A DNA stretch of 64,000 nt from Candidatus Pandoraea novymonadis (GTDB lineage Bacteria > Pseudomonadota > Gammaproteobacteria > Burkholderiales > Burkholderiaceae). The notes beneath the pieces are model-generated. The model worked only from the letters and a program-made list of their open reading frames with translations, searched no databases and was not told the DNA's origin. The translations under genes were made by a program, and so were the position numbers. Where the stretch lies: positions 310,001 to 374,000 of the forward strand of contig NZ_MUHY01000001.1 in NCBI RefSeq assembly GCF_003004665.1, written 5' to 3'. Of this stretch, positions 1 to 64,000 are shown one piece after another (position 1 is the first letter of the stretch; the number at the start of each line of letters is the position of its first letter).

Positions 1-661
1 CTGCGAATCGACCCATTACCACAATGAGATATGGCTTTAGCAAGCTGACTTGGCGTTTTAAGTACGGTTCACAGCTGGTAACTTCATGTGGCTCAGGATT
101 TCGATTGTTAGGTGGGCGGCATTTAAGTACATTTGCGACATAGACATTTTTATCACGTTTCAAATTAACCGCACGTAGTATATTGTCAAGTAATTTACCG
201 GCTTGCCCAACAAATGGTTCACCTTGAAAATCCTCTTGCTGCCCTGGAGCTTCACCCACGAGGAGCCAATTAGCTGCTCGATCCCCCGCGCCAAATACAG
301 TTTGAGTTCTCTTTTCACAAAGTACACAATCACGACATTTGACAACATACTCAGCTAAATCATCCCAGTCGAGTAGATCAAGCCTCTGTTTTTGAATGTT
401 AATGCTTTGACTAGGCTGCAATAAAGTATCTGCATGAATTAAATTTGTTTCCTGTGGGAATACTCTCTGCCCTGATGGAATTTTTATCACTGTTGAATTG
501 TCTTGCAAAGCTAAATCTGAATTCTTTCCATCAAGTGAATCAAGCTGACTGTCCCTGTAAAGTTCATGTGGTGTTCTTCCATCCCACGCTGTAGATGTAA
601 TCCGTCGTATCCACACTGGCCAAAGACCAAATTCATCCAAAATCAATTTAGGCCAAGGCAC
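1..661 (-). CDS. uracil-DNA glycosylase, family 4 type (3' end cut by window edge)
   Basis: Removes uracil from DNA in base-excision repair. The reading frame runs from the window edge back to a GTG that overlaps the end of rimI. It encodes CRDCVLC, then GEAPGQQED, the family 4 form of the uracil-binding motif, then a second Cys pair around KCRPP...TSCEPY. The four cysteines fit the 4Fe-4S cluster of this family. The roughly 75 residues before the catalytic domain form a variable linker, as in Burkholderia homologues. The start is GTG (659-661), followed by MPWPKLILDEFGLWPVWIRR; no ATG lies in a better place. The last part of the protein is outside the window. Overlap with rimI suggests translational coupling in a tsaB-rimI-udg operon. 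Confidence 0.88.
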   Translation of the reverse strand, partial: MPWPKLILDEFGLWPVWIRRITSTAWDGRTPHELYRDSQLDSLDGKNSDLALQDNSTVIKIPSGQRVFPQETNLIHADTLLQPSQSINIQKQRLDLLDWDDLAEYVVKCRDCVLCEKRTQTVFGAGDRAANWLLVGEAPGQQEDFQGEPFVGQAGKLLDNILRAVNLKRDKNVYVANVLKCRPPNNRNPEPHEVTSCEPYLKRQVSLLKPYLIVVMGRFA

Positions 662-1127
662 AACATCCCTCCCATGCAAAACGCATCACAATGGCATCCT
701 CACGTGAATTATCTGATGAATAATAATTTTTGCGACGACCAATCTCTATAAAACCGAAACGTTTATAAATATGAAAAGCGCGTATATTAGACGGACGTAC
801 TTCAAGTAGTACTCCCTTCATACCATCTTCATTCACTAAACGTATGATTTCATTCAGCATTATGCTACCGAACCCACAGCCCTGATATGACGGATTAATG
901 CACATATTTAACAAATGTGCTTCGTCAACCACAGACATCATCAGAAAATAACCCAGCAAACCTTCATTCCAATCGCGCAAACAAATACAAGAATGTCCTG
1001 CCTCGATAGAGCTTATGAAGTTATGAGAAGTCCATGGAAATTTGTAAGCAATTTTTTCTATTGCAACAATTTCGTCGATATCTTCTATTTGCATCTTCGA
1101 AAAATAATGTTGGATAATTTTCAGCAT
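648..1127 (-). CDS. rimI: ribosomal protein bS18-alanine N-acetyltransferase RimI
   Basis: GNAT-family acetyltransferase that acetylates the N-terminal alanine of ribosomal protein S18 from acetyl-CoA. The 159 residues carry the acetyl-CoA binding loop QGCGFG at 82-87 and the C-terminal pattern NIRAFHIYKRFGF typical of RimI; length is normal for the family. Its ATG lies within the tsaB stop region (4-base overlap) and its own 3' end overlaps the glycosylase gene by about 14 bases. The tsaB-rimI-udg order is common in betaproteobacteria, so co-transcription is likely. No sign of damage. Confidence 0.93.
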   Translation of the reverse strand: MLKIIQHYFSKMQIEDIDEIVAIEKIAYKFPWTSHNFISSIEAGHSCICLRDWNEGLLGYFLMMSVVDEAHLLNMCINPSYQGCGFGSIMLNEIIRLVNEDGMKGVLLEVRPSNIRAFHIYKRFGFIEIGRRKNYYSSDNSREDAIVMRFAWEGCCALA

Positions 1128-1858
1128 TAACCTCGTTCCTTTGTGCTCTCACGCTCTGCTGTTGTTTGAGCTACCTTGTTACGCACATAATGAGGCATTG
1201 CTTTTTCTGCATGAATTGCTTCACCGCGGGTGAATGCCCGAGCAGCCAGTATTGCAGTGGCCTGTGAATTCGGCATCGCGTCAATGCGTAGGTTCTTTGC
1301 GTACGTTACAGCAGACAATCGTTCACCAAATGCAACTGCAGCGTTACCGGCAAGTACGAAAGGTAGATCGGGAACTGGTACTTCTTGCACACCATTGAGT
1401 GATGGACCTGCCACTATACGCCAATCTCTGATAGTGTCATCCCACTCAAAATCTGCCCAATAAACCTCATCCATTCGAGCATCTAATGCGACCAATACCC
1501 GCTTTGCAGATTCTTCCTGCGAGCGCACTAACTCTGCACATGTCATCAATGTATTAATTGCAAGTACTGGCAGATTAGCACCAAAAGCAAGGCCTTGAGC
1601 GACACCACAAGCGGTACGCAACCCTGTAAAAGATCCAGGACCACAACCAAATGCAATAGCCTGACAGGTAGCCAATGTTATTCCTGAAAATTTTAATACT
1701 TCACGTACTGCAGGCAAAATATGAGTACTGGAAATAGGACCTGTATCGAGGTGACGAGCAACAATCTTTGGCATGTCAGTATCGGAATACGTTCGATATA
1801 GGGTAACAGAACAAAATTCTGTGGAAGTGTCAAGGGCAAGAATCGTGATTGGTGACAT
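1127..1858 (-). CDS. tsaB: tRNA t6A biosynthesis protein TsaB
   Basis: Scaffold partner of TsaD in the complex that puts threonylcarbamoyl on A37 of ANN-decoding tRNAs. The protein opens with ILALDTSTEFCSVTLY, the ASKHA-type phosphate loop of the YeaZ family, and contains the GCGPGSFTGLR segment. I start it at ATG 1858 (MSPITILALDTS), which matches the family N-terminus; the frame is open further upstream, but that extension has no family counterpart. The product has 243 residues. TsaD is encoded separately at 40.5 kb, so both genes of the core complex are present in this window. Confidence 0.92.
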   Translation of the reverse strand: MSPITILALDTSTEFCSVTLYRTYSDTDMPKIVARHLDTGPISSTHILPAVREVLKFSGITLATCQAIAFGCGPGSFTGLRTACGVAQGLAFGANLPVLAINTLMTCAELVRSQEESAKRVLVALDARMDEVYWADFEWDDTIRDWRIVAGPSLNGVQEVPVPDLPFVLAGNAAVAFGERLSAVTYAKNLRIDAMPNSQATAILAARAFTRGEAIHAEKAMPHYVRNKVAQTTAERESTKERG

Positions 1859-2321
1859 AGCAGTTTTAATGGGAACGTACATTATTATGCACCCTACCTT
1901 CATAAGATATAAAAATTGAATATCTTCGACAAGTAACACTGATTTTCAAAAAAAGAGTAATGAAGTACATTTTAGCCTTATATCCAATTGCTTAATAAGC
2001 CAAAAGTTCTAGTACATGCAAGTATGTCATCCAATGTGCAATCTTTTAAAATAACGTGTAGAATATAGAGTCGGAGGTCTAGGATTGGTTTTATTATATT
2101 ACCTGGCTTCCATACTGCGTTTTGCTCCAATCCAGTGATAGTCTATGGTTCAGTAATGCTAGAATTTGGCAAGCGTTCCAGGTCTACGATGTGGATATGG
2201 AAAAATTTTTCCATATCCGTCCCATCCGCGATTTGCATCGATTTGATCCTTCTTGCGACGAATTGGGTTCGCCGATTGGCGCCAACGCCTTAATAATCAC
2301 CCTCATTTCGCAAGAGTAATC
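1859..2321. other. gene-free gap between tsaB and helicase
   Basis: Divergent intergenic region of about 460 bases. It probably holds promoters for both flanking genes, but I see no convincing -35/-10 pair. A 65-codon frame at 2122-2319 has no recognisable family. The one clear structure is the palindrome at 2193-2218. Confidence 0.5.
2193..2218. repeat. 26-bp perfect palindrome
   Basis: Each arm is 13 bases (GGATATGGAAAAA and its exact reverse complement) with no spacer. As RNA it could fold into a hairpin of about 11 bp with an AAUU loop. It lies 104 bases upstream of the helicase start and is not followed by an extra U-run on either strand. It could be a terminator remnant, a dyad operator or a mutational palindrome. 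Confidence 0.9.
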
Positions 2322-4010
2322 ATGGAACTAACTTCCAAAGTGTCTGCCCTTGGGCAGATGTCTCTTCTATCGCAAGAAGAATCTAGTGCAGCTGACACTA
2401 CAAATCAAATCCTTCCAGAATCTATATCGAAAATGGGACCTACATTCGACGATCTGGGAATAAATACAGCTATCCTATCTGCACTTAATTCGGCAGGTTA
2501 CACAAATCCAACATCTGTGCAGCAACGAGCGATTCCTTTGGCACTCGCAGGCCGCGATCTTTTAGTTTCGAGCCCGACTGGGTCAGGTAAGACAGCCGCC
2601 TTTATGTTGCCAGCTATCCAGCGTTTTTCAGAAATGCAAGCACGAGGCGAACTAAAGACAGTGCCAGATCATCCTAGAAATGGATCCGCGATGTCTGGTG
2701 AAAAATCACGCAAAGGCCATCGCGTGCGCCGTGTTGCGGCTAAACCGTTATTACTTGTACTCACACCGACACGTGAACTAGCTCAACAAGTATCGATGGC
2801 TGCCGATACCTATGGACGACAACTACGTCGTTTACGTTGTGTCAGTATTCTGGGAGGCATGCCTTACCCGCGTCAGTTGGAAATGCTAGCTAAGCAACCA
2901 GAAATCATTGTTGCCACACCGGGCCGTTTACTTGATCACATTTCGAGTGGCAAGATCGATTTATCAAACCTTATGATGCTGGTACTAGACGAAGCTGACC
3001 GCATGCTTGATATGGGTTTTATAGATGATATTCAAACCATTGTCGATACCACGCCAAATACACGTCAAACTTTGCTATTCTCGGCTACGATCGATAGCCG
3101 AATGAGCGAAATTACTCGTCGACTTCTAAGAGATCCGGAAACCATCGAGATCAGCACGCGAACAGATAAGCGTACAAATGAAAACATTGAACAAATACTT
3201 CACTATGTCGATGATCGCGCCCATAAAGACCGCTTGCTGACTCATTTGCTTGGAAATAATACGCTTGATCAAGCCATAGTTTTTACGTCGACAAAACGCG
3301 ATGCGGACCAAATTGCAATTCAGCTTGAACAAGCTGGTTTTGATAGCGCCGCATTACATGGCGACATGCCGCAAGGCGTACGTAATCGTACACTCCGAGC
3401 TTTGCGTGAACGTAAATTAAGAGTGCTCGTAGCTACGGACGTCGCCGCACGTGGTATCGATATTCCGGGTATCACTCACGTATTTAACTACGACCTACCA
3501 AAATTTGCAGAAGACTATGTACATCGTATTGGCCGTACTGGTCGTGCTGGTCGGAGTGGAATTGCTATTAGTCTAGCTGATCATGGTGAAATTGGCGTAG
3601 TTCGACGAATCGAACGCTATACGCGTCAGCTGCTACCAGTTAACGTTATAGTAGGTTTTGAGCCAAGACGACGTACCAAGTCATTGTCTAATAACGGGAA
3701 GCGATCTGGTGGAGCTGGCCGCATTGGTACACGTCAACACGGACCAGGTAGTAGCACTCGCTGGAAAAATAGCCGCGACGGGGACTCCTATCATGGTCAA
3801 CGTCCATTTGGTAGTAGCCAGAAATCTAGTGGTGATTTTCAATCTATTAGTGAGCGTCGAGAAGGATTCAGCCATGGCAGCCACACTGACCGTTTCGATC
3901 GCGGCGGCAACAACTGTCTAGTGGATAAAAATCACTCAAACCGTAGTCGTAGTGATCGTGCATTTCATCATCGCAGTGATGATCACCATAAAATGAATCG
4001 TCGAGGTTAA
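2322..4010 (+). CDS. DEAD-box ATP-dependent RNA helicase (RhlE-like)
   Basis: RNA-unwinding ATPase of the DEAD-box family, likely acting in ribosome assembly or mRNA turnover. Motifs appear in order: Q-motif region TFDDLGI, Walker A PTGSGKT (about 85-91), PTRELA, GG, ATPGRLLDH, DEAD in VLDEADRMLD, SAT, and HRIGRTGRAGR in the second RecA domain. The last hundred or so residues are basic and rich in Ser, Arg, Gly and His, as in RNA-binding tails. I start at ATG 2322 (MELTSKVSALGQ); an in-frame start at 2253 would add 23 residues without family support. A terminator follows the stop. Confidence 0.92.
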   Translation: MELTSKVSALGQMSLLSQEESSAADTTNQILPESISKMGPTFDDLGINTAILSALNSAGYTNPTSVQQRAIPLALAGRDLLVSSPTGSGKTAAFMLPAIQRFSEMQARGELKTVPDHPRNGSAMSGEKSRKGHRVRRVAAKPLLLVLTPTRELAQQVSMAADTYGRQLRRLRCVSILGGMPYPRQLEMLAKQPEIIVATPGRLLDHISSGKIDLSNLMMLVLDEADRMLDMGFIDDIQTIVDTTPNTRQTLLFSATIDSRMSEITRRLLRDPETIEISTRTDKRTNENIEQILHYVDDRAHKDRLLTHLLGNNTLDQAIVFTSTKRDADQIAIQLEQAGFDSAALHGDMPQGVRNRTLRALRERKLRVLVATDVAARGIDIPGITHVFNYDLPKFAEDYVHRIGRTGRAGRSGIAISLADHGEIGVVRRIERYTRQLLPVNVIVGFEPRRRTKSLSNNGKRSGGAGRIGTRQHGPGSSTRWKNSRDGDSYHGQRPFGSSQKSSGDFQSISERREGFSHGSHTDRFDRGGNNCLVDKNHSNRSRSDRAFHHRSDDHHKMNRRG

Positions 4011-4037
4011 TGTTAGTAGTAGAGTAGCACTCTTTCA

Positions 4038-4071
4038 AAAGGCCATGAGACATTCATCTCATGGCCTTTTT
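4038..4071 (+). terminator. Rho-independent terminator after the helicase gene
   Basis: A 13-bp perfect stem (AAAGGCCATGAGA and its complement) with a 6-base CATTCA loop, ending in a T-run. The left arm is preceded by A's, so it can also work on the minus strand and end clpB transcripts arriving from the other side. Confidence 0.9.
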
Positions 4072-4143
4072 ATGTAATTCAGACATCTTTCACATAAAAA
4101 TTATGTAGAGCTCATTTCCTATTCCAAGGAAAGATCTGAGATT

Positions 4144-6759
4144 TTACATAATCGACTTAGAATTCAACTCGATTGAGTCAAAGATGAACTGCCCATTGCG
4201 CCAATCGATAGGTACAGTTTCCTTAGGACCAAATTTCCCAGAAAGGATTAGTTTAGCCACTGGATTTTCGATTTCCTGCTGGATTGTCCTCTTAAGTGGA
4301 CGTGCTCCAAACAAAGGATCAAATCCATCTTTCGCGATCTGAGCCAAGGCTGCGGCCGATACAGATAATTGCATCTCCATCTTCGATAAACGAGTTCGCA
4401 AACGTTCTATTTGAATCTTTGCGATTGATTCAATATGTTTTTGATCAAGTTGATGAAATACGACAACTTCATCAATTCGGTTTAGCAACTCTGGACGAAG
4501 TTGCTCCTTGATTTCCATCCAAACGGCATCTTTGATTTGATTGTGATGTTCATCGACCATCGATTGAATTAATTGCGATCCAATGTTCGAGGTCATCACA
4601 ATCACAGTATTTTTAAATTCTATGGTGCGTCCCTGTCCATCTGTCATACGTCCGTCATCGAGCACTTGTAGTAACACGTTGAAAACATCAGGATGTGCTT
4701 TTTCGAGCTCATCGAGAAGAATGACACTGTACGGTTTTCGGCGCACTGCTTCGGTCAGATACCCGCCTTCTTCATATCCAACATAGCCTGGTGGTGCACC
4801 AATCAAGCGAGATACACTATGCTTCTCCATATATTCACTCATGTCAATTCGGATCAGATGATCCTCAGAATCGAACATAAAATTTGCCAAGGCCTTACAT
4901 AACTCTGTTTTACCAACACCAGTTGGGCCTAAGAATAGAAAAGAACCGTATGGGCGATTAGGATCGGAAAGTCCAGCACGCGAGCGACGGATTGCATCTG
5001 ACACTGCAACAATAGCCTCATCTTGACCTACCACTCGCTGGTGCAATTTATTCTCCATATGTAATAGTTTTTCTCGTTCTCCTTGTGTTATTTTTGCTAA
5101 AGGAATTCCGGTGGCGCGTGAAACAACTTCAGCAATTTCTTCCGCCCCGACCTGTGTACGCAATAAACGAGGCCTGGTTTGTTGTCTATCTAAAGCTTCA
5201 GACTGCGCAGCATCGCGCAAACGTCCTTCCAGTTGCGGTAATTTCCCGTACTGTAATTCAGCCACTTTATCAAGCTTTCCTTCTCGTTGCCAATACACAA
5301 TCTCTGCGCGAATCTTGTCAATCTCTTCCTTCACTTGTAAACCACCTTGCACAGCAGACTTCTCTTTAATCCAAATTTCTTCTAGATCAGCATAATCGTG
5401 TTCAAGATGTAAGATTTCTTCCTCGATTAAGGCTAGCCGTTTTTTAGAAGCTTCGTCCGTTTCCTTTTTCATCGCTTCACGCTCAATCTTTAGCTGAATT
5501 ATTCGACGATCAAGCTTGTCCATTACTTCTGGTTTGGAGTCAATTTCCATTTTGATCTTTGAAGCAGCCTCATCGATCAAATCAATTGCTTTATCCGGTA
5601 AAAAGCGATCCGTGATATATCGATAACTCAACTCAGCAGCAGCAACTATTGCTGGGTCTGTAATTTCTACACCATGGTGAAGTTCATATTTTTCTTGTAA
5701 ACCACGTAAAATAGCGATAGTAGCCTCAACACTTGGCTCATCAACTAGCACTTTTTGAAAACGTCGTTCTAAGGCAGCATCTTTCTCAATATATTTTCGA
5801 TACTCATCAAGCGTAGTTGCTCCAATACAATGCAGTTCACCTCGCGCAAGCGCTGGTTTTAGCATATTACCCGCATCCATTGCGCCTTCAGCTTTGCCTG
5901 CACCCACCATTGTATGGATTTCATCGATAAACACGATAGTACGACCTTCCTCACTCGCAAGGTCGTTAAGTACAGCTTTAAGACGTTCTTCGAATTCTCC
6001 ACGAAACTTTGCTCCGGCGAGCAGCCCCGCTATATCGAGTATAAGTACACGCTTATTTTTAAGTGATTCCGGCACTTCACCGTTGATGATACGTTGTGCC
6101 AATCCTTCCGCTATGGCTGTTTTTCCAACCCCAGGTTCACCGATTAACACCGGATTGTTTTTCGTTCGACGTTGTAATATCTGAATCGTACGACGAATTT
6201 CATCATCTCTTCCAATTACTGGATCGAGCTTACCTAGGCGAGCACGGTCAGTTAAATCAAGAGTAAATTTCTTTAGAGCACCGCGTTGATTTTCAGCATC
6301 TTGACTATCGACTGTCGACTGTCGACCGTAAGTTGCTTCAATTGCCAATTCCAATGCCTTACGTGTCAATCCTCGTGCACGTGCTAAACGTCCCGCATCT
6401 CCTTTGTCATCAGAAACCACAAGGAGAAACATTTCACTAGCGATGTAATTGGCACCCTTTTTTTTCGTTTCTTTTTCAGCTTGATTGAGAAGACCTACGA
6501 GCTGGTGTCCGAACTGTACATTCCCATCCGTGCCTTGTACTTTTGGGAAATGTTCAATCGCGGAATTAAGATCCTTTATCAAGGGCACTACCTGAACGCC
6601 AGCACGTTCCAGTAGGGATTTGGCTGCGCTTTCTTTCTGCGATAGAAATGCTAATAGTAAATGAGATGCTTCCATATATTGCTGGTCATGCTCAACAACT
6701 AAACTCTGGGCATCAGCTAAGGCATCTAGAAATTGTGTGGTGAACTTGTCTTGTCGCAT
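4144..6759 (-). CDS. clpB: protein disaggregase ClpB
   Basis: Hsp100 AAA+ disaggregase that extracts polypeptides from aggregates together with DnaK. The 871 residues match the family length. Present in order: Clp N-domain, first AAA+ module with GEPGVGKT and [10 protein letters not shown], a coiled-coil middle domain (about 400-530), and second AAA+ module with GPTGVGKT and [15 protein letters not shown] start at ATG 6759 ([10 protein letters not shown]) because GGAG sits at proper spacing and the N-terminus then matches the family; the in-frame ATG 12 bases upstream lacks this. In free-living Burkholderia clpB follows moaDE/moeA, which are absent here. Confidence 0.97.
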
Positions 6760-6799
6760 CAGAATCTCCATTAAGAAGAAATTTCTTAATTAGAGGTGC

Positions 6800-6824
6800 A
6801 GATATTGCTGTTACATTTCAAGGG
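6800..6824 (-). promoter_or_regulatory. possible heat-shock (sigma-32) -35 element upstream of clpB
   Basis: Minus strand reads CCCTTGAAA at 6816-6824, a good match to the sigma-32 -35 consensus, about 60 bases before the clpB ATG. Only a poor -10 candidate (GCACCTCT) lies downstream at the expected distance, so the assignment is tentative. clpB is a classical RpoH target in proteobacteria. Confidence 0.3.
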
Positions 6825-7330
6825 CCTATAGAAAAAATACAACGGATGCTAATAAAAAATGAGCAATTGACGTATATTCCCAATTGGTTTGAAAAAATTA
6901 TTTACTAAATCTATTACTAATTGATAAAGTTATAAAGCCTTTCTCGCAAAGGGTTATAGAACGTACAGAAATTACAGGCTACTAATACATGGATAAATCA
7001 TGAAATCCTTAGATTTCACAAAATATTTACAGGTTTATTCGATTATTGCTTTATGTATTTAAATACATAAATGATAGGACATAGAAGCAATAGAACCGAT
7101 ATCGTGCAAGTTGTCCAAACTGCAGAACTTAACAATAAAAATTCTGGATAAAAGTCAAAAATTTTTTATGTATTTATGGTGAAGTTTGATACGATCCACA
7201 TATTATGCGAGTAACTCGCAATGAATAAAAATACTAGGTATTACAACTCAATCAATGTTGGTTAATTTTTTAGTGAACTCTCCTGAGGCAGAGGAGATAT
7301 CGAATATAGCAGCAGATTTAAGAGAAAAAA
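6825..7330. other. gene-free AT-rich gap between clpB and the thrC remnant
   Basis: About 500 bases without a supported gene. In free-living Burkholderia this position holds moaE, moaD and moeA (from memory); I could not recognise any residue of them. A small TGCGAG/CTCGCA hairpin lies near 7205-7220. Confidence 0.45.
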
Positions 7331-8665
7331 TTATAGACCTGTATGATTTACAATATACGTTTTGACACGTTCTACACCGGCTGCGACTATGTGAAAACGT
7401 TGAGGTAGAGTTTCTATCTCCTCAAAACCTATTGGAAACGAGGGCTCATGTCCCAACGCTTCACGAAGGGTTGCTGAAAATTTGATCGGCTGCGCCGTTT
7501 CCAACACTACCATCGGAACACCCTTCTCACTCAACGGCTTCACGAGCCACTTTCACACCATCTGCTGCCTGTGTGTCGATCAAAATTTCTAACGTTCAGC
7601 AATATCATGAATCGTAGCTATACGATCACGTGAGTGCTGCGTCCCGATACGAGGCTAAACTCGGCTCTACCCGTGAAAAATCGTCCGTTCGTGACAGATC
7701 AATCTCTCCTTGCGTTTCTATCGCGTAGAACAGTGCCGAAGTACGTTTTGCATCGCGCCCTAGAAAATCAAATAAAAACCTCTCAAAGTTTGATGCTTTA
7801 GAAATATCCATGCTCCGGCTTCTGGTGTGATACGTCTTGTTATGCTTGCGCACTCGGTAGCGACCTATTCGGAAAAATTCATCGAGAACATCGTTCTCAT
7901 TTGTTGCCACGACTAGCTTACCTATAGGTAAGCTAGTCGTACGTGCAATATGACATGCACAAACATTACCGAAATTTCCGGAAGGGATTGTAAAAAAATT
8001 TCACTGTCAACCCCCATATCTCCGCCAGTAGCGAAAAAATACCCCTTAAAATAATAAACAACTTGTGCGGCAATACGTGCCCAATTAATCGAATTGACAG
8101 TTCTAATTTTATGTTTTGCTTTATAAGCATGAAAATTCGAATACCTGATTTTCCTCGCATTGCCTATTCAGCAGCACTTCCAGTTTCTCCGGAGGTCGCA
8201 CAAAGAATGTTTAGTAACTCGTTATAACGAGTCAACGTATATTCAAATAATTGCCTAACAATTGCATGGCGATATCTTTAAATGCAAGAGTCGGACTATT
8301 AGACAATGCTAGCAATGATATTGGGACACCATTCTCCTCTCCAAGGGGAACAAGTGACGTAATGTCCTCATCTTTCTCATATGGCCTAACATTCTTATAT
8401 ACTTCAGCAGTATATGTAAGGCGCGTCAAATAAAGTAGAAGATCGATAGGTAAATCATCAATGATTTACCTATTACTTCGTCTGCTAAATCAGTATATGA
8501 AAGCGTACGCCATCTCTCTAGCTCAGTTTTCGTTACTTGAGTGAGAGGGTACACTGTCAGGAGATAAAGTCCACCATATGGCGCTAGGCCACTCAACAAA
8601 ACGCTTAAAAATAATTTTGGCGCGCCTGTGAATGAACCCATGCCACGGGTAGATATATATTCCAT
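7331..8665 (-). pseudogene. thrC: threonine synthase pseudogene
   Basis: ThrC converts O-phosphohomoserine to threonine. Collinear ThrC fragments occur in different frames. MEYISTRGMG starts the first at 8665; next is TYTAEVYKNVRP...SPTLAFKDIAMQLLGN. Then comes TSGETGSAAE followed by an in-frame TAG (8164-8166) where the family has Tyr, and MRGKSGIRIFML. After a deletion of roughly 55 codons (junction about 8101-8125) come TVNSINWARIAAQVVYYFKG, a frame change at a 7-base A/T tract (7992-7998), PSGNFGNVCACHIAR, VATNENDVLDEFF, and finally EKGVPMVVLETAQPIKF. Stops near 7600 break the C-terminal third again. Several independent lesions rule out a single sequencing error. It lies 4 bases after hom. 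Confidence 0.95.
7909..7940. repeat. 32-bp perfect palindrome inside the thrC remnant
   Basis: Arms of 16 bases, ACGACTAGCTTACCTA and its exact complement, meet without spacer. One arm encodes the conserved GKLVV of threonine synthase, the other the preceding RTTSLPI, where relatives have residues like RMMGLPI. The sequence therefore lies in what was coding DNA. Confidence 0.93.
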
Positions 8666-8669
8666 GGCT

Positions 8670-9980
8670 TTAACTGAGTGTTTCCATTCGGATACGAGTT
8701 ACTTGAGAGAATACCGTATCTAGAGCCTCAATGCACGAAATTGCTGAGTTGATAAATTTTTCCTGTGTTTCATGCGTCAAAATAATAATGTCAGTCTGTG
8801 GTTCTCCTTCGCGTGATTCTTTTTGTAATAAGGCATCAATGGAGATGTTTTGATTAGCCAAAATTCGTGTGATTTCAGCTAGAACTCCTGTTTGATCAGC
8901 TACTCGTAATCGCAGATAGTAGCTAGTTCTGATTTGCTCAATTGGCAAAACCGGCATGCTCGACAATGCGTCATGTTGGAATGCTAGATAAGGTACTCGA
9001 TTTTCTTGGTCAGCGGTATGCAAACGAGTTATATCGACAATATCAGCAATCACGGCTGAAGCCGTCGGTTCAGCACCTGCCCCTTTACCGTAATACATTG
9101 TGGCACCCACAGCATCACCATGTACTAAAACCGCATTCATTACACCTTCTACGTTTGCAATTAGCCGTTTTGCGAGAATCAAGGTTGGGTGCACACGTAG
9201 CTCAATACCTATATCCGTACGGCGTGTGATACCAAGAAGCTTGATCCTATAACCAAGCTCTTCCGCATATTTAATATCGATGGAGGAGAGTTTGGAAATT
9301 CCTTCAACATAAGCTTTATTGAACTGCACTGGCACACCAAATGCAATTGCGCTCATAATAGTAGCTTTATGCGCTGCATCGACTCCTTCAATGTCAAAAG
9401 TAGGGTCGGCTTCAGCATAACCAAGACGTTGCGCATCTTGCAATGCAACGTCAAAATCAAGACCCTTTTCACGCATTTCTGACAGAATGAAATTAGTGGT
9501 ACCATTAATGATACCAGCGATCCATTGGATTCTATTAGCAGTGAGTCCCTCACGCAGAGCTTTAATTATGGGAATACCGCCAGCTACTGCAGCCTCAAAT
9601 GCTACCATGACGTTGGCTTTTCTGGCGGCTGTGAAAATTTCGTTACCGTGAACAGCTAACAGAGCTTTATTCGCTGTCACGACATGTTTACCATTATCAA
9701 TTGCTTTTAACACTAGCTCCAGAGTTGGGTCATCACCACCAATAGTCTCCACTACTATATCGATCTCCGGATCCATCACTACGTTTAACGGATTATCTGT
9801 TACCTCGCAAACGCCATCCACAAGTTTACCTGCTCGTTCAACATTGCGAACAGCCACCTTCGTCACATCAATGCAACGACCTGCACGGCGCTGGATTTCT
9901 TCTTGATTACGAGCCAATACTCGAAAGGCACCGTAACCTACGGTGCCGAGGCCAAGCAAGCCAACTTTAATCGGTTTCAT
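8670..9980 (-). CDS. hom: homoserine dehydrogenase
   Basis: NAD(P)-dependent reduction of aspartate semialdehyde to homoserine, the branch point to threonine and methionine. The 436 residues show the Rossmann loop GLLGLGTVGYG near the start, the catalytic-domain segment AGIINGTTNFIL, and a C-terminal ACT domain (YYLRLRVADQTGVLAEITRI) typical of allosteric regulation. Start chosen at ATG 9980 (MKPIKVGLLG), which matches the family; the frame continues 30 codons upstream without support. The next gene, thrC, is dead, so homoserine may now feed only other uses such as methionine synthesis or exchange with a partner. The gene itself looks intact. Confidence 0.96.
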   Translation of the reverse strand: MKPIKVGLLGLGTVGYGAFRVLARNQEEIQRRAGRCIDVTKVAVRNVERAGKLVDGVCEVTDNPLNVVMDPEIDIVVETIGGDDPTLELVLKAIDNGKHVVTANKALLAVHGNEIFTAARKANVMVAFEAAVAGGIPIIKALREGLTANRIQWIAGIINGTTNFILSEMREKGLDFDVALQDAQRLGYAEADPTFDIEGVDAAHKATIMSAIAFGVPVQFNKAYVEGISKLSSIDIKYAEELGYRIKLLGITRRTDIGIELRVHPTLILAKRLIANVEGVMNAVLVHGDAVGATMYYGKGAGAEPTASAVIADIVDITRLHTADQENRVPYLAFQHDALSSMPVLPIEQIRTSYYLRLRVADQTGVLAEITRILANQNISIDALLQKESREGEPQTDIIILTHETQEKFINSAISCIEALDTVFSQVTRIRMETLS

Positions 9981-10906
9981 GCGTTTTCTACTCAAAAAAT
10001 TATTAATTTTTGAAGGTTTGTCATAATAGACTGATCCTTCGCTTATTTTACCAACAGCCATAGCCTCCAATTAAACAGATAATGCAGATGAAGTCAGCTT
10101 ATAAAGCTATTTTATAGTGTTAAAAATAAAAATATAGAAATGATTAAAATCTAGAAAATTTAAATAATTTTCGTGGACCAGAAAAAATTTATTCCATTTT
10201 CTCATCGAAAAAAGTGGATAGACAAATTGAGGCCTTGATTATTATTACTGGTTTTAGCGTTCTTAAAACACGTCTAAATGGAAATTTAGACTAATGTGAA
10301 TATTAATCACATCAGGCTTATGAGCTCCTCTAAACAGAGGTATTCGTGAATAGATTTTAAGTAAAAACGCACCGAGATAAAGATCTTCATCTTTACGATG
10401 GATAATCTGTTAACAGATTATGAGAATTTTTCAAACATGAAAATATCCGCAAACACCTCTATCATGAACGAACATAACCATAAACGAGCAACCATATCAT
10501 AGAGGATCTTATCCTATATTTCATTCGTATAGACTTTGTAAATTTTTTTTACAAACAAAATGGACAATATTCTTGACAAGTATGTTCACAATATAAAGCT
10601 ACAATTTTTGTAGGTTTCGGATCACATATAAAAAACGAATGTCATAACTTCTTCTGTGATTTGGGATACCGTCATGCGCGGAGAGAGCAAAGACCATGTC
10701 CATTCATGAAAATCTCAATTCATAAGGATGTATCGTGCTCATTTTTGATATATATAAATGAATTGGAAAAGATATAATTTAAACATTGTTGATAGACTTC
10801 AGCAATGACAATGCCTCATTAGCGATTTCTTGGTGCAATACTAATCAATTAGCCATATTCTTTCGAGAATCATTCTATTCGATTGGACAGTGGAAGATCC
10901 AAAAAA
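9981..10906. other. 0.9-kb gene-free region between hom and the Mth938-like gene
   Basis: No coding sequence I can support on either strand. Related free-living genomes often carry an alaT aminotransferase gene here (from memory), but I could not recognise any piece of it. The region should hold promoters for hom and the downstream + strand operon, and it contains the run of hairpins listed at 10273-10555. Confidence 0.5.
10273..10555. repeat. cluster of seven short inverted repeats
   Basis: Inverted repeats in order: TCTAAAT/ATTTAGA (10273-10290, 7 bp), ATGTGA/TCACAT (10294-10312), CCTCT/AGAGG (10327-10340), TAAAGAT/ATCTTTA (10378-10395), the 20-bp perfect palindrome ATAATCTG-TTAA-CAGATTAT (10402-10421), AGGAT/ATCCT (10503-10515), and TTTGTAAA/TTTACAAA around five T's (10535-10555). 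Arms are perfect. Function unknown. Confidence 0.8.
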
Positions 10907-11293
10907 GTGAAATTTTATCAAGATCCTTTACAGACATTGAATACTATTACCGGTTACGGCGATAATCATGTTGAAATCAATAAAGTCTGCTATATGCATA
11001 GCGTTATTGTTTTTCCTGATGGTGATGTTCGGAATTGGTCTGTGAGCCATTTTGACGCACTGTTGCCAGAACATTTTGAATCGCTCATTTCGCTATCACC
11101 TGAGGTTGTTATTTTCGGCAGCGGTAAGCGCTTACGTTTGCAGAATCCACGTCTTACCGCATCTTTAGCTGAGTTACAGATCGGTGTCGAAGCTATGAAT
11201 TTTCAAGCGGCATGTCGGACCTACAATATTTTGATGGCTGAAGGCCGTAAGGTCGTATTGGCCTTACTGATTGAAAGTGAGACTACCACGTGA
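10907..11293 (+). CDS. Mth938-like domain protein (DUF498 family)
   Basis: Small protein of the Mth938/COG3737 fold; biochemical role unknown, although relatives occur near respiratory-complex assembly genes. The 128 residues contain ITGYGDNHVEINK, LSPEVVIFGSGKRLR and the signature ACRTYNILMAEGRKVVLALLIE, close to the family consensus. I chose GTG 10907 (MKFYQDPLQTLN) with a GGAAG upstream; a TTG at 10883 is possible. The stop overlaps the arnT start (GTGA), so the two are translationally coupled. The same pair heads the Ara4N cluster in Burkholderia as I recall it. Confidence 0.85.
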   Translation: MKFYQDPLQTLNTITGYGDNHVEINKVCYMHSVIVFPDGDVRNWSVSHFDALLPEHFESLISLSPEVVIFGSGKRLRLQNPRLTASLAELQIGVEAMNFQAACRTYNILMAEGRKVVLALLIESETTT

Positions 11294-12978
11294 GTAAGCT
11301 AGGTATCCAACATAGGTCACTTTATTCGTATTCCCTGTCTAATACCAGTTTTAGGTTTTTAATAATCACATTTTCACTGCTGTGGTTCGGTGTCCTGGAT
11401 TATCGCCACTTAATATCGAGCGATGAAGGTCGTTATGCCGAAATAGCGCGTGAAATAGTGACGTCTGGTGATTGGATCACTATCCGTTATAACAACTATA
11501 AGTATTTCGAGAAACCTCCTCTACAAATGTGGATGAATGCATTGACATTTATGTTTTTCGGTATTGGTGAATGGCAAGCTCGTTTTTGGACATCTCTAAC
11601 AGGATTTTCTGGCATTCTAATGGTTGGTTACACTGGCCGTCATGTCTTCAACGACAGAGTCGGATTAATGTCCGCTGTCGCACTCGGTAGTGCCCCACTC
11701 TGGGCTCTTCTTGGTCACTTCAACGTACTTGATATGGGGCTATCATTCATGATGACCCTTACGTTGTGTAGTTTGTTACTTGCACAACGACAAAATTTAC
11801 CGAAGCGTCTATTGCGCCAGTGGATGTGGTTATGTTGGGCAAGTATGGGTTTAGCAGTTTTAAGTAAAGGCTTGATTGGTCTTTGCTTACCAGGTGCTGT
11901 GCTCGTTATTTATACATTATTTACACGCGATTGGACACTATGGAAACGCCTCTATTTCGGTAGCGGTTTGGTTATATTTTTTATCATCACCGCACCATGG
12001 TTTATCCTGATTCAATTGAATAATCCGGAGTTCTTCGATTTTTTCTTTATCAATGAACACTTCAAACGTTTTCTAAGTAATGGACATAATCGTGAAGGCA
12101 AGATGTGGTATTTCGTACCTGTTTTTCTGGTCGGCTTTTTACCGTGGTTGTCGATTCTGCCTCAAACTGTGAAAATCACGCTGAAAAATCCATGCCAAAA
12201 AAATGGATTTTCTCCAATTACTTTGATTTGGGTATGGATTGTCTTTATCTTTCTATTCTTCAGCTATTCGCATTCGAAGCTAATTTCATACCTCTTGCCG
12301 ATTGCACCGGCCGTCGCCATTCTGTTAGGTTTGTATCTATCTCGAATTACTAAAGAACGTTTCCGACGAGATATTGCGGGATACGCCTTATTACTTGCAG
12401 GAGCAGCCGTCCTAACACCCATCTTGATCGATGGGCAAGCAGATGTGCGTAATACGATCGAAGCGTATACTGATTTCAAATGTTGGTTGATGGTGTCTTA
12501 TGCCACCGGTCTTATTGGTATGTTTATCGCGTGGCGATTAGTAAAACATAGCGCTAAGCAGGCCATCATAGCATTTGCTGGAGGTATGTTTTGTCTAATG
12601 ATGATTGCCCATCTTGGGCACGAAGCATTTGGTCGTCATAGTTCTGGTATTCTGTTAGTACCTGATGTGAAAAAGGAAATGGAGAAACTCGGTCCCAACA
12701 CCCCATTTTACTCAATCGGCATGATTGATCACACAATGCCATACTACCTTCAGCAGCCAATGATTATGGTCCAAAATCCTGACGAATTGGCATTTGGTAT
12801 CAGCCAAGAGCCAGAGAAATGGGTACCGACACTTGACTCTTTCTATCAAGTCTGGAGAGATAACCCCAAAGCACTAGCACTGGTTAATCCAAACATATTC
12901 CCAAAGCTCAAGGTAGTTGATTTGCCAATGCGGATTGTTGCCCAAGATGCCAGGCGAATAATTATTACAAAGCCTTAA
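11290..12978 (+). CDS. arnT: lipid A 4-amino-4-deoxy-L-arabinose transferase ArnT
   Basis: Inner-membrane GT83 glycosyltransferase that moves Ara4N from undecaprenyl phosphate to lipid A on the periplasmic side. The 562 residues begin with a membrane segment followed by SDEGRYAEIAREIV, the acidic periplasmic loop conserved in ArnT, and then EKPPLQMW; about a dozen hydrophobic segments follow. The start is GTG overlapping the previous stop. With the following genes it forms a full Ara4N pathway. No TolC/Pmr-type regulatory genes are nearby, so constitutive expression is likely, as expected where the modification is essential. Confidence 0.92.
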   Translation: MSKLGIQHRSLYSYSLSNTSFRFLIITFSLLWFGVLDYRHLISSDEGRYAEIAREIVTSGDWITIRYNNYKYFEKPPLQMWMNALTFMFFGIGEWQARFWTSLTGFSGILMVGYTGRHVFNDRVGLMSAVALGSAPLWALLGHFNVLDMGLSFMMTLTLCSLLLAQRQNLPKRLLRQWMWLCWASMGLAVLSKGLIGLCLPGAVLVIYTLFTRDWTLWKRLYFGSGLVIFFIITAPWFILIQLNNPEFFDFFFINEHFKRFLSNGHNREGKMWYFVPVFLVGFLPWLSILPQTVKITLKNPCQKNGFSPITLIWVWIVFIFLFFSYSHSKLISYLLPIAPAVAILLGLYLSRITKERFRRDIAGYALLLAGAAVLTPILIDGQADVRNTIEAYTDFKCWLMVSYATGLIGMFIAWRLVKHSAKQAIIAFAGGMFCLMMIAHLGHEAFGRHSSGILLVPDVKKEMEKLGPNTPFYSIGMIDHTMPYYLQQPMIMVQNPDELAFGISQEPEKWVPTLDSFYQVWRDNPKALALVNPNIFPKLKVVDLPMRIVAQDARRIIITKP

Positions 12979-13024
12979 AAGTTTATCGCGGAATTCATTT
13001 ATTAACTAAATTTGATAATCCACC

Positions 13025-13396
13025 ATGAGTCTGAGGATATTTTTGCTTGTCTTGATCGGTGTTTTTCTCAATGCAAGCGCTCAATTACTGCTCAAAGCAG
13101 GTGCTCAGGTGATTGGCAAGATTGAATTTACGAGCACCAACATTCTCCCAATAACTATTAAAATCGCCACACAAATACCTATTATCGGCGGAATTTTTTG
13201 CTATGCAATCAGTCTTATTATCTGGATTTTTGTACTTTCCCGCGTACCTGTTTCAATTGCCTATCCAATTCTGTCGATCGGTTATATCTTCAACGCTTTT
13301 GCGGCATGGTATCTATTTGGGGAAATATTATCGGTGCAACGTCTAGTAGCCATGGGCATTATCCTCGTCGGTGTCTATCTATTGATACTCAGTTAA
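13025..13396 (+). CDS. SMR/EamA-type small membrane protein, probable Ara4N-lipid flippase subunit
   Basis: A 123-residue protein with four hydrophobic segments of the small multidrug resistance/EamA type (MSLRIFLLVLIGVFLNASAQ, and C-terminal GYIFNAFAAWYLFGE). Its place between arnT and arnB matches the ArnE/ArnF role of flipping undecaprenyl-P-Ara4N across the inner membrane. Enterobacteria use a heterodimer of two such proteins; here only one gene is present, suggesting a homodimer. Assignment to this pathway rests mainly on position. Confidence 0.8.
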   Translation: MSLRIFLLVLIGVFLNASAQLLLKAGAQVIGKIEFTSTNILPITIKIATQIPIIGGIFCYAISLIIWIFVLSRVPVSIAYPILSIGYIFNAFAAWYLFGEILSVQRLVAMGIILVGVYLLILS

Positions 13397-13482
13397 AAAA
13401 CCTATAGGGTTAGTGCACACTCCAAAAACGACGTGAAATCATATCTTTTGCTGTCCATTTTATCCCCAAAATCGATTTCATC

Positions 13483-14625
13483 ATGATGCAACCGTTCCTA
13501 CCATTTACGCGACCATCCATTGATGATGCAACTATCGCTCGTGTTGTCAATGTACTTCGCTCAGGTTGGATCACGTCCGGACAGGAAGTGCAGGAATTTG
13601 AACAAGCACTTTCTCAATTTTTCGGTGGGCGGCACGTACGCGTATTCAATTCTGGCTCTGCCACATTAGAAGTTGCCTTACGTATTGCCGGTGTTCAAGC
13701 TGGAGACGAGGTGATCACTACCCCACTATCATGGGTAGCAACATCCAATGTGATTCTAGAGGTCGGTGCGAAACCAGTATTTATTGATGTTGATCCTGTT
13801 ACTCGAAATTTCAATCTCGAGCTTATCGAGAAAGCTATCACGCCGAAAACTCGCGTTATTCTACCCGTTTATCTAGCAGGTTTACCGGTCAACATGGACC
13901 GACTATATAGTATAGCTAAACACTATAACCTGCGCGTTGTGGAAGACGCCGCACAAGCCATGGGCTCGACCTGGCGAGGCCATCGCATTGGTTCGATTGG
14001 CGATCTTGTCTCATTCAGTTTTCATGCTAATAAGAATCTGACATCTATTGAAGGTGGCGCTCTTGTTTTGAATACAAAAGATGAAGTTCATCTCGCAGAA
14101 AAATATCGGCTACAAGGTCTTACTCGAACTGGATTCGATACCATGGATGTTGATGTGCTCGGTGGCAAGTATAATTTGACAGCTGTTGCTGCTAGCGTTG
14201 GTCTAGGACAAATAGCTCATCTAGAAAATTTTAATCGCCGTCGCCATGCCCTAGCACAGCTTTATTTTGATGGTTTTGAAAAAAAAGAAGCAGTAAAAAT
14301 CGGTGTTGAGCTACCGATTGCAAACTTCACTAACACGAATTGGCACATGTTCCAAATAGTTTTGCCAGAAAACCGTTTGTCCCTTGATCGAGCCGGTTTT
14401 ATGGCAAAACTTAAGGAGTTTGGTATTGGAAGTGGAGTTCACTATCCGGTTATTCACTTGTTTACTTTATACCGTAAACTAGGTTTTAAAAACGGTCAAT
14501 TTCCACATGCGGAACGTATAGGCCGCAACACTGTCACACTGCCGCTATTTCCGAGCATGGAAGATCAAGATGTGTCACGTGTATGCGAAGCTGTCAATAC
14601 GATTTGTGCTCAATTTACAAAATGA
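13483..14625 (+). CDS. arnB: UDP-4-amino-4-deoxy-L-arabinose aminotransferase ArnB
   Basis: PLP-dependent DegT/DnrJ/EryC1 aminotransferase making UDP-Ara4N from the 4-keto sugar with glutamate. The 380 residues include SGWITSGQEVQEFE, NSGSATLEVAL, EDAAQAMGS and the PLP lysine in SFSFHANKNLTSIEGG. Length is normal. Two adjacent ATG codons allow a start at 13483 or 13486. The stop overlaps the arnC start (ATGA), so arnB-arnC are translationally coupled. Confidence 0.95.
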   Translation: MMQPFLPFTRPSIDDATIARVVNVLRSGWITSGQEVQEFEQALSQFFGGRHVRVFNSGSATLEVALRIAGVQAGDEVITTPLSWVATSNVILEVGAKPVFIDVDPVTRNFNLELIEKAITPKTRVILPVYLAGLPVNMDRLYSIAKHYNLRVVEDAAQAMGSTWRGHRIGSIGDLVSFSFHANKNLTSIEGGALVLNTKDEVHLAEKYRLQGLTRTGFDTMDVDVLGGKYNLTAVAASVGLGQIAHLENFNRRRHALAQLYFDGFEKKEAVKIGVELPIANFTNTNWHMFQIVLPENRLSLDRAGFMAKLKEFGIGSGVHYPVIHLFTLYRKLGFKNGQFPHAERIGRNTVTLPLFPSMEDQDVSRVCEAVNTICAQFTK

Positions 14626-15572
14626 AACGACTACAACTCTCTATTGTTATCCCTGTCTACAACGAAGAAGAAGGACTGAACGCTCTATTCTCACGACTCT
14701 ATCCTTCCATAGATAAATTAGGAATGTCCTACGAGATCGTTTTCGTAAACGATGGCAGTCACGATCGTTCTGGAGCAATACTAACTCAGCAGTTCCACAT
14801 GCGCCCAGACGTAACGCGTGTTTTATTGTTCAATGGTAACTATGGTCAGCATATGGCAATTATTGCGGGCTTTGAACATACCCGTGGTGAATGGATTATT
14901 ACACTGGATGCAGATTTACAAAATCCACCAGAAGAAATCAGTAAAGTTGTTGAAAAACTTGCGGCTGGTCACGATTATGTTGGCACGGTTCGGATACATC
15001 GACAAGACACTTGGTTCCGCCGTCATGCTTCACGCATGATGAATCGGTTACGTGAACACATAACACATATTCAAATAACTGATCAGGGTTGCATGCTCCG
15101 AGGCTACAGTCGTCATATTATTGATACGATCAACCAATGCCGAGAAATCAATACCTTTATTCCTGCGCTTGCCTACACATTCGCACAAAAACCCGTGGAA
15201 ATTAATGTGGATCACGAAGAACGCTTCGCTGGAGAATCCAAGTATTCAATATACAGTCTAATTCGTTTGAATTTTGATCTTATTACAGGATTTTCACTCG
15301 TGCCATTACAATGGCTATCAGGAATAGGTATCACCCTATCAATTGGATCCGGCATCCTATTCTTAATGTTAATTACACGGCGCTTTTTGCTGGGAGCAGA
15401 AGTCGAAGGAGTTTTTACGCTCTTTGCTCTTATTTTCTGCATGTTAGGTGTCATTCTATTTGGTATTGGATTGCTCGGTGAATACATCGGTCGTATCCAT
15501 CAGCAAGTACGTGAGCGCCCACGATATTTGGTTCAAGGATTGCTTGAAGAACATGATACGCATACAGCTTAG
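14622..15572 (+). CDS. arnC: undecaprenyl-phosphate 4-deoxy-4-formamido-L-arabinose transferase ArnC
   Basis: GT2 glycosyltransferase that loads formyl-Ara4N onto undecaprenyl phosphate at the cytoplasmic face. From ATG 14622 (MKRLQLSIVIPVYNEEEG) the 316 residues give the GT-A fold with VFVNDGSHDRS, the metal-binding DADLQNPPEEI and, near the C-terminus, two membrane helices followed by LLGEYIGRIHQQVRERPRY. The ATG overlaps the arnB stop. The in-frame upstream ATG at 14583 lies inside arnB and is not used. Confidence 0.95.
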   Translation: MKRLQLSIVIPVYNEEEGLNALFSRLYPSIDKLGMSYEIVFVNDGSHDRSGAILTQQFHMRPDVTRVLLFNGNYGQHMAIIAGFEHTRGEWIITLDADLQNPPEEISKVVEKLAAGHDYVGTVRIHRQDTWFRRHASRMMNRLREHITHIQITDQGCMLRGYSRHIIDTINQCREINTFIPALAYTFAQKPVEINVDHEERFAGESKYSIYSLIRLNFDLITGFSLVPLQWLSGIGITLSIGSGILFLMLITRRFLLGAEVEGVFTLFALIFCMLGVILFGIGLLGEYIGRIHQQVRERPRYLVQGLLEEHDTHTA

Positions 15573-15644
15573 CAAAGGCTGTCCTCAGCTAATCCGGATA
15601 ATTTATTCTGACTCTAAACGAAAAGTGTGCACATATTTTTATGT

Positions 15645-16550
15645 ATGAAATCTAAAGTTGTTGTTTTTGCTTACCACAATGTGGGAGTACGCTGCCTAAG
15701 AGTACTTCTTACCCAAGGTGTTGACGTCGCGCTGGTGATTAGTCATCAAAACAGTCCAAATGAAAATATTTGGTTTGATAGTGTTGCATCCGTTGCCGCG
15801 GAACATCACATTCCTGTTGTGACTCCTAACCATGCGAATGGTCCTGATTTACAGGAGAAAATCACAGCAATAGCACCTGATTTTATTTTTTCATTCTATT
15901 ATCGTCACATAATACCCAGCGCAATACTCAGCCTAGCTAAGCATGGTGCATTCAATATGCATGGCTCATTGCTACCAAAATATAGAGGGCGTGCACCCGT
16001 AAATTGGGCAGTATTGCGAGGAGAAAGTGAAACTGGTGCTACCTTACACGAAATGATTGCTCAACCAGATGCAGGAGCTATCGTCGAGCAAACTACTGTG
16101 CCAATCTTGCCTGATGATACAGCTGGTGAAGTCTTTGAAAAAGTCACAGTTGCAGCTGAGCAAACCCTCTGGCACTGCTTACCAAAGCTTTTAAATGGTA
16201 CCGCCCCACGTCGTTCAAATGATTTGAGAGCAGGCAGCTATTTTGGAGTTCGTAAACCCGAAGATGGAAAAATCGACTGGAGGCAGTCTGCAATAAATGT
16301 CTATAACCTCATTCGTGCCGTGTCATTTCCATATCCAGGCGCCTTTACAAACATAAGGGGAAACCAGTGGGTGGTTTCAAAAGCGCGTCTTTCACATATT
16401 GGTGCACTTACTGGTTTACATAATGGCTTACAAGTGGTAAATCATCAAATGCTTGGCATTTGCGGTGACGGTCATGCTATTGACATTCAAGAACTATTAC
16501 TGAATGGGGTTCCTGTGACACCAGAACGCTTTTCTCAGCTTAATCAATGA
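15645..16550 (+). CDS. arnA: UDP-Ara4N formyltransferase (ArnA N-terminal domain as a separate gene)
   Basis: Transfers formyl from 10-formyl-THF to UDP-Ara4N. The 301 residues match the formyltransferase half of ArnA: NMHGSLLPKYRGRAPVNW with catalytic Asn and His, and the Asp in IAQPDAGAIVE. A C-terminal OB-like domain follows. In E. coli this activity is fused to the decarboxylase; here the two are separate genes 9 bases apart, the arrangement I recall in Burkholderia. Start at ATG 15645 (MKSKVVVFAYHNVGVRC) matches the family; a start 18 bases upstream is less likely. Confidence 0.9.
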   Translation: MKSKVVVFAYHNVGVRCLRVLLTQGVDVALVISHQNSPNENIWFDSVASVAAEHHIPVVTPNHANGPDLQEKITAIAPDFIFSFYYRHIIPSAILSLAKHGAFNMHGSLLPKYRGRAPVNWAVLRGESETGATLHEMIAQPDAGAIVEQTTVPILPDDTAGEVFEKVTVAAEQTLWHCLPKLLNGTAPRRSNDLRAGSYFGVRKPEDGKIDWRQSAINVYNLIRAVSFPYPGAFTNIRGNQWVVSKARLSHIGALTGLHNGLQVVNHQMLGICGDGHAIDIQELLLNGVPVTPERFSQLNQ

Positions 16551-16559
16551 CTTGGAACT

Positions 16560-17606
16560 ATGAAAAAGGTACTTATTCTTGGTATCAATGGATTTATTGG
16601 TCACCATCTATCAAAACGTATCCTCGAGGCTACTAACTGGGAAGTCTACGGGATGGACATGCTCACAAACCGTCTCGGTGAGCTAGTCAATCATGAGCGC
16701 ATGCACTTCTTGGAAGGTGACATTACGATTAACAAAGAATGGGTGGAATACCACATTCGTAAATGCGATGTCATCCTGCCACTCGTCGCAATTGCTACCC
16801 CAGCCACTTACGTCACGCAGCCGCTACGCGTCTTCGAACTCGACTTCGAAGCAAACCTTCCAATTGTTCGCTTGACTTTCAAATATGGGAAACATTTAGT
16901 TTTTCCCTCTAGCTCCGAAGTTTACGGTATGTGCGAAGATGACTCATTTGATGCAGAAGCCTCGATGTTGATTTACGGCCCGATAAACAAGCCACGTTGG
17001 ATCTACGCATGCTTAAAACAATTGATGGATCGCGTAATTTGGGGCTACGGCATGGAAGGACTAAATTTCTCACTATTCCGTCCATTTAACTGGATTGGCT
17101 CCGGACTCGATTCGATTTACACACCAAAGGAAGGTTCATCAAGAGTTGTAACACAGTTTCTTGGGAATATAGCCCGTGGTGAAAACATCCATCTCGTGGA
17201 TGGAGGTCACCAAAAGCGTACGTTTACTGATATCGATGATGGCATCGATGCTTTGGTCCGTATTATTAATAACAAGAATGGTGTAGCATCAGGAAAAATT
17301 TACAACATTGGCAACCCGAAAAACAACTATTCTGTGCGCGAATTAGCCAATATGATGTTAGAGTTAGCCATTGAATTTCCAGAATATGCCGTCTCAGCTA
17401 AACAAGTTCAGTTGACCGAAACTTCATCGGAAGAATACTATGGCAATGGATATCAGGATATAAAAAATCGTGTGCCAAATATCGAAAATACAATCCAAGA
17501 ACTCGGGTGGAAACTCACAACCAATATGGACCACTCACTTCGAAAAATATTCGAAGCATATCGTAGTCGCGTAGGAGATGCTCGCCATCTAGTTGATGAA
17601 GAATAA
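16560..17606 (+). CDS. arnA: UDP-glucuronate decarboxylase (ArnA C-terminal domain as a separate gene)
   Basis: NAD-dependent oxidative decarboxylation of UDP-glucuronate to the 4-keto pentose used by ArnB. The 348 residues are an extended SDR: Rossmann motif GINGFIGHHL at 8-17, SSSEVYG, catalytic Tyr and Lys in WIYACLKQLMD, and FRPFNWIGSG. It immediately follows the formyltransferase gene. UDP-glucuronate must come from a Ugd enzyme not in this window. Confidence 0.93.
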   Translation: MKKVLILGINGFIGHHLSKRILEATNWEVYGMDMLTNRLGELVNHERMHFLEGDITINKEWVEYHIRKCDVILPLVAIATPATYVTQPLRVFELDFEANLPIVRLTFKYGKHLVFPSSSEVYGMCEDDSFDAEASMLIYGPINKPRWIYACLKQLMDRVIWGYGMEGLNFSLFRPFNWIGSGLDSIYTPKEGSSRVVTQFLGNIARGENIHLVDGGHQKRTFTDIDDGIDALVRIINNKNGVASGKIYNIGNPKNNYSVRELANMMLELAIEFPEYAVSAKQVQLTETSSEEYYGNGYQDIKNRVPNIENTIQELGWKLTTNMDHSLRKIFEAYRSRVGDARHLVDEE

Positions 17607-17712
17607 ATAGTATTGATCTAGTCCGTCGTAAATATTTTTTGTTATCTTCGGAGTAGATCTTGGCTTGCTGGTCTTTTTTTGAATATCCGAATCCATAAAA
17701 AATTTTCAAGGG

Positions 17713-18621
17713 ATGGCTCATATTGTCTTAAAAATTGACGTAGACACATTGCGCGGAACCCGTGAAGGTGTGCCAAATCTCATTCGTTTACTAGAATCTG
17801 CTCACGCGCGAGCCACTTTTTTATTTAGTCTTGGTCCAGACCATACTGGATGGGCTCTCAAACGGCTATTTCGTCGAGGTTTTCTTAAAAAAGTTACTCG
17901 TACATCTATCATTGAGCATTATGGCTTTAAAACACTAATGTACGGCACATTATTGCCTGGACCAGATATCGGTATAAGAGCAGTTAATGCCATGCGTGCA
18001 GTTGCCAAAGAGGGACATGAGACCGGCATTCATACTTGGGACCACGTATATTGGCAAGACAATGTCCGTATGAGTGACGCCGTTTGGACGAAACGGCAGA
18101 TGAAAAATGCTTATACACGCTATATTGAGATATTTGATACCTCTCCCGTCACACACGGCGCTGCAGGTTGGCAGATGAATGCCCATGCATTTCGTCAAAT
18201 TGATAGATGGGATATGAAATATGCCTCCGATGGTCGTGGTAATGCTCCACATTACCCTATCGTGGATGGGCAACGCTTGAACCACGTGCAAATACCAACT
18301 ACCTTGCCAACCGTTGATGAATTGATTGGTATCAACGGCTTGGATGCTGATGGAGTACTCGAGTATTTGCTTACATTAACTATTAATGTAGAGAAAGATC
18401 ATGTATTTACGCTTCATGCTGAGCTTGAGGGCCAAAAACTTGCTCCATTATTTTCAAAGTTACTAACTGGCTGGACTGATCAAGGGTACTCGTTAGTTGC
18501 CATGGAGGACTATTATTCCACTCTAGATTTAAAAAAACTACCTGCTCACTCTATGGTATGGGGGAGAATAAACGGACGCGCAGGTGAGCTGATTTTAGAA
18601 GGTGCTACTCCTACTCTATAA
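17713..18621 (+). CDS. arnD: undecaprenyl-phosphate formamido-arabinose deformylase ArnD
   Basis: NodB-homology polysaccharide deacetylase that removes the formyl group from undecaprenyl-P-Ara4FN before transfer to lipid A. The 302 residues show the metal-binding Asp in LKIDVDTLRG, ATFLFSLGPDHTG, and the HxxxH-type motif in GHETGIHTWDH. It ends the Ara4N gene run, 107 bases after the decarboxylase gene. Confidence 0.93.
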   Translation: MAHIVLKIDVDTLRGTREGVPNLIRLLESAHARATFLFSLGPDHTGWALKRLFRRGFLKKVTRTSIIEHYGFKTLMYGTLLPGPDIGIRAVNAMRAVAKEGHETGIHTWDHVYWQDNVRMSDAVWTKRQMKNAYTRYIEIFDTSPVTHGAAGWQMNAHAFRQIDRWDMKYASDGRGNAPHYPIVDGQRLNHVQIPTTLPTVDELIGINGLDADGVLEYLLTLTINVEKDHVFTLHAELEGQKLAPLFSKLLTGWTDQGYSLVAMEDYYSTLDLKKLPAHSMVWGRINGRAGELILEGATPTL

Positions 18622-18768
18622 CTTGATTGAACAAAGTTCTAATAAGAACAGTTTAGACCAAAGTTTCAAACAATATATATTGGTAATACCAACAAACTAA
18701 AATAAATAGCAATTTTTTATCGGAATGTTGTCCAAGAATTTCGATTTACATATCCAAGGAGGCTTATT

Positions 18769-19230
18769 GTGACTGTCATCATAGATACTCACGTTCCTGA
18801 TTTCACGGCCGCTGCTACCGGGGGGGAAATCTCTTTAAAAGGACTACGAGGGAGGAAAGTTATCATTTATTTTTATCCTAAGGATAATACAGCCGGCTGT
18901 ACCATGGAAAGTATGGCATTTCGTGATGCTTACACGCAATTTATAGAGTTAAATTCTGAAATCATTGGCGTATCACGCGACAGTCTTCGCTCACACGATA
19001 GCTTCAAACGTAAATTAGGTCTACCTTTCCCCCTCTTATCTGATGTTGAAGAAAAGATTTGCAATCTATTTGATGTTCTCAAAAAGAAAAAACTGTACGG
19101 TAAAGAATATATGGGGATTGAGCGAAGTACTTTCCTAATCGATACCAATGGTATTCTTCGAAAAGAATGGCGTTGCGTAAAGGTTGCGAATCACGTCGAC
19201 GAGGTACTTTCTGCTATACAAGCGCTATAA
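18769..19230 (+). CDS. bcp: thioredoxin-dependent peroxiredoxin Bcp/PrxQ
   Basis: Reduces hydrogen and organic peroxides with electrons from thioredoxin. The 153 residues have the AhpC/TSA fold with the active-site pattern PxxxTxxC in PKDNTAGC; peroxidatic Cys44. The resolving Cys five residues later, seen in E. coli BCP, is Met here, so this may be a one-Cys type or may use Cys98 or Cys136. TPGCT is usual; TAGCT is seen. GTG start with a perfect AAGGAGG 6 bases upstream. A PhoH-family gene normally follows in Burkholderia; here it is a remnant. Confidence 0.92.
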   Translation: MTVIIDTHVPDFTAAATGGEISLKGLRGRKVIIYFYPKDNTAGCTMESMAFRDAYTQFIELNSEIIGVSRDSLRSHDSFKRKLGLPFPLLSDVEEKICNLFDVLKKKKLYGKEYMGIERSTFLIDTNGILRKEWRCVKVANHVDEVLSAIQAL

Positions 19231-19547
19231 AAGAAGTTCCGGTTTTTAATGTTAATCTGCTGAACGTTAACCTTGTGTGTTTCTCTAGAATTAGATACCT
19301 ATGCTACTGCCATTGGCACAGATAAAAAAGGAAACATCACTTGCTTTCGATCAGTTTCTCCAAAGCGATCGCAGACTTCGCCAAAAAAAAACACAAAACC
19401 CAGTAAACCGCAACCCATACTATTGAAAATAGACTAGTGCGAGTGCAACCAATTTTCAATTAACTAGAAAAGAGCGACCGTGGGATCGGTCTCCTACTTG
19501 CTCCTGCTACTAGCAACGTTTCAAACACAGCAAAAACAGCAATAAAC

Positions 19548-20125
19548 TTGCTACTTCTCATAGCGACAACATCCAGAATCTATTGTCTACCAAAATATTA
19601 CTTGACAAAAGAGTCTCAAAAATCTGTCAAAATTCTTGATTGCAAGGATATGCTAGCCAAAATATTCGTGCTTGATGTCAATGTATTGATACACAATCCG
19701 GATAGCTTTTCCAATTTTAAAGAAAATGATATGTATGCGCCTATGATAATGCTAGATGAACTCAACAATCATAAAAAAAAGTGTTTCAGAAATGGTATGA
19801 AATTTCCGCCAGTCGATCCGGACTTTGGATACCATTATCTCACTAACACTACTAATGGTAAAAAATGATAGCTAGTATTTCCTTGTCCTGCTTAGGAGAA
19901 GAAATAAAAATCCCATAGATCTTTTTACTTTGAAAGTGATTTGCTAAGCATAGAGAAGCCTATGTTTTCGTTGTCATCCAGACACCTTACAAAAAATCCA
20001 CACTGTCAGATTATATTAGTGTCTAAAGGCATTAATTATAGGTGTAAAAGCACATGCATTAGGAATACAAGCCGAAGATTACCTCATCGAAAAAATACTT
20101 GAAGACAGAAATTTTTTAACTTTTA
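19548..20125 (+). pseudogene. remnant of a PIN-PhoH family gene
   Basis: Two collinear pieces of a PIN/PhoH (YlaK-type) ATPase are visible in different frames. The N-terminal PIN part reads AKIFVLDVNVLIHNPDSF...MIMLDELNNHKKK (about 19658-19779), where intact proteins have FVLDTNVLMHDP and ELDNHKKG. Near 20030-20115 VSKGIN is followed after a frameshift by KAHALGIQAEDYLIEKILED, matching VTKDINMR.KARALGL.AEDY. Most of the sequence between and beyond is lost or full of stops. Position directly after bcp fits the ancestral order. Outer limits are approximate. Confidence 0.7.
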
Positions 20126-20284
20126 ATTTGACGGCAATACGTAATCGAATGGAGTTTTGCACAGATCAAAAATTCAATACACGTGATCTTATATTAGATT
20201 CAGTTCAGGCTTGAGTTCTCTCAATTTTTTAAAAGGCTCTCTTGTCTGGATAGTATATGTGCACATTAAACACTCACAGAAGAC

Positions 20285-20479
20285 TCATCGTGTTTCATCG
20301 ATCCAGGCCATCTGAATTGCCTCAAGTACTTTTTCTCCTCCACACCCATGCTGATCGTCAAAATTTTCTAACCCAACGATCCAATTATGTAAATCAACAA
20401 AACGTACTACTTGAGGATCAATGTCTGGATATCTTTCTGTTAGCGCAATTGCAATATCATGAGTATCTGTCCACTTCAT
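20285..20479 (-). CDS. iscX: ISC protein IscX
   Basis: Small acidic iron- and IscS-binding regulator of Fe-S assembly. The 64 residues begin MKWTDTHDIAIAL and contain PDIDPQVVRFVDLHNWI and VLEAIQMAWIDE, the full family signature. A GGAG sits upstream of the ATG. It is the last gene of the isc operon, about 80 bases after fdx. Confidence 0.95.
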   Translation of the reverse strand: MKWTDTHDIAIALTERYPDIDPQVVRFVDLHNWIVGLENFDDQHGCGGEKVLEAIQMAWIDETR

Positions 20480-20559
20480 AAAGCTGCTCCTTTATCCATC
20501 ATTGTAATAATTACCTAATATAATGAGGTGATCGATGCATCATACGCATCCAAGACAAC

Positions 20560-20901
20560 TTAGTGGTTTTCTTTAGCATGATTGATCGAGTACCTCGGAA
20601 TCTCAATCACAAGATCTGATTGGATAGGTATTTGAGTTTGGCATGATAACCGTGACGTCGGTTCTAAGCCCCATGCACGATCGAGCAAGTCTTCCTCATC
20701 CTCTTCAGCTGATTTTAAATCATCAAAACCTCTTCGCACAATTACGTGACAGGTAGTACATGCACAAGATTTTTCACAAGCATGCTCAATCTCAATATGG
20801 TTGGCAAGAAGTGCATCACACACCGTAGTACCAGATTCAACTTCGAGCACGGTACCTTCAGGGCAAAGTTCAAGGTGAGGTAAAACGATAATCTGAGGCA
20901 T
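20560..20901 (-). CDS. fdx: ISC-type [2Fe-2S] ferredoxin
   Basis: Adrenodoxin-type ferredoxin supplying electrons to the ISC machinery. The 113 residues carry HACEKSCACTTCHVIV and the distant LSCQTQI; the C-x5-C-x2-C...C ligands are present plus one extra Cys inside the loop. Only 16 bases separate it from hscA, so they are co-transcribed. Confidence 0.95.
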   Translation of the reverse strand: MPQIIVLPHLELCPEGTVLEVESGTTVCDALLANHIEIEHACEKSCACTTCHVIVRRGFDDLKSAEEDEEDLLDRAWGLEPTSRLSCQTQIPIQSDLVIEIPRYSINHAKENH

Positions 20902-20917
20902 GATGATTAATTAATAC

Positions 20918-22804
20918 TTAAAATGACTTATCAATATCAGCGATCTTTCGGCCCGCCAGTGCAGCACTAATACTTTTATTCATTCTACGAGCCGCGAAAT
21001 CATCTGTTGCATTGACAAGTGCTTCGATACTTGCCTTTAGACTAGTATAGTCTGTTCCAGACAATTGGATTCGAAGATGATTCATCATATCAACTATCAC
21101 TGCCCGCTCATTTTCCTCTAATAATTCTCCATCAGAAAATAATGCGCTTTCGACCGCATCTAAGAGACGATTCGCTTCAACTTGCTGTTCACGTAGCACA
21201 CGGGTAGACATATCCATCTCAGCCGTACCAAAACTATTTTTTAACATCCGTACAATGTCCCCGTCAGCAAGCCCGTAGGACGGATTCACTTCGATAGACG
21301 CTTCTACCCCTGAATGTATTTCACGTGCTGACACTGACAGTAAGCCATTGGCATCGACTTGATAGGTCACACGAATACGCGCAGTACCAGCAATCATTGG
21401 AGGAATCCCTCGCAATTCAAAGTGTGCCAGTGAACGACAATCAACAGCCAGTTCTCGCTCGCCTTGCAACACGTGAATTACCATCGCCGTTTGGCCATCC
21501 TTGAAGGTCGTGAACTCTTGTGCACGAGCGACAGGAATCGTCGAATTACGTGGGACGATCTTTTCAACTAAACCACCAATTGTTTCAACACCAAGAGATA
21601 GCGGGATTACGTCGAGCAGCAGCCAGTCATCACCCATACCTTGATTATTACCACCGTCCAACAAATTGGCTTGTATCGCTGCCCCGAGTGCTACCACTTG
21701 ATCCGGATTAAGATTCGTCAGTGGAGTTTGGCGGAAGTACTCTCCCACCACAACACGTACTTGTGGCATACGTGTCATACCGCCTACTAAAACTACGCCT
21801 TTAACATCCTCAGGATCAACCCCCGCATCTCGCATAGCTCGACGTACTGGCGATAACGTCCTTTTTACCAGTGCATCAGTGATTTCGGTGAGAATATTAC
21901 GTGTCAGAGTAAGAGAGATTAGACTGCCATTTGTTAACGTTACTGTGATGATAGTTGATTCAACATCTGACAGTACTTCTTTGGCGTTACGGGAATAATT
22001 TAGTAACGAACGCACATCTTCAGCCGACAAGTCGTTTTTCAATTGCGCTGTTTCAATAATCCAACGATAAATAGCCTGATCGAAATCATCTCCACCAAGC
22101 GCTGAATTACCAGCTGTGGACAACACTTCGAACATGCCTTTTGTTAGTCTCAGGATGGAAATATCGAACGTTCCACCACCAAGATCATAGATTGCGTAGA
22201 TACCTTCGGCCCCATGATTAAGGCCGTAAGCAATTGCCGCAGCTGTCGGCTCATTAAGCAAACGCAACACATTGAGCCCAGCCAACTTAGCTGCATCCTT
22301 TGTAGCTTGTCGTTGTGCATCATCAAAATAAGCTGGTACCGTGATAACGGCACCTACTAAATCAGCGCCAAGAGCATTCTCTGCACGCTGACGTAGGGTA
22401 TAAAGGAGTTCTGCAGAAACTTCAACAGGATTTTTAACTCCGCGAGCCGTATTGATCTGAACCATACCTGGCGCGTCAACAAAATCATAAGGTGTTTCTT
22501 CTCCAGCATGCAAAACGTCCGATAAACCTCGACCCATAAAACGCTTGACGGATATGATAGTATTCTTTGGATCGATCGTGGATGCTTCACGAGCGGTATA
22601 ACCAATTTGAGGACGTCCTAAAGTTAAATAACGGACTACGGATGGTAAAAGTATACGTCCCTGTTCATCGGCCAATACCTCAGGGACACCATTTTTAACA
22701 ACCGCTACTAGCGAATGCGTGGTGCCAAGATCAATGCCAACAACGAGTCGCTGGCGGTACGGCTCAGGGGACATACCTGGTTCTGAAATTTGTAGGAGTG
22801 CCAT
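20918..22804 (-). CDS. hscA: Fe-S assembly chaperone HscA
   Basis: Hsp70-family ATPase that, with HscB, releases clusters from IscU. The 628 residues start with the HscA-specific [10 protein letters not shown], then the nucleotide-binding domain ([39 protein letters not shown]) and a substrate-binding domain. The usual DLGTTNS is DLGTTHS here, one change in the phosphate loop. Length is normal. Confidence 0.96.
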
Positions 22805-22905
22805 CGCTTTACTTCGAAGCCGCGCATAGCGCAGGCTATCTTATCAGTGAGGTAACGTCATTCACGACTGCTATGTTTGTCTATAGTCGCGTTCTATTAC
22901 ATTCG

Positions 22906-23436
22906 TTATATATTTTCAAGTTCTTCAATCCTCTGCACGATATCCTGTTGCGCACGTGAGATAAACATCAATTGACGAATAGCCTCTACAGCAGGTTTCC
23001 AGTTTCCGCTATCAATCCAATCACCAAGCTTATCTATTTTTGCACTGCGATCAGCACTCAATCTCTTGGCCAAGAGATTCAGCTCAACGAAATCACTCGC
23101 ACCAACGGCATCTTCAATCTCTTCGTGGCATCTCATCTGTTGTATCAAGAAATCTCTCGACATCGACGCATCATCCAAGGTGCTAACATCTATACCGTGC
23201 AATGTCAATATATAGGAAGCACGTTTTACGGGGTCACGCAATGTTTGGAAGGCTAAATTTACAAAAGTTGCCCACTGCATCGCGATACGCTTCTCAGTAT
23301 CGCTCGCCCTTGCGAAGCGATCTGGATGAATACGTGACTGCACTGCACGATAGGCTAAATCGAGTTCTGCAATATCTAATCTAAAGCATTGTGGTAAATC
23401 AAATAATGCGAAATAATTATCTGTCAGCGAACTCAT
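22906..23436 (-). CDS. hscB: Fe-S assembly co-chaperone HscB
   Basis: J-domain protein that brings IscU to HscA and stimulates its ATPase. The 176 residues have the J-domain with IHPDRF (HPD motif near 37-39) at the N-terminus and a C-terminal three-helix IscU-binding domain. It lies about 100 bases before hscA. A 280-base stretch with a perfect hairpin separates it from iscA. Confidence 0.95.
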   Translation of the reverse strand: MSSLTDNYFALFDLPQCFRLDIAELDLAYRAVQSRIHPDRFARASDTEKRIAMQWATFVNLAFQTLRDPVKRASYILTLHGIDVSTLDDASMSRDFLIQQMRCHEEIEDAVGASDFVELNLLAKRLSADRSAKIDKLGDWIDSGNWKPAVEAIRQLMFISRAQQDIVQRIEELENI

Positions 23437-23580
23437 TACATCGTCTTATATTGGCAGAGCATTATGCCTCCCATGGAACCGGGTTCAGCCGTCCATTCTA
23501 CATACCCTAGAAAATATTTTTATTACCCTTGTCAATATAAGGTAGACAAAGATAGCAAATAAAAACTTATAACACCCTCC

Positions 23581-23608
23581 ACAGTGAGTTTTCTTGACGA
23601 CTCACTGT
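23581..23608 (-). repeat. 9-bp perfect hairpin between iscA and hscB
   Basis: Arms ACAGTGAGT and ACTCACTGT around a 10-base loop, inside the 283-base spacer of the isc operon. There is no T-run after it on the minus strand, so a simple terminator is unlikely. It could be an mRNA processing or stability site that sets different levels for iscRSUA and hscBA. Confidence 0.6.
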
Positions 23609-23719
23609 CAACAAAGAAAATATGTAAGGCCATGTCAATGGAGTTGGGGTGATCTACATCGCCGATCCAAAATTTTTAGGCTTAGCAAGCCAGATTATCT
23701 CTGGCTTAGATTTGAAGGT

Positions 23720-24043
23720 TCAGACACGGAATGATTCACCGCAACCACATTCATCTTTTACATTCGGATTACGGAAACGAAATCCCTCGTTTAAACCTTC
23801 TCGCCCAAAATCGAGTTCTGTTCCATCGATGTACGGCAAACTTTTTGGGTCAATCAACACCTTCACACCATGGCATTCAAAAACCACATCTTCTGGTGCA
23901 AATGAGTCAGCATATTCAAGCTTATACGCCAACCCCGAGCAACCGGTCGCCTTCACCCCTAATCGTAAACCCACGCCATATCCTCGACGCATGATATTGC
24001 GAGATACATGCTCTGCGGCCTTTTCGGTCATTGTGATTGCCAT
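23720..24043 (-). CDS. iscA: A-type Fe-S carrier IscA
   Basis: Carrier that binds Fe or an Fe-S cluster and hands it to target proteins. The 107 residues contain the three cluster cysteines in ATGCSGLAY and CGCGESF. Start at ATG 24043 ([13 protein letters not shown]) with GAGGA upstream; the in-frame upstream codons have no family match. Confidence 0.95.
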
Positions 24044-24076
24044 TCTAGCATCCTCTTCAATGCTGAGATTTACCAC

Positions 24077-24484
24077 TTACGCTGTCTGCGTGGATTGTAA
24101 TTTATTACCATGCTTTTGCCTGTAGTCTGCAATTGCAGCTTTAATCGCATCTTCAGCAAGAATTGAGCAATGAATTTTTACTGGAGGCAAGGCTAATTCA
24201 TGTGCAATGTGTGTATTTTTGATATTTAGTGCCTGATCAAGAGTCTTACCCTTCACCCATTCGGTAACAAGAGATGACGAAGCAATAGCAGAGCCACAGC
24301 CATAAGTTTTAAACTTAGCATCCTCAATCATACCGGACTCGTTAACACGAATCTGTAGCTTCATCACATCACCGCAAGCTGGTGCACCAACCATGCCTGT
24401 ACCAACCCCATTGTCACGCTTATCAAATGAACCAACGTTACGCGGATTCTCATAATGATCAAGCACTTCTTTACTATACGACAT
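24077..24484 (-). CDS. iscU: Fe-S cluster scaffold IscU
   Basis: Scaffold on which IscS-derived sulfur and iron form the cluster. The 135 residues show the three conserved Cys in APACGDVMK, KTYGCGSAIASSS and KIHCSILAEDA, and the HscA recognition motif LPPVK. Length is normal; 15 bases separate it from iscS. Confidence 0.97.
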   Translation of the reverse strand: MSYSKEVLDHYENPRNVGSFDKRDNGVGTGMVGAPACGDVMKLQIRVNESGMIEDAKFKTYGCGSAIASSSLVTEWVKGKTLDQALNIKNTHIAHELALPPVKIHCSILAEDAIKAAIADYRQKHGNKLQSTQTA

Positions 24485-24499
24485 AGCAAACTCCTTGAA

Positions 24500-25723
24500 T
24501 CAATGTGTAGCCCACTGGATCGAATTCAAATCGACCCCTTCCTTGTACATTTCCCAGAGTGGCGATAAATCGCGCAGCTTCAGGATTTTGCTTTTGAACA
24601 GATCTACTACATAATTAACTTCCTCTTCGGTTGTGAAACGACCTACAGTAAAACGAATTGAGCTATGAGCCAGTTCATCATTGCGTCCAAGTGCTCGAAG
24701 AACATAAGATGGTTCTAGTGAAGCAGATGTACAAGCGGAACCCGACGAAACAGCAACATCTTTGATCGCCATAATCAAAGATTCGCCTTCAACAAAATTG
24801 AAACTGATATTCAAATTGTGCGGCACACGCTTTTCCATATCACCATTAACATAAACTTCTTCTATTTTTGTTAGGCCATAATACAAGCGATCGCGAAGCA
24901 TGCGCACACGATTATTTTCTACTGCCATTTCTTCACGTGCCAAACGGAATGCCTCACCCATACCCACAACCTGATGTGTCGGCAATGTTCCAGATCTCAT
25001 ACCACGTTCATGTCCTCCACCGTGAATCTGCGCTTCAATACGTACACGTGGCTTACGACGAACGTACAATGCACCTACACCCTTTGGCCCATAAGTTTTG
25101 TGCGCTGAGAATGACATTAAGTCCACTGGCCAATTAAGCAAATCAATAACCATCTTACCAGTCGCTTGTGCCGCATCAACATGAAAAATCACACCATTCT
25201 CACGACAAATGTAACCTATTTCTCCAATATCTTGAATAACACCGATTTCATTGTTAACAGCCATCACTGAAGCTAAAATTGTATCGGGACGAATAGCTGA
25301 CTTGAATTTTTCAACGTCAAGCAAACCATCTTCTTGTACCGATAGATAAGTGACTTCGAAACCCTCACGTTCTAGCTCACGCATTGTGTCCAGTACCGCC
25401 TTATGCTCAGTCTTAAGGGTGATAAGATGCTTACCTTTGTGTTTATAGAAATGGGCAGAACCTTTAATTGCTAAATTATTTGACTCAGTTGCACCAGAAG
25501 TCCAAACAATCTCACGCGCATCGGCATTCACCAATTTAGCAACTTCTTCACGAGCTTCTTCAACAGCTCGCTCTGCTGCCCAACCAAAGACATGACTACG
25601 GGAAGCAGGATTGCCAAATTGGCTACTAAGATAGGGCAGCATCTTATTCAACACACGCGGGTCAATCGGTGTGGTAGCGCTGTAGTCCATGTAAATGGGT
25701 AGATGCAGAGTATCTTTTTTCAT
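24500..25723 (-). CDS. iscS: cysteine desulfurase IscS
   Basis: PLP enzyme that takes sulfur from cysteine for Fe-S clusters and tRNA thiolation. The 407 residues include [26 protein letters not shown], the PLP lysine in [14 protein letters not shown], and the mobile Cys loop [20 protein letters not shown]. Its ATG overlaps the iscR stop (ATGA), giving translational coupling. Confidence 0.97.
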
Positions 25724-26259
25724 GTGGAACGAGCAATATCAAAGACAGAATTCGGTACGCGTGAGATAATTCTTCGTGAATTATTAGACATCGCAGATGT
25801 TTTCGCGGCATTTTGTAAAGCTGTGGACTGTTTTCGCTTATTAGACTCTCGTTCAACCAAGTCGAGCAGCGATACAGAATCTAAATATTCAATTATTTTG
25901 TGATTCAGTGTTGTCCAAAGTTCGTGTGTCATACAATGGCTAGGGTAACCATCTTGGCTTTTTTTACAATTCCCTTTACTGCCGCAATTGGTGGCATCAA
26001 TTGGCTCATCAACTGCGATAATAATGTCTGCCACAGTTACATCCTCTGGGCGACCCACTAAGACATAACCTCCGCCTGGACCACGTATACTCTCCAAGAT
26101 TTCGTGACGCCGAAGTTTGCTAAATAGTTGCTCTAGGTAAGAAAGGGAAATTTGCTGTCGCTGGCTGATTCCTGCAAGAGTTACAGGTCCACCAACCTGG
26201 TTTATAGCCATGTCAATCATCGCTGTAACGGCAAAACGACCCTTCGTTGTAAGTCTCAT
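25720..26259 (-). CDS. iscR: Fe-S sensing regulator IscR
   Basis: Rrf2-family repressor; with its [2Fe-2S] cluster it represses its own operon. The 179 residues begin [16 protein letters not shown] (winged helix) and contain the three ligand cysteines in [18 protein letters not shown]. The C-terminus is longer than E. coli IscR and rich in Ser and Lys. It heads the isc operon, and an operator matching its type 1 consensus lies just upstream. Confidence 0.96.
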
Positions 26260-26276
26260 GGGAATATGCTCAGGAT

Positions 26277-26324
26277 AATGTTGACTATTTTTGTCAAGTA
26301 TAAATTCAGCATTAATTTAGTCAA
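26277..26324 (-). promoter_or_regulatory. isc operon promoter with IscR type 1 operator
   Basis: Minus strand: -35 TTGACT (26319-26324), 16-base spacer, -10 TATACT (26297-26302). Overlapping the -10 and start region, 26277-26301 fits the type 1 IscR consensus (ATASYYGACTRWWWYAGTCRRSTAT) with the dyad TTGAC/GTCAA and few mismatches. The -35 itself begins a second, weaker half-match. This implies that autoregulation of the operon survives. Confidence 0.8.
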
Positions 26325-26473
26325 GTTTTTTTGTAAAATTTTTATCTATTTACTTTTGCATCTTCAAGTGATGGAAAGCAGAAAGTCTTATATTTTTTCT
26401 TATAGAATTTTAAGGAAAAATATCATATCGCTGTCGAATATTGTGATGAGTGTCGGCAACAAAAAGTCAAAGC

Positions 26474-28564
26474 TTATGAATACACCGGAACAAGCTCACT
26501 GGCTCCATCTGTTCCAAAAACAAGTGCCTTAACATGCAATAATTGATCTCGTGCCTGTGTCGCTTTTTCGAATTCAAGGTTCTTAGCGTAGTGAAGCATT
26601 TGCTTTTCAAGTTTTTTTATTTCCTTTGACAACTGTTTTTGACTCATATCTTGATAGCGAGCATGCTCAGACAATTTAGCCTGTTCGGCACGTGCCTCAT
26701 CGAGATCGTACACCCCATCGATAATATCTTTGATGCGCTTCTGCACCCCTTTCGGTACAATAGAGTGTTCTCGATTGTACGCTTTTTGTTTGGTACGTCG
26801 CCGGTTTGTTTCATCAATCGCATTTTTCATCGAATTAGTCATCTTATCAGCGTAAAGAATTGCCGTACCGTTTACGTTGCGTGCCGCACGACCAATCGTC
26901 TGAATTAACGATCGCTCTGCACGTAGAAAACCCTCTTTGTCTGCATCCAAAATAGCGACTAGCGATACCTCGGGAATATCCAGTCCTTCACGTAATAAAT
27001 TAATACCAACGAGCACATCAAATGTCCCGATCCGCAAGTCTCGTAGGATCTCCACCCGTTCGACCGTGTCAATATCGCTATGCAGATAACGGACCTTAAT
27101 ACCATTGTCAGACAAATGGTCTGTCAACTGTTCTGCCATACGTTTCGTCAGCGTCGTGACAAGGACTCGCTCACGTACCTGCACACGCAAATAGATTTCT
27201 GATAAGAGATCATCGACCTGTGTACGAGCCGCACGGACATGTATGATCGGATCCAAAAGCCCAGTTGGCCGAACTACCTGCTCAACTACTTGAGCAGTAC
27301 GCTGATTTTCATAGTCTGCTGGTGTCGCGGAAACAAAAATTGTCTGACGCATTTTTCGTTCGTATTCCGAAAACTTAAGGGGTCGGTTATCAAGTGCTGA
27401 TGGCAGTCGAAATCCGTAATTAACTAAATTTTCTTTACGCGCCTGATCGCCCTTGTACATGCCGTTAAACTGACCGATTAATACATGTGATTCGTCAAGA
27501 AACATGAGTGCATCGTCAGGGAGATAGTCGACTAATGTAGGAGGAGGATCCCCAGGGGCGGAATTACTGAGATGTCGGGAGTAATTTTCGATGCCCTTAC
27601 AAAATCCAAGTTCTGTAAGCATCTCTAAATCGAAACGTGTCCTCTGCTCTAAACGCTGCGCCTCAAGCAGCTTGTTCTCCTTATAAAAAAAATCAAGACG
27701 TTCACGTAATTCATCTTTAATAGTTTCAATGGCCCGCAAGACCGTATCACGTGGTGTAACATAGTGTGATGATGGGTATACCGTAAATCGAGAAATTTTT
27801 TGACGAATACGCCCTGTTATTGGGTCGAACATTTGCATTGCCTCAACTTCATCATCAAATAGTTCTACACGCATTGCAAGCTCTGCGTGTTCCGCAGGGA
27901 AAATATCAATCATATTGCCACGTACACGAAAAGTTCCACGTGTAAAGTCGAGCTCATTACGAGAGTACTGCATTGCAATGAGACGTGCGATGATGTCTCG
28001 CTGACCAAGTTTATCGCCCTGACGCAACGTCAAAATCATCTGATGATATTCGTTGGGATTTCCAATGCCATAAATCGCCGAAACAGTAGCAACGATGACA
28101 ACATCACGCCGTTCAAGCAAGCTTTTTGTAGCAGATAACCGCATTTGCTCAATGTGCTCGTTGATCGATGAGTCTTTCTCAATGAATAAGTCACGCTGTG
28201 GCACATAAGCTTCTGGCTGATAGTAGTCGTAATAAGAAACGAAATACTCAACAGCATTACATGGAAAAAAATCTCGAAACTCAGAATATAGCTGCGCTGC
28301 CAATGTTTTATTGGGTGCAAATACAATTGTTGGCCGTCCCATACGTGCGATTACGTTAGCCATCGTGAAAGTTTTTCCTGATCCGGTTACTCCTAAAAGT
28401 GTTTGAAAAGCAAGACCATCCTTAATACCTTCTGTAAGTTGACGAATAGCTTCAGGCTGATCACCTGCTGCAGGAAAAGGGCAATAAAGCTTGTACGGAG
28501 AATTTAAAAATATCTGAAACCGATCCTCGTCAATCTCCTGATTTTCCTGTTGCACGTAGGTCAT
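26474..28564 (-). CDS. uvrB: excinuclease ABC subunit UvrB
   Basis: Damage-verifying helicase subunit of nucleotide excision repair. The 696 residues contain Walker [14 protein letters not shown], the beta-hairpin region [15 protein letters not shown], helicase motif [26 protein letters not shown], and a C-terminal UVR coiled coil ([20 protein letters not shown]). Length is normal. Upstream sequence shows no LexA box I can recognise. Confidence 0.97.
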
Positions 28565-28909
28565 GTTGAGTTTCCAAAAAAGGTCGAGTTACAAAAAATA
28601 AATTTATCACACCAGTCTTCTTAGTAAGAATACTTCAGTAAGAAAAATTTCAGACATCAAAAAACTAGTGGAAGAAGCAATTTTGATGTAAAAAGCTTGG
28701 AACACTACATTATTTATGATCAGTGTCGACTGGATTGATAATCACCATACTATCCTTCTCAGAGCATATTTCATCTTTCAAAGTGTATATCGTTTTTTAC
28801 GAAACTTAATCTTCTTCGCTAAAATGGACCTCGTTGGTCAATCAGATATGAAGTTAAAGTCTAATCAATCCATTCTCATTCATAGAATTTCCACTCTCGA
28901 GCTTTCAAA
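28565..28909. other. divergent intergenic region uvrB/tyrB
   Basis: About 345 bases, presumably with both promoters. A 65-codon open frame here ends at the tyrB start but resembles no family. No strong promoter match is apparent. Confidence 0.5.
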
Positions 28910-30109
28910 ATGAAACTCTTTTCTAGTGTCGAATTAGCCCCTCACGATCCTATACTTGGTCTCAACGAGGCGTTTAATGCCGATAATCGCCCTAATAAAG
29001 TAAATTTAGGCGTAGGTGTCTACTTTGATAGTAACGGTAAATTACCTCTATTACGGGCGGTGCAAGAGGCTGAAAAGCAACGAATAGCTGCTCGTCTGCC
29101 GCGAGGTTACCTGCCTATAGAAGGTATTGCTGCCTATAACGTTGCAGTGCAGCAAATTTTGTTTGGCAAGGATTCCAATCTATTAGCCGAAAAGCGTGTT
29201 GTAACAGTACAAACTTTGGGAGGGACTGGCGCGCTCAAGATCGGTGCCGATTTCTTAAAACAGTTGAATCCAAATGTCAACGTCGCTATTAGCGACCCAA
29301 GCTGGGAAAACCACCGGGCCTTATTCTCTTCGGTCGGTTTCAATGTTATTTCTTACCCTTACTACGATCCTCATACTCATGGGGTTAACTTATCTAACAT
29401 GCTCGACATGCTAGATAAGGAATCACCTGGTACGATTGTCGTACTACATGCTTGCTGTCATAATCCTACCGGTGTTGACCTAAGCCTCGAGCAATGGGCT
29501 CAAGTCCTTGAAGTCATAAAAAAACGCAATTTGGTACCTTTCATCGATATCGCTTACCAAGGTTTTGGTGATGGAATCGATGCAGATGCTGCGGTTATTC
29601 GATTGTTTGCAAAATCCGAACTCAATTTTTTTATCTCTAGCTCATTCTCTAAGTCATTTTCTCTTTATGGTGAGCGAGTGGGTGCCTTGTCAATCGTAAC
29701 TAGGAGCAATGATGAAAGCACGCGCGTTCTATCACAACTGAAGTGTGTAATTCGTACTAACTATTCGAATCCACCAACGCATGGTGCTGCAGTAGTTTCT
29801 TCAGTGCTAGGAACCCCAGAGCTACGTACTATGTGGGAGGATGAATTGACCCAAATGCGTCAACGCATCCATTCCATGCGTCTATCAATAGTGGAAAGGC
29901 TGCTCTCCCAAGATGGGGATCGCGATTTTTCATTCGTAATCCAGCAACGTGGCATGTTTTCCTATTCTGGCCTCAGTGCCGATCAGGTCGAACGTTTGCG
30001 TGAAAAATTTGGCATATACGCTGTCTCGACAGGCCGTATCTGTGTTGCCACATTGAACGAAAAAAATATTGACTATGTTGCCTCATCCATAGCTCAAGTC
30101 ATTCGCTAA
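28910..30109 (+). CDS. tyrB: aromatic amino acid / aspartate aminotransferase
   Basis: PLP class I transaminase for aromatic amino acids and aspartate. The 399 residues include VNLGVGVYFD, HACCHNPTGVD, FIDIAYQGFGDGI and the PLP lysine in SSSFSKSFSLYGERVG. It stands divergent to uvrB, a pair I recall from Burkholderia. TyrB and AspC cannot be told apart with certainty from sequence alone; broad specificity is expected, which would help cover lost transaminases. Confidence 0.9.
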   Translation: MKLFSSVELAPHDPILGLNEAFNADNRPNKVNLGVGVYFDSNGKLPLLRAVQEAEKQRIAARLPRGYLPIEGIAAYNVAVQQILFGKDSNLLAEKRVVTVQTLGGTGALKIGADFLKQLNPNVNVAISDPSWENHRALFSSVGFNVISYPYYDPHTHGVNLSNMLDMLDKESPGTIVVLHACCHNPTGVDLSLEQWAQVLEVIKKRNLVPFIDIAYQGFGDGIDADAAVIRLFAKSELNFFISSSFSKSFSLYGERVGALSIVTRSNDESTRVLSQLKCVIRTNYSNPPTHGAAVVSSVLGTPELRTMWEDELTQMRQRIHSMRLSIVERLLSQDGDRDFSFVIQQRGMFSYSGLSADQVERLREKFGIYAVSTGRICVATLNEKNIDYVASSIAQVIR

Positions 30110-30110
30110 A

Positions 30111-30208
30111 AGCCTTCTATCTAAGCAAATAGATAATCTCTTTTATAGAGGCTAATCATTTAAGTAAAAAGAGAAAGCAGCATCCTTTCAACGAATGGTG
30201 CTTTCTCT
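30111..30208. terminator. two stem-loops after tyrB, the second with a minus-strand U-run
   Basis: First, AGCC-T-TCTAT pairs with ATAGA-GGCT (30111-30153), directly after the tyrB stop, a likely 3' structure. Second, AGAGAAAGCA pairs with TGCTTTCTCT (30170-30208). On the minus strand this second stem is followed by TTTTT, a textbook Rho-independent terminator, whereas the + strand side lacks a U-run. Confidence 0.6.
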
Positions 30209-30400
30209 AACGAAGAACGTAAAATAATAATTCTTAGAAACCAAATAAAAACTATCAACCTTCTTCCGAAGAAGAGTGATGTTTTGGAATTTGCACATTG
30301 CAAACGAATGGGATACTATTTTTTCGTTCCAACTCACAGTGTATTTTGAATAAATATCACGGGGAAACCCCGCTCTAATAGAATTTTATCCGATAAAAAA

Positions 30401-31030
30401 TTGACTGAAGTTAACAAGCTTGTCGAGCAAATTGATGCTTTATTACCACAAACACAATGTACAAAATGCGGTTACCCTGGATGCCGTCAGTACGCTGCAG
30501 CCATTGCTACTGATGCCGCAGGATACAACCAATGCCCCCCTGGGGGTATTGAAGGAGTAGCACGACTAGCGTCATTACTTAGCAAACCTATAATTCCACT
30601 TAATCCAGAAAATGGCATTGAACGTCCACGCCATCGCGCCGTTATCAAGGAATCATTATGCATCGGCTGTACTTTATGTATTCAAGCATGCCCTGTCGAT
30701 GCCATAATAGGTGCATCGAAACAGATGCATACCGTTATCGAGAATCTCTGTACCGGCTGCGACTTATGTGTTTCTCCTTGCCCAGTTGATTGCATAGAAA
30801 TGGTGGTAGTTACTAAAGAAAAAACCGGTTGGAATGCTTGGTCAAAGGCGGAAGCTAATACAGCAAGAAAAAATTACGAAAACCATATGAGAAGATTGGC
30901 GAACAATGAATCTGCTCACGAAGCCCGGTTAGCCGAGCGGGCAGTCTCTCGCGTTACTGTCTCGTCGATCAGAGAATCCACAATAACAAATATTATTGTC
31001 AGCAGCAGCACGTCTGAGATAGAAAGCTGA
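30401..31030 (+). CDS. rnfB: soluble RnfB-like ferredoxin (4Fe-4S)
   Basis: Electron-transfer protein related to the RnfB/RsxB subunit. The 209 residues have the N-terminal Fe-S domain [14 protein letters not shown]...CPPGG, then two 4Fe-4S ferredoxin motifs, [15 protein letters not shown] and [15 protein letters not shown], and a charged tail. The hydrophobic N-terminal anchor of true RnfB is missing and no other rnf genes lie in the window, so it probably works alone as a soluble ferredoxin. The start is TTG 30401; no ATG fits. Followed by nth, as in Burkholderia. Confidence 0.85.
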
Positions 31031-31169
31031 CCTGATTAAACTACACAATAAGCGAAGTTGCAATCCATAAAAAAATATTATTTAAGCCTTTCCCCCAAAA
31101 TGACGAAATACACGCATTAATGAATACATTAAACTTTTCTTTCCATCATCCTGATGAACCTCTGTATCA

Positions 31170-31817
31170 ATGAATTCAGCCATACGTCGCACATTTTTTA
31201 AAACGCTACAGCAACTCAATCCTCATCCTGTCACAGAGCTCGAATACACCTCACCATTTGAATTACTGATTGCCGTGCTACTATCTGCACAAGCTACCGA
31301 TATTTCGGTTAATAAGGCCACGCGCAAGCTATATCGACTTGCTAACACGCCTGAAAAAATGCTTCTACTCGGCGAGGCAGGCATTATAGATTGCATCAAA
31401 ACAATTGGACTTTACCGCACAAAAGCTAAAAACATTATTTTAACAAGTCAGTCCTTGATCGATCGACATGCTGGAGAGGTGCCAGATTCCAGAGAAAGTC
31501 TTGAAGCAATGCACGGGGTCGGTCGTAAAACAGCAAATGTTGTACTTAACATTGTTTTTGGTAAACCTACCATTGCGGTGGATACTCATATTTTTCGAGT
31601 TGCTAATCGCACAGGTCTTGCTCCTGGTAAAACACCGATGGCTGTCGAACTTGCACTCAATCGAGTCACACCCGTCGAATTTCGTCAACATGCCCATCAC
31701 TGGTTGATTCTACTGGGACGATACGTCTGTAAAGCACGCAAACCTGAATGTTGGCATTGCGCTGTTGCTTCCTTATGCGATTTTCATCTTAAAACAGTAG
31801 CATCCTCCACACTCTGA
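31170..31817 (+). CDS. nth: endonuclease III
   Basis: DNA glycosylase/AP lyase for oxidised pyrimidines. The 215 residues hold the helix-hairpin-helix with catalytic Lys (MHGVGRKTANVVL), the catalytic Asp in AVDTHIFRVANR, and the C-terminal cluster C-x6-C-x2-C-x5-C in CKARKPECWHCAVASLC. Length is normal. The Fe-S cluster depends on the isc genes at 20-26 kb. Confidence 0.96.
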   Translation: MNSAIRRTFFKTLQQLNPHPVTELEYTSPFELLIAVLLSAQATDISVNKATRKLYRLANTPEKMLLLGEAGIIDCIKTIGLYRTKAKNIILTSQSLIDRHAGEVPDSRESLEAMHGVGRKTANVVLNIVFGKPTIAVDTHIFRVANRTGLAPGKTPMAVELALNRVTPVEFRQHAHHWLILLGRYVCKARKPECWHCAVASLCDFHLKTVASSTL

Positions 31818-32238
31818 AAAGCAATCTTGGAGATTTTAATAAAACGTCAAATTACATATCAAGTTAGGGAGGAGGCATAAAAAGATTAAAATGCTTGGAA
31901 TATCATCTATATAACGCTGCTCTTAATCGACTGAAATTTTTTGAAGATCCAATTTATTTTTATCTGCTTATTCTTATATAGGACTTTCCAATTCCAAAGG
32001 AATATTGATCTAAGGTAGATGTTGTATTGACAAAATACTGAGGTCTGTGAGAGAAATTTGACTATTGAGGAGAGTCCTTCAGGAACCACATATTTAATTT
32101 AATTTATATGACATAGCTCTATCCCTCTCATTTACTCACTCGCATCAGCATATAACACTCTCGGAATTTTACTACTGTCGTTAGTGCTATACAGCAATGT
32201 TATATGCAGGTTTTAAGCGGCTATTATTGTTTCCCGCC
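31818..32238. other. gene-free gap nth / yadG
   Basis: About 420 AT-rich bases. A minus-strand 60-codon frame at 31907-32089 is AT-rich noise. A small ATTCC/GGAAT hairpin lies near 31990-32004. A promoter for the ABC transporter is expected here, but none is obvious. Confidence 0.45.
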
Positions 32239-33165
32239 ATGCAAACCGTGATTTCCATCCAGAATCTGTCGAAAATCTACGCTTCAGGTTTCCAGGCATT
32301 AAAAAAAATCAACTTGGAGATTCCTCGTGGAAAAATCTTTGCCCTACTTGGTCCAAATGGTGCAGGAAAAACCACGCTGATTAACACCATTTGTGGAATC
32401 GTACGTCCAACAGAAGGTACCGTGAAAGTGAATGGTTATGACATCATCTCAGAATATCGATCTGCGCGTGCATGTATTGGCCTAGTACCACAAGAACTTA
32501 CAACAGATGCATTCGAATCCGTTTGGTCGACGGTCTCATTTTCTCGCGGTTTATTTGGTAAGCCTCCCAATTCCGATCATATCGAAAAAGTACTTCGTGA
32601 TTTGTCTTTATGGGAAAAACGTCATAACAAGCTTTTAACGCTATCTGGCGGTATGAAACGACGTGTGCTTATTGCAAAAGCATTGGCACATGAACCTCAG
32701 GTTCTCTTTCTAGATGAACCAACGGCTGGTGTGGACGTAGAGCTACGACGAGATATGTGGCGTCTCGTGCAGTCACTATGCACCACAGGCGTGACAGTCA
32801 TTTTAACCACACACTATATTGAAGAAGCTGAAGAAATGGCTGAACGTATCGGCATTCTCAATCAAGGGAAAATTATGCTAGTGCAAGATAAAATGGATCT
32901 CATGCGTAAGCTCGGTAGCAAACAATTAACATTACAGCTAACAACTACGATGAAAAGTATTCCGCGATCGCTTGCCGCGTATGACATGACGCTTGCCACT
33001 GGTGGTGATGAACTGATTTTTATCTACGATGCTAAAGTTGCACCAACAACGATTTCTGAGCTATTACGTGACCTAGATCAGGCCGGCGTTGCTGTGAAAG
33101 ATTTAAAAACGACACAAAGCTCTCTCGAAGATATTTTCGTAAGCCTTGTCCATCACACCTCTTAA
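32239..33165 (+). CDS. yadG: ABC transporter ATP-binding protein, YadG type
   Basis: ATPase of an ABC-2 type exporter; substrate unknown. Walker A is GPNGAGKT, the signature LSGGMKRR, Walker [14 protein letters not shown]-loop [11 protein letters not shown]. The C-terminus ends [10 protein letters not shown] as in E. coli YadG. I start at ATG 32239 ([12 protein letters not shown]); an in-frame ATG at 32197 adds 14 residues before the conserved beginning. It pairs with the permease gene 39 bases downstream. Confidence 0.92.
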
Positions 33166-33204
33166 AAAAATACTCATCATGTATGTTGTGAGAAGGTGCT
33201 AAAA

Positions 33205-33966
33205 ATGAATCTCTATGCCGTACTTGCCATCTACAATTTTGAGATGGCAAGAACACGAAGAACCTTGATGAGAAGCATTATCTCGCCAGTAATCTCTACA
33301 TCACTTTATTTCGTAGTTTTCGGTGCTGCGGTTGGATCTCGTATTCCAGAAATTAGCGGAGTCCCTTACGGTGCATTCATTGCACCTGGTCTGATTATGC
33401 TATCCCTCCTCACACAAAGCGTATCAAACGCATCATTCGGAATCTATTTTCCGCGTTTTACTGGGACCATTTATGAGCTGCTGTCGGCACCAATTTCATA
33501 CCTAGAGATCACTATCGGTTATGTCGGAGCAGCAGCAACCAAGTCCATTATTCTCGGCTTGATCATGCTCGCAACAGCCTCACTATTCGTGCCTCTTCGA
33601 ATCGAACATCCGTTCTGGATGCTCATATTTTTAGTATTGACAGCATTCACCTTTTCTCTACTCGGGTTTATTATAGGCATCTGGGCTGACGGCTTCGAGA
33701 AATTACAGTTGGTACCACTTGTTGTCATTACACCACTAACATTTCTCGGCGGCAGCTTTTATTCGACAGATGTTCTCTCACCATTTTGGAAAACTGTGAC
33801 TCTTTTTAACCCTGTGGTCTATCTAATTAGTGGTTTTCGATGGAGTTTTTATAGCATTGCCGATGTTAATGTTGGCATTAGTGTTGTGATGACCATCGTA
33901 TTTTTATCAGTCTTCCTCATCATCATTGGCTGGATTTTTAAAACAGGGTATCGTTTAAAACACTAA
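33205..33966 (+). CDS. yadH: ABC-2 type transporter permease, YadH type
   Basis: Six-helix membrane permease partner of the preceding ATPase. Hydrophobic segments include the conserved [31 protein letters not shown], and the C-terminal [20 protein letters not shown] and [14 protein letters not shown], close to YadH. Start at ATG 33205 behind GAGAAGG; GTG 33196 is also possible. The same pair often precedes bolA-murA-his genes in Burkholderia (from memory), which are not next here. Confidence 0.9.
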
Positions 33967-33982
33967 TGCTAAGCATCAATAT

Positions 33983-33990
33983 AAAGGAGG
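33983..33990 (+). promoter_or_regulatory. strong Shine-Dalgarno with no gene behind it
   Basis: AAAGGAGG lies 17 bases after the permease stop, but no start codon with an open frame follows; the sequence runs straight into stops. It may be the ribosome-binding site of a lost downstream gene. Confidence 0.4.
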
Positions 33991-34125
33991 AAAATCATTC
34001 TTTTTTGAAAAAGCAGATTACATCTCCATAGAAGTCTCTTATTCGACATCCATCTCGCTCTAAGGCTTAAATTCGATCGTGTAATATGCACTTAAATTGT
34101 ATATTACTGAGCACAGATATTGATG

Positions 34126-34201
34126 TGGTAGGCCGTGCTGGGTTCGAACCAGCGACCAAGGGATTATGAATCCCCTGCTCTAACCACTGAGCTAACGGCC
34201 C
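34126..34201 (-). tRNA. tRNA with CAU anticodon, probably tRNA-Ile2
   Basis: 76 bases including encoded CCA. Acceptor GGGCCGT/ACGGCCT (with a G-U first pair), D arm GCTC/GAGC, anticodon stem GGGGA/TCCCT with loop TTCATAA, T arm GCTGG/CCAGC with TTCGAAC. The D arm and the TTGGTCGCTGGTTC stretch match E. coli tRNA-Ile2 better than elongator tRNA-Met; if so, TilS must convert the C to lysidine. It sits 21 bases after rpoD on the same strand. Confidence 0.9.
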
Positions 34202-34222
34202 ATCAAATTAATTGTAAGTAAC

Positions 34223-36832
34223 TTAGCTACCTTCCAGGAAGGACATGAGTTTATCAGATCGACTTGGATGACGTAGCTTACGAAGCGCCTTTGCCTCAAT
34301 TTGACGAATCCGTTCACGCGTCACGTCAAATTGCTTACCAACTTCTTCAAGTGTGTGATCCGTACTCATCTCTATACCGAAACGCATGCGAAGCACTTTC
34401 GCTTCACGAGGTGTCAATGAATCAAGCACATCTTTCACGACATCTCTCATACTACCATGAAGTGCAGCATCTACGGGAGTGACTGTGCCAGCATCCTCAA
34501 TAAAATCACCTAGATGCGAATCATCGTCATCTCCGATCGGAGTTTCCATGGAAATAGGCTCTTTCGCGATCTTCATAATTTTTCGAATCTTCTCTTCTGG
34601 CATTTCCATCTTCTCAGCCAGTGTTGCTGGATCAGGCTCTAGGCCAGTTTCCTGCAAAATTTGACGAGAAATTCGATTCATCTTATTAATTGTTTCTATC
34701 ATGTGGACTGGAATACGTATCGTCCGTGCTTGATCTGCGATTGAACGCGTGATTGCTTGACGAATCCACCAAGTCGCATACGTCGAAAATTTGTAACCAC
34801 GACGATATTCAAATTTGTCAACGGCTTTCATTAAACCAATATTGCCTTCCTGAATTAGGTCCAGAAACTGTAGACCACGATTCGTATATTTTTTAGCAAT
34901 AGAAATTACAAGACGCAAGTTGGCTTCTGTCATCTCACGTTTGGCCTTACGTGCGCGACGCTCACCTTCGGCCATTTTACGATTGATATCCTTCAATTCA
35001 CTCAATGGCAATATCACATCTGCCTGCAAATCAATTAACTTTTGCTGAAGTTCTTGAATAGCTGGCACGTTACGTTCCAGTATTGAACTGTAATTCTTGC
35101 CATCAGCCACAATCGTGTTGATCCAGTTGAGATCGACTTCATTCCCCTGAAAACTGGATAAAAAATCAGAACGAGGCATACGACATTTATCAACAACAAT
35201 ATGCAAGATCGCACGTTCAATGTAACGGATCTGATCCACCTGCGAACGCAAAGTATCGCACAATCGTTCAACAGTCCTCGCGGTAAAACGAATGGTCATC
35301 AGTTCTGCCTGAATCGATGCCCCTGCTTTCAAATATGACTTCGACTGATAACCTTCTCTATGGAAGCAATCTTCCATTTTACCAAATAACTCAGCAATCA
35401 ATGAAAACTTAGTCAGCGCATCACGCTTAAGTTGTTCAATATGTGCTGCTGAAATACTAGAATCTGAATTATCTTCGTCTTCGGGCGATACTGCATCATC
35501 ATTTTCCGAGCTCCCATCGAAACCCTCGTCCTCAGAGGAAGTTTGCACAGTTACAGAATCTGTATCAAAGTCAATTAACCCATCAACCACCTCGTCAATG
35601 CGTACTTCATCACGCTTGACTTTATCTGCCAATACAAGAATTTCAGCAATCGTTGTAGGGCATACTGAAATAGCCTTGACCATATGCTTGAGGCCTTCTT
35701 CAATGCGTTTGGCTATTTCAATTTCACCCTCTCTCGTTAGTAACTCCACTGTTCCCATTTCACGCATATACATGCGTACTGGGTCCGTCGTACGGCCGAA
35801 CTCTGAATCGACGGTCGATAACGCTGCCTCTGCTTCTTCTTCAACTTCATCATCAGAAGCAATGTTTGGCGCATTATCATTGAGCAGCAATGTTTCAGCA
35901 TCCGGCGCCTGCTCATAAACTGCAATTCCCATATCATGGAACGTACCGGTAATACTTTCCAGCGCCTCGCTCTCGATAAGATCATCAGGAAGATGATCAT
36001 TAATCTCGGAAAATGTTAGGAAGCCACGCTCTTTCCCAAGTTTAATAAGCGCTTTGAGCTTCCCACGCCGCTCTTCCAATTCTTCGGCAGTTCCTGGCTG
36101 ATGTGAAGAAAATGCATCCTTCAGTAACGCCTTTTCCTTTGCTCGACGGTCACGTGCCTTCTGCTTTTCCACTTTAATCTGATCTTCGTTCAAGGGTTGA
36201 TCGTATATATTTTTTACTGCGTTATCTTGCGCAATGAAAGCAGTGTTTATGGCTTCCATATTTGGAATAGTTCCCTTTCCAGCTCTGGGAGAGCGCTTAG
36301 CAGATGTGGATGGTTGAGTTACTTCATTCATTACAACCTTCGCTTCCATCGACTGATTCCCTTCGATAACCCCCTTTCTGGCAACAACAACTTCGGCCTG
36401 GTCATAAGCTGTCTTAGATTCTCTCAATGGAAACTCACTTTGACAATTATCAATTTCGATCGGCTTTTCTGCTTTATTACGCATATTGCGGATGGTTCTC
36501 AAGTTGTGCGCCGATTCTTTTGAGACAGTCATCACCTTTTCTATCTTTTTTGCTGAAACAACAATTTTCATAGAAGATTTGCCTGTTTTTGAAACAGCAG
36601 TAGTTTTTTCTTGATGCAATGTTCTTCCATTACTAGCTTCAGCCCGAGACACTTTTTTATCCTTCACAGACTTAGCGACTTTTGCACTAAAAGACTTAGT
36701 CAGGGAGGATGATTTTTCTTTCTTCGATCTCTTGTTTTGAGAAACGGGGAGTTCTATCACTGGAGTGGGCTTCGCTGACGACGACACCTCATCTCTTATC
36801 TTTTTTCTACCGGACGTTGTCGTCTTTTCCAT
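34223..36832 (-). CDS. rpoD: primary sigma factor RpoD
   Basis: Housekeeping sigma-70. The 869 residues start with a long, low-complexity Lys/Ser-rich extension (about 230 residues) before region 1.1 ([24 protein letters not shown]), then region 1.2 ([21 protein letters not shown]) and an acidic non-conserved insert. Region 2 ([21 protein letters not shown]) contains [13 protein letters not shown], and region 4 is [14 protein letters not shown]...[20 protein letters not shown]. The long basic N-terminus also occurs in Burkholderia RpoD. It lies 77 bases after dnaG. Confidence 0.96.
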
Positions 36833-36909
36833 ATTAATTCCACTTGCCAGAAAAAATAGCCCACTGAAATATTTTTGATTATATCATGCGAACTTTCTTC
36901 ATCCTCGTA

Positions 36910-38784
36910 TCATGAATATCCTATATTGTTGGAAAATAACTGTCGTTTCAATTCATTACGCTCACGTGATAGAGCCGCAGCATGACACATCTCTTCGGGA
37001 GTAAGTGAGCCTTGCTTATATAAGCGATCTAAAGCTTCGCATAATCCATCGTAGCGCAACTTGCGAATGGCACTACGCACCTCAACCAACCGTAAATGCA
37101 GCTGTTCCTGTCGTTTATCAAGCTGAATTTCATCTTCTGAACTCGATAAGACTAAATCCCGCACATTTTCATCAAAGGACATGATTTCACGCAGAACGTC
37201 TTCGTAAGTCGCGAAATTTGGTGAGGTACGCAGAAGATCCGAAAGATACCGAAAATCGGCTTGAGTTCCCATATCTTGACAAAGCTTCAAGATTTCCTGG
37301 AAAATTTCAGAATAGTCCTTGACTACTTTCAATTGTTGCGCTTCATCATCGGTCAAATTATTTGCTATCAACGGATACATCAAAAGATTTTGCAATATAC
37401 GTCGGGCTGTATTAACTACAGGACGTTTCTCAGGCTTTATCAAAGCTTTATTATAATTTTTTATTCTAGGTTGAGCAGGTAATTGGCACAAATTTATAAC
37501 ATCTTCGAGAGGTATCCCCGCGCGCGCCGAAAATTCTTTCAAAATTTGACTACGAAGAGTATTTGTCGGCAAAGCCTGTAACAAAGGCTTTGCTTCGAAA
37601 AAAGCACGTGCACGACCTTCAGGCTGATGCATCTCCTTACCTTTCAGCACTTCTGCAATCAAAAATTGAGAGAGTGGAATGGCTTCATTCACTTTTTCAG
37701 AAAATACTTTCGCACCAAATTTACGGATAAAACTGTCGGGATCATGCTCCGCTGGTAAAAATAAAAATTTAAAACTACAATTGTCCCCTGCATGCGGCAA
37801 ACACGTTTCCATTGCGCGCCTTGCAGCGCGTCGTCCGGGCGTATCCCCATCAAAGCTAAATACCACCGTTTCTGTTTGACGCAACAGTTTCTGCACATGC
37901 ATAGACGTACAAGCAGTCCCTAACGTAGCAAGTGCGTTTCGAAATCCGGCTTGTGCAAGTGTGACGACATCCATATAACCTTCAACGACAAGTGCGTAAC
38001 CCGCATCACGAATTCCACTACGCGCCTCAAAAAGGCCGTATAGTTCGTTCCCTTTCGAAAAGAGCGATGTTTCAGGAGAATTTAAATACTTCGGTTCTCC
38101 ATTTCCCATTATGCGTCCACCGAAACCAATCACTTGTCCTTTTGCATTTCGAATAGGAAATATAATTCGATCACGAAATCGGTCATAACGTCGGTTTAAC
38201 CCATCATTGCGGGTCATTTTATCGCCATCAATTACCAACCCCGCTTCCATCAATAGATCACTACGATAATCTTGAAATGCCGCTGCTAGGTTTTGCCAAC
38301 TATTCGGCGCATAACCAAGGCCAAATTTAGCTGCAATTCCTCCAGTTAAACCACGACCCTTCAAGTAGTCAATAGCAAGTGTTGCAGTGCGTAATTGACG
38401 ACGGTAATAATTGCTCGCGCAATTCATAACATCAACTAATCTCAATATCTCCTTCCGCTGCGAAGTTTTCTCCTTAACACCATTCATAGACATCTCACGA
38501 GGTACATTAAGTCCTACTGAATTCGCAAGATCCTCAACCGCTTCAATAAAACCGAGACCCCCTTGTTCCATTAAAAATGTCACTGCCGTACCATTTGCGC
38601 CACAACCGAAGCAATGATAAAATTGTTTGATTTGACTCACTGTAAATGACGGTGATTTTTCGCTGTGGAATGGACAAAGGCCAATAAAATTGGCCCCTCC
38701 CTTCTTCAAGGGCACATAACGTCCAATTACCTCGACAATATCGACGCGGTTGAGTAGTTCTTGAACAAATGTTTGAGGAATCAT
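36910..38784 (-). CDS. dnaG: DNA primase
   Basis: Makes RNA primers for replication. The 624 residues contain the CHC2 zinc motif in CPFHSEKSPSF...HCFGCG (about 38-63), the TOPRIM core with VVEGYMDVVTLAQ and FSFDGDTPGRRAA, and a helical C-terminal DnaB-binding domain. Usual Burkholderia neighbours rpsU and yqeY are not seen upstream. Confidence 0.96.
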   Translation of the reverse strand: MIPQTFVQELLNRVDIVEVIGRYVPLKKGGANFIGLCPFHSEKSPSFTVSQIKQFYHCFGCGANGTAVTFLMEQGGLGFIEAVEDLANSVGLNVPREMSMNGVKEKTSQRKEILRLVDVMNCASNYYRRQLRTATLAIDYLKGRGLTGGIAAKFGLGYAPNSWQNLAAAFQDYRSDLLMEAGLVIDGDKMTRNDGLNRRYDRFRDRIIFPIRNAKGQVIGFGGRIMGNGEPKYLNSPETSLFSKGNELYGLFEARSGIRDAGYALVVEGYMDVVTLAQAGFRNALATLGTACTSMHVQKLLRQTETVVFSFDGDTPGRRAARRAMETCLPHAGDNCSFKFLFLPAEHDPDSFIRKFGAKVFSEKVNEAIPLSQFLIAEVLKGKEMHQPEGRARAFFEAKPLLQALPTNTLRSQILKEFSARAGIPLEDVINLCQLPAQPRIKNYNKALIKPEKRPVVNTARRILQNLLMYPLIANNLTDDEAQQLKVVKDYSEIFQEILKLCQDMGTQADFRYLSDLLRTSPNFATYEDVLREIMSFDENVRDLVLSSSEDEIQLDKRQEQLHLRLVEVRSAIRKLRYDGLCEALDRLYKQGSLTPEEMCHAAALSRERNELKRQLFSNNIGYS

Positions 38785-39139
38785 GGCTCAAATATGATGA
38801 GAGATATTACCCAGCACGTGAGCTCGTTGATATTAGAAACACGTCTGCATTTATTTTATCTGCAATATTACAGAGGCATCTGTTAGTCAGACTAAGATGC
38901 AATTCACTATCTTCATGACTTTTCATATTCAATGCTTTGACCGATTATTGCATTCATAAATGCCATGTACCTATCCCTGTTATAGCAATCACCATTTATT
39001 AACTTCATTCTGATTAATCACGGTAATTAACAAAATAATTGAATTTTTACTACGTAACATCAGGGAAGCAGCTGAATTAACACAGCGAAAACAAAATGTC
39101 GCCCCGTTTATCCCATGGTAATACTATATTACTATCCAA
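38785..39139. other. gene-free gap upstream of dnaG
   Basis: About 355 bases with no open frame of note. I looked for rpsU and yqeY, which often precede dnaG, and recognised neither. Confidence 0.5.
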
Positions 39140-40357
39140 CTACTGAATATCTTCAGCAGCTATAGCTCTAGCCACGGCTACAGCAGATGCCCACGCCCAT
39201 TGAAAATTATAACCGCCAAGCCAGCCAGTGACGTCCAGAACTTCACCAATAAAATGTAGCCCTCGCAATCCATGCACCTCCAGGGTTGTAGATGATAATG
39301 CCATCGTATCAACGCCGCCACGTGTCACTTCAGCTTTGCTCCACCCTGCTGAGCTACAAGGTTTAACCTTCCAAGCGTTTGATGCTCTGGCAAGCGAGCG
39401 TAATGCCTTATCAGATAATTCTTGAATTCTAGATGAGGGAGAAAGATTTTGATGCCCAACCAACGCATTAGATAACCGCACTGGCAAGAATTGACTTAGT
39501 ACGTTTACCAACTGGCGCTTCGAACTTGCTTTAGCTTTAATTAGCAGTTCCTCAAGCTTTTGTGTTGGTGCAAGATCGATCAGAAGCAGTTGCCCCGCTG
39601 TCCAATAATTGGATATCTGTAGAATTGCGGGCCCCGATAATCCACGGTGAGTCACCAGCAAATCTTCCACAAAACTTACAGCATGGCCTGTTTCCCCCAA
39701 ACTAACTTCGACTTCTAAAGACAATCCCGATAAACCAGTAAATGGTGCCCAACTGATCGTATCAAACATCAATGGCACTAAAGCCGGGCGAGGTTCGATG
39801 ATGTTCAAATTAAATTGCTTGGCAAGACGAAATCCCCAGTCCGTTGCTCCAATTTTTGGAATAGACAATCCACCCGTTGCAACCACCAAACGGCTTACGG
39901 AAATATCTCCAGCATCTGTTATTAAATAATAAGGATGGCTCCCCTCATTACGGGTAACAGCATGAACACGACAAGGCATTCTCCAGTAGACATTACCCAC
40001 TTCACACTCTCGACGCAACATCTCTATAATGTCACCCGAACTCTTATCACAAAACAACTGCCCTTTGTGTTTCTCATGCCATGAGATACCATTCTCCCGC
40101 ATCAGATCCAAGAAATCACTAGGCGTATAACGTGCTAGCGCTGAACGACAAAAATCAGGATTTTCCGAAAGATAGTTAGAGGGACCCGCATTAATGTTGG
40201 TAAAGTTACAACGCCCGCCCCCAGAGATACGAATCTTCTCAGCAAGGAATTTAGCATGGTCTATTAATACCACTCGCAAGCCGGCTTGACCCGCTAAACC
40301 AGCACACATCATACCTGCTGCTCCGGCCCCTACAATCGCAACATCAAATTTTTCCAT
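39140..40357 (-). CDS. BaiN/HI0933-family FAD-dependent oxidoreductase
   Basis: Flavoprotein of unknown substrate (HI0933/YhiN family). From ATG 40357 the 405 residues show the FAD-binding AIVGAGAAGMMCA, the family pattern EKIRISGGGRCNFTN, LVVATGGLSIPKIG, and the C-terminal GLHFIGEVLDVTGWLGGYNFQWAWASA. A start 9 bases upstream (ATG 40366) is equally possible. It stands divergent to tsaD. Retention in a shrinking genome suggests an important but unknown redox job. Confidence 0.9.
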   Translation of the reverse strand: MEKFDVAIVGAGAAGMMCAGLAGQAGLRVVLIDHAKFLAEKIRISGGGRCNFTNINAGPSNYLSENPDFCRSALARYTPSDFLDLMRENGISWHEKHKGQLFCDKSSGDIIEMLRRECEVGNVYWRMPCRVHAVTRNEGSHPYYLITDAGDISVSRLVVATGGLSIPKIGATDWGFRLAKQFNLNIIEPRPALVPLMFDTISWAPFTGLSGLSLEVEVSLGETGHAVSFVEDLLVTHRGLSGPAILQISNYWTAGQLLLIDLAPTQKLEELLIKAKASSKRQLVNVLSQFLPVRLSNALVGHQNLSPSSRIQELSDKALRSLARASNAWKVKPCSSAGWSKAEVTRGGVDTMALSSTTLEVHGLRGLHFIGEVLDVTGWLGGYNFQWAWASAVAVARAIAAEDIQ

Positions 40358-40508
40358 GCTTAGCATTGTAGCGACACAAAGTAAAACCGTCATCTTGTCA
40401 CCGCTTTCTCCACGTTATATGGATCCGCGAATGACCTGCGATATTGGTGGTATACTGAGACCATGCATATTATTTTAGTCAATTTTGACTAAAACTACTT
40501 CAATTCTT

Positions 40509-41537
40509 ATGTTAGTTTTAGGCATCGAAAGTTCTTGCGACGAAACCGGTCTCGCTTTGTATGATACAAAGCATGGTTTACTCTCCCATGCGCTTCATTC
40601 TCAAATTGCTATGCACGAAGCGTATGGTGGTGTCGTTCCAGAATTAGCTTCACGCGATCATATCCGACACGTCCTGCCACTCACTGAAGCAGTACTCGCA
40701 GAAGCCAAAAAACCGTTATCAACCATAGATGCCATTGCTTACACACAAGGTCCAGGACTCGCTGGTGCACTACTTGTCGGGGCAAGCATTGCAAATGCAT
40801 TGGGATTTGCCCTCGAAAAACCTGTGATAGGAGTACATCATCTTGAAGGACATTTACTATCTCCACTGCTTTCGCCTGAGCCACCTGAATTCCCTTTCGT
40901 AGCGCTACTTGTCTCTGGTGGACATACACAATTGATGGAAGCACATGGATTCGGTCAATATCGTATGCTAGGTGAAACCTTAGATGATGCCGCGGGAGAA
41001 GCCTTTGATAAGACGGCAAAGCTTCTCGGCATTGGCTACCCTGGTGGTCCTGCCGTATCTCGACTGGCAGAATTTGGTAGCCCCAACCGCTTTAGGTTTC
41101 CTCGTCCAATGAAGTATTCAGGTAATCTTGATTTCAGTTTCAGTGGTCTAAAGACAGCTGTGCTTACTCAGGTAAAAAGTCTGAAAGAAAATATTTGCGA
41201 ACAGACCAAAGCCGACTTAACGCGAAGCTTCGTGGATGCTATCGTAGATATCCTCGTTGATAAATCTATGACAGCATTAAAGCAAACAGGCTTGCATACC
41301 CTTGTCGTATCAGGCGGCGTCGGGGCTAATCAACAATTACGTCAAGGTCTCAATCTGGCCGTCAAGCGATGCGGGTACCGGGTTCATTACCCAAACCTAT
41401 CATTTTGTACCGATAACGGCGCTATGATTGCCTTCGCTGGAGCAATGCGCCTTAAACATTGGCCAGATGAGGCGGATTTCTCTTACTCATACACAGTTCG
41501 CCCGCGCTGGGACTTATCCGATATCACTAGATATTAG
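40509..41537 (+). CDS. tsaD: tRNA t6A threonylcarbamoyltransferase TsaD
   Basis: Catalytic subunit that transfers the threonylcarbamoyl group to tRNA A37. The 342 residues begin [20 protein letters not shown] and carry the metal-binding HxxxH in [18 protein letters not shown], and [12 protein letters not shown] 40509 chosen to match the family; an in-frame start at 40485 adds eight residues. Works with TsaB from 1.1 kb. Confidence 0.97.
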
Positions 41538-41603
41538 TGTTCAATCCATATCTCAGACGTATTCGTGATTCTGCGATAGCCAATGATCAATTTATTCCTA
41601 TCG

Positions 41604-42416
41604 TCACGCATTTAATCGCTTGTCATGCTCAATCAGTGCGTAAGCGCTGTGATTATGGATTGATTCGAAATTTTCCGCCTCCAGCTTATAAGAAATGATA
41701 CGTGGTTCTTTATTTAAGCGTTTTGCCACATCACGTACTAAGTCCTCCACAAATTTCGGATTCTCGTAGGCACGCTCTGTTACGTATTTTTCATCTGGAC
41801 GCTTCAATAAACCCCATAACTCACATGAAGCCTCCTCTTCCGCTATAGTCACGATTTCCTCTATACTGATTTCACTCAGCAACTCTGCATGAATCGTGAC
41901 ATGTGAGCGCTGATTGTGAGCTCCATATTTGGAAATTTGCTTCGAACATGGGCACAAGCTAGTGACTGGGACAAGCACCTTGAGCCACACACGCGTCTGA
42001 CCATCAAGCACTTGCCCAGTAAGTGTCACCTGATAGTCCATCAAACTTTCTACACCAGAGATCGGTGCAGTCTTTGAGATGAAATAAGGAAAGCTCACTT
42101 CCATATGTCCAGCATCAGCTTCCAAACGCTCCAGCATGGTTATCAACATAACACGAAAATTCATCATATCGAACGGTGCTTTATTTTCTTCAAGCAAAGC
42201 AATAAAGCGAGACATATGTGTTCCCTTTTGATTAGCAGGCAAATGCACATCCATATTAAAAATAGCTACTGTGGCCTGCATCTGATCAGAATTGGTCTTC
42301 AGTACCAATGGATGCCGTACAGCACGTACACCAACACGCTGGATCGGAATCTGGCGCGTATCAATACCACTTTGTACGTCCGGCATAATAAAAATAGGGT
42401 TAATTTGATTCATCAA
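41604..42416 (-). CDS. folE2: GTP cyclohydrolase FolE2 (type IB)
   Basis: Converts GTP to dihydroneopterin triphosphate for folate synthesis; the IB type can use metals other than zinc. The 270 residues match COG1469: [24 protein letters not shown], the Cys in [21 protein letters not shown], and [10 protein letters not shown]. It lies 150 bases after dxs, the order in Burkholderia as I recall it. Confidence 0.94.
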
Positions 42417-42564
42417 AATATCCTTATAAACCAGTCAATTGACCGGAGGAGCTGTATGTAAAATTGAAGAAGAACTGGAGATGTATCCTGGCTATTCAAT
42501 TAAGAAATAGATCAAGGAAAATTCGCACATCAATCCAATTGATTTATTAAAAATTTTCATTTTT

Positions 42565-44436
42565 TCAAGAATGATTCAGATTAAATCTAGTGTAAATCGC
42601 CTTGGCAATCCCACTCGCATCAAGTCCGAGTGCTGCGATCAACTGGGCATGGTCGCCATGATCAAGAAATTTATCGGGTAGACCCAATTGTAGTGTTGGT
42701 CGAGAAACCTTACTGATAAAAATGTTTTCTAATACTGCCGAACCAGCTCCACCCATAATGCATCCCTCCTCCACCGTCACAAGGAAGTCGTGCGAGTGCA
42801 CTAAACGAGTAACCAGCTCGTCGTCAATCGGTTTAACAAAACGCATATCAGCAACCGTTGCATCCAACCACTCAGCAGCTTCAAGAGAAGGCGCTACCAT
42901 GCTACCGAATGCGAAAATGGCGACGCGATGTCCAGCTTTTGCTAAACTCTCACGCCGAACGATGCCACGGCCGATTGGTAATGCCGTCATTTCCTTTTCA
43001 GTCTTTACTCCAATACCCGTTCCACGAGGATAGCGTACTGCAGAAGGTCCATCAATTTGGATGCCAGTATAAAGCATCTGACGGCACTCATTTTCATCTG
43101 AAGGTGCCATCACTACCATATTTGGAATGCAACGCAGATAAGCAAGATCATAAGCACCCGCATGGCTAGCGCCATCAGCGCCGACAAGTCCCGAACGATC
43201 TAAGGCAAACATAACAGGAAGGTTTTGTAGTGCAATGTCGTGAATTAGCTGATCGTAACCCCTCTGCAAAAAAGTTGAATAGATTGCGACTACAGGTCTC
43301 AATCCTTCGGTAGCCATACCACCTGCAAATGTCACGGCATGCTGTTCGGCAATACCAACATCATAATAGCGCATCGGAAAACGTTGTTCGAATGCCACCA
43401 TTCCAGAACCTTCTCGCATCGCAGGGGTAATGCCGACTACACGAACATCCTGCTCTGCCATATCGCAAAGCCAATCACCAAAAACCTGTGTATAAGTTTT
43501 TTTGGCATTTTTACTAAGTTTAATGCCTTCTGCTAAATTAAATTTACCTGGACCATGATAGAGCACAGGATCAGCCTCGGCCAGTTTGTAACCATAACCT
43601 TTACGGGTCACAACATGCAAAAACTGGGGTCCCTTCAACGCTTTGATGTTCTGAAGCGTCGGAAGGAGTGAATCAAGGTCATGGCCATCAATTGGGCCTA
43701 TATAGTTAAAACCAAACTCTTCAAACATCGTCGCCGGTACCAACATACCCTTAGCATGCTCTTCAAGTTTACGAGCAAGTTCGAGAATCGGTGGAGACAC
43801 AGACAACATCTTCTCAATCCTTTTCTTAGCAGTAGCATAAAATTTTCCCGAGATTAAACGGGCAAGATAACGATTCAATGCACCGACTGGCGGTGATATT
43901 GACATATCGTTATCATTCAATATGACAAGAAATGGCAAATCCTCATAGATCCCAGCATTATTCATGCCTTCAAAAGCCATTCCCGCAGTCATCGCTCCAT
44001 CTCCTATGACCGCAATACTGAAACGATTATCGCCCTTTATTTTCGCCGCGAGTGCCATTCCTAAAGCTGCAGAAATTGAGGTACTAGAATGCGCTGTACC
44101 GAATGTATCGTATGGAGACTCACTGCGGCGTGGAAATCCAGAAATACCCCCCATTTGACGAAGTGAATTCATTGCCTCTCTACGGCCTGTAAGAATTTTG
44201 TGAGGGTAGCTTTGATGGCCCACGTCCCAGACGATACGATCTTCCGGGGTATTGAAAATATAATGCAATGCGATTGTTAACTCCACTGTTCCGAGATTAG
44301 AGGAGAGATGACCACCAGTACAGGACACGCTTTTGAGTACAAACGCCCGCAGCTCATCCGCCAAAAATGAGAGCTGGTGACGATCGAGTTTACGCAAATC
44401 AGCGGGACCATCGATAGTATTCAGCAATTCGCACAT
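42565..44436 (-). CDS. dxs: 1-deoxy-D-xylulose-5-phosphate synthase
   Basis: ThDP enzyme joining pyruvate and glyceraldehyde-3-phosphate, the first step of the MEP isoprenoid path. The protein has 623 residues from ATG 44436 (another ATG lies directly before it). It shows [17 protein letters not shown], ThDP motif [33 protein letters not shown] and VDHGDHA-like C-terminus. Followed by folE2 and preceded by ispA. Confidence 0.96.
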
Positions 44437-44528
44437 CATTATTTTGTTGTAAGCAAATCAAGTACTGGTCTATTTAAGACCCGTTAAAGATATTAAGAAA
44501 TTCCATAGAAAACTTTGGAATATACTAA

Positions 44529-44545
44529 TCCTTGTTGTACAAGGA
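44529..44545. repeat. 7-bp perfect hairpin between ispA and dxs
   Basis: TCCTTGT and ACAAGGA around a TGT loop, in the 138-base ispA-dxs spacer. No adjoining T-run. Confidence 0.5.
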
Positions 44546-44574
44546 ACATACAAAATCTCAACCAGAATTCCTCT

Positions 44575-45480
44575 TCAATGGATTCGTTGTACAACGAAAT
44601 TAGCTAACGCACGCAAACGATTCGCCCGTTTGCCTAACCTCTCCGTCGCCTTATACGCATCAGCATGCAATTGCTTGGTCAGTGCACGAGTCGCATCTAG
44701 CCCCAAAAGTGATACGTAAGTTGGCTTAGCATATTTAGCATCCTTGCCAGCGGTTTTCCCCAGTGTATTTGAATTTTCTGTACAATCTAGAATGTCATCT
44801 ACTACTTGGAATAGAAGTCCAACAGCGCTAGCATAGACATCCAACATCTCTCTCGCTTCATCAGATAGAGGATCTCCACAAAGTGCTCCCATGCGCAACG
44901 AAGCCCGTAATAAAGCACCAGTTTTCATGCGATGCATCGCCTCCAGCACATTTTGTGGCAATCTCTGGCCAACACTGGCCAAGTCAATCGCCTGACCGCC
45001 CACCATACCAAATGATCCAGCTGCATGGGCTAATTCATGTACAAGTGCCAAAGACTGAGAGGCAGTTAGTACTGACGATGTCTCACTCAATAACGAAAAA
45101 GCCTGTGTCTGGAGAGCATCACCTACCAATAACGCAGTACCTTCATCAAATTGAACATGCACCGTCGGTTTACCACGGCGCAATGTATCATTATCCATGC
45201 ACGGCAAATCATCATGCACTAGCGAATAAACATGTACCATTTCCAATGCACAGGCTACGCGATCTAGCGCGGCTGGGCACGCTTGCGTTACCTCACCCGC
45301 TGCAAAACATAAGAGCGGCCGCACATACTTTCCCCCACCAACGAGAGCATAACGCATAGCCTCATGCAAACCAGTCAGATCGCCATCCAGAGTCGGAAGG
45401 CTGCTGTCAAGCACAAGCTCGATACGAGCTCGTATCTCCTGCATCCAGTTATAGAAATCCTGCGCTACTTCTCCCGCCAC
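44575..45480 (-). CDS. ispA: farnesyl diphosphate synthase IspA
   Basis: Prenyltransferase making FPP from IPP and DMAPP/GPP. The 301 residues carry the two Asp-rich motifs, DDLPCMDND and DDILD. The substrate motif reads GGGKYVRP instead of the usual GGGKRVRP: the Lys and second Arg that bind IPP are kept, the Arg between is Tyr. Eighteen bases separate it from xseB. Confidence 0.95.
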   Translation of the reverse strand: MAGEVAQDFYNWMQEIRARIELVLDSSLPTLDGDLTGLHEAMRYALVGGGKYVRPLLCFAAGEVTQACPAALDRVACALEMVHVYSLVHDDLPCMDNDTLRRGKPTVHVQFDEGTALLVGDALQTQAFSLLSETSSVLTASQSLALVHELAHAAGSFGMVGGQAIDLASVGQRLPQNVLEAMHRMKTGALLRASLRMGALCGDPLSDEAREMLDVYASAVGLLFQVVDDILDCTENSNTLGKTAGKDAKYAKPTYVSLLGLDATRALTKQLHADAYKATERLGKRANRLRALANFVVQRIH

Positions 45481-45498
45481 AAAAACCTCCCAACAATA

Positions 45499-45762
45499 TC
45501 ATTCATCACGAGATAAAGTCAGAGGACGCAACGTCTCACCTTCAAGTACTTTCACCTGCTGCTCAACTTTTTCAAGCAATTCCTGACAATACTTCACGAG
45601 TAAAACACCACGTCGGTATGCATCTAACAACTCCTCAATCCCGAGCTCATCTCCTTCCATTCTACCAATAAGCAACTCAAGTTCAGCCAATGCAGTTTCG
45701 TAGTTTGAAGGTAATCCAACCTTCTCAGTCGCAAGCACCTTAATCTTCGAAGTCTTGACCAT
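45499..45762 (-). CDS. xseB: exodeoxyribonuclease VII small subunit
   Basis: Small coiled-coil subunit of ExoVII. The 87 residues contain NYETALAELELLIGRMEGDELGIEE (split motif) and LLKYCQELL-like helix KYCQELLEKVEQQVKVL, typical of XseB. Heads the xseB-ispA-dxs-folE2 run. The large subunit xseA is not in this window. Confidence 0.92.
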   Translation of the reverse strand: MVKTSKIKVLATEKVGLPSNYETALAELELLIGRMEGDELGIEELLDAYRRGVLLVKYCQELLEKVEQQVKVLEGETLRPLTLSRDE

Positions 45763-45991
45763 AAACTAAAAAAATTAAATTAAAATTGTATTTTACGGTA
45801 AATAAACTAGAACCACAGCGGTGGTGCATAATTTTAATGCAAGTCTTTTTCTCACAAAAATTCTATCCTACTAAAGGTATTACAAAATTCATTCAGAGAC
45901 ACACTTGAAAAGTGTACAATGCCCGTCCTCTATAAATCGATTTTTCGACGAAGAGGTTGTTTCAGTCTTTTTAAGTTCGGCGTTATGGGGA

Positions 45992-47104
45992 ATGTCTAAT
46001 ATAAGCAGCGATTTTCAACCGAAACCGACTGCTAGTCAGTTACCGGTCCATTTATATTTTGATGAGTCCTTCCTAAGGTGGGAACTCGATATACTTTTCA
46101 AGAATAGTCCACGTTACATCGGACATGAATTGATGGTACCAGACTATGGCGACTATTTTGCACTGCCTGCAGAAAATGAAGGTCGCATGCTGATACGTAA
46201 CTATTCGAGCGAGCATGGTGTTGACTTATTATCAAACGTTTGTCGGCATCGACAGTCAATCATGCTGAACGGACGTGGTAACGTATCTAATATAGTATGT
46301 CCGTTGCACCGCTGGACTTACAACACAACTGGTGAATTGCTAGGTACCCCACATTTTACAGAAAAACCCTGCCTCAATCTCGGAAAGTTCCCTCTGCAAC
46401 GCTGGAATGGACTACTTTTCGAAAATCAAGGCAGAAATGTACAGGATGACCTTGCAAAGTTGAGCGTAAAACGCCATTTGGATTTTTCTGGCTATATGTT
46501 CGATCACATGGAGATACATGACTGCAACTATAATTGGAAAACATTCATTGAAGTCTACCTTGAAGACTATCATGTCGTCCCATTTCACCCAGGACTCGGC
46601 AGCTTCATTTCGTGTGATGAATTAAGATGGGAATTTGGCGATTGGTATAGCATACAGACGGTTGGTTTGCGTAGCTGCGTTGATAAGCAAAGCAGTCCAA
46701 TCTATCATAAGTGGCATAATATGCTGCTAAAATACAATCAAGGCAAACTTCCCACCTTTGGTGCGATATGGATGCTGTATTATCCATACCTGATGATTGA
46801 ATGGTACCCACATGTACTCATAGTATCCTGGCTGATCCCCCGTAATCCTCAAAAAACAACGAATATTGTTGAATATTATTATTTAGAGGAAATAAGTCTC
46901 TTCGAGCGAGAATTTATCGAAGTGCAACGCGCAGCTTATACCGAAACCGCACGCGAAGACGATCAAATTGCAGAGCGCATGGATGCTGGTCGGCGAGTAC
47001 TATTTGAACGTGGGGTTTCCGAAATTGGTCCTTACCAAAGTCCTATGGAAGATGGTATGAGGCATTTTCATCAATTTCTACGTAGTCAAATGGAAAATTT
47101 TTAG
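45992..47104 (+). CDS. Rieske-type ring-hydroxylating oxygenase alpha-subunit-like protein
   Basis: Non-haem iron oxygenase family; substrate unknown. The 370 residues have a Rieske [2Fe-2S] domain with CRHRQ and CPLHRW ligands, then the mononuclear iron site in YLEDYHVVPFHPGL (His-x4-His with an acidic residue nearby). No reductase or beta-subunit gene is near; Fpr (60.7 kb) or a ferredoxin could serve. It is divergent to xseB as in Burkholderia. ATG 45992 matches relatives; a TTG at 45905 would add 29 residues. Confidence 0.88.
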   Translation: MSNISSDFQPKPTASQLPVHLYFDESFLRWELDILFKNSPRYIGHELMVPDYGDYFALPAENEGRMLIRNYSSEHGVDLLSNVCRHRQSIMLNGRGNVSNIVCPLHRWTYNTTGELLGTPHFTEKPCLNLGKFPLQRWNGLLFENQGRNVQDDLAKLSVKRHLDFSGYMFDHMEIHDCNYNWKTFIEVYLEDYHVVPFHPGLGSFISCDELRWEFGDWYSIQTVGLRSCVDKQSSPIYHKWHNMLLKYNQGKLPTFGAIWMLYYPYLMIEWYPHVLIVSWLIPRNPQKTTNIVEYYYLEEISLFEREFIEVQRAAYTETAREDDQIAERMDAGRRVLFERGVSEIGPYQSPMEDGMRHFHQFLRSQMENF

Positions 47105-47514
47105 GTTTCCTGCGTTGATTTTTTTGTGTTTTACTTTTTTCGCGTAGATAGGAGACAGTTTTCATGAGGTAAGTCATCATAAAACTCTTTTGAAAAATAG
47201 TCCGATACAGTGTGTGTCATCCCAATTATGGTTTAAGACGCTGGTACTTTCATATAAAAATTGATAATTCGTATCTTGAGTATTTTCCTTAAATAGTCAT
47301 TTTTTATTGAGTGAAGTACTCTTTTTTCTAAAAAAATTTTTAAGCTAAGAATTTTTGAAGAAACAATATTTAACCACGGTTTCAAATCTTCTCTACTATA
47401 TATTTTCTAGTATATATACGTTTTAAATGACACATCTAATTTTTGCTTTAGCCATCTACGCATTAGTGTTTCCCATAAACTCATACATGCTTGAGATCGT
47501 AAAATTAGGGGAAA
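47105..47514. other. gene-free gap before thyA
   Basis: About 410 very AT-rich bases with no supported gene on either strand. Only antisense open frames overlapping thyA occur. Confidence 0.5.
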
Positions 47515-48324
47515 ATGGCGGATCAGCCTATGCATCAATATCTTGATTTGATACGTCATGTGCTTAAAAAAGGCACAAAAAAAAATGATCGTACAGGCAT
47601 CGGTACCCGTTCGGTGTTTGGATACCAAATGCGATTTCCACTACAGACAAGCTTCCCTCTTATTACAACAAAAAAGCTTCACTTGAAATCGATCATTTAC
47701 GAATTGCTTTGGTTCCTACAAGGCAGTACCAACGTACGTTATCTACAAGAAAATGGAGTCTCAATCTGGAATGAATGGGCCGATGAAAATGGTGAACTCG
47801 GCCCCATTTATGGCTCGCAGTGGCGCTCATGGACCACTGCGAATGGAGGACAAATTGATCAAATTACAGAACTGCTTACAGAAATCCGCAAGAATCCAGA
47901 TTCTCGTCGATTGATTATTTCAGCCTGGAATGTAGCAGATATTCCGCATATGAAGCTACCACCGTGTCATGCTTTCTTCCAATTTTATGTAGCTGACGGC
48001 AAGCTATCTTGCCAGTTATACCAGCGTAGCGCTGATATTTTCTTGGGCTTGCCATTCAATATAGCAAGCTACGCACTACTTGTACGCATGATGGCACAAC
48101 AAACGGATTTAGCTCCTGGTGATTTCATTTGGACCGGTGGCGACTGTCATCTCTACAGCAATCACTTCGCACAAGCGGAAATGCAAATTGCACGTACACC
48201 ATTACCATTACCAAAATTAGAAATTGTACGTAAACCTCACTCGATCTTCGACTATCAGTTTGAAGACTTTGTCATGGTTAATTATGAATCGCATCCACAC
48301 ATAAAAGTACCGGTGGCTATATGA
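47515..48324 (+). CDS. thyA: thymidylate synthase
   Basis: Methylates dUMP to dTMP with methylene-THF. The 269 residues include [32 protein letters not shown], the catalytic Cys in [12 protein letters not shown], and [21 protein letters not shown] 47515 follows AGGGG; ATG 47530 ([11 protein letters not shown]) is an equally good family start. The stop overlaps folA (ATGA), so dTMP synthesis and DHF recycling are translationally coupled. Confidence 0.96.
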
Positions 48325-48830
48325 CGATTTTGACATTAATAGTTGCACGTGCTATCAATGGTGTAATTGGTCGAGATAACAAATTGCCATGGTATTTGCC
48401 AAAAGACCTGACTCACTTCAAACGTCTAACAATGGGCAAACCAATTGTTATGGGGCGAAAAACTTATGACTCTATTGGCCATGCATTGCCAGGACGCCGT
48501 AACATTATTGTTACACGCAATCCATCACTCAGCATCGACGGATGTGACGTAGTAAATTCACTAGGAGAGGCAAAACACCTTTGTATCGGTGCTAAAGAAA
48601 TGTTCATTATCGGCGGCGCGCAATTATATGCTGAAGCCATGCCGTATGCGGATAAGCTGATGATCACAGAAATCTCAAAAGTTTTTGAAGGTAATGCATA
48701 TTTTACTGAACCCAACCTGACAGTTTGGCAGGAAACAACCAGAGAAATTCATCACGCTCCATCACCTAATAACTTTGACTTCGCATATGTAACATACGAG
48801 CGACGTCAATCACATCTTGAAATCTCATAA
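48321..48830 (+). CDS. folA: dihydrofolate reductase
   Basis: Reduces DHF to THF with NADPH. The 169 residues start [30 protein letters not shown] with Ala, the substrate Asp and WYLPKD loop, then [15 protein letters not shown] and [19 protein letters not shown]. It overlaps thyA by 4 bases. Confidence 0.96.
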
Positions 48831-49242
48831 TAGTTTATGACAGCAACTTACAGAACACGTTTATCTGAAAAGGTATTTAGTTGAGATGTAATGCTATAGG
48901 ATTTCGGTTATAGATCATCACAGTAGGCTGAAATTGACGCTCATCTATCTTCTTCTCTAGCTTGTAATCTACTATTTTCACTATACCCACACTATCGATC
49001 CATAAAAAATAGAAACTAACAAAAATCTCATTTTTGAACTAAGCAAATCTTAAGCATAACCCTCTAATTCAAAAAGAAAATTAGTAAAAAATTGGAAATA
49101 CTTATTTCCTAGATCTTGACTAAGATTATTTTTAATAAAATATAGAAAATCTTTTTCTTCTAAATTGCTACTCTTATATATTTTTCAAAGAAAAAAGAAT
49201 CATCATTTTTTATGAAACATTCAAATTTAAGATAAAAATCTT

Positions 49243-49303
49243 CAACTCAAAATGGTGTTGAGTTGCAAAAAATCAGTAAGCATGTATATTGTTGCAATAT
49301 ACA
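49243..49303. repeat. two perfect hairpins in the 1-kb gap
   Basis: CAACTCAA/TTGAGTTG with a 7-base loop (49243-49265) and TGTATATTG/CAATATACA with a TTG loop (49283-49303). Neither is next to a recognised gene. Confidence 0.75.
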
Positions 49304-49792
49304 AATTTCACCTAGAGTTGTATTTCTATCATTAAAAGAAAAACCCAAACTTAGTTAGCAGTTGCTCCTAGTTTTATTTTTTCGTTGGGTTCGACGTCTC
49401 AAATTCCTTATAAAGCAAGATAGTAATGAAGAGAATTTCATCTTATCTATTGAACCCGTCAGTAAAACACATACATATAGTTTACGTAAATGCCCACCTA
49501 ATGAATATTCCAAAATGCACTGTGAAAAAAATATATAGCAAACTAACGCAGAGTGCTGTCTTGTTATGCAGTAGAGATAATACGTAGAGCAAGCGTTGCA
49601 GGTTACCTATTTAGTCTTTCGTAAACCTCCACTCTTTTTATAGAATCTAAATCGTTTATGCATTTTCAACGCAATCACTATAAGAAATATCAATTATTAA
49701 CGGATAACGATTTAAAATTTTTTGATATAAGAACGAGAATTAGTTACGGAGGAAAACAAGCCTATTTCATAGGAGAAAAACCAATTGCTCCA

Positions 49793-49826
49793 CTAGGGGA
49801 AAATAAAAAAGGAACTTTCCCCCTAG
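49793..49826 (-). terminator. stem-loop downstream of rplS, possible terminator
   Basis: CTAG-GGGAAA pairs with TTTCCC-C-CTAG around a 13-base loop, 55 bases after the rplS stop on the minus strand. The U-run after it is displaced (GGTTTTT about 15 bases on), so termination is uncertain. Confidence 0.4.
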
Positions 49827-49880
49827 GAAGAAATTTATTCTCGAAATTTGGGTGGATAATAAAACAGAAAAATCTAATTA

Positions 49881-50270
49881 CTACACAACTGCCGTGGCCG
49901 GCTTGCTCTTAAAAGTAAGCTTTTCCTTAATACGAGCAGATTTTCCAGAACGCTCTCTTAAATAGTAAAGTTTTGCCCGGCGCACATCACCACGACGCTT
50001 GAGTTCAATACTAGCAATCAGTAAAGAGTACGTTTGAAAAGTACGCTCAACACCTTCACCAGACGAAATCTTGCGAACAATAAATGAGGAATTCAGACCA
50101 CGGTTACGCTTAGCGATGACCACACCCTCATAAGCCTGAATACGTTTCCGACTACCTTCCACTACATTTACATTCACCACCACAGTGTCGCCCGGAGCAA
50201 ATTCAGGGATTGTCTTGTTCGCGGTCAAACGCGCGATTTCTTCCTTTTCAATCTGTTCAATCAGATTCAT
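49881..50270 (-). CDS. rplS: 50S ribosomal protein bL19
   Basis: Ribosomal protein at the subunit interface. The 129 residues include [23 protein letters not shown] (split), [28 protein letters not shown] and the basic [22 protein letters not shown]. Last gene of rpsP-rimM-trmD-rplS. Confidence 0.97.
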
Positions 50271-50364
50271 TACTACTCCTTATACCATCTTGATGGCGTT
50301 ATACCGAAGATACCGGCCCCAACAGAGGATGAAAATCTAGCGCCACCAAAATAGCAACGCACTA

Positions 50365-51129
50365 TTAGTTAACCTCAATTTTAAGACTTGCCAACCATGC
50401 CTCATCAGCAGAGTTTAGTAAGCCATTTTGACGTACCATCTCAAGCAAATCGGGTCGCTTACGCCAAGTATTCGCCAACGCATCGCGCCGCCGCCATTTT
50501 TCAATCTCTGCATGGTGTCCACTCAACAAAATTTTAGGCACCTGCAAACCTTCATATTCTTCCGGTCTTGTGTAATGGGTAAAATCGAGTAGACCCTCAA
50601 CAAAACTATCCAGTTTATTCGATTCCGAGTCGTTTAGGGTACCTGGTAACTGCCTAATTAGGGAATCCATTAGGACCATCGCCGGCAACTCCCCACCAGA
50701 TAGCACAAAATCTCCTACACTCACTTCCTCATCAACACAACGATCAATCAATCGCTGATCAACAGCTTCATAGCGCCCACATAAAATAATGAGGCCCTGT
50801 TCATGCTTTTGAAAATCCATGATGCGACGGTGACTGAGTGGCTTACCTTGCGGCGACATGAAAAGCACACGAGGCTTTGCAACACCTTTCTGCACCTGTG
50901 CAACTTTTGCTGTAACAATGGCTGCTTCTAGAGGTTGAGCCAGCATTACCATACCTGGACCACCGCCGTATGGCCGATCATCAATTGTACGATAACTATC
51001 ATTCGTAAAATCACGCGGATTCCACGTACGTAATACATACTTCGCCTTCTTTAAGGCGCGGCCAGTAACACCCCAGTGAGTTATTGCCTGAAACATCTCT
51101 GGAAACAGAGTAATAACATCAAACTGCAT
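50365..51129 (-). CDS. trmD: tRNA (guanine-N1)-methyltransferase TrmD
   Basis: SPOUT methyltransferase making m1G37, needed to avoid frameshifting. The 254 residues contain [25 protein letters not shown], and the SAM-binding trefoil knot ([29 protein letters not shown]). Length is normal. About 95 bases separate it from rplS. Confidence 0.97.
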
Positions 51130-51190
51130 GAGAATGGCCTTTCATTCACAACATCTAGGTAAAAAACGCACTCCAAAAGACCATTAATCC

Positions 51191-51799
51191 TCAGTAATTG
51201 AGTCCCCAGTCAACCACAATGCGCCGTTTTGCCATATCAACACTTTGAACATAGTGTTTTACAAATGGAATTAATCGCTCTCGCACCCCGACAGAGCGAA
51301 TGTCCTCAATAGAGGATTCGTGTACCACACGCATAATACTATGGATGCCGTTATCTAACATGCTTGCAACATTACCAAGATCTTGTCCCTGCAAGTTCGT
51401 CACATTAGCACCGATTAGATCAACCCAGTAAAATTCACCTTCCTCTGTCATCGGAAAATCGACACGTGATACCCAAAGCTGGATCCCTTTAAGGGATCCA
51501 GCTTCCGTTCGATTGACAACCCCGCACAGTTGGGCGACGATTGTACTAGAATATCTACTACTCCTCAAAATATCGGCTAAAAACCATCCTACTTTTCCAG
51601 GAACTTGACAGTACCATTTTTTAGCAGACAACAAACAATCACCTTGACCGATATGTGGCCGCACTTTTACCGAACCAAAAATACCATGAGCACCCGAAAT
51701 ATATCCCAATTCAATGAGATCAGTTGGGACATTGATCACTGGATGCAAAATTCGCTTCAGCAAAAATTCAACACTCTCTAATTCCGTACGATTCTTCAT
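51191..51799 (-). CDS. rimM: 16S rRNA processing protein RimM
   Basis: Assembly factor for the 30S head. From ATG 51799 the 202 residues include IELGYISGAHGIFGSVKVRP in the N-terminal domain and the PRC-barrel EEGEFYWVDLIGANV...GERLIPF-like RERLIPFVKHYVQSVDMAKRRIVVDW. An in-frame TTG at 51823 is less likely. The N-terminal 35 residues before the conserved part resemble the long extension of Burkholderia RimM only loosely. Confidence 0.92.
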   Translation of the reverse strand: MKNRTELESVEFLLKRILHPVINVPTDLIELGYISGAHGIFGSVKVRPHIGQGDCLLSAKKWYCQVPGKVGWFLADILRSSRYSSTIVAQLCGVVNRTEAGSLKGIQLWVSRVDFPMTEEGEFYWVDLIGANVTNLQGQDLGNVASMLDNGIHSIMRVVHESSIEDIRSVGVRERLIPFVKHYVQSVDMAKRRIVVDWGLNY

Positions 51800-51897
51800 A
51801 AGTACGCGAAGGGTCTCACACAAATGAAAAAAAGACGAAGCTCGACGCTTACAGAATAAACTGAAAGCGCCAATAATCCTTAAGCCAACTCAATCAA

Positions 51898-51943
51898 CGT
51901 TTTTCGATAGAATTAGCTCATTAAACAGAGCTAAAGAAAAACG
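51898..51943 (-). repeat. nested stem-loop between rpsP and rimM
   Basis: Outer arms CGTTTTTC/GAAAAACG (51898-51905, 51936-51943) and inner arms TTAGCTC/GAGCTAA (51913-51919, 51928-51934). It starts right after the rpsP stop, so it may attenuate or stabilise the operon mRNA, giving more S16 than RimM/TrmD. Confidence 0.6.
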
Positions 51944-51949
51944 TTCAAA

Positions 51950-52198
51950 TTAAATAGAAATCTTTCGACTACCAACCAGGCGTTTAACAGTTGGGGATAA
52001 TTTTGCACCGACATCTTTCCAGTAGTTCAAACGAGCTTGAGAGATGCGCAGAGACTCAGTATTCTCGCTAGCTACCGGATTATAAAATCCAATGCGCTCA
52101 ATGAAACGACCATCGCGACGATTGCGCGAGTCAGTAGCAACAATGTTGTAGAATGGGCGCTTCTTCGCGCCGCCACGAGCTAGGCGGATAACGACCAT
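51950..52198 (-). CDS. rpsP: 30S ribosomal protein bS16
   Basis: Core 30S protein. From ATG 52198 the 82 residues read [20 protein letters not shown], then [10 protein letters not shown] and the C-terminal SPTVKRLVG. Upstream in-frame codons lack family match. First gene of the rpsP-rimM-trmD-rplS operon. Confidence 0.97.
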
Positions 52199-52782
52199 AA
52201 TAAAAATCCTTGAAATCCAGAAAATTCGATGTTCGGATGAACATCCTGGCAATTATACCTCAAAATCTCACCAAAAAAACCACTCTAAAATGTAAATCTA
52301 CTAGAATTGATTCAACAGCGAACTGAAAACTACACACAGATAAATAGCCCTAGCAAAAAACATCTTACATCTAAACTCTGCTCTCTATTTTTCTCAGCAA
52401 GTAAGATGTCCTGAAAGCAGGATTTCTGAAATAGGAAACTCAACATTGCTAATGCGGAAATTTACGGAATATTTCTATCCTCTATCTTTAGCTGTATGCC
52501 TCTGTGCTGTTATAAAGAGATGACTCTATCCTATTTTCGGATACGCTTAAATACATCAAAATATTCATCAAAGCGCAAAAATATAAAAGATTATCTCTAG
52601 CATCTAGAACCATCAGTTATTTCGTTTATTTTCTTATTTACATCACTTTGACCTGACGAACGAACTTTTTAAACTGCAAAAAGAGATCTATCCATTAAAT
52701 TATTGGAGACGTATCCCCATTCCAATGGACTCGTCTGATATTTGACACAATAAGAGAAAAAAGTTATTCAGTACATCTCATT
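52199..52782. other. gene-free region upstream of rpsP
   Basis: About 580 bases. It should hold the rpsP promoter. Visible structures are an 8-bp inverted repeat CATCTTAC/GTAAGATG (about 52367-52410) and a TCCTG-AAAG-CAGGA hairpin just after it. No gene remains recognised. Confidence 0.5.
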
Positions 52783-53319
52783 TCATATTTCTCTTTGCAT
52801 CCATTCTGTCCAGCCATCAATACCAAGACACCGCAAGGTGTAGATGTTTCTCTGATAAATATCCGCAGTTTGAGGAAACGCATCAACAACCCGACTAATA
52901 CTTGCCTCTTGCAGTAAATGCAATATTGGATACGGAGAACGATTCGTGTAATTATCAATATCGTTCTTTTTCGTTCCTTTAAATTGATAATTTGGATGAA
53001 ACGTTGCAATTTGTATCACACCACTCAACCCCATTTTTTCGAGCAACAGTTCTGCAAAAAAAATAAAATTATTATAGTCGAAATAATCTTGCAGCACATT
53101 CGGTAGAATCAATAGAGTTGTATCATTCGAATCATTTCCAAAATTAATCAAGTTCTGCAGCTCTTGTTCAAGAGACTGTAGTGCAGCATCAGGTGTGGTC
53201 GCATCACTAACAGAATAATGGATTTTCCCCTTAACGTACACCGATTTTGCAAACGGACATAGATTCAAACCAATTACTGCACGGGTCACCCAATGAGAAA
53301 CATCCGCTTTGATCTTCAA
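52783..53319 (-). CDS. DUF1415 family protein
   Basis: Protein of unknown function. The 178 residues show the family N-terminus VTRAVIGLNLCPFAKSVYVK, IQIATFHPNYQFKG, NRSPYPILHLLQEASI and a final W near the C-terminus. The conserved NLCPFA Cys suggests a redox or metal role, but this is not known. It stands alone between rpsP and glyA. Confidence 0.88.
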   Translation of the reverse strand: MKIKADVSHWVTRAVIGLNLCPFAKSVYVKGKIHYSVSDATTPDAALQSLEQELQNLINFGNDSNDTTLLILPNVLQDYFDYNNFIFFAELLLEKMGLSGVIQIATFHPNYQFKGTKKNDIDNYTNRSPYPILHLLQEASISRVVDAFPQTADIYQRNIYTLRCLGIDGWTEWMQREI

Positions 53320-53785
53320 AAAATCTAAGGTAGAAATAACAGATATCCTTATGTTAAATTAATCTTCTATTAAAGAAGAAAAATATCTGAAAACCTTCAG
53401 ATATAAAAAACGCAACACACCATCAGGTAAAGTGTGCTTTAAAAGTATTCTGAATTAAAATAAGAAATGTTTATTTTCACTTCTGTACAGTAAAATTATT
53501 CAAGAGATTTTTGAAATCTCGCTCATATAATCCAAAATAACAGAAATAACTTTGAACCATACAAAAACTCCAATTTATGTATCAAAAAATCAGGATACCT
53601 ACCATACTGAAAGTACTGGTGCTAATTGAATATAAATGTCATAGATTCAAGCACTTCCGATCTATTGACTATAGCAGCACACCCAGTACGTTTACAGAGG
53701 ACAGCACTCCAAAAAATGTTCCATAAAAAACAGAGAAATCGTCAGCTCAAACTTTAGCGTAAAGCATCAAAGGATTATTGCGAAA
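53320..53785. other. gene-free gap glyA / DUF1415
   Basis: About 465 AT-rich bases. The only signal is the terminator-like stem at 53405-53437. Confidence 0.5.
53405..53437 (-). terminator. possible Rho-independent terminator downstream of glyA
   Basis: Minus strand CACAC and GTGTG arms around an 11-base loop, followed four bases on by TTTTTT. It lies about 350 bases after the glyA stop. The stem is short. Confidence 0.4.
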
Positions 53786-55036
53786 TTAGCCACGGTAAAC
53801 AGGAAATCGCCGAGTCAATTGAGCTACTTTTTCACACACGGCAGCAAGATTATGTGCATCTTCTGGTTTTTCTAAGACATCAGCAATCAAATTACCGACC
53901 ACTTCTGCTTCATCTTCCTTGAAACCACGTGTTGTCATTGCTGGCGTCCCTAGTCGGATACCACTCGTCACAAATGGCTTTTCAGGATCATTGGGAATAG
54001 TATTTTTGTTAACGGTAATGTGAGCCCTACCCAGTGCTACTTCAGCCGTCTTACCAGTAATATTTTTAGCACGCAAATCCACCAGCATTACGTGGGATTC
54101 CGTACGACCAGAAACAATTCGCAAACCGCGCTTAGCTAATGTTTCTGCCAAAACAGAAGCATTCTTTAAGACTTGCGTTTGGTATTCCTTGAAGGCTGGA
54201 CTCAGTGCTTCTCTAAAGGCCACAGCCTTACCAGCAATCACATGCATCAGAGGCCCTCCCTGGATGCCAGGGAAAATAGCTGAATTAATCGCTTTCTCAT
54301 GTTCAGTCTTCATGAGAATAACCCCGCCACGTGGACCTCGCAAGCTCTTATGTGTGGTTGTGGTGACGAAATCAGCATATGGAACTGGATTAGGATATAC
54401 CCCAGCAGCAATTAAGCCAGAATAATGTGCCATATCCACCATGAATAGCGAACCAACTGACTTTGCAATCTGCGCCATCCGCTCGAAATCTATACGAAGT
54501 GCGTAGGCCGAGGCACCTGCTAGAATCAGTTTTGGTTTATGCTGATCAGCCAACTTGGCTGCGGCTTCATAATCGATTTCTTCCTTATCATTCAGACCAT
54601 AGCTCAAAACATTAAACCATTTGCCAGATATATTGACCGGCGAACCATGAGTTAAATGACCACCATGAGCAAGGCTCATTCCCATGATTGTTTCGCCCGG
54701 CTTAAGCATGGCAAAATACACCCCTTGGTTAGCCTGAGAGCCAGAATTTGGTTGTACATTAGCAGCTTCAGCACCAAACAGTTCCTTAACTCGTGCTATG
54801 GCTAGCGCTTCGACTTCGTCAACAAACTCGCAACCACCATAATACCGCTTACCCGGATAACCCTCTGCATACTTATTAGTGAGCTGGGAACCCTGCGCTT
54901 CCATCACGGCAGGACTCGCATAGTTTTCTGAGGCAATCAACTCGATGTGATCTTCTTGACGTTGATTCTCCTTTTTAATCGCAGCCCATACATCGGGATC
55001 AATCGCGGCAAGAGTGAATTTCTCTTTGTCAAACAT
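53786..55036 (-). CDS. glyA: serine hydroxymethyltransferase
   Basis: PLP enzyme making glycine and methylene-THF from serine. The 416 residues contain [30 protein letters not shown], and the PLP lysine in [14 protein letters not shown]. Start at ATG 55036 ([15 protein letters not shown]) with GGGA upstream; the earlier ATG at 55051 carries part of that ribosome-binding site. Feeds C1 units to thyA. Confidence 0.97.
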
Positions 55037-55693
55037 GAATTTCCCATTCAATTGAACAAATTTCTCAGGATAAACGAAGCTAAACTCCTACCATCTTTAT
55101 GGAAGATGGGTATAGGGAAGAGAAACTGCTATCACGCTAACCCGAGGCGAATAGAGCAAATAAGCATAAGAAAGACTCTAAATCTCATACCCTAATAGCT
55201 GGCACCTGTCACGGAGGAAAAATTAGGTCTTCTGAGGTAAGTTTATGCCAGCTTTGTATGTTAAGCAACTATATTATCTCTCGCCTATGAGCGAATTCAA
55301 TATTTACCGGGGCTACAACCTAAAGACTACGTTATTCCTATAATCAAGGGATTATTCCGAGTAAGAGATAAAAATGCCATTAGAAAGTAACTCAGGTTGA
55401 TTCACATCCAACAAAACCGGAAACCTATAGAAATCTCTAGAGATGATGCGTAATTGATACCTATAGAAATAGTTGCATTCAACGAATGAATCATAATTTA
55501 CTCGTAAATTTTCGATCAAAAAAACAAAAAAATTTTCATCGCAACATAAGTGCTCTTCTACGATTTTCGGAATATTTAACGGAATTTTTAGTGCAGGACA
55601 TTGTTGGTTTTGTTGGTTTTCTTACTTTTCCATTCCTAAGTACATTAAATTTCGGCATAATGCCAAACGTCCATCAGGAATGTGAATAACTAA
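55037..55693. other. gene-free region between glyA and the cyo operon
   Basis: About 650 bases. A 32-codon frame (55245-55343) follows a GAGGT at good spacing but has no recognisable relative. The cyo promoter should lie here or in the next stretch; I cannot place it. nrdR, often next to glyA in Burkholderia, is absent. Confidence 0.45.
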
Positions 55694-55872
55694 ACTCACC
55701 GGGGTGCCTTGGCGATGGCTGCTCATGCCACCATTTCAATCTTTGCAACCACCGTGGTGGCTACATGCTGGCTACATGCTTTTTTTCTTAAACCTTACCA
55801 AGCTCCTGCCCCGCATCAGGCCAGTAAGTTCATGTTATGCCTGTCGTTTTGGCCAACTACCGCTCTGTCATG
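55694..55872 (+). pseudogene. small open frame before cyoA, possible gene remnant
   Basis: Fifty-nine codons open between stops. From ATG 55715 it reads MAAHATISIFATTVVATCWL, then HAFFLKPYQAPAPHQASK, with GC-richer codons than the surrounding gaps. It looks like the hydrophobic end of a membrane protein. It ends 2 bases before the cyoA ATG. Family not recognised; it could be a short real gene. Confidence 0.35.
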
Positions 55873-55874
55873 AT

Positions 55875-56957
55875 ATGAAGAAATACAGAACCTCCCGATT
55901 GCTCAGGCTTTTAAACTTATGTACTCTCCTCTTATTGACAGGCTGCGATATGGCCGTGCTCAATCCGAAAGGACTCATTGGTGAAGAGAACAAATCATTG
56001 ATTCTCACATCCACTTTCCTGATGTTGATCGTTGTGATTCCAGTGATCTTCTTAACTTTGTACTTTGCATGGAAGTACCGTGCCAGGAACACTTCTGCAA
56101 AATATGAACCAAAATGGTGTCATTCAACTGTCATTGAAGTAATCGTCTGGGCCATTCCAGTCGTTATTGTTACAATTTTAGCTAAGATTACGTGGATTTC
56201 AACGCATGAGCTAGATCCATACAAACCACTGGATCATAGAAAAAAACCAATCACCATCCAAGTGGTATCTATGAATTGGAAGTGGCTATTCATCTACCCG
56301 GAGCAAAAGATAGCGACGATCAATCAACTCGCGATTCCAGTCGATACTCCAGTCAATTTTAAAATTACCTCGGAATCGATTATGAATTCATTCTTTATTC
56401 CGCAATTAGGTAGTCAGATTTACTCGATGGCGGGCATGGAAACCAAGTTACACCTCATTGCTAACGAGCCTGGTATTTATGATGGTCTCTCTGCAAATTA
56501 CAGTGGTGCTGGATTCTCTGGCATGCGCTTCAAAACCCTCGCTCTATCAGAACATGACTTCCATCAGTGGATAGAAAAGGTTCGTAGCGCTGATAAAATA
56601 CTCGATAACGACGCTTACCAAGCCTTAGTCGCTCCGAAAGAAAAAAATACTGTAACATACTACAGCTCTGTGGACCCATACCTCTATCTGACGATCTTGC
56701 ATACACCTATGGTCGCAGGAACCACGAAAGGGAGAATTGGGACAGCATCACTCAATGGCCTAATCATGCCTTGGTGTGACGATAAGACTCGCAAACAAAA
56801 TAATCAAATTCGCACAGTTGTACCATCGACACATACGAAAAAAACCACAGATCACTCGCTAAAATTAGCCATGGAAGGCTTTCGCTCTCTGGGAAACACC
56901 ACCGTCGAGTCCATGACGCCTTCTGACACCACGGCACATACGTCTTCAAAGGAGTAA
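55875..56957 (+). CDS. cyoA: cytochrome o ubiquinol oxidase subunit II
   Basis: Membrane-anchored subunit of the bo-type quinol oxidase. From ATG 55875 the 360 residues begin with a lipoprotein signal ending in LLLTGC, then two membrane helices and a cupredoxin domain (VSMNWKWLFIYPEQ, SMAGMETKLHLIANE, SANYSGAGFSGM). No CuA ligands, as expected for a quinol oxidase. The C-terminal tail of about 50 residues is Thr/Ser-rich. The in-frame sequence upstream of 55875 does not resemble CyoA. Confidence 0.93.
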   Translation: MKKYRTSRLLRLLNLCTLLLLTGCDMAVLNPKGLIGEENKSLILTSTFLMLIVVIPVIFLTLYFAWKYRARNTSAKYEPKWCHSTVIEVIVWAIPVVIVTILAKITWISTHELDPYKPLDHRKKPITIQVVSMNWKWLFIYPEQKIATINQLAIPVDTPVNFKITSESIMNSFFIPQLGSQIYSMAGMETKLHLIANEPGIYDGLSANYSGAGFSGMRFKTLALSEHDFHQWIEKVRSADKILDNDAYQALVAPKEKNTVTYYSSVDPYLYLTILHTPMVAGTTKGRIGTASLNGLIMPWCDDKTRKQNNQIRTVVPSTHTKKTTDHSLKLAMEGFRSLGNTTVESMTPSDTTAHTSSKE

Positions 56958-56960
56958 TCG

Positions 56961-58934
56961 ATGTTTGGCAAGTTAACGCTAGAAGCGATTCCATACCACG
57001 AACCGATTGTTGTCGGTGCCGTAGGTGCAATGTTGTTGGGTGGGCTAGTTTTGATAGCACTGATAACCTATTTCAGAAAATGGAAATACCTCTGGAATGA
57101 ATGGATTACCTCCGTTGACCATAAAAAGATTGGGGTGATGTATATTATAGTAGCACTCATCATGCTGCTGAGAGGATTTTCCGATGCCATCATGATGCGT
57201 AGCCAGTTAGCAATCGCTCATAATTCCGCTGGCTTCTTGCCACCAGATCATTATGACCAAATATTTACCGCACACGGCGTAATCATGATTTTCTTCATGG
57301 CTATGCCATTCATGACAGGCTTAGTCAACTTCATCGTGCCTCTGCAAATCGGTGCACGCGATGTTGCGTTTCCGTTCTTAAATACTCTATCGTTTTGGTT
57401 ATTTGCGGCGGGTGCACTGCTCATCAATATTTCGCTTGGCGTAGGTGAATTCGCAAAAACAGGTTGGTTGGCCTATCCACCATTATCAGGAATTCAATAT
57501 AGTCCAGGCGTGGGGGTTGATTACTACATCTGGGCCCTGCAGATTTCTGGATTAGGGACGTTACTCACAGGGGTAAACTTCCTTGTCACAATACTCAGAA
57601 TGCGAGCTCCTGGTATGAATTTGATGAAGATGCCCGTGTTCACATGGACCTCTCTATGCACCATGGTAATGGTATGTGCCGCTTTCCCGGTATTAACTGT
57701 TACACTCGGCCTCCTCTCGCTCGATCGCTACCTGGATTTTCATTTCTTCACAAATGATCTGGGTGGTAATCCAATGATGTACATCAACCTCATATGGATT
57801 TGGGGGCATCCAGAGGTGTATATTTTGATACTACCGGCTTTCGGTATTTTTTCAGAAATTATCACAACTTTCTCCAGTAAGAAATTGTTTGGCTACAAAG
57901 GAATGGTCTACGCTACGGCTGCAATCATGGTCCTCTCTCTCCTGGTCTGGGCACACCATTTTTTCACAATGGGCTCTGGAGCGAATGTGAATGCCTTCTT
58001 CGGGATCGCGACGATGATCATCGCAATCCCAACAGGTGTAAAAATCTTCAATTGGCTATTCACAATGTACCGTGGTCGTGTGCAAATGACGACACCGGTT
58101 TTATGGACCCTAGGGTTCATCGTTACATTTGTTATCGGAGGCATGACTGGTGTTTTGCTAGCCGTGCCAGGTGCTGATTTCGTACTGCATAACTCACTAT
58201 TCTTGGTTGCTCACTTCCATAACACCATTATCGGTGGTGTACTTTTTGGTTACGTAGCAGGCATGAACTATTGGTTCCCGAAAGCCTTTGGTTTTAAACT
58301 CGATGAGCGTACGGGTAAAGCAAGCTTCTGGTGTTGGCTAATTGGTTTTTATCTAGCCTTCATTCCTTTGTATATCCTTGGTCTTATGGGCATGACACGT
58401 CGTCTGAGCAGCTACGATAATCCACTATGGCAACCATTTTTATTGGTGGCATGGGTTGGTGCATTATTCATTGCTGCTGGCATCTGTTTTCAAGTGCTAC
58501 AGCTGTTAATTTCTATAAAAAACCGAGAAAATCTAAAAGATTTAACTGGGGATCCATGGAACGGCCGCACACTAGAATGGATGACAACCTCTCCCCCGGC
58601 TAATTACAACTTTGCTACAATTCCAGAGGTCCATGACATCGACGAACTAGCATATCGTAAAGAAAATAACATTAATTTTGATTTAAAAAGTGACTATGTT
58701 CCTATCCATATGCCGAAAAACACCAGCGCTGGCTTCATTATCAGTGCGTTCTCACTGGTGTTCAGCTTTGCCATGATCTGGTACATCTGGTGGCTAGCCA
58801 TTTTGGGTTTTATAGGTATGATCGCCACATTTATTTACCGTAGCAATGATGATTGCATCGACTACTATGTTCCTTCCCATGAAGTGTTAGCAACTGAGTC
58901 GGAATATTATCGTCGACGCATCGCAAAGAACTAG
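56961..58934 (+). CDS. cyoB: cytochrome o ubiquinol oxidase subunit I
   Basis: Catalytic haem-copper subunit reducing O2 and pumping protons. The 657 residues have about 15 membrane helices and show [15 protein letters not shown], the CuB-site [26 protein letters not shown], and HFHNTIIGG. Starts 3 bases after cyoA. Confidence 0.97.
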
Positions 58935-58944
58935 GCTTACTATC

Positions 58945-59559
58945 ATGAGCGATGTTTTGAAATCTACTGACACTCACGTGCATACACACGAACACCAGAA
59001 CGATATCGGTGCTAACACGATCTTCGGTTTCTGGAGCTATTTGATGACTGACCTGGTTCTTTTCGCATGTCTGTTCGCAACCTTTTCGGTGCTCCGCAAT
59101 GCGACCGCAGGAGGACCAACTGCTTACGAGTTGTTCGATCTCAAGTTCGTATTAATCGAAACTTTCATTTTATTATTTTCATCAATCACTTATGGCTTTT
59201 CCATGATCGGCCTACACGGTCGCAAGAAAAAAGTGGTGTTATGTTGGCTAGTGGTGACGTTCTTACTTGGAACAGCGTTCACTAGCATGGAAATCTATGA
59301 ATTTCATCATTTAATCAAGGAAGGTGCTGGACCGAGTCGTAGCGCCTTCCTTTCTTCTTTCTTTGCATTAGTTGGCACACACGGCTTACACGTAGCCAGT
59401 GGACTTCTATGGCTTTTAGCCTTGATCTATCAAATCAACAAGAAGGGTCTCACAGCCACTAACTCTATTCGTTTAAATTGTATGTCATTGTTTTGGCATT
59501 TTTTAGACGTTATCTGGATTGCTGTATTTACCATCGTGTATCTGATGGGAGTAATGTAA
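58945..59559 (+). CDS. cyoC: cytochrome o ubiquinol oxidase subunit III
   Basis: Five-helix subunit III. The 204 residues include [40 protein letters not shown] and [20 protein letters not shown]. Eleven bases after cyoB; its stop directly abuts the cyoD start. Confidence 0.96.
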
Positions 59560-59934
59560 ATGGGCCATATTCAAAGTATTCAGACTCATGATAATACTGA
59601 GAGCCAAAATATCGCTTTCAGCAGTCACGGAACGATTAAATCATATTTAATTGGCTTCGTCTTATCAGCCATTTTGACCTTCATTCCATTCAAACTTGTA
59701 ATGGATAATAACCTACCAAAAAGTATCATTCTCATGGTCATGATACTTTTCGCTACGCTTCAAATTGTTGTTCATCTCCTGTGCTTCCTACACATGGACG
59801 GTTCATTGACTCAGCGTTGGAACGTCATAGCATTTGCATTCACAATGCTAATTGTTGCAATTATTTTAGTTGGCTCACTCTGGATTATGTTCAATGCGAA
59901 TGAATTAATGATGCTACCAATCCCGTTTGACTAA
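59560..59934 (+). CDS. cyoD: cytochrome o ubiquinol oxidase subunit IV
   Basis: Small three-helix subunit IV. The 124 residues include YLIGFVLSAILTFIPF, LQIVVHLLCFLHMD and NVIAFAFTMLIVAIILVGSLWIM. Starts with no gap after cyoC. Haem O synthase (cyoE) is not in the window. Confidence 0.94.
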   Translation: MGHIQSIQTHDNTESQNIAFSSHGTIKSYLIGFVLSAILTFIPFKLVMDNNLPKSIILMVMILFATLQIVVHLLCFLHMDGSLTQRWNVIAFAFTMLIVAIILVGSLWIMFNANELMMLPIPFD

Positions 59935-60702
59935 TACTTGTGTTTATAACGTGAAGAATAATAGTGCCATCAAACTAAGACAAAAGAGTAACGAATATAA
60001 AAACTTTCCATACACTGTCCATCAGGAATAAATAGACAATGAGATCCCCAGTATCCAATTACATTTACAAAAAAATACTTTTGATTTTCAGATAGGTTCT
60101 TTCAAAAAATAAATCTAATTGATCCACTGGACGAAGAACCGTAAAAAAACTCGTTACAATCTTGGATTGTACCTTAGTGTCTATGCCAGAACCTATTCTC
60201 AGGAATAGTGATCCAATCGAGGTTTAGTAGAGTCGTTGGTATTTTATAAATGAAAGAAGTCTTAAAACAGGCCCCCTGACCTCAAAAACACTAACGGTAC
60301 TCCGTGCTTTGGAAACATAAATCACTCAACTTGAAATTAAACTGAGTTATCAGGATGATTTACTCCAAATACTTAACGACCTCGTCGCTCAGAAATAAAA
60401 CAATATTAGTTGCAAATCCATTTACCTCAAAAAAACAGTGTTTTGCAATTCTTTAGCCGATAAAATTCCACATGCATAGATGAAGTAACATGCAGCAAAA
60501 GTGTGTTCATTCAGACTTTTCAAGTATCCAAGAATACTCATCATCATTACTACCAACGATTAAAAAATACATACATTGATATGTAATATGGAAAGGAATG
60601 TCGTGAATAGATAGCAATTCACAACTCGATATTCAATCAAAGCAATCACTAGACAATAAGGTCTATCGACAAATACTATCTCATTTAATCCGATTAAATT
60701 TA
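59935..60702. other. 0.77-kb region after cyoD
   Basis: No intact gene. It contains the slyX-like remnant at 60321-60398. A near-palindrome ATTTAATC-C-GATTAAAT lies at 60683-60699, 3 bases after the fpr stop on the minus strand, possibly ending that gene's transcript. Confidence 0.5.
60321..60398 (+). pseudogene. slyX: probable slyX remnant
   Basis: Between two in-frame stops the frame reads ITQLEIKLSYQDDLLQILND then LVAQK, closely matching the SlyX pattern ...LEIRLAFQDD...LN..V..Q. The sequence before it (RALET then a stop) and after it is broken. SlyX is a small coiled-coil protein of unknown role. Confidence 0.5.
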
Positions 60703-61473
60703 TTACGCAACGAATGCGCGCTCCACTAGATAATGTCCAGGAGTGTGATTGTGACCTTCAATGAAAGCATTTTTCTCCAATAGAATAGACATTTCTTTTA
60801 GCATTTCCGGACTACCACATATCATGATACGATCGTCCTCCTTAGAAAAAGGAGGCAAATCGATGTCGACGAAGAATTTATTGGTTTGAATCAACTCAGT
60901 AATTCGTCCCTGATTTTTAAAGTCTTCTCGCGTTATCGTTGGATAATAAATAAGTTTATTGCGGACGAATTCACCAAGATACTCATCTTCAGATAAATCT
61001 TCTGTAATCAGATTACGATAGGCTAACTCATCAACAAAACGGCAGGTGTGTGTAAGTATGATCTTTTCATAGCATTCGTAAATTTCAGGATCTCGAATAA
61101 TGCTCATAAAAGGTGCTAGCCCAGTCCCTGTCGAAAGCAAATAAAGATTCTTTCCAGGGAGTAAATTATCGACAATCAGCGTGCCTGTAGCCTTCCGACC
61201 AATAATTACAGAATCACCTGGCTTTAAGTGACGCAGACGAGATGTCAAAAGACCATGCTCTACTTTAATGCTCAAAAATTCCAATGTTTCCTCATAATTC
61301 GCGCTCACCATACTATAAGCGCGTAAAACAGGTTTACCTTCAATTTCCAATCCAATCATTGTGAATTGACCGTTAACATAACGGAATGAGGAATCACGGG
61401 TTGTTTTAAAGCTGAATAGTGTATCCGTCCAATGATGAACTTCTAATACTTTTTGTTGATTCTGTGAAATCAT
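60703..61473 (-). CDS. fpr: ferredoxin/flavodoxin-NADP+ reductase
   Basis: FAD enzyme linking NADPH to ferredoxin or flavodoxin. The 256 residues show the FAD motif RAYSMVS, the NADP-binding STGTGLAPFMSI, ICGSPEM and the C-terminal HYLVERAFVA. A candidate electron source for Fdx, the RnfB-like protein and the Rieske oxygenase. Confidence 0.95.
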   Translation of the reverse strand: MISQNQQKVLEVHHWTDTLFSFKTTRDSSFRYVNGQFTMIGLEIEGKPVLRAYSMVSANYEETLEFLSIKVEHGLLTSRLRHLKPGDSVIIGRKATGTLIVDNLLPGKNLYLLSTGTGLAPFMSIIRDPEIYECYEKIILTHTCRFVDELAYRNLITEDLSEDEYLGEFVRNKLIYYPTITREDFKNQGRITELIQTNKFFVDIDLPPFSKEDDRIMICGSPEMLKEMSILLEKNAFIEGHNHTPGHYLVERAFVA

Positions 61474-61675
61474 AATAAATAAGCATCGGTGTAAACTGTC
61501 TCAATGATAAAAAAGGCGACTGCCAAATAAATAATTACAATTAATATTACGGGTTAATTAACTTTTATATCCCCTACATTGGGAATAATTTTCGTCCGAG
61601 AATTCAATTAATTATCCAGTAAAAAGAAGCCTTTATATCTACAGATGGTGAAACATCTCGAAAACCTCTCGAAAC

Positions 61676-62707
61676 TTACTCAACACAAAAACCGTTAGGA
61701 TTATTCACTTGCCAGCGCCAATGATCCACACACATCCGTGGCAAATCATATTGTGCATACCATCCAAGTAAACGCTTAGCCTCCACAGTAGAAGCATAGC
61801 AGGATGCTATATCACCTGGACGCCGTTCCACAAGTGTATAGGGCACACTACGACCACTGGCTTCCTCAAATGCAGAAATAATCTGTAATACACTATAACC
61901 ATGTCCAGTGCCCAAATTCACTGTAAAGCTATGATCAAGTTTCCGCAAGCCATCTAGGGCGGCAAGATGTCCTTTCGCCAAATCAACCACATGAATATAG
62001 TCCCGCACACCGGTGCCGTCTGGCGTAGGCCAATCACAACCGAACACCTGCAATTTCGGCAAATGTCCCGCTGCTACGCGAGCAACAAATGGCATCAGAT
62101 TACTTGGGATACCCAAAGGATGTTCACCCAACAAACCACTTTCATGTGCACCAACCGGATTAAAATACCTTAGTGTCGCAATACGCCACGTTGGATCAGC
62201 TGAAGCGAGATCAGAAAGAATTTTTTCTCCAATCAGCTTTGTCTGACCGTAGGGATTAGTTGCGAAAAGTGGGGAAGACTCATAAATAGGTACAGTCACA
62301 GGATTACCATAAACATTAGCTGACGAACTAAACACAAGCGTTTTGACATTGCTTACTATCATCGTTTCGATCAAAGTAAGCAAGCTATCAATGTTGTTGC
62401 GATAATAGACAATGGGTTTGATGACTGACTCACCCACTGCTTTAAGGGCAGCCAAATGAATTACTCCAGTGATATGGTACCGATCAAAGATGTTTAACAA
62501 AATCGCGCGAGAACAGGCATCGCCTTCCACAAAAATAAGCTCCCGTCCCGTGATACAACTAACACGCTTCAGTGAATTAGGATGGCTATTAGTAAGATTA
62601 TCAAGCACTAGCACTTGATATCCATGATTGAGCAGTTCAACGCAGGTATGTGAGCCGATAAATCCGGCGCCACCGGTCACGAGAATAGTCCCCTGAGTAT
62701 TCTTCAT
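61676..62707 (-). CDS. galE: UDP-glucose 4-epimerase
   Basis: Interconverts UDP-glucose and UDP-galactose. The 343 residues contain TGGAGFIGSHTCVELL, FSSSANVYG, the catalytic Tyr and Lys in NPYGQTKLIGE, and RYFNPVGAHESG. Stands alone; no Leloir pathway genes nearby, so its product probably goes into lipopolysaccharide or other surface sugars. Confidence 0.95.
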   Translation of the reverse strand: MKNTQGTILVTGGAGFIGSHTCVELLNHGYQVLVLDNLTNSHPNSLKRVSCITGRELIFVEGDACSRAILLNIFDRYHITGVIHLAALKAVGESVIKPIVYYRNNIDSLLTLIETMIVSNVKTLVFSSSANVYGNPVTVPIYESSPLFATNPYGQTKLIGEKILSDLASADPTWRIATLRYFNPVGAHESGLLGEHPLGIPSNLMPFVARVAAGHLPKLQVFGCDWPTPDGTGVRDYIHVVDLAKGHLAALDGLRKLDHSFTVNLGTGHGYSVLQIISAFEEASGRSVPYTLVERRPGDIASCYASTVEAKRLLGWYAQYDLPRMCVDHWRWQVNNPNGFCVE

Positions 62708-63139
62708 ATGCTATAGAATGTCTCTCTGCTTAGATACCCAAAAAAGGGGTTCAAAGTATCAGTGGAGAATCTCTTAGACCCTCCACTGAATGACTTTAAA
62801 AAATAATTAATCCTAAAATATTACTCAACACAATTCTCAAGAAAGTGCAAAAAGCGAGACTTTCTTTTATATTACATACAGAAAATAATATAACTCACAA
62901 TCACACTCTGCTCACAAAGTATCTAAGGCTCTATAATGTACTCATTTTCGACTAGCATCGGTGCCAGACAATTCCTCACAGACTTATTTACTAATTGAGT
63001 GAGGACGGCTTTGAAACAATAGCCATAAGACGCCACTAAGCATGTATTATGGCGCAAATAGAACACCATCTCCCCAAATTTGGGAAGTGTTGAAGTTGCT
63101 GTTGTCGCGGTAATCACTACCACTCAAGGGAAAACAGAT
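62708..63139. other. gene-free gap galE / HU
   Basis: About 430 bases. A minus-strand 66-codon frame (62923-63123) is unconvincing. A 12-bp palindrome CCCAAATTTGGG lies at 63073-63084, 55 bases before the HU start, and could be an operator. No tRNA or Lon remains seen. Confidence 0.45.
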
Positions 63140-63421
63140 ATGAATAAACAAGAATTGATCGACGCCATCGCAAGCCAAACTGGGCAAAGTAAAGCTCAAA
63201 CAGGCGAAACTCTTGACACAGCGCTAGATGTCATTAGAAAAAATGTTGCCAAAGGCGGTAGTGTACAGGTGATCGGCTTCGGTTCGTTCAGCTCGGGTAA
63301 GCGAGCCGCACGTATCGGCCGTAATCCAAAAACCGGAGAAGAGATAAAGATTCCGGCTGCAAAAACTGTTAAGTTTACCGCTGGTAAAGCATTCAAGGAT
63401 GCGGTCAACGAAAAGAAATAG
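63140..63421 (+). CDS. hup: DNA-binding protein HU
   Basis: Nucleoid protein that bends and compacts DNA. From ATG 63140 ([15 protein letters not shown]) behind AAGGGA the 93 residues include [29 protein letters not shown] and the C-terminal [15 protein letters not shown]. Upstream in-frame codons are not part of the family. A terminator follows. Confidence 0.96.
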
Positions 63422-63447
63422 ATGCCCCCCCTCCACAATTCGTTTTG

Positions 63448-63491
63448 GATAGGCTTAGGCTTAGACTTAGGTTTGGGCTGGCCTATTTTTT
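63448..63491 (+). terminator. probable terminator after HU, with hexamer repeats in the loop
   Basis: ATAGGC (63449-63454) pairs with GCCTAT (63481-63486), followed by a run of T's. The loop consists of imperfect AGGCTT-like hexamers repeated about four times. Confidence 0.55.
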
Positions 63492-63789
63492 CTCTAAATA
63501 AGGTGATACCCATAATCTGCTATTAGGGTTTTCTATTTCTTCAAATTTTCCTCTCTCTATTTTTAAGATATCGCATCTTCATATCCCAGATATATCTAGC
63601 CAATTTTCCCGCAGCATCGGGATATCACCACTCTACTAAATTTATGATCTCGCTCGAAGCTAATCTTTTATAGCAATAACTAACACTCGAAAAATATCTT
63701 CAACTATAATTCAGCAGTTATATAAATTGCGACAGCGAACAGCGAAATGAAATAATTTTTGAATTGATCTTATAATTCTAGTTACAATA
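63492..63789. other. short gap HU / DUF1289 gene
   Basis: About 300 AT-rich bases with no supported feature. Confidence 0.45.
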
Positions 63790-63969
63790 ATGTCAAAACT
63801 CCACGATCTCCTAGACAGCCCTTGCATCGGGGTTTGCTCTACCCTTTTTGACGAAATCTGTAAAGGCTGCCACCGTACTGCTTTCGAAGTCAGTAATTGG
63901 GTTTTCTTCAGTGAAGAGGAGAAAGCTCTAGTGTGGGAACGTATCAAACGCGAAGGTTATTCCATGTAA
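63790..63969 (+). CDS. DUF1289 small Cys-rich protein
   Basis: A 59-residue protein. It reads SPCIGVCSTLFDEICKGCHR (residues 10-29) and then EVSNW, the DUF1289 pattern with two Cys pairs that suggest metal or cluster binding. Function unknown. The C-terminal part (EEEKALVWERIKREGYSM) fits the family. No ribosome-binding site is obvious before the ATG. Confidence 0.85.
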   Translation: MSKLHDLLDSPCIGVCSTLFDEICKGCHRTAFEVSNWVFFSEEEKALVWERIKREGYSM

Positions 63970-64000
63970 TATCCGTTTAGCAAGGATACAATAGAATCAG

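Follow-up and report, generated by a model that had tools for sequence, protein, structure and literature searches.

A dense cluster of short perfect inverted repeats in the genome of Candidatus Pandoraea novymonadis is probably unconstrained DNA left after the loss of an alanine-aminotransferase-like gene, with its stems made by template switching (quasipalindrome correction). The bacterium is an endosymbiont of the trypanosomatid Novymonas esmeraldas. Its genome totals 1,157,259 bases across six contigs, the largest of 844,906 bases, compared with 3.6–6.5 Mb for the 31 other Pandoraea genomes searched. The window, the whole stretch of DNA analysed, comprises 64,000 nucleotides of this genome, and its best named match is Pandoraea terrae. 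In the proposed mechanism, the nascent strand would fold back or switch strand at an imperfect inverted repeat, and one arm would be copied from the other to leave a perfect repeat. Unconstrained DNA would accumulate such events, and the 902-base spacer that contains the cluster would represent the stem-rich extreme of a distribution that spans the genome.

The original prediction placed seven perfect inverted repeats at 10273–10555, and all seven are present at these positions:

10272–10291, perfect inverted repeat with an 8-bp stem and a loop of 4, the inner 7 bp of which correspond to 10273–10290
10294–10312, perfect inverted repeat with a 6-bp stem and a loop of 7, containing TGTGA-N7-TCACA
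10327–10340, perfect inverted repeat with a 5-bp stem and a loop of 4
10378–10395, perfect inverted repeat with a 7-bp stem and a loop of 4
10402–10421, perfect 20-base palindrome with a 10-bp stem
10503–10515, perfect inverted repeat with a 5-bp stem and a loop of 3, within an aminotransferase relic
10535–10555, perfect inverted repeat with an 8-bp stem and a loop of 5

Five additional stems of at least 5 bp lie between these seven, two of them overlapping at 10426–10444. An excess over shuffled sequence had been set beforehand as a test and was borne out with dinucleotide shuffles. The 283 bases of the cluster contain 12 stems of at least 5 bp, compared with 5.0 (sd 2.2) expected from 1000 shuffles, and 4 stems of at least 7 bp, compared with 0.42. 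The left part of the spacer (9981–10272) has a milder excess (15 vs 7.9). A chance grouping of stems, noticed in an AT-rich stretch, would be in keeping with a stretch chosen by eye and with the right part of the same spacer (10556–10882), where the excess is absent (7 vs 6.2). This account is nevertheless very unlikely, as the count of 12 was attained by a single one of the 1000 shuffles and, with the best 283-base stretch freely chosen in the spacer, the observed value was attained by 1 of 500 shuffled spacers. None of 248 other spacer windows in the genome exceeds the cluster in stem-sum z, and seven equal or surpass it in stem count. This top rank may reflect the random tail in a long-dead gene, or it may be a sign of function.

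The spacer and its surroundings are arranged as follows:

8670–9980, minus strand, hom, homoserine dehydrogenase (Pfam), the left neighbour
9981–10882, gene-free spacer of 902 bases and 31% GC, the slot of the lost alanine-aminotransferase-like gene
10448–10543, minus strand, faint aminotransferase relic covering approximately residues 201–232 of 408 (6.1 bits, a score reached by none of 300 shuffles)
10767–10829, plus strand, conserved DNA just 5' of the DUF498 gene, holding TATAAT (nhmmer match; 80% identical to P. terrae over 41 bases, E 4e-6)
10883–11293, plus strand, DUF498 gene (Pfam), the right neighbour, followed by arnT

Judged by synteny, a gene has been lost between hom and DUF498. 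An aminotransferase gene fills this slot in 109 of 109 related loci (80 of 80 named and 29 of 29 further Pandoraea), a count that includes some incomplete pieces, does not cover hom in the 29, and contains two entries (L003 and L084) that are apparently one record. In relatives, the slot gene adjoins DUF498, is transcribed leftwards like hom, and encodes 408 residues in P. terrae. Its best NCBIfam match, an alanine aminotransferase model, falls below the curated cut-off, which makes "alanine-aminotransferase-like" the prudent label. The interval between hom and DUF498 measures 1483–1615 bases at 60–63% GC in 21 Pandoraea intervals, compared with 902 bases at 31% GC in the symbiont. A search for an intact aminotransferase elsewhere in the symbiont genome returned only remote homologues, with 23% and 29% identity. 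The list of amino acids that the symbiont cannot make, as given in the genome paper, includes alanine (PMC5632650).

A weak similarity to the lost gene appears to persist in the spacer. The relic has the order and strand expected for the lost gene and falls inside the stem cluster, and tblastn within the spacer places an aminotransferase match at 10439–10534 (E 0.004). At the DNA level, with the conserved ends removed, three of four relatives support the relic (their scores were equalled by 1, 1, and 0 of 150 dinucleotide shuffles), and the fourth does not (16 of 150). End-to-end alignment of the spacer to the P. terrae interval scores 213, a value to which the conserved ends contribute, with mononucleotide shuffles at 113 (sd 13); the reverse complement scores 165 in the same alignment, above the top of 200 shuffles (147), so this alignment is weaker evidence than it appears.

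The cluster had been described as lying upstream of the Ara4N operon. It does lie upstream of DUF498-arnT, but 327 bases intervene and the slot is that of an oppositely transcribed lost gene. The conserved DNA at 10767–10829 probably represents what is left of the region upstream of DUF498-arnT, with a putative promoter role. It lies elsewhere than the dyads, which bears on the suggestion that the cluster comprises multiple operators through which a dimeric regulator such as CRP or FNR acts on DUF498-arnT. The CRP/FNR-type dyad is TGTGA-N6-TCACA. The cluster's TGTGA-N7-TCACA, together with several dyads within one stretch, is what recommends an operator region, but the spacing is 7 rather than 6 and the dyads have no common sequence. 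Furthermore, no protein with a cNMP-binding domain (cNMP_binding, PF00027) was found in the symbiont genome by a search that was positive in 10 of 14 control genomes. Regulation by such a protein at this site is extremely improbable, and this part of the original prediction is not upheld.

The proposal of a structured leader or small RNA fares better on folding energy than on homology. The cluster folds more strongly than shuffled sequence on both the plus (z −2.64) and minus (z −5.45) strands, as the original prediction had suggested checking, and none of 200 shuffles is as low as the minus strand. By folding z the cluster ranks third of 153 spacer windows, with only 2 of the 152 others relatively better. 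These values would suit a structured minus-strand RNA, either a small RNA or a long hom leader using the promoter of the lost gene, in which the short hairpins would sit within an outer helix of approximately 14 pairs. Strong folding is, however, expected anyway from accumulated perfect stems. The stretch is gene-free, with no tRNA and no Rfam family at the gathering score (three sub-threshold matches only). Promoter-like sites in the spacer number 3, compared with 5.0 expected, and terminator-like sites are absent. A homologue of the cluster DNA was found in 0 of 40 relatives searched, in which the slot holds a gene. A minus-strand structured RNA is accordingly an unlikely explanation of the cluster. 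The lowest folding z values, −8.0 and −6.2, belong to two other 283-base windows called gene-free by script (L138:15313 and L136:14155); they are stronger than that of the cluster, and these windows may be RNA genes.

Template switching in unconstrained DNA, by comparison, addresses a stem excess that extends well beyond the cluster. The symbiont sample consisted of the window and 20 further stretches, 464 kb in all, with genes called by a simple codon-usage script that missed some short genes; spacers were defined by removing stretches under any ORF of at least 100 residues and dropping leftover pieces of fewer than 60 bases. The resulting spacers contain 161 stems of at least 7 bp, compared with 66.8 expected, and 31 of at least 10 bp, compared with 1.5. 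The excess grows with stem length, from 1.70x at 6 bp or longer to 2.41x at 7, 4.21x at 8, and 20x at 10. Away from gene ends, 100 stems of at least 7 bp remain (40.0 expected). Intrinsic terminators were considered as a cause and set aside, with none in the 902-base spacer and a genome-wide excess that persists without gene ends. The spacers of a free-living Pandoraea have a similar excess ratio (3.64x at 7 bp or longer, from only 51 segments totalling 14.7 kb, vs 231 segments and 73.8 kb in the symbiont), and the spacer excess is therefore not peculiar to the symbiont.

Coding DNA is also enriched. An initial comparison used 60 predicted genes per genome and dinucleotide shuffles; an improved version took every predicted gene of at least 750 bases (227 from the symbiont and 197 from the free-living genome G012) and applied synonymous shuffles. 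By the latter, the symbiont has 20 coding stems of at least 10 bp, compared with 2.9 expected, and G012 has 12, compared with 8.2. The corresponding excesses at 7, 9, and 10 bp or longer are 1.50x, 3.8x, and 7.0x in the symbiont and 1.12x, 1.33x, and 1.46x in G012. Comparisons with three further genomes (G025, G032, and G027) involve small samples: G027 coding genes show a mild excess (3 vs 1.0 at 10 bp or longer), and 23 kb of coding sequence from G032, a member of another family, contain no stems of at least 9 bp (0.6 expected).

At several of these sites, comparison with relatives finds perfect stems in the symbiont where the relatives have imperfect ones. Stems in metG, a DesA-type desaturase gene, and ligA are perfect in the symbiont (12, 15, and 12 bp), and all 30 sequences from relatives, ten for each site, have imperfect ones, with 6–9 of 12, 8–13 of 15, and 5–9 of 12 matching positions, respectively. 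These are long coding hairpins, located at L146:4945–4970 (metG), L136:9534–9564 (desaturase), and L142:2863–2894 (ligA). A further perfect hairpin with a 13-bp stem lies inside a coding gene at L148:16048–16075, which we take to be valine--tRNA-ligase-like. In LigA, relatives read ESEPAA(A/V)APLPLAG and the symbiont reads ESSLMATVSLPLAG; the second arm retains its residues and the first has been turned into its complement. Two 9-bp stems in hom and arnT likewise show poorer pairing in the relatives compared (3–6 of 9).

Further stems of this type occur in a dead gene beside hom:

7331–8665, minus strand, thrC pseudogene (threonine synthase) with frame changes and internal stops
7909–7940, perfect 32-base palindrome in the thrC pseudogene, with a 16-bp stem and no loop
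8446–8473, 13-bp stem in the thrC pseudogene

In P. terrae, 7 of 16 positions of the palindrome and 4 of 13 of the other stem match, and the pseudogene as a whole contains 4 stems of at least 7 bp, compared with 0.84 expected. Selection for an RNA structure is difficult to envisage so far inside a gene that, like this thrC, no longer functions. No second thrC copy was found in the symbiont genome; threonine is not among the amino acids that the genome paper lists as ones the symbiont cannot make (PMC5632650).

Base-composition drift alters every site relative to the relatives, and single sites are therefore only suggestive; the weight of the template-switch case lies in the stem excess together with the one-arm changes. 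At the cluster itself, the ancestral sequence is too diverged for reliable alignment with relatives, and we infer both a template-switch origin for its stems and a lack of function for the stretch from the wider pattern. Of the three readings offered in the original prediction, a palindrome-forming mutation process has the strongest support, with an excess across the sampled genome that includes coding and dead genes, and with sequence changes, at the coding sites and in thrC, of the type made by template switching.

Repair gene content offers one lead on why such events might be frequent. The exonuclease RecJ (TIGR00644) was not found in the symbiont genome, and a search of 12 other Pandoraea found it in every one; XseA is kept. 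RecJ was also not found in G032, the genome whose coding sample lacks the longer stems, and the association between RecJ and palindromes amounts to one genome and one correlation. SbcD was rejected as a distinguishing defect, because none of 21 genomes, among them those of free-living congeners, has it over the cut-off, and so it separates nothing. Template switching in E. coli is held in check by exonucleases: RecBCD has been proposed to do so in the relevant passage of PMC6357072, and the title of a reference cited there assigns a like role to ExoI. It is conceivable, if rather doubtful, that loss of RecJ during the transition to endosymbiosis removed a check on template switching, such that perfect palindromes still accumulate genome-wide, the cluster is the densest patch, and the proteins of essential genes such as ligA and metG have been changed.

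Gene loss followed by template switching accounts for the hairpins with no need to postulate a new RNA. It also cautions that, in reduced genomes, mutation can be the source of perfect hairpins and of strong folding z-scores. Should the enrichment of coding DNA prove robust, the symbiont and its many free-living congeners would provide a natural system in which to measure template-switch mutation and to ask which repair losses raise it. Among the papers listed by literature searches, judged by title and abstract, none addresses template switching in combination with endosymbionts, RecJ, or pseudogenes.

The symbiont nonetheless resembles several known systems. As summarized in PMC4060949, short perfect inverted repeats occur beyond chance, most strongly between genes, and are attributed to template switching at imperfect palindromes. 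The symbiont also has short perfect inverted repeats beyond chance, but its coding excess is larger than that of a free-living congener and one spacer is unusually dense. Template-switch mutations that both create hairpins and make them perfect are reported by Monttinen and Loytynoja (2022, PMC8794818), and quasipalindrome mutation in E. coli is described in PMC6357072. As in those accounts, imperfect repeats have been perfected, and one arm has become the complement of the other in the symbiont ligA gene and thrC pseudogene; the symbiont changes differ in being known from diverged relatives rather than as observed mutation events. Finally, the oversized AT-rich spacer, its faint relic, and the presence of the gene in all relatives compared recall the eroded remnants of reduced symbiont genomes, from which this spacer is set apart by its unusual density of perfect short hairpins.
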